Positions 1 through 8,857 of a DNA stretch of 8,857 nt are shown in pieces. The notes under the pieces were generated by a model. The model made no database searches, was not told the DNA's origin, and was given only the letters and a program-made list of their open reading frames with translations. Source of the stretch: Magnetococcales bacterium. Its GTDB lineage: Bacteria > Pseudomonadota > Magnetococcia > Magnetococcales > DC0425bin3. The stretch is from positions 1-8,857 of the forward strand of contig JADGCJ010000133.1 of assembly GCA_015229045.1 (NCBI GenBank), written 5' to 3'. Within the stretch, counting starts at the first letter, position 1. Each line of letters opens with the position of its first letter. The position numbers and the translations under genes are program-made.

Positions 1-50
1 AGAACATTTCCTTTTTTTGATATTTAAAAGATAACATATTGAAAGTCAAA
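1..50 (-). repeat. Solo/truncated copy of the dispersed element end, cut by the window edge
   Basis: This stretch matches the right arm of the palindromic element at 5310-5761: the shared block AGAACATTTCCTTTTTTTGA is followed by a diverged TTAAA..AACATATTGAA and a degenerate outer end (AGTCAAA against CGGCAAC). The outer end points right, so any remaining element lies to the left, outside the window. There are a few substitutions and one indel against the 5310-5761 arms, so this is an older or separately inserted copy. Confidence 0.8.
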
Positions 51-62
51 AGATTGTGGCAT

Positions 63-92
63 AAAAAAACCCGGATCTTCGCAGATCCGGGT
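63..92 (-). terminator. Rho-independent terminator (leftward)
   Basis: Read on the minus strand, a perfect 10-bp stem ACCCGGATCT / AGATCCGGGT (69-78 with 83-92) closes a 4-nt loop and is followed at once by a run of seven T. It is the only strong terminator to the left of the cyclase gene. It could end both that mRNA, which shows no closer terminator, and the proposed small RNA. Confidence 0.9.
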
Positions 93-239
93 GGTGTCGT
101 CTCCCTCTGGGGGAGCTGGACGGGTTCCGAAGGGGACAAATGCATTCGTCGCAGTGGGCTTCCAGAGCTCGTTCGTTTAGTGTCGATTGAGTAGATCAGT
201 TTCTTGGAGCCTGCAACCAGAGCACCGTTCCTCGGTTTG
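63..239 (-). ncRNA. Candidate sigma-54-dependent structured small RNA, about 177 nt
   Basis: No convincing ORF fills this stretch. On the minus strand a sigma-54 promoter (250-266) predicts a start near 239, and an intrinsic terminator ends the transcript near 63. In between are compact hairpins: ACCG-AGGAA-CGGT at 236-224, only a few nt from the predicted 5' end; GACGAA-TGCA-TTTGTC at 150-135; and CTCCC-CCAGA-GGGAG at 115-101. Several GGA triplets occur, one in the loop of the first hairpin, as in CsrA/RsmA-sequestering RNAs. I do not recognise a named family. The length fits 6S RNA, but the 5' hairpin leaves no 5'/3' closing stem. It could instead be a structured 3' UTR of the cyclase mRNA. 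Confidence 0.5.
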
Positions 240-249
240 TTTATTATGT

Positions 250-266
250 AGCAAGTGCCGGGCCAA
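250..266 (-). promoter_or_regulatory. Sigma-54 (RpoN) -24/-12 promoter
   Basis: The minus strand reads TTGGCCCGGCACTTGCT. Against the RpoN consensus YTGGCACGNNNNTTGCW it differs only at one A, and the GG-N10-GC spacing is exact. It points left into a non-coding stretch that ends in a terminator. Sigma-54 promoters require an enhancer-binding activator, whose site would probably lie within the 3' part of the cyclase gene; I could not identify it. A small inverted repeat CAATA/TATTG (264-279) overlaps the upstream edge. Confidence 0.6.
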
Positions 267-363
267 TAATTGAATATTGATTTATCCCATTGTTATCATT
301 ACAGAAACATTTTCTGCCGCGCGGTGTGTCAACCAGCCTTCGGCAAAAAGTGCCAACAAAGCC

Positions 364-2454
364 TCAATCCGTTGACGCTCCGCCACGCAGGTAGACGCCA
401 ATTTTCTGATCTTCCCGGGCGATGTGGTTGACCAGCCAGTCGAAAAGCAGCGACTGCAGGCGGAACAGCAGATAGGCTTCCCGATGATCCGATCCGGCCA
501 TTTCGTCCCGGAGACGCTGGAAGTCGACGGTGAAGGCGCGATGTTTGGCGCGATGCAGAGCCATGGCGGGATAGCCCCATTTCTCCATCAACGTCTCTTC
601 TTCACTGAAATGGTTGAGGGTGTAATCCATCAGGAAGGTCATGGATTCGAGCAGAACCTCCCGGGTATGACGGGAATGGAGAGCTGCTTCCACCCGAGCG
701 GCCATCTCCATGATCTGACGATGCTGGGTATCGATGCTTTCCACCCCGACGGCCAGTTCCGGGGTCCAGACCATGGCCCGACCGGCGGATCCCCCGTTGG
801 GAAGACGCCCTTCCTTGAGATGGGTGGCGATGCGTTCCAGATAGATCTTGGCCACCGGATCCCGTCCGCCATGGGTTTGGCAGGTCAGGAAGAGGTCGTG
901 GGCCGCGGTCAGTTCGCCGAGATGGAAGAGGGCCACCGCCTCCTCGAACTGGGTGCGGGTGATCTGTTTCTCGTGCCGGAGGGAGTCGACATCGGTATCG
1001 AAGACTTCGTAAACCAGCACCGGCATCTGCCGTCCCCGTGGTCGGAGATAGTCGATCAGGCGCATGGAGAAGCGTTCCGGATGCTGCAGGTGGAAACGGG
1101 TTTCGTGGGTGATCAGCAGGCGTGTTTCGTACTGATTGGTCAGGCCTTCCATGCGGGAGGCGATGTTGACCACGTCGCCGATCACGGTGTTTTCCATGCG
1201 TTCCCGACCGCCGATGGTACCCAGCATCACCCGGCCGGTATTGAGACCGATGCCCATGCGCAAGGGCAGTTTCTGGTAGTGGATGCGTTCCAGATTGTAT
1301 CGGTCCACCTCCTGGCACATGGCCAGGGCCGCCTGGACCGCTTCATCGGGCGAGGCGGGGAAGAGGGCCATGATGGCGTCCCCGATGAACTTGTCGATGA
1401 CGCCGCCGTGTTGTTGAATCGGCGGTTCCATGCGTTTCAGGTAGCCGTTGATGAAGAGAAAGACCTCGTGAGGGGTCATCACCTCGCAAAGGGAGGTGAA
1501 GCCGCGGATATCGGAGAAGAGGACCGTCATCGAGGCTTCGATGCTGTCGCCGAGGGCCACGCCGGTGATGTCCGGCTTGCCAAGCAGTTCGATGAAGCGG
1601 TGGGGCACGAAACGGTCGGCGGCGTTGTGCAGGGCTTGCAGACGCTCCTGGGCCTCCTTGCGGGCGGTGATGTCGATGACCACGCCGGTGAAGAGCCGAC
1701 CCTGGGGCAGGGGCACCTCGCTGACCGAGAGTTCGATGGGAAAGAGGGTGCCGTCCTTGCGTTTGCCCAACAGCTCCCGGCCGTTGCCCAGGATGCGCTT
1801 CACCCCGGTTTCCCGATAGCGGTCCAGGTAGCCGTCGTGGTTTTCGGCATCGGGGGAGGGCATCAACAGGTTGACGTTTTTGCCGTAAACCTCTTGTGCG
1901 CCATAGCCGAACATCTTTTCCGCCGCCAGATTGAAGGATTCGATCAATCCGGCTTCGTTGATGACGATGATGCCGTGAACGGCGGTTTCCAGAATGGAGC
2001 GGATGCGGGCTTCGCTCTGCATCAGCTTCTGTTGTTTGGCCATCACCTTTCCGGTGTTGGATTTCATCCAGGTGATCAAGGTTTTCAGCAGGTTGACGGC
2101 GGCGGTGCCGTCAAGGCGCATCAGGGACCAGAGATCCTCCTCGGTGATTTCCAGCACCCGTGAAGGTTCCACCACGACGACGAAGGCCGAGGGGCGGGAG
2201 CGTTCCAGCAGGGAGCTTTCGCCGACGGCGCCGCCGGGTTCGATGTAGCGTTCGGGGGGCTCGCGGCGGTCGAAATGGATGGCGAGGCGTCCGGAGAGCA
2301 GAACGAACAGGCGATGATTGTCGTGGTCCGGTGAGAGAAGCACCTGGCCACCGGCAAGTTCGGTGACGCGCGAACCCCGTAATCCCTTGCGGATCACTTT
2401 GAGATTCATCCCGCGAAACAATTCAACCTGTTCCAGTTCCTTATGACTGACCAT
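364..2454 (-). CDS. cNMP-binding / FixL-like PAS / class III adenylate cyclase / bacteriohemerythrin fusion, 696 aa
   Basis: Predicted soluble signalling enzyme making cAMP from ATP. Domains: cyclic-nucleotide-binding-like 1-130; PAS 148-265; class III cyclase about 285-485; short helical TPR-like stretch 495-545; hemerythrin 561-691. The PAS resembles FixL: H206, R212 and R226 match the heme ligand His200, Arg206 and Arg220 of Bradyrhizobium FixL, suggesting an O2-binding heme. Cyclase residues are complete: metal Asp D315 (FSDIRGFT) and D359, adenine-selecting K355, and N430/R434 of VVNIASR. Hemerythrin diiron ligands H578, H615, E619, H634, H638, H677 and D682 are all present. There are no membrane segments or signal peptide. 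The cNMP phosphate-binding cassette (GESSLLERSRPSA, 78-90) has R-P where P-R is usual, so nucleotide binding is uncertain. The ATG is set by a strong Shine-Dalgarno sequence. Divergent from the MBL/cNMP/hemerythrin gene. Confidence 0.93.
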   Translation of the reverse strand: MVSHKELEQVELFRGMNLKVIRKGLRGSRVTELAGGQVLLSPDHDNHRLFVLLSGRLAIHFDRREPPERYIEPGGAVGESSLLERSRPSAFVVVVEPSRVLEITEEDLWSLMRLDGTAAVNLLKTLITWMKSNTGKVMAKQQKLMQSEARIRSILETAVHGIIVINEAGLIESFNLAAEKMFGYGAQEVYGKNVNLLMPSPDAENHDGYLDRYRETGVKRILGNGRELLGKRKDGTLFPIELSVSEVPLPQGRLFTGVVIDITARKEAQERLQALHNAADRFVPHRFIELLGKPDITGVALGDSIEASMTVLFSDIRGFTSLCEVMTPHEVFLFINGYLKRMEPPIQQHGGVIDKFIGDAIMALFPASPDEAVQAALAMCQEVDRYNLERIHYQKLPLRMGIGLNTGRVMLGTIGGRERMENTVIGDVVNIASRMEGLTNQYETRLLITHETRFHLQHPERFSMRLIDYLRPRGRQMPVLVYEVFDTDVDSLRHEKQITRTQFEEAVALFHLGELTAAHDLFLTCQTHGGRDPVAKIYLERIATHLKEGRLPNGGSAGRAMVWTPELAVGVESIDTQHRQIMEMAARVEAALHSRHTREVLLESMTFLMDYTLNHFSEEETLMEKWGYPAMALHRAKHRAFTVDFQRLRDEMAGSDHREAYLLFRLQSLLFDWLVNHIAREDQKIGVYLRGGASTD

Positions 2455-2461
2455 GGCAGCC

Positions 2462-2469
2462 CACCTCCT
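2462..2469 (-). promoter_or_regulatory. Ribosome binding site of the cyclase gene
   Basis: The minus strand reads AGGAGGTG seven bases before the ATG at 2454. This near-perfect Shine-Dalgarno sequence fixes the start codon and suggests efficient translation, in contrast with the weak site of the divergent gene. Confidence 0.85.
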
Positions 2470-2489
2470 GGGGCAAGGTTACCCTCTTC

Positions 2490-2520
2490 CGCAACAATAG
2501 GCAACCTGGGCTCTGTTGCG
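2490..2520. repeat. Inverted repeat in the divergent promoter region, possible operator
   Basis: CGCAACA (2490-2496) and TGTTGCG (2514-2520) form 7-bp inverted arms separated by 17 bp, with a third GCAAC at 2501-2505. It lies 36 bp upstream of the cyclase start codon. A weak leftward sigma-70-like pair, TTGCCT and TAACCT with 17-bp spacing, overlaps it on the minus strand. It could be an operator or chance; no known regulator box was recognised. Confidence 0.3.
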
Positions 2521-2546
2521 CGGCAAAACGGGTGGGATTGGTAACG

Positions 2547-2576
2547 ACGGGGGTCCGGGGCTCCCCGGTCCCCCGT
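2547..2576. repeat. Strong GC-rich hairpin between the divergent genes
   Basis: ACGGGGG-T-CCGGGG (2547-2560) pairs with CCCCGG-T-CCCCCGT (2563-2576) around a 2-nt centre: 13 base pairs with one internal T:T mismatch. No T-run follows on the plus side, so it is not a classical terminator. It lies in the 2455-2696 gap and would sit in the 5' leader of whichever transcript starts beyond it, or act as a barrier between the two promoters. Confidence 0.6.
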
Positions 2577-2696
2577 ATTTACAAGCGATTGCCCGGCACC
2601 GAAACCGGTATTGTATCCCGACGGCAATTGCGGCACAGTATATCGACTGGAAAATAGATAAAGTTCCACTTCCAAAGAACGACGCGGGTGGATGGC

Positions 2697-5306
2697 ATGG
2701 AGAAACTCCATAAAATTGCGGTATCCCAAGGCATCTACTGGGTGGAGGCCCCGTTGGCCGATCTGCGCATTTTGTGCGGATGTCCCGCCGACAGCGTCAA
2801 GCATCTGATCAAGCGGGGTCTCATCCTGCAGAAGGAGAAGCAGGGGGTGCCGTGCGAAAGCGGGCCCAACGCCATTCTGCTCTCCGACACCATGTTGCAG
2901 AACGGGGATTTCGCCAATTTGAGTGAGTTTCCCGTGCTGCAGATGCTCTACAAACAGGGCATGATTCTGCCGGGGCATCCCAACAATACCGGGGCCAAGC
3001 CGCTGCTCATCGGGTTGCCGCAGCAGGTCAACGCCCAGTTGCAATACATCTATCGCGGCAATTACGGGCTGGTTTCCCTGGAGGAGCTGATGCAGGCCGG
3101 GCTCTCCCGGGAGGCGGCGCAGGAGCAGATGCGTCTCAAGCTGCGTTTTGCCTTCGGGCGCATTCGTCCCTCCCAGGAGCTGCTCGACACCTGTCTGGTG
3201 GAGCAGACGGAGGTGGAAATCCGCAACGGTCTTTTCATCCGGCGCACCGCCACCAACCACTACGTCTTCCGCTTTCAGGAGGAGGAGGTGGCGGTGGATC
3301 TCAATCTCTCCCCGCGGGAGCAGTACGAAACCCCCTATCCGCTGGTGCATCAGCGTCTGGTGCGGGACTACTTCTCTATTATTCACTCCGGGGAGGGGGA
3401 TGGTTGGGATGTCAATCGTCCCACCATGTCAAGCATTCTGGTTTTTCAAGGCCGCATCTTCCTGGTGGATGCGGGTCCCAATCTGGCGCAGAATCTCACG
3501 GCGTTGGGGGTGGGGCTTGATGAAGTGGAGGGCATTTTCCACACCCATGCCCATGATGACCACTTTGCCGGCATCACCACTCTCATGCAGGCGGGTCATC
3601 GCATCCGTTATTTCGCCACGCCGCTGGTGCGGGCTTCGACGGAGAAGAAGATTGCCGCGCTCCTTTCCATGGAGGAGGAGCGTTTTCGGGATTTCTTCGA
3701 CATTTGTGATTTGACCTTCGATGTGTGGAATGACATCGAAGGGGTGGAGGTCAAGCCTATCTTCTCGCCTCATCCGGTGGAGACCTCCATCTTTCTGTTT
3801 CGCACCCTGTGGGCCAATGGTTACAAGACCTATGCCCATTTTGCCGATATCGTTCCGTTGGATTTGTTGCGGGGCATGATCACGGCGGACACTTCTGTTC
3901 CGGGGGTGAGTCGGGAGTTTTACAATCGGGTGGAGGAGGCCTATCTGACGCCCGCCGATTTGAAGAAGATCGACATTGGCGGGGGGTTGATTCACGGGCA
4001 GGCCAAGGATTTCCGGCAGGATGCCTCGGGCAAGATATTGTTGGCGCATGTGGCGCGGCCGTTGACTTCCGAGGAGAAGGAGATCGGCTCTTCGGCGCCG
4101 TATGGCACCTCCGACATTCTCATCGTGGGCAAGTCCGATTTCACGCGCCGTGGGGCTTTCGAGCATTTGCGCATCTATTTTCCGGACATGCCGGTGCATC
4201 AGGTGCGCATTCTGCTCAACAACGATCTGGAGGAGTTCAATCCGGGCAGCATCATTTTGCGGGAGGGCACTCGGGCGGGCAATGTGTTGTTGATTCTGGG
4301 TGGGGTGGTGGAGCGCATCATCTCCCGGGACAATGTGCAGAGTCGGCTGTCGGCGGGGGCGTTGATCGGGGAGAAGTCGTGTCTGCATCATCAAATCTCG
4401 CCGGCCACCTATCGGGCGGCCAGTTATGTGCAGGTGTTGCGGATTCCCGGCAGGCTTTATCTGGAGTTGGTTCGGCTGAATGGTTTGTTGCCCAAGATCG
4501 AGGCGTTATGGGAGAAGTGGTCCTTTTTCCAGACCACGACGCTGTTTGGGGAGGGGGTTTCCTATCCGGTACTCAGTCAGATATTGGATCGGGCGCGGGT
4601 CAAGCGGTTTCGTCCGGGGGAGCGCATCACCTGTCAGGATCTGACCAGTCTCAATCTGGTGCGCAGCGGGCGGTTGCGGCGTTTGGTGGGCAGTGAGTTT
4701 CTGGATATGCTGGAACGCGGGGCCTATTTCGGGGAGGAGGGGGCGTTATTCAGTCTGCCGTGTCTGTTCCGGCTGGAGGTGGAGGAGGAGACGGAGGTTT
4801 ATCAGGTGGATGGGGAGTTGCTGAAGGACATTCCCGTCATTCGCTGGAAGTTGTTCGAGTCGTATACGCGGCGCACCTTGCAGATTGTGCATGCCGGCAA
4901 TGATCGGGAGGTGTTGCGTTGGCGGGAGGAGTTCAGTGTGCATGTCTTGCGCATGGACACGCAGCACAAGACCTTGGTGGAGATTGCCAACGGCATTATC
5001 GAGATGCAGCGGGCGGGGGAGATGCCGCCTTTGGAGCGGGCCTTTCAGGCGTTGATGGATTATACCCGGTATCATTTCGCGGAAGAGGAGGCGTTGATGG
5101 CGCTTTATGGATATCCGGGGTTGGCGGTGCATCGGGAGCATCATCGGCGGTTGGTGGAGAGGGTGGTGGGCTATTGGGCGGTCTTGAAGGGTGGGGGAGT
5201 GGCCAAGGAGGATTTCCGCAGCTTCTTTACGGATTGGTTGGTTCATCATATTTTAGAAGAGGACCGGCAGTATGCGGCGTTCTTGAACAATAAATGTATT
5301 TATTAA
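2697..5306 (+). CDS. MBL-fold hydrolase / double cNMP-binding / bacteriohemerythrin protein, 869 aa; possible cyclic-nucleotide phosphodiesterase
   Basis: Soluble multidomain protein. Residues 1-235 form an N-terminal region I cannot assign. At 240-470 is a metallo-beta-lactamase fold: D258, the metal motif THAHDDH with H284, H286, D288 and H289, then H359, D384 and H433, a complete dinuclear site like those of RNase Z and class II cAMP phosphodiesterases. Two cNMP-binding-like domains follow, about 497-605 (cassette GALIGEK, 554-560) and 612-732 (cassette near 675-690). Both lack the usual Arg-Thr/Ser-Ala signature, so ligand binding is unproven. Hemerythrin at 740-865 has all ligands: H757, H793, E797, H812, H816, H851, D856. 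Substrate is unknown; cAMP is inferred from the cNMP domains and the divergent cyclase. I chose ATG 2697 over in-frame GTG 2688 because GGGTGG lies five bases before it; both sites are weak. The coding strand becomes strongly G-rich towards the 3' end. Confidence 0.88.
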   Translation: MEKLHKIAVSQGIYWVEAPLADLRILCGCPADSVKHLIKRGLILQKEKQGVPCESGPNAILLSDTMLQNGDFANLSEFPVLQMLYKQGMILPGHPNNTGAKPLLIGLPQQVNAQLQYIYRGNYGLVSLEELMQAGLSREAAQEQMRLKLRFAFGRIRPSQELLDTCLVEQTEVEIRNGLFIRRTATNHYVFRFQEEEVAVDLNLSPREQYETPYPLVHQRLVRDYFSIIHSGEGDGWDVNRPTMSSILVFQGRIFLVDAGPNLAQNLTALGVGLDEVEGIFHTHAHDDHFAGITTLMQAGHRIRYFATPLVRASTEKKIAALLSMEEERFRDFFDICDLTFDVWNDIEGVEVKPIFSPHPVETSIFLFRTLWANGYKTYAHFADIVPLDLLRGMITADTSVPGVSREFYNRVEEAYLTPADLKKIDIGGGLIHGQAKDFRQDASGKILLAHVARPLTSEEKEIGSSAPYGTSDILIVGKSDFTRRGAFEHLRIYFPDMPVHQVRILLNNDLEEFNPGSIILREGTRAGNVLLILGGVVERIISRDNVQSRLSAGALIGEKSCLHHQISPATYRAASYVQVLRIPGRLYLELVRLNGLLPKIEALWEKWSFFQTTTLFGEGVSYPVLSQILDRARVKRFRPGERITCQDLTSLNLVRSGRLRRLVGSEFLDMLERGAYFGEEGALFSLPCLFRLEVEEETEVYQVDGELLKDIPVIRWKLFESYTRRTLQIVHAGNDREVLRWREEFSVHVLRMDTQHKTLVEIANGIIEMQRAGEMPPLERAFQALMDYTRYHFAEEEALMALYGYPGLAVHREHHRRLVERVVGYWAVLKGGGVAKEDFRSFFTDWLVHHILEEDRQYAAFLNNKCIY

Positions 5307-5309
5307 GCA

Positions 5310-5761
5310 GTTGCCGTTCAATATGTTGCCTTTAAGTATCAAAAAAAGGAAATGTTCTGTCCTTTGACGTGGCCTTGGCCTTTGGCGGGTCGAAGCCAAA
5401 AGGAGAAGTGCCCAACTCCGCACCGTCTTCCAAACCCTGTCCCATCTTCGACCCGCCGGAGGGGGCAAGGGGAGGGCTTCATCCTCCCCATCCTTTTGGG
5501 ACGTGGCCATTCCGCCGCGATTTGAGTTTGATCCGAAAGTTTTGCTTGGAACAGGCTATGGCTTATTATGGGTGGTGAGTTCAAGGAGGGGGAGGGTGAG
5601 TCCCTCCCCTTGCCCCCTCCGGCGGGTCGAAGTGTTCACCAAGGTCGTGCGGGGAATCGGGTTGCTGCGCTTTCCTTTTGGCTTCGACCCGCTCAAGGCC
5701 ACGTCAACGGACAGAACATTTCCTTTTTTTGATACTTAAAGGAAACATATTGAACGGCAAC
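5310..5761. mobile_element. 452-bp palindromic, MITE-like non-coding element between convergent genes
   Basis: The outer 68 bp (5310-5377 and 5694-5761) are inverted copies with two mismatches, both starting GTTGCCGTTCAATATGTT and containing TATCAAAAAAAGGAAATG. An inner 31-bp pair (5446-5476 and 5602-5632) is perfectly inverted. The stretches between diverge, and the centre 5477-5601 is not palindromic. It encodes no credible protein: the short ORFs inside are proline/arginine-rich products of the GC-rich arms. With one further mismatch the symmetry continues through both neighbouring stop codons, so each gene runs straight into the same sequence. No clear target-site duplication is visible. 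Transcribed from either side it would fold into a large hairpin, so it may work as a bidirectional terminator. Single copies of its end occur at 1-50 and 7701-7762. The family is not one I can name. Confidence 0.75.
5384..5457. repeat. Hairpin nested in the left arm of the element
   Basis: GGCGGGTCGAAG (5384-5395) and CTTCGACCCGCC (5446-5457) are perfect 12-bp inverted arms. The right arm of the element has its own pair, at 5621-5632 and 5682-5692. The same 12-mer thus occurs four times in alternating orientation, and each arm can fold alone as well as with the other arm. Confidence 0.75.
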
Positions 5762-5764
5762 GGC

Positions 5765-7468
5765 TCATTCCTCTTCGGGTCTGCCGGAAATCCTGGCCCA
5801 GGAGTCCTTCAAGGCCACCGTGCGATTGAACACCGGCATCTCCGGGGTTGAATCGGCATCCAGCACGAAATACCCCTCCCGTTCGAACTGATACGAAACC
5901 CCCCGCCTGGCCCCACCCAAACTCTCCTCCAGGCGGGCATTTTCCAACACCTGCAACGAATCGGCGTTGAGCCGGGCGGTGAAATCCTGCCCCGCCGCCA
6001 AACCCGCACCCGGATCGGCATGGGTGAACAGCCGGTCATACAGACGAACCGTCGCCGCATGGGAACGTGAGGCCGATACCCAGTGAATCACGCCCCGCAC
6101 CTTGCGTCCTTCGGGATTGGCCGACAAGGTGTGCGGATCATAGGTGCAACGCAACTCCACGATCTCCTTGGTCACCGGATCCTTGACCACCTTTTCGCAG
6201 CGAATCACATAGGCATTGCGCAGCCGAACCTCTCCACCCGGCAACAGCCGCTTGAACTGCTTGGGAGCCTCTTCGCGGAAGTCGTTGCGATCGATGTAGA
6301 TCTCGCGGGTGAAGGGCAGGGTGCGCTGACCCATTTCCGGCTTTTGGGGATGAATCGGGGCCTGAATCTCCTCCACGCCTTTTTTGGGGAAGTTCTCCAG
6401 CACGATCTTCAAGGGACGCAAGACCGCCATGGCCCGAGGCGCCCGCACTTCCAGGTCCTCGCGCAGGCAGCTTTCCAGCAGGGCCATCTCCACGGTTCCG
6501 GCGGATTTGGTGATGCCGATGCGTTGACAGAAGGTGCGAATGGCCTCCGGGGTGTAACCGCGACGACGCAAACCGGCGAGGGTCGGCATGCGCGGATCGT
6601 CCCAGCCGCTGACGTAGCCTTCGTTGACCAGGGTGTTGAGTTTGCGTTTGGAGAGGACGGTGTATTCCATCTCCAACCGGGAGAACTCGATCTGCCGGGG
6701 GCGGCAGGGCACGGAGACGTTGGCCAGGATCCAGTCGTAGAGGGGCCGGTGGTCTTCGAACTCCAGGGTGCAGAGGGAGTGGGTGACGCCTTCGAGGGCA
6801 TCGGAGATGGGGTGGGAATAGTCGTAAGTGGGATAGATGCACCAGCGATCCCCGGTCTGATGGTGGGTCAGCCGGCGAATGCGATAGAGGGCGGGATCCC
6901 GCATGTTGATGTTGGGGGAGGCCATATCGATGCGAGCGCGCAGCAGGCGGCTGCCGTCTTCGAACTCTCCGACGCGCATGCGACGGAAGAGGTCGAGGTT
7001 TTCTTCCACGGTGCGATCCCGGAAGGGGGAGGCTTGTCCCGGCTCGGTCAGGGTGCCGCGGGTGGCGCGAATCTGGTCGGCGTTGAGGTCGCAGACGTAG
7101 GCCAATCCTTTGACGATCAGCTCTTCGGCGTAGGTGTAGAGCTGTTCGAAGTAGTCGGAGGTGAAGCGCACGGGTCCGTGCCAGGCGAAGCCCAGCCAGG
7201 CGACGTCTTCCTGGATGGCGCGCACGTATTCCGGGTTTTCCTTGGCGGGGTTGGTGTCGTCGAAGCGCATGTTGCACCAGCTACCCGGGAACTCCTGGGC
7301 CACGCCGAAGTTGAGGCAGATCGATTTGGCGTGACCGATGTGGAGGTAGCCGTTGGGCTCGGGGGGGAAGCGGCTCACCACCCGGTGGTGTCGGCCTGCC
7401 AGCAGGTCGTCGCGAATGATGGAGCGGATGAAGTCGGGGGCGGTCCCAGGGGTTTTGGCGTCTTGCAT
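5765..7468 (-). CDS. glnS: Glutaminyl-tRNA synthetase (GlnRS), 567 aa
   Basis: Class I aminoacyl-tRNA synthetase that charges tRNA-Gln with glutamine using ATP in the cytoplasm. Residues 33-50 contain the class I signature [14 protein letters not shown] (HIGH at 43-46), followed by FDDTNP (69-74). The KMSKS-type loop is VLSKRKL (271-277), and [16 protein letters not shown] at 289-304 is typical of the Glu/Gln family. The C-terminal third is the two beta-barrel anticodon-binding region. Length is close to the 554 aa of E. coli GlnRS, so it is complete. I chose ATG 7468 over in-frame GTG 7474 because GGAAGG lies nine bases before the ATG but only three before the GTG. It is convergent with the MBL gene across the palindromic element. 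Many alphaproteobacteria lack GlnRS and use Glu-tRNA amidotransferase, so its presence helps taxonomic placement. Confidence 0.97.
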
Positions 7469-7477
7469 GACCACGCA

Positions 7478-7483
7478 CCTTCC
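7478..7483 (-). promoter_or_regulatory. Ribosome binding site of glnS
   Basis: GGAAGG on the minus strand, nine bases before ATG 7468. It decides the start in favour of ATG 7468 rather than GTG 7474. Confidence 0.65.
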
Positions 7484-7521
7484 ATGAAAGGCAGTTCGGG
7501 TTATCCGGGTTCGACGATGTC

Positions 7522-7550
7522 ATTGTAGCCGGATTTTCTCCGGTCTCGAA
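7522..7550 (-). promoter_or_regulatory. Probable glnS promoter, sigma-70 type
   Basis: On the minus strand TACAAT (7522-7527) matches the -10 box in five of six bases. A weak -35, TTCGAG (7545-7550), lies 17 bp upstream. The predicted start near 7515 gives a leader of about 47 nt. The spacer holds the inverted repeat CCGGA/TCCGG, which might bind a regulator or be chance. Confidence 0.45.
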
Positions 7551-7700
7551 GGTTTTGCATTGCAAAGATAGCGCCGGAATGCGGATTGACGGGATCGAAG
7601 CCTGGGGGAGGGGATCCTCTGCACCTTCGTCGGGGTTTTATTAAGACGAATTGACAGAAATGGCAAGTGGAATCCGTGACGATCCGGGATAAATGAACCC
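7551..7700. other. Intergenic stretch upstream of glnS
   Basis: I found no gene here. The only structure is a 6-bp inverted repeat TTCGTC/GACGAA (7626-7631 and 7645-7650) around a 13-nt loop. A second possible leftward promoter, TTGCCA with TAATAA at 17-bp spacing, overlaps it but is weak. Confidence 0.3.
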
Positions 7701-7762
7701 GTGGCCTTTCAATATTTATCTTTTAAGTATCAAAAAAAGAAAATGTTCTATCCTTTGACGTG
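7701..7762 (+). repeat. Solo copy of the element end
   Basis: This stretch aligns along its length with the left arm of the element at 5310-5371: GTGGCCTTTCAATAT at the outer end, then TTTAAGTATCAAAAAAAG and TCCTTTGACGTG. It carries several substitutions. After 7762 the sequence leaves the family and becomes AT-rich, and no opposing arm is visible to the right. It is either a solo terminal repeat or an element whose interior was replaced or lost. Confidence 0.8.
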
Positions 7763-7873
7763 TATTTATATTTTGACTATATCTAAATAATTAAAATCTA
7801 ATAATAATTCACAAATATAACTTAAAGTGAATATCTAGCAAAACAATTATTGTGAATAGGTTCGATATCACCG
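7763..7873. other. AT-rich non-coding patch with inverted repeat, between element end and hicB
   Basis: A strongly AT-rich 111 bp, unlike the GC-rich surroundings. ATTCACAA (7807-7814) is inverted as TTGTGAAT (7850-7857), with a further GTGAAT at 7827-7832. It lies just 3' of hicB and might end its transcript, but no hairpin plus T-run is present. The composition marks a junction between core and accessory sequence. Confidence 0.45.
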
Positions 7874-8284
7874 TTACGAGGCCTCGGCCATCATTTTACG
7901 CGCGGCTTCGGCCAAATACCCGGATCGGGTCATATGTCTGGTCATGGCTTGTTTGTCCACTCGGTCGAGCAGATTTTTCGGCATGGTGATGTTTACCCGC
8001 ACGGCTTGATGGGACTCCCGGATGTCTTCCACCTCGACCACGGCCCATATCCAGCCGGCAAAATCCGGGTTGCTCATATGGACTTCGATTGGTTGGGTTT
8101 TTGGAAAGTCCATGCCTTCCGCGATCATTCCTTCCATGTGGAGCAGGATTGCCTCTTTGGCATGGGTCATGACCTCGTCCAGGGTATCCGCAGCGGAGAA
8201 GCAGCCCGGCAGATCCGGAACCACCACACCGAAGGCATGGGTTTCGTCTCCTGGTTCGATGGCGATTGGGAAGGTGATTTTCAT
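7874..8284 (-). CDS. hicB: HicB-family antitoxin, 136 aa
   Basis: Type II antitoxin expected to bind and neutralise the HicA toxin and to repress its own operon. The N-terminal half is the partly degraded RNase-H-like HicB fold (FGVVVPDLPGCFSAADTLDE, then a helix with AKEAILLHMEGM). The C-terminal half is a ribbon-helix-helix DNA-binding domain starting near residue 95 (VRVNITMPKNLLDRVD, then MTRSGYLAEAARKMM). Start: ATG 8284 overlaps the TGA of hicA as ATGA, so the genes are probably translationally coupled; AGGCGGG lies a few bases upstream. The frame stays open further upstream, but that extension runs through hicA in another frame and is not homologous. Its length is usual for RHH-type HicB. 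Confidence 0.93.
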   Translation of the reverse strand: MKITFPIAIEPGDETHAFGVVVPDLPGCFSAADTLDEVMTHAKEAILLHMEGMIAEGMDFPKTQPIEVHMSNPDFAGWIWAVVEVEDIRESHQAVRVNITMPKNLLDRVDKQAMTRHMTRSGYLAEAARKMMAEAS

Positions 8285-8463
8285 TTCAGTCCCGCCTGTT
8301 TGAGGATGGAATTCAGCGTTCCGATTTTGATATGCCCTTTTGGATGAGCCACCGTCACCAGACCTGCCTTGATTGGATGCTTGAATGGGTGATGGCTGCC
8401 GGCCACCCTGACGAGTTGCCATCCATCTTTCTGAAGTGTCTTGATGAGGTCTGTGGTGTTCAT
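8281..8463 (-). CDS. hicA: HicA-family mRNA interferase toxin, 60 aa
   Basis: Small type II toxin with a double-stranded-RNA-binding-like fold that cleaves mRNA when free of HicB. The sequence shows the whole family pattern: a helix with DLIKTLQKDGWQLVR, then GSHHPFKHP with the catalytic His of the GSHH motif (residues 23-26), then GLVTVAHPKGHIKIGTLNSI and LKQAGLK at the C-terminus. Length is normal for HicA. It is the first gene of the pair, and its stop overlaps the hicB start by four bases. No Shine-Dalgarno sequence is visible before its ATG, and a TATAAT lies only eight bases upstream, so a leaderless transcript is possible. The pair appears intact and probably functional. Confidence 0.94.
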   Translation of the reverse strand: MNTTDLIKTLQKDGWQLVRVAGSHHPFKHPIKAGLVTVAHPKGHIKIGTLNSILKQAGLK

Positions 8464-8471
8464 GGACTGTC

Positions 8472-8477
8472 ATTATA
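8472..8477 (-). promoter_or_regulatory. Possible -10 box of hicAB
   Basis: The minus strand reads TATAAT, a perfect -10 hexamer, with no good -35 at 16-18 bp. Transcription from it would start about two bases before the hicA ATG. ACTG/CAGT arms (8466-8469 and 8483-8486) flank it symmetrically and could be part of an autoregulatory operator. Confidence 0.4.
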
Positions 8478-8498
8478 CGCATCAGTACACACAGAGGC

Positions 8499-8550
8499 GG
8501 GAATAAAATAGGATTTCCGCTTCGCCGTCCGCTATTTATTCCCCCTTTTT
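8499..8550. terminator. Long inverted repeat followed by a T-run, possible rightward terminator
   Basis: GGGAATAAAATAG (8499-8511) and CTATTTATTCCC (8532-8543) pair over 12 bp with one bulged A, around a 20-nt loop. On the plus strand TTTTT follows at 8546-8550, giving a terminator shape. No plus-strand gene is seen nearby to use it. The right arm contains the stop codon of the ribbon-helix-helix remnant. Confidence 0.4.
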
Positions 8551-8688
8551 CCCCCTCCTGACCTCTCCCCCCTCCCGTCTTCCCAGCCCTTCGGCGATCA
8601 GGGCCACCACCAGCGTATTCAGACTGACCCCTTCCGCTTTGGCTCTGCCCGACTGATGGGCATGCAGGGTCTTGGGAACTCTGGCCAC
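8536..8688 (-). pseudogene. Truncated ribbon-helix-helix antitoxin (HicB/CopG-like C-terminal half)
   Basis: The minus-strand frame encodes VARVPKTLHAHQ, then RAKAEGVSLNTLVVALIAEGL and a charged tail, 50 residues from a GTG at 8688. The pattern (short beta strand, amphipathic helix, GVSLN turn, second helix) is the C-terminal ribbon-helix-helix domain common in HicB-type antitoxins and CopG/Arc proteins. The N-terminal part is missing: five codons upstream the frame enters the first CRISPR repeat, where it meets TGA and TAG. No start codon with a good ribosome site is visible. Interpretation: the 5' part of an antitoxin gene was lost at the CRISPR junction. A short functional RHH protein starting at the GTG is less likely. 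Confidence 0.55.
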
Positions 8689-8692
8689 GAAT

Positions 8693-8857
8693 GTTTCAAT
8701 CCCCTATCAAGCGGGGCGATGACTTAAAGACGCAAGGAAAAAATCATGAACATCGATTCCCAAAATCTGAAAAGTTTCAATCCCCTATCGAGCGGGGCGA
8801 TGACTTCAGGCCTATATGCCACGTCCGTACCACTCCCAAAAACTTGCTGTGTCTCAA
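8693..8857 (-). CRISPR. CRISPR array, trailing end, continuing past the window
   Basis: Two 33-bp repeats (8693-8725 and 8774-8806) differ at one base (CTATCAAGC against CTATCGAGC). They flank a unique 48-bp spacer, with a second spacer starting at 8807. On the minus strand each repeat ends GGGGATTGAAAC; an ATTGAAA(C/G) end is the usual 8-nt crRNA handle of many type I and III systems. That predicts leftward transcription, with the leader and cas genes to the right, so 8693-8725 would be the oldest, terminal repeat. CCCC and GGGG inside the repeat can pair. Only two full repeats are visible and no cas gene is in the window. Confidence 0.82.

What the first reader, a model, noticed from the sequence alone, without database searches (positions are those of the whole stretch)
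364..5306. Divergent cyclase / MBL-cNMP pair, both ending in hemerythrin: a candidate oxygen-gated cAMP circuit
Two large genes share one promoter region. One combines a cNMP-binding-like domain, FixL-like PAS, class III adenylate cyclase and hemerythrin. The other combines an MBL hydrolase fold, two cNMP-binding-like domains and hemerythrin. The sequence shows intact cyclase, MBL metal-site and diiron residues. If the MBL domain hydrolyses cyclic nucleotides, the locus would encode opposed synthesis and breakdown of cAMP, each with a cNMP feedback domain and an O2-binding domain. I know of no described system with this layout.
Basis: partly seen in the sequence, partly recalled or inferred. 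Interest (0 to 1): 0.78.

Follow-up and report, generated by a model that had tools for sequence, protein, structure and literature searches.

The report
Oxygen-sensor-fused signalling phosphodiesterase beside a cyclase
Two neighbouring bacterial genes each join a signalling enzyme to an oxygen-binding domain; the pairing looks local to this genome, but one partner belongs to a large, conserved enzyme family for which we found no description and which probably breaks down a cyclic-nucleotide signal.

Summary
The domains are as reported. The minus-strand protein (364-2454) has a cNMP-like domain, a FixL-type heme PAS (His206, Arg226), an intact class III cyclase and a complete hemerythrin.

The 'opposed cAMP circuit' is only partly supported. 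Pairing: a cyclase lies within 7 kb of 3 of 87 other loci, about chance (1.5-1.8 expected), each of another architecture. Feedback: the canonical phosphate-binding Arg is missing from all three cNMP-like domains of the window. Phosphodiesterase: the MBL fold is closest to Apyc1, YhfI and nucleotide-bound MBLs, but below Apyc1's Pfam cut-off.

The larger find is the plus-strand family: 129 copies in 48 of 48 Magnetococcales genomes. Its core also occurs behind a receiver or a periplasmic-receptor domain, like an interchangeable signalling output. All 87 family-bearing genomes checked have a class III cyclase, against 208 of 300 in one order sample. Most likely a sensor-gated cyclic-mononucleotide phosphodiesterase; substrate and gating are inferred.

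The parts
364..2454 (-). Cyclase protein, 696 aa: cNMP-like / heme PAS / class III adenylate cyclase / hemerythrin
2116..2361 (-). cNMP-binding-like domain (res 32-113); Gly-Glu kept, phosphate-cassette Arg position is Pro
   Evidence: aligned by eye to a recalled CRP cassette
1624..2031 (-). FixL-like heme PAS (res 142-277); His206 (codon 1837-1839) and Arg226 (codon 1777-1779) align with the FixL residues
1054..1533 (-). Class III cyclase catalytic domain (res 308-467): D315, D359, K355, T423, N430, R434
   Evidence: residue roles recalled
388..774 (-). Hemerythrin domain of the cyclase (res 561-689), all seven diiron ligands
2455..2696 (.). Divergent intergenic region; no sigma-70-like site found, no CRP- or FNR-like match inside
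2697..5306 (+).
2697..3362 (+). N-terminal domain (res ~4-225), very conserved (CGCP, HPxN, YRGNYG); modelled fold matches the N-terminal half of long-form RNase Z
   Evidence: no sequence support
3369..4127 (+). Catalytic MBL domain (res 228-480), closest to Apyc1/YhfI/nucleotide-bound MBLs
3540..3563 (+). HxHxDH metal motif inside HTHAHDDH (res 285-292)
   Evidence: H287, H289, D291, H292 in 179 of 179 rows
4230..4823 (+). Two cNMP-binding-like domains (res ~515-595 and ~633-712; second limits read from the model), PKA/PKG-R-like tandem
4914..5288 (+). Hemerythrin domain of the MBL protein (res 743-867), seven ligands

Best explanation
The plus-strand gene encodes a modular signalling hydrolase: a degenerate MBL half plus an active Apyc1/YhfI-type MBL, followed by two cNMP-fold domains that have lost the usual phosphate anchor, and a C-terminal hemerythrin sensor. 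Most likely it hydrolyses a cyclic mononucleotide (cAMP or cGMP), with its rate set by the O2/redox state of the diiron site relayed through the cNMP-fold tandem. Homologues carry, instead of hemerythrin, a receiver domain or a periplasmic solute-binding receptor. The minus-strand gene is an independent adenylate cyclase with a heme PAS and a hemerythrin. The two may meet in the same cAMP pool in this organism, but they are not a conserved gene module. Shown: domains, residues, modelled folds, family distribution, lack of conserved linkage. Inferred: substrate, gating, and a shared messenger.
Confidence: 0.5

Rival explanations
1. One reading: a dedicated, co-regulated divergent circuit in which the cyclase makes cAMP and the MBL protein destroys it, both O2-gated with cNMP feedback.
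For: Divergent genes 242 bases apart with complete O2-sensor residues on both sides. In L001, whose MBL protein is the second closest (61%) among those of the 48 Magnetococcales genomes, a different cyclase (Fer2-AC) follows the MBL gene on the same strand. E. coli DgcO/PdeO, and the hemerythrin-fused VcBhr-DGC and Bhr-HD-GYP, are precedents for O2/redox-tuned synthesis or breakdown of c-di-GMP (PMC8846402 passages).
Against: A class III cyclase lies within 7 kb of 3 of 87 distinct other MBL loci, expected 1.5-1.8, P 0.19-0.26. The three are Fer2-AC, AC-PilZ and CHASE2-AC, not this architecture. G025 carries both an MBL gene 62% identical and a full-length cyclase relative, on different contigs. 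The canonical cassette Arg is missing in all three cNMP-like domains.
Confidence: 0.15
2. The MBL core acts on another phosphodiester: RNA or tRNA (long-form RNase Z-like), a cyclic dinucleotide, a linear dinucleotide, or a PhnP/PqqB-type metabolite; oxygen or redox then controls RNA or metabolism instead of cNMP.
Against: Receiver, SBP-TM and hemerythrin fusions with a cNMP-fold tandem fit a signalling enzyme better than a housekeeping RNase (inference). The best MBL-domain matches, by fold and by sequence profile, are Apyc1.
Confidence: 0.3
3. The MBL is a non-enzymatic diiron O2 sensor like flavodiiron or ODP-type MBL domains, so the protein is a double oxygen sensor.
For: MBL-fold diiron O2 sensors exist (recalled). 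The protein already carries one diiron domain.
Against: The motif is the hydrolase-type HxHxDH in 179 of 179 rows, not HxExDH of flavodiiron proteins (motif recalled).
Confidence: 0.03

Closest known systems
Apyc1 / YhfI class II (MBL-fold) cyclic nucleotide phosphodiesterases
   Same: HxHxDH dimetal site; MBL domain superposes at 2.7-2.8 A over 213-220 residues
   Different: Those chains are ~240-250 residues, Apyc1 described as a homodimer; here an extra degenerate MBL half, two cNMP-fold domains and a swappable sensor are fused; below the Pfam PF23023 cut-off
Long-form RNase Z (ELAC2)
   Same: Fold match over both halves, residues 3-480; that its N half is a degenerate MBL is recalled
   Different: No sequence-level duplication signal here; fused to cNMP-fold and hemerythrin domains; tRNA-specific features not tested
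Bhr-HD-GYP (Ferrovum) and VcBhr-DGC: hemerythrin-gated second-messenger enzymes
   Same: A hemerythrin domain fused to an enzyme that makes or breaks a messenger (PMC8846402 passages)
   Different: Those act on c-di-GMP as diguanylate cyclase or HD-GYP phosphodiesterase; here class III cyclase and MBL folds
E. coli DgcO/PdeO (DosC/DosP)
   Same: O2-sensing synthesis and breakdown enzymes for one messenger, working together (PMC8846402 passages)
   Different: c-di-GMP, globin and heme-PAS sensors; a known functional pair, whereas the pairing here is not conserved
Short AC-hemerythrin proteins (mostly 400-480 aa)
   Same: Class III cyclase plus C-terminal hemerythrin; 89 of 120 listed homologues match only these two segments of the query
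   Different: No match to the query's cNMP-like and heme PAS domains
Trypanosome PKA regulatory subunits (nucleoside-binding cNMP folds)
   Same: Tandem cNMP folds without the cAMP-anchoring Arg (PMC10959531 passages)
   Different: The second diagnostic Glu of the trypanosome cassette is not at the equivalent position here (by eye); ligand unknown

Membership tests
Class II (MBL-fold) cNMP phosphodiesterase | HxHxDH plus further His/Asp/His metal ligands | tested here: met
   H287, H289, D291, H292, H362, D387, H454 in 179 of 179 rows, 170 distinct
Class II (MBL-fold) cNMP phosphodiesterase | Fold nearest to characterised cNMP phosphodiesterases | tested here: met
Class II (MBL-fold) cNMP phosphodiesterase | Hydrolysis of a cyclic mononucleotide | not testable with these tools
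   Needs biochemistry
Apyc1 family proper (PF23023) | Pfam curated cut-off of 50 bits | tested here: not met
   17.7 bits for the window protein; 45 of 45 core sequences match at E<=0.05, best 4.5e-6
Class III adenylate cyclase | Two metal Asp, Lys/Thr base selectors, Asn/Arg transition-state pair (recalled) | tested here: met
   D315, D359, K355, T423, N430, R434; PF00211 71.9 bits against cut-off 21.9
FixL-type heme PAS | Proximal heme His and distal Arg | tested here: met
   His206 and Arg226 align with FixL 1dp6; the 1y28 chain differs at that Arg; residue roles recalled
FixL-type heme PAS | Heme and O2 binding | not testable with these tools
   Needs spectra
Bacteriohemerythrin domain | Five His, one Glu, one Asp; NF033749 cut-off of 84 bits | tested here: met
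   103.2 bits (cyclase) and 106.4 bits (MBL protein); ligands
cAMP-responsive cNMP-binding domain | Arg of the phosphate-binding cassette (pattern recalled from CRP, aligned by eye) | tested here: not met
   MBL cNBD1: Arg in 71 of 179 rows at 572, Pro in the window; cNBD2: Cys 69, Ser 49, Tyr 27 of 179 at 692. Cyclase cNBD: absent in the window and its six full-length relatives. Against this: another Arg, 576, is kept in 155 of 179 rows, so an unusual phosphate contact in cNBD1 is not excluded
Conserved divergent cyclase/phosphodiesterase gene module | Linkage kept in relatives | tested here: not met
   3 of 87 loci within 7 kb, expected 1.5-1.8; in 0 of 5 genomes with a full-length cyclase relative is it on an MBL contig
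Long-form RNase Z | Tandem degenerate + active MBL halves | tested here: inconclusive
Flavodiiron/ODP O2-sensing MBL | HxExDH motif (recalled) | tested here: not met
   HxHxDH in 179 of 179 rows

The most novel reading that the evidence does not exclude
An undescribed class of receptor-type second-messenger phosphodiesterases: a pseudo-MBL/MBL catalytic core with a nucleotide-fold tandem that reads a ligand other than cAMP, plugged into hemerythrin, receiver or periplasmic sensors, and serving as a main cyclic-mononucleotide 'off' enzyme of Magnetococcales and other redox-gradient bacteria; in this genome a cyclase with two types of O2 sensor has been placed opposite it.
Probability: 0.35. Interest if true: 0.8.

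Novelty: new variant of a known kind. Interest (0 to 1): 0.56.

Why it matters
How bacteria remove cAMP and cGMP is much less well mapped than how they make them (recalled). If this family is a sensor-gated MBL phosphodiesterase, it gives bacteria such as all 48 Magnetococcales held and Gallionella, Deltaproteobacteria and Paramagnetospirillum members an oxygen-, phosphorelay- or nutrient-controlled way to turn off a cyclic-nucleotide signal. One homologue is in Paramagnetospirillum magneticum (P0336), whose strain AMB-1 is a genetically tractable laboratory strain (recalled), so the idea is directly testable.

Tried and rejected
Conserved pairing: tested with 60 loci from GTDB genomes and 40 regions from the 48 Magnetococcales genomes, 100 loci with the MBL gene in all, 87 distinct; rejected. 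The 40 regions are the best-scoring 40 of the 129 copies, so most hemerythrin-free copies were not examined for neighbours. In a clustering of neighbours in the 60 loci plus the window, no family apart from the MBL cluster itself (which chained in other multi-domain proteins) occurs in more than 3 loci.

Sequence-level duplication of the N domain and MBL: profile-profile comparison gave probability 0.2, within 30 column-shuffled controls (0.0-2.1); the positive control (cNBD1 against cNBD2) gave 95.1. So the degenerate-MBL reading of the N domain rests on fold alone.

Regulatory sites: no sigma-70- or terminator-like site in 2440-2720; CRP-like 17 matches in the window against 24.4 expected, FNR-like 5 against 3.6, none in the intergenic gap.

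Defence reading: PADLOC hits (PycC for the cyclase, E 2e-28; weak cNMP-domain hits for the MBL protein) come from the shared cyclase and cNMP domains; the other genes I identified in this 8.9-kb window are a tRNA synthetase and a HicAB-like pair. Rejected.

Trypanosome-type nucleoside cassette: Arg loss is shared, but the extra Glu is not at the same position; kept only as an analogy.

Structural search of the full model showed only cNMP-domain proteins in its 50 rows, so the core was folded apart. No flavodiiron chain was among the 50 entries shown; absence there is no proof.

Literature: the listings show no title or abstract start that describes this MBL-cNMP-hemerythrin family or this cyclase architecture; most listed papers were not opened. 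Passages only were read in eight: PMC9388753, PMC2556348 (partner domains listed are MCP, GGDEF, histidine kinase, CheY-like, with about 20 unidentified), PMC5088516, PMC12442639, PMC9117128, PMC10959531, PMC1592074 (hemerythrin and NMP cyclase both listed among the domains of its signalling-helix graph) and PMC8846402. French 2008 on prokaryotic hemerythrins was seen only in reference lists and I did not try to open it, so a prior mention there is not excluded.

Limits: the 179-row alignment holds the window, 59 loci and 119 proteins; 170 sequences are distinct and 15 loci repeat a protein row. L054 was dropped because the ORF caller chose the other strand. In 26 of 87 loci the held DNA gives under 1.5 kb on at least one side (61 of 87 have 1.5 kb or more on both). 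The expected cyclase number uses densities from the 13 genomes. The co-occurrence baseline is one order, not matched. Cassette Arg positions were aligned by eye. One search scored at most 19 candidates a genome, so 129 is a lower bound.

Full report
WHAT IS THERE. The window carries two divergent genes, 364-2454 (-) and 2697-5306 (+), then a glutaminyl/glutamyl-tRNA synthetase (5765-7474, -), a HicAB-like pair and two copies of a CRISPR-like repeat at the edge. Both proteins of interest match deposited proteins of a Magnetococcales MAG (P0001 100%, P0121 99%).

CYCLASE PROTEIN. Pfam and NCBIfam give cNMP_binding 32-113, PAS 142-277 (best NCBIfam match is FixL, E 8.7e-41), Guanylate_cyc 308-467 and hemerythrin 561-689 at 103.2 bits against a cut-off of 84. 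The PAS aligns end to end with FixL heme domains (1dp6, E 2.2e-31), keeping the heme His (His206) and the distal Arg (Arg226). The cyclase motif residues D315, K355, D359, T423, N430 and R434 are present (roles recalled). All seven hemerythrin ligands are present. Among the 120 listed homologues, 89 match only the cyclase and hemerythrin segments of the query, and 5, including the window's own record, match all four segments. Five of 48 Magnetococcales genomes hold a relative that spans all four regions. None of the six full-length relatives seen (P0123/L114, P0124/L116, P0125/L115, P0126, L117, L118) keeps the heme His, and none has all seven hemerythrin ligands at the aligned positions. P0127, without the cNMP domain, keeps the heme His and the hemerythrin ligands but not the Arg. 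So among these the fully equipped form was seen only here. Heme-type PAS plus cyclase is not unique in itself: a simple FixL-like His motif occurs in 13 of the 19 other listed homologues that match both the PAS and the cyclase segments (motif searched in the whole chain, not aligned).

MBL PROTEIN. The window protein's search returned 3,330 proteins at E<=1e-3, some of which may share only a hemerythrin or cNMP domain; the best 120 are full length, 53-62% identical apart from the window's own record. With the divergent, hemerythrin-free L060 as query, 3,118 proteins match at E<=1e-20. 60 loci were found in GTDB genomes. The family is in 48 of 48 Magnetococcales genomes held, 129 copies, of which 54 have a match reaching residue 827 or beyond, i.e. 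into or through the hemerythrin domain (my count of its rows). In the order of a Gallionella genome it is rare, 5 of 300 sampled. The seven metal ligands are the same in 179 of 179 rows; the hemerythrin ligands are kept in 152-159 of the 159-160 rows that carry the domain.

cNMP-FOLD DOMAINS. The tandem resembles PKA/PKG regulatory subunits. The phosphate-cassette Arg is not conserved: position 572 is Arg in 71 of 179 rows (Pro in the window), position 692 is Cys, Ser or Tyr in 145 of 179. The cyclase's own domain also lacks it. Against this, another Arg (576) is kept in 155 of 179 rows, so an unusual phosphate contact is not excluded. A simple cAMP feedback role is therefore unlikely but not ruled out; another ligand is possible, as in trypanosome PKA, which binds nucleosides (PMC10959531, passages).

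MODULARITY. Beside hemerythrin-tailed forms there are forms with no extra domain found (L037, L038, L042), with an N-terminal receiver (L047; also P0311, P0328, P0353 by their precomputed domains) and with an N-terminal SBP_bac_3 domain, a hydrophobic stretch and then the core (L048, L050, L053). Swapping sensors around a fixed core is the usual layout of signalling output enzymes (inference).

IS THE PAIR REAL? In 87 distinct other MBL loci a class III cyclase lies within 7 kb in three: L001 (Fer2-AC directly downstream), L010 (AC-PilZ two genes upstream) and L035 (CHASE2-AC, convergent). The number expected from genome-wide cyclase density is 1.5-1.8, P 0.19-0.26. None has the window's architecture. 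The closest relative in the 48 genomes (62%, G025) has a full-length cyclase relative on another contig. The divergent pair is thus, as far as seen, a local arrangement.

DO THEY SHARE A MESSENGER? All 87 family-bearing genomes checked have at least one class III cyclase: 48 Magnetococcales, 29, 7 others and 3 more. In the unselected sample of 300 genomes of one order, 208 have one. This is suggestive only, since it is neither matched nor corrected for phylogeny.

MOST LIKELY WORKINGS. A sensor-gated phosphodiesterase of a cyclic mononucleotide, with the hemerythrin domain reporting O2 or redox state. Published hemerythrin-gated DGC and HD-GYP enzymes and the DgcO/PdeO pair show that such control exists for c-di-GMP (PMC8846402, passages). 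The direction of control here is unknown.

VERDICT. The circuit claim is not supported beyond adjacency. The MBL family is the part worth pursuing.

Noticed in passing
window 7874-8463 (-): HicB-like antitoxin (PF15919, E 2e-47; probable start near 8284) directly preceded by a 60-aa ORF at 8281-8463 that looks like HicA (by eye); a HicAB-like toxin-antitoxin pair.
   Followed up: partly
window 8690-8725 and 8771-8806: Two copies of a 36-nt repeat, 94% identical, 81 bases start to start, with the look of CRISPR repeats at the window's edge.
   Followed up: partly
L001:12623-14413 (+): A 2Fe-2S ferredoxin-domain class III cyclase directly downstream of an MBL-cNMP-hemerythrin gene; another redox-type cyclase beside this family.
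   Followed up: partly
L048, L050, L053: SBP_bac_3 receptor fused through a hydrophobic stretch to the MBL core: a candidate transmembrane receptor with an MBL output.
   Followed up: partly
P0129, P0131, P0133-P0136, P0139, P0142: Large proteins (932-1052 aa) whose precomputed domains include histidine kinase, receiver, PAS and class III cyclase, with a FixL-like His motif.
   Followed up: no
G001, G002, G003: These Magnetococcales genomes give 36, 70 and 46 matches to the cyclase query, mostly PAS and hemerythrin domains, so domain-rich neighbours are common by chance there.
   Followed up: partly
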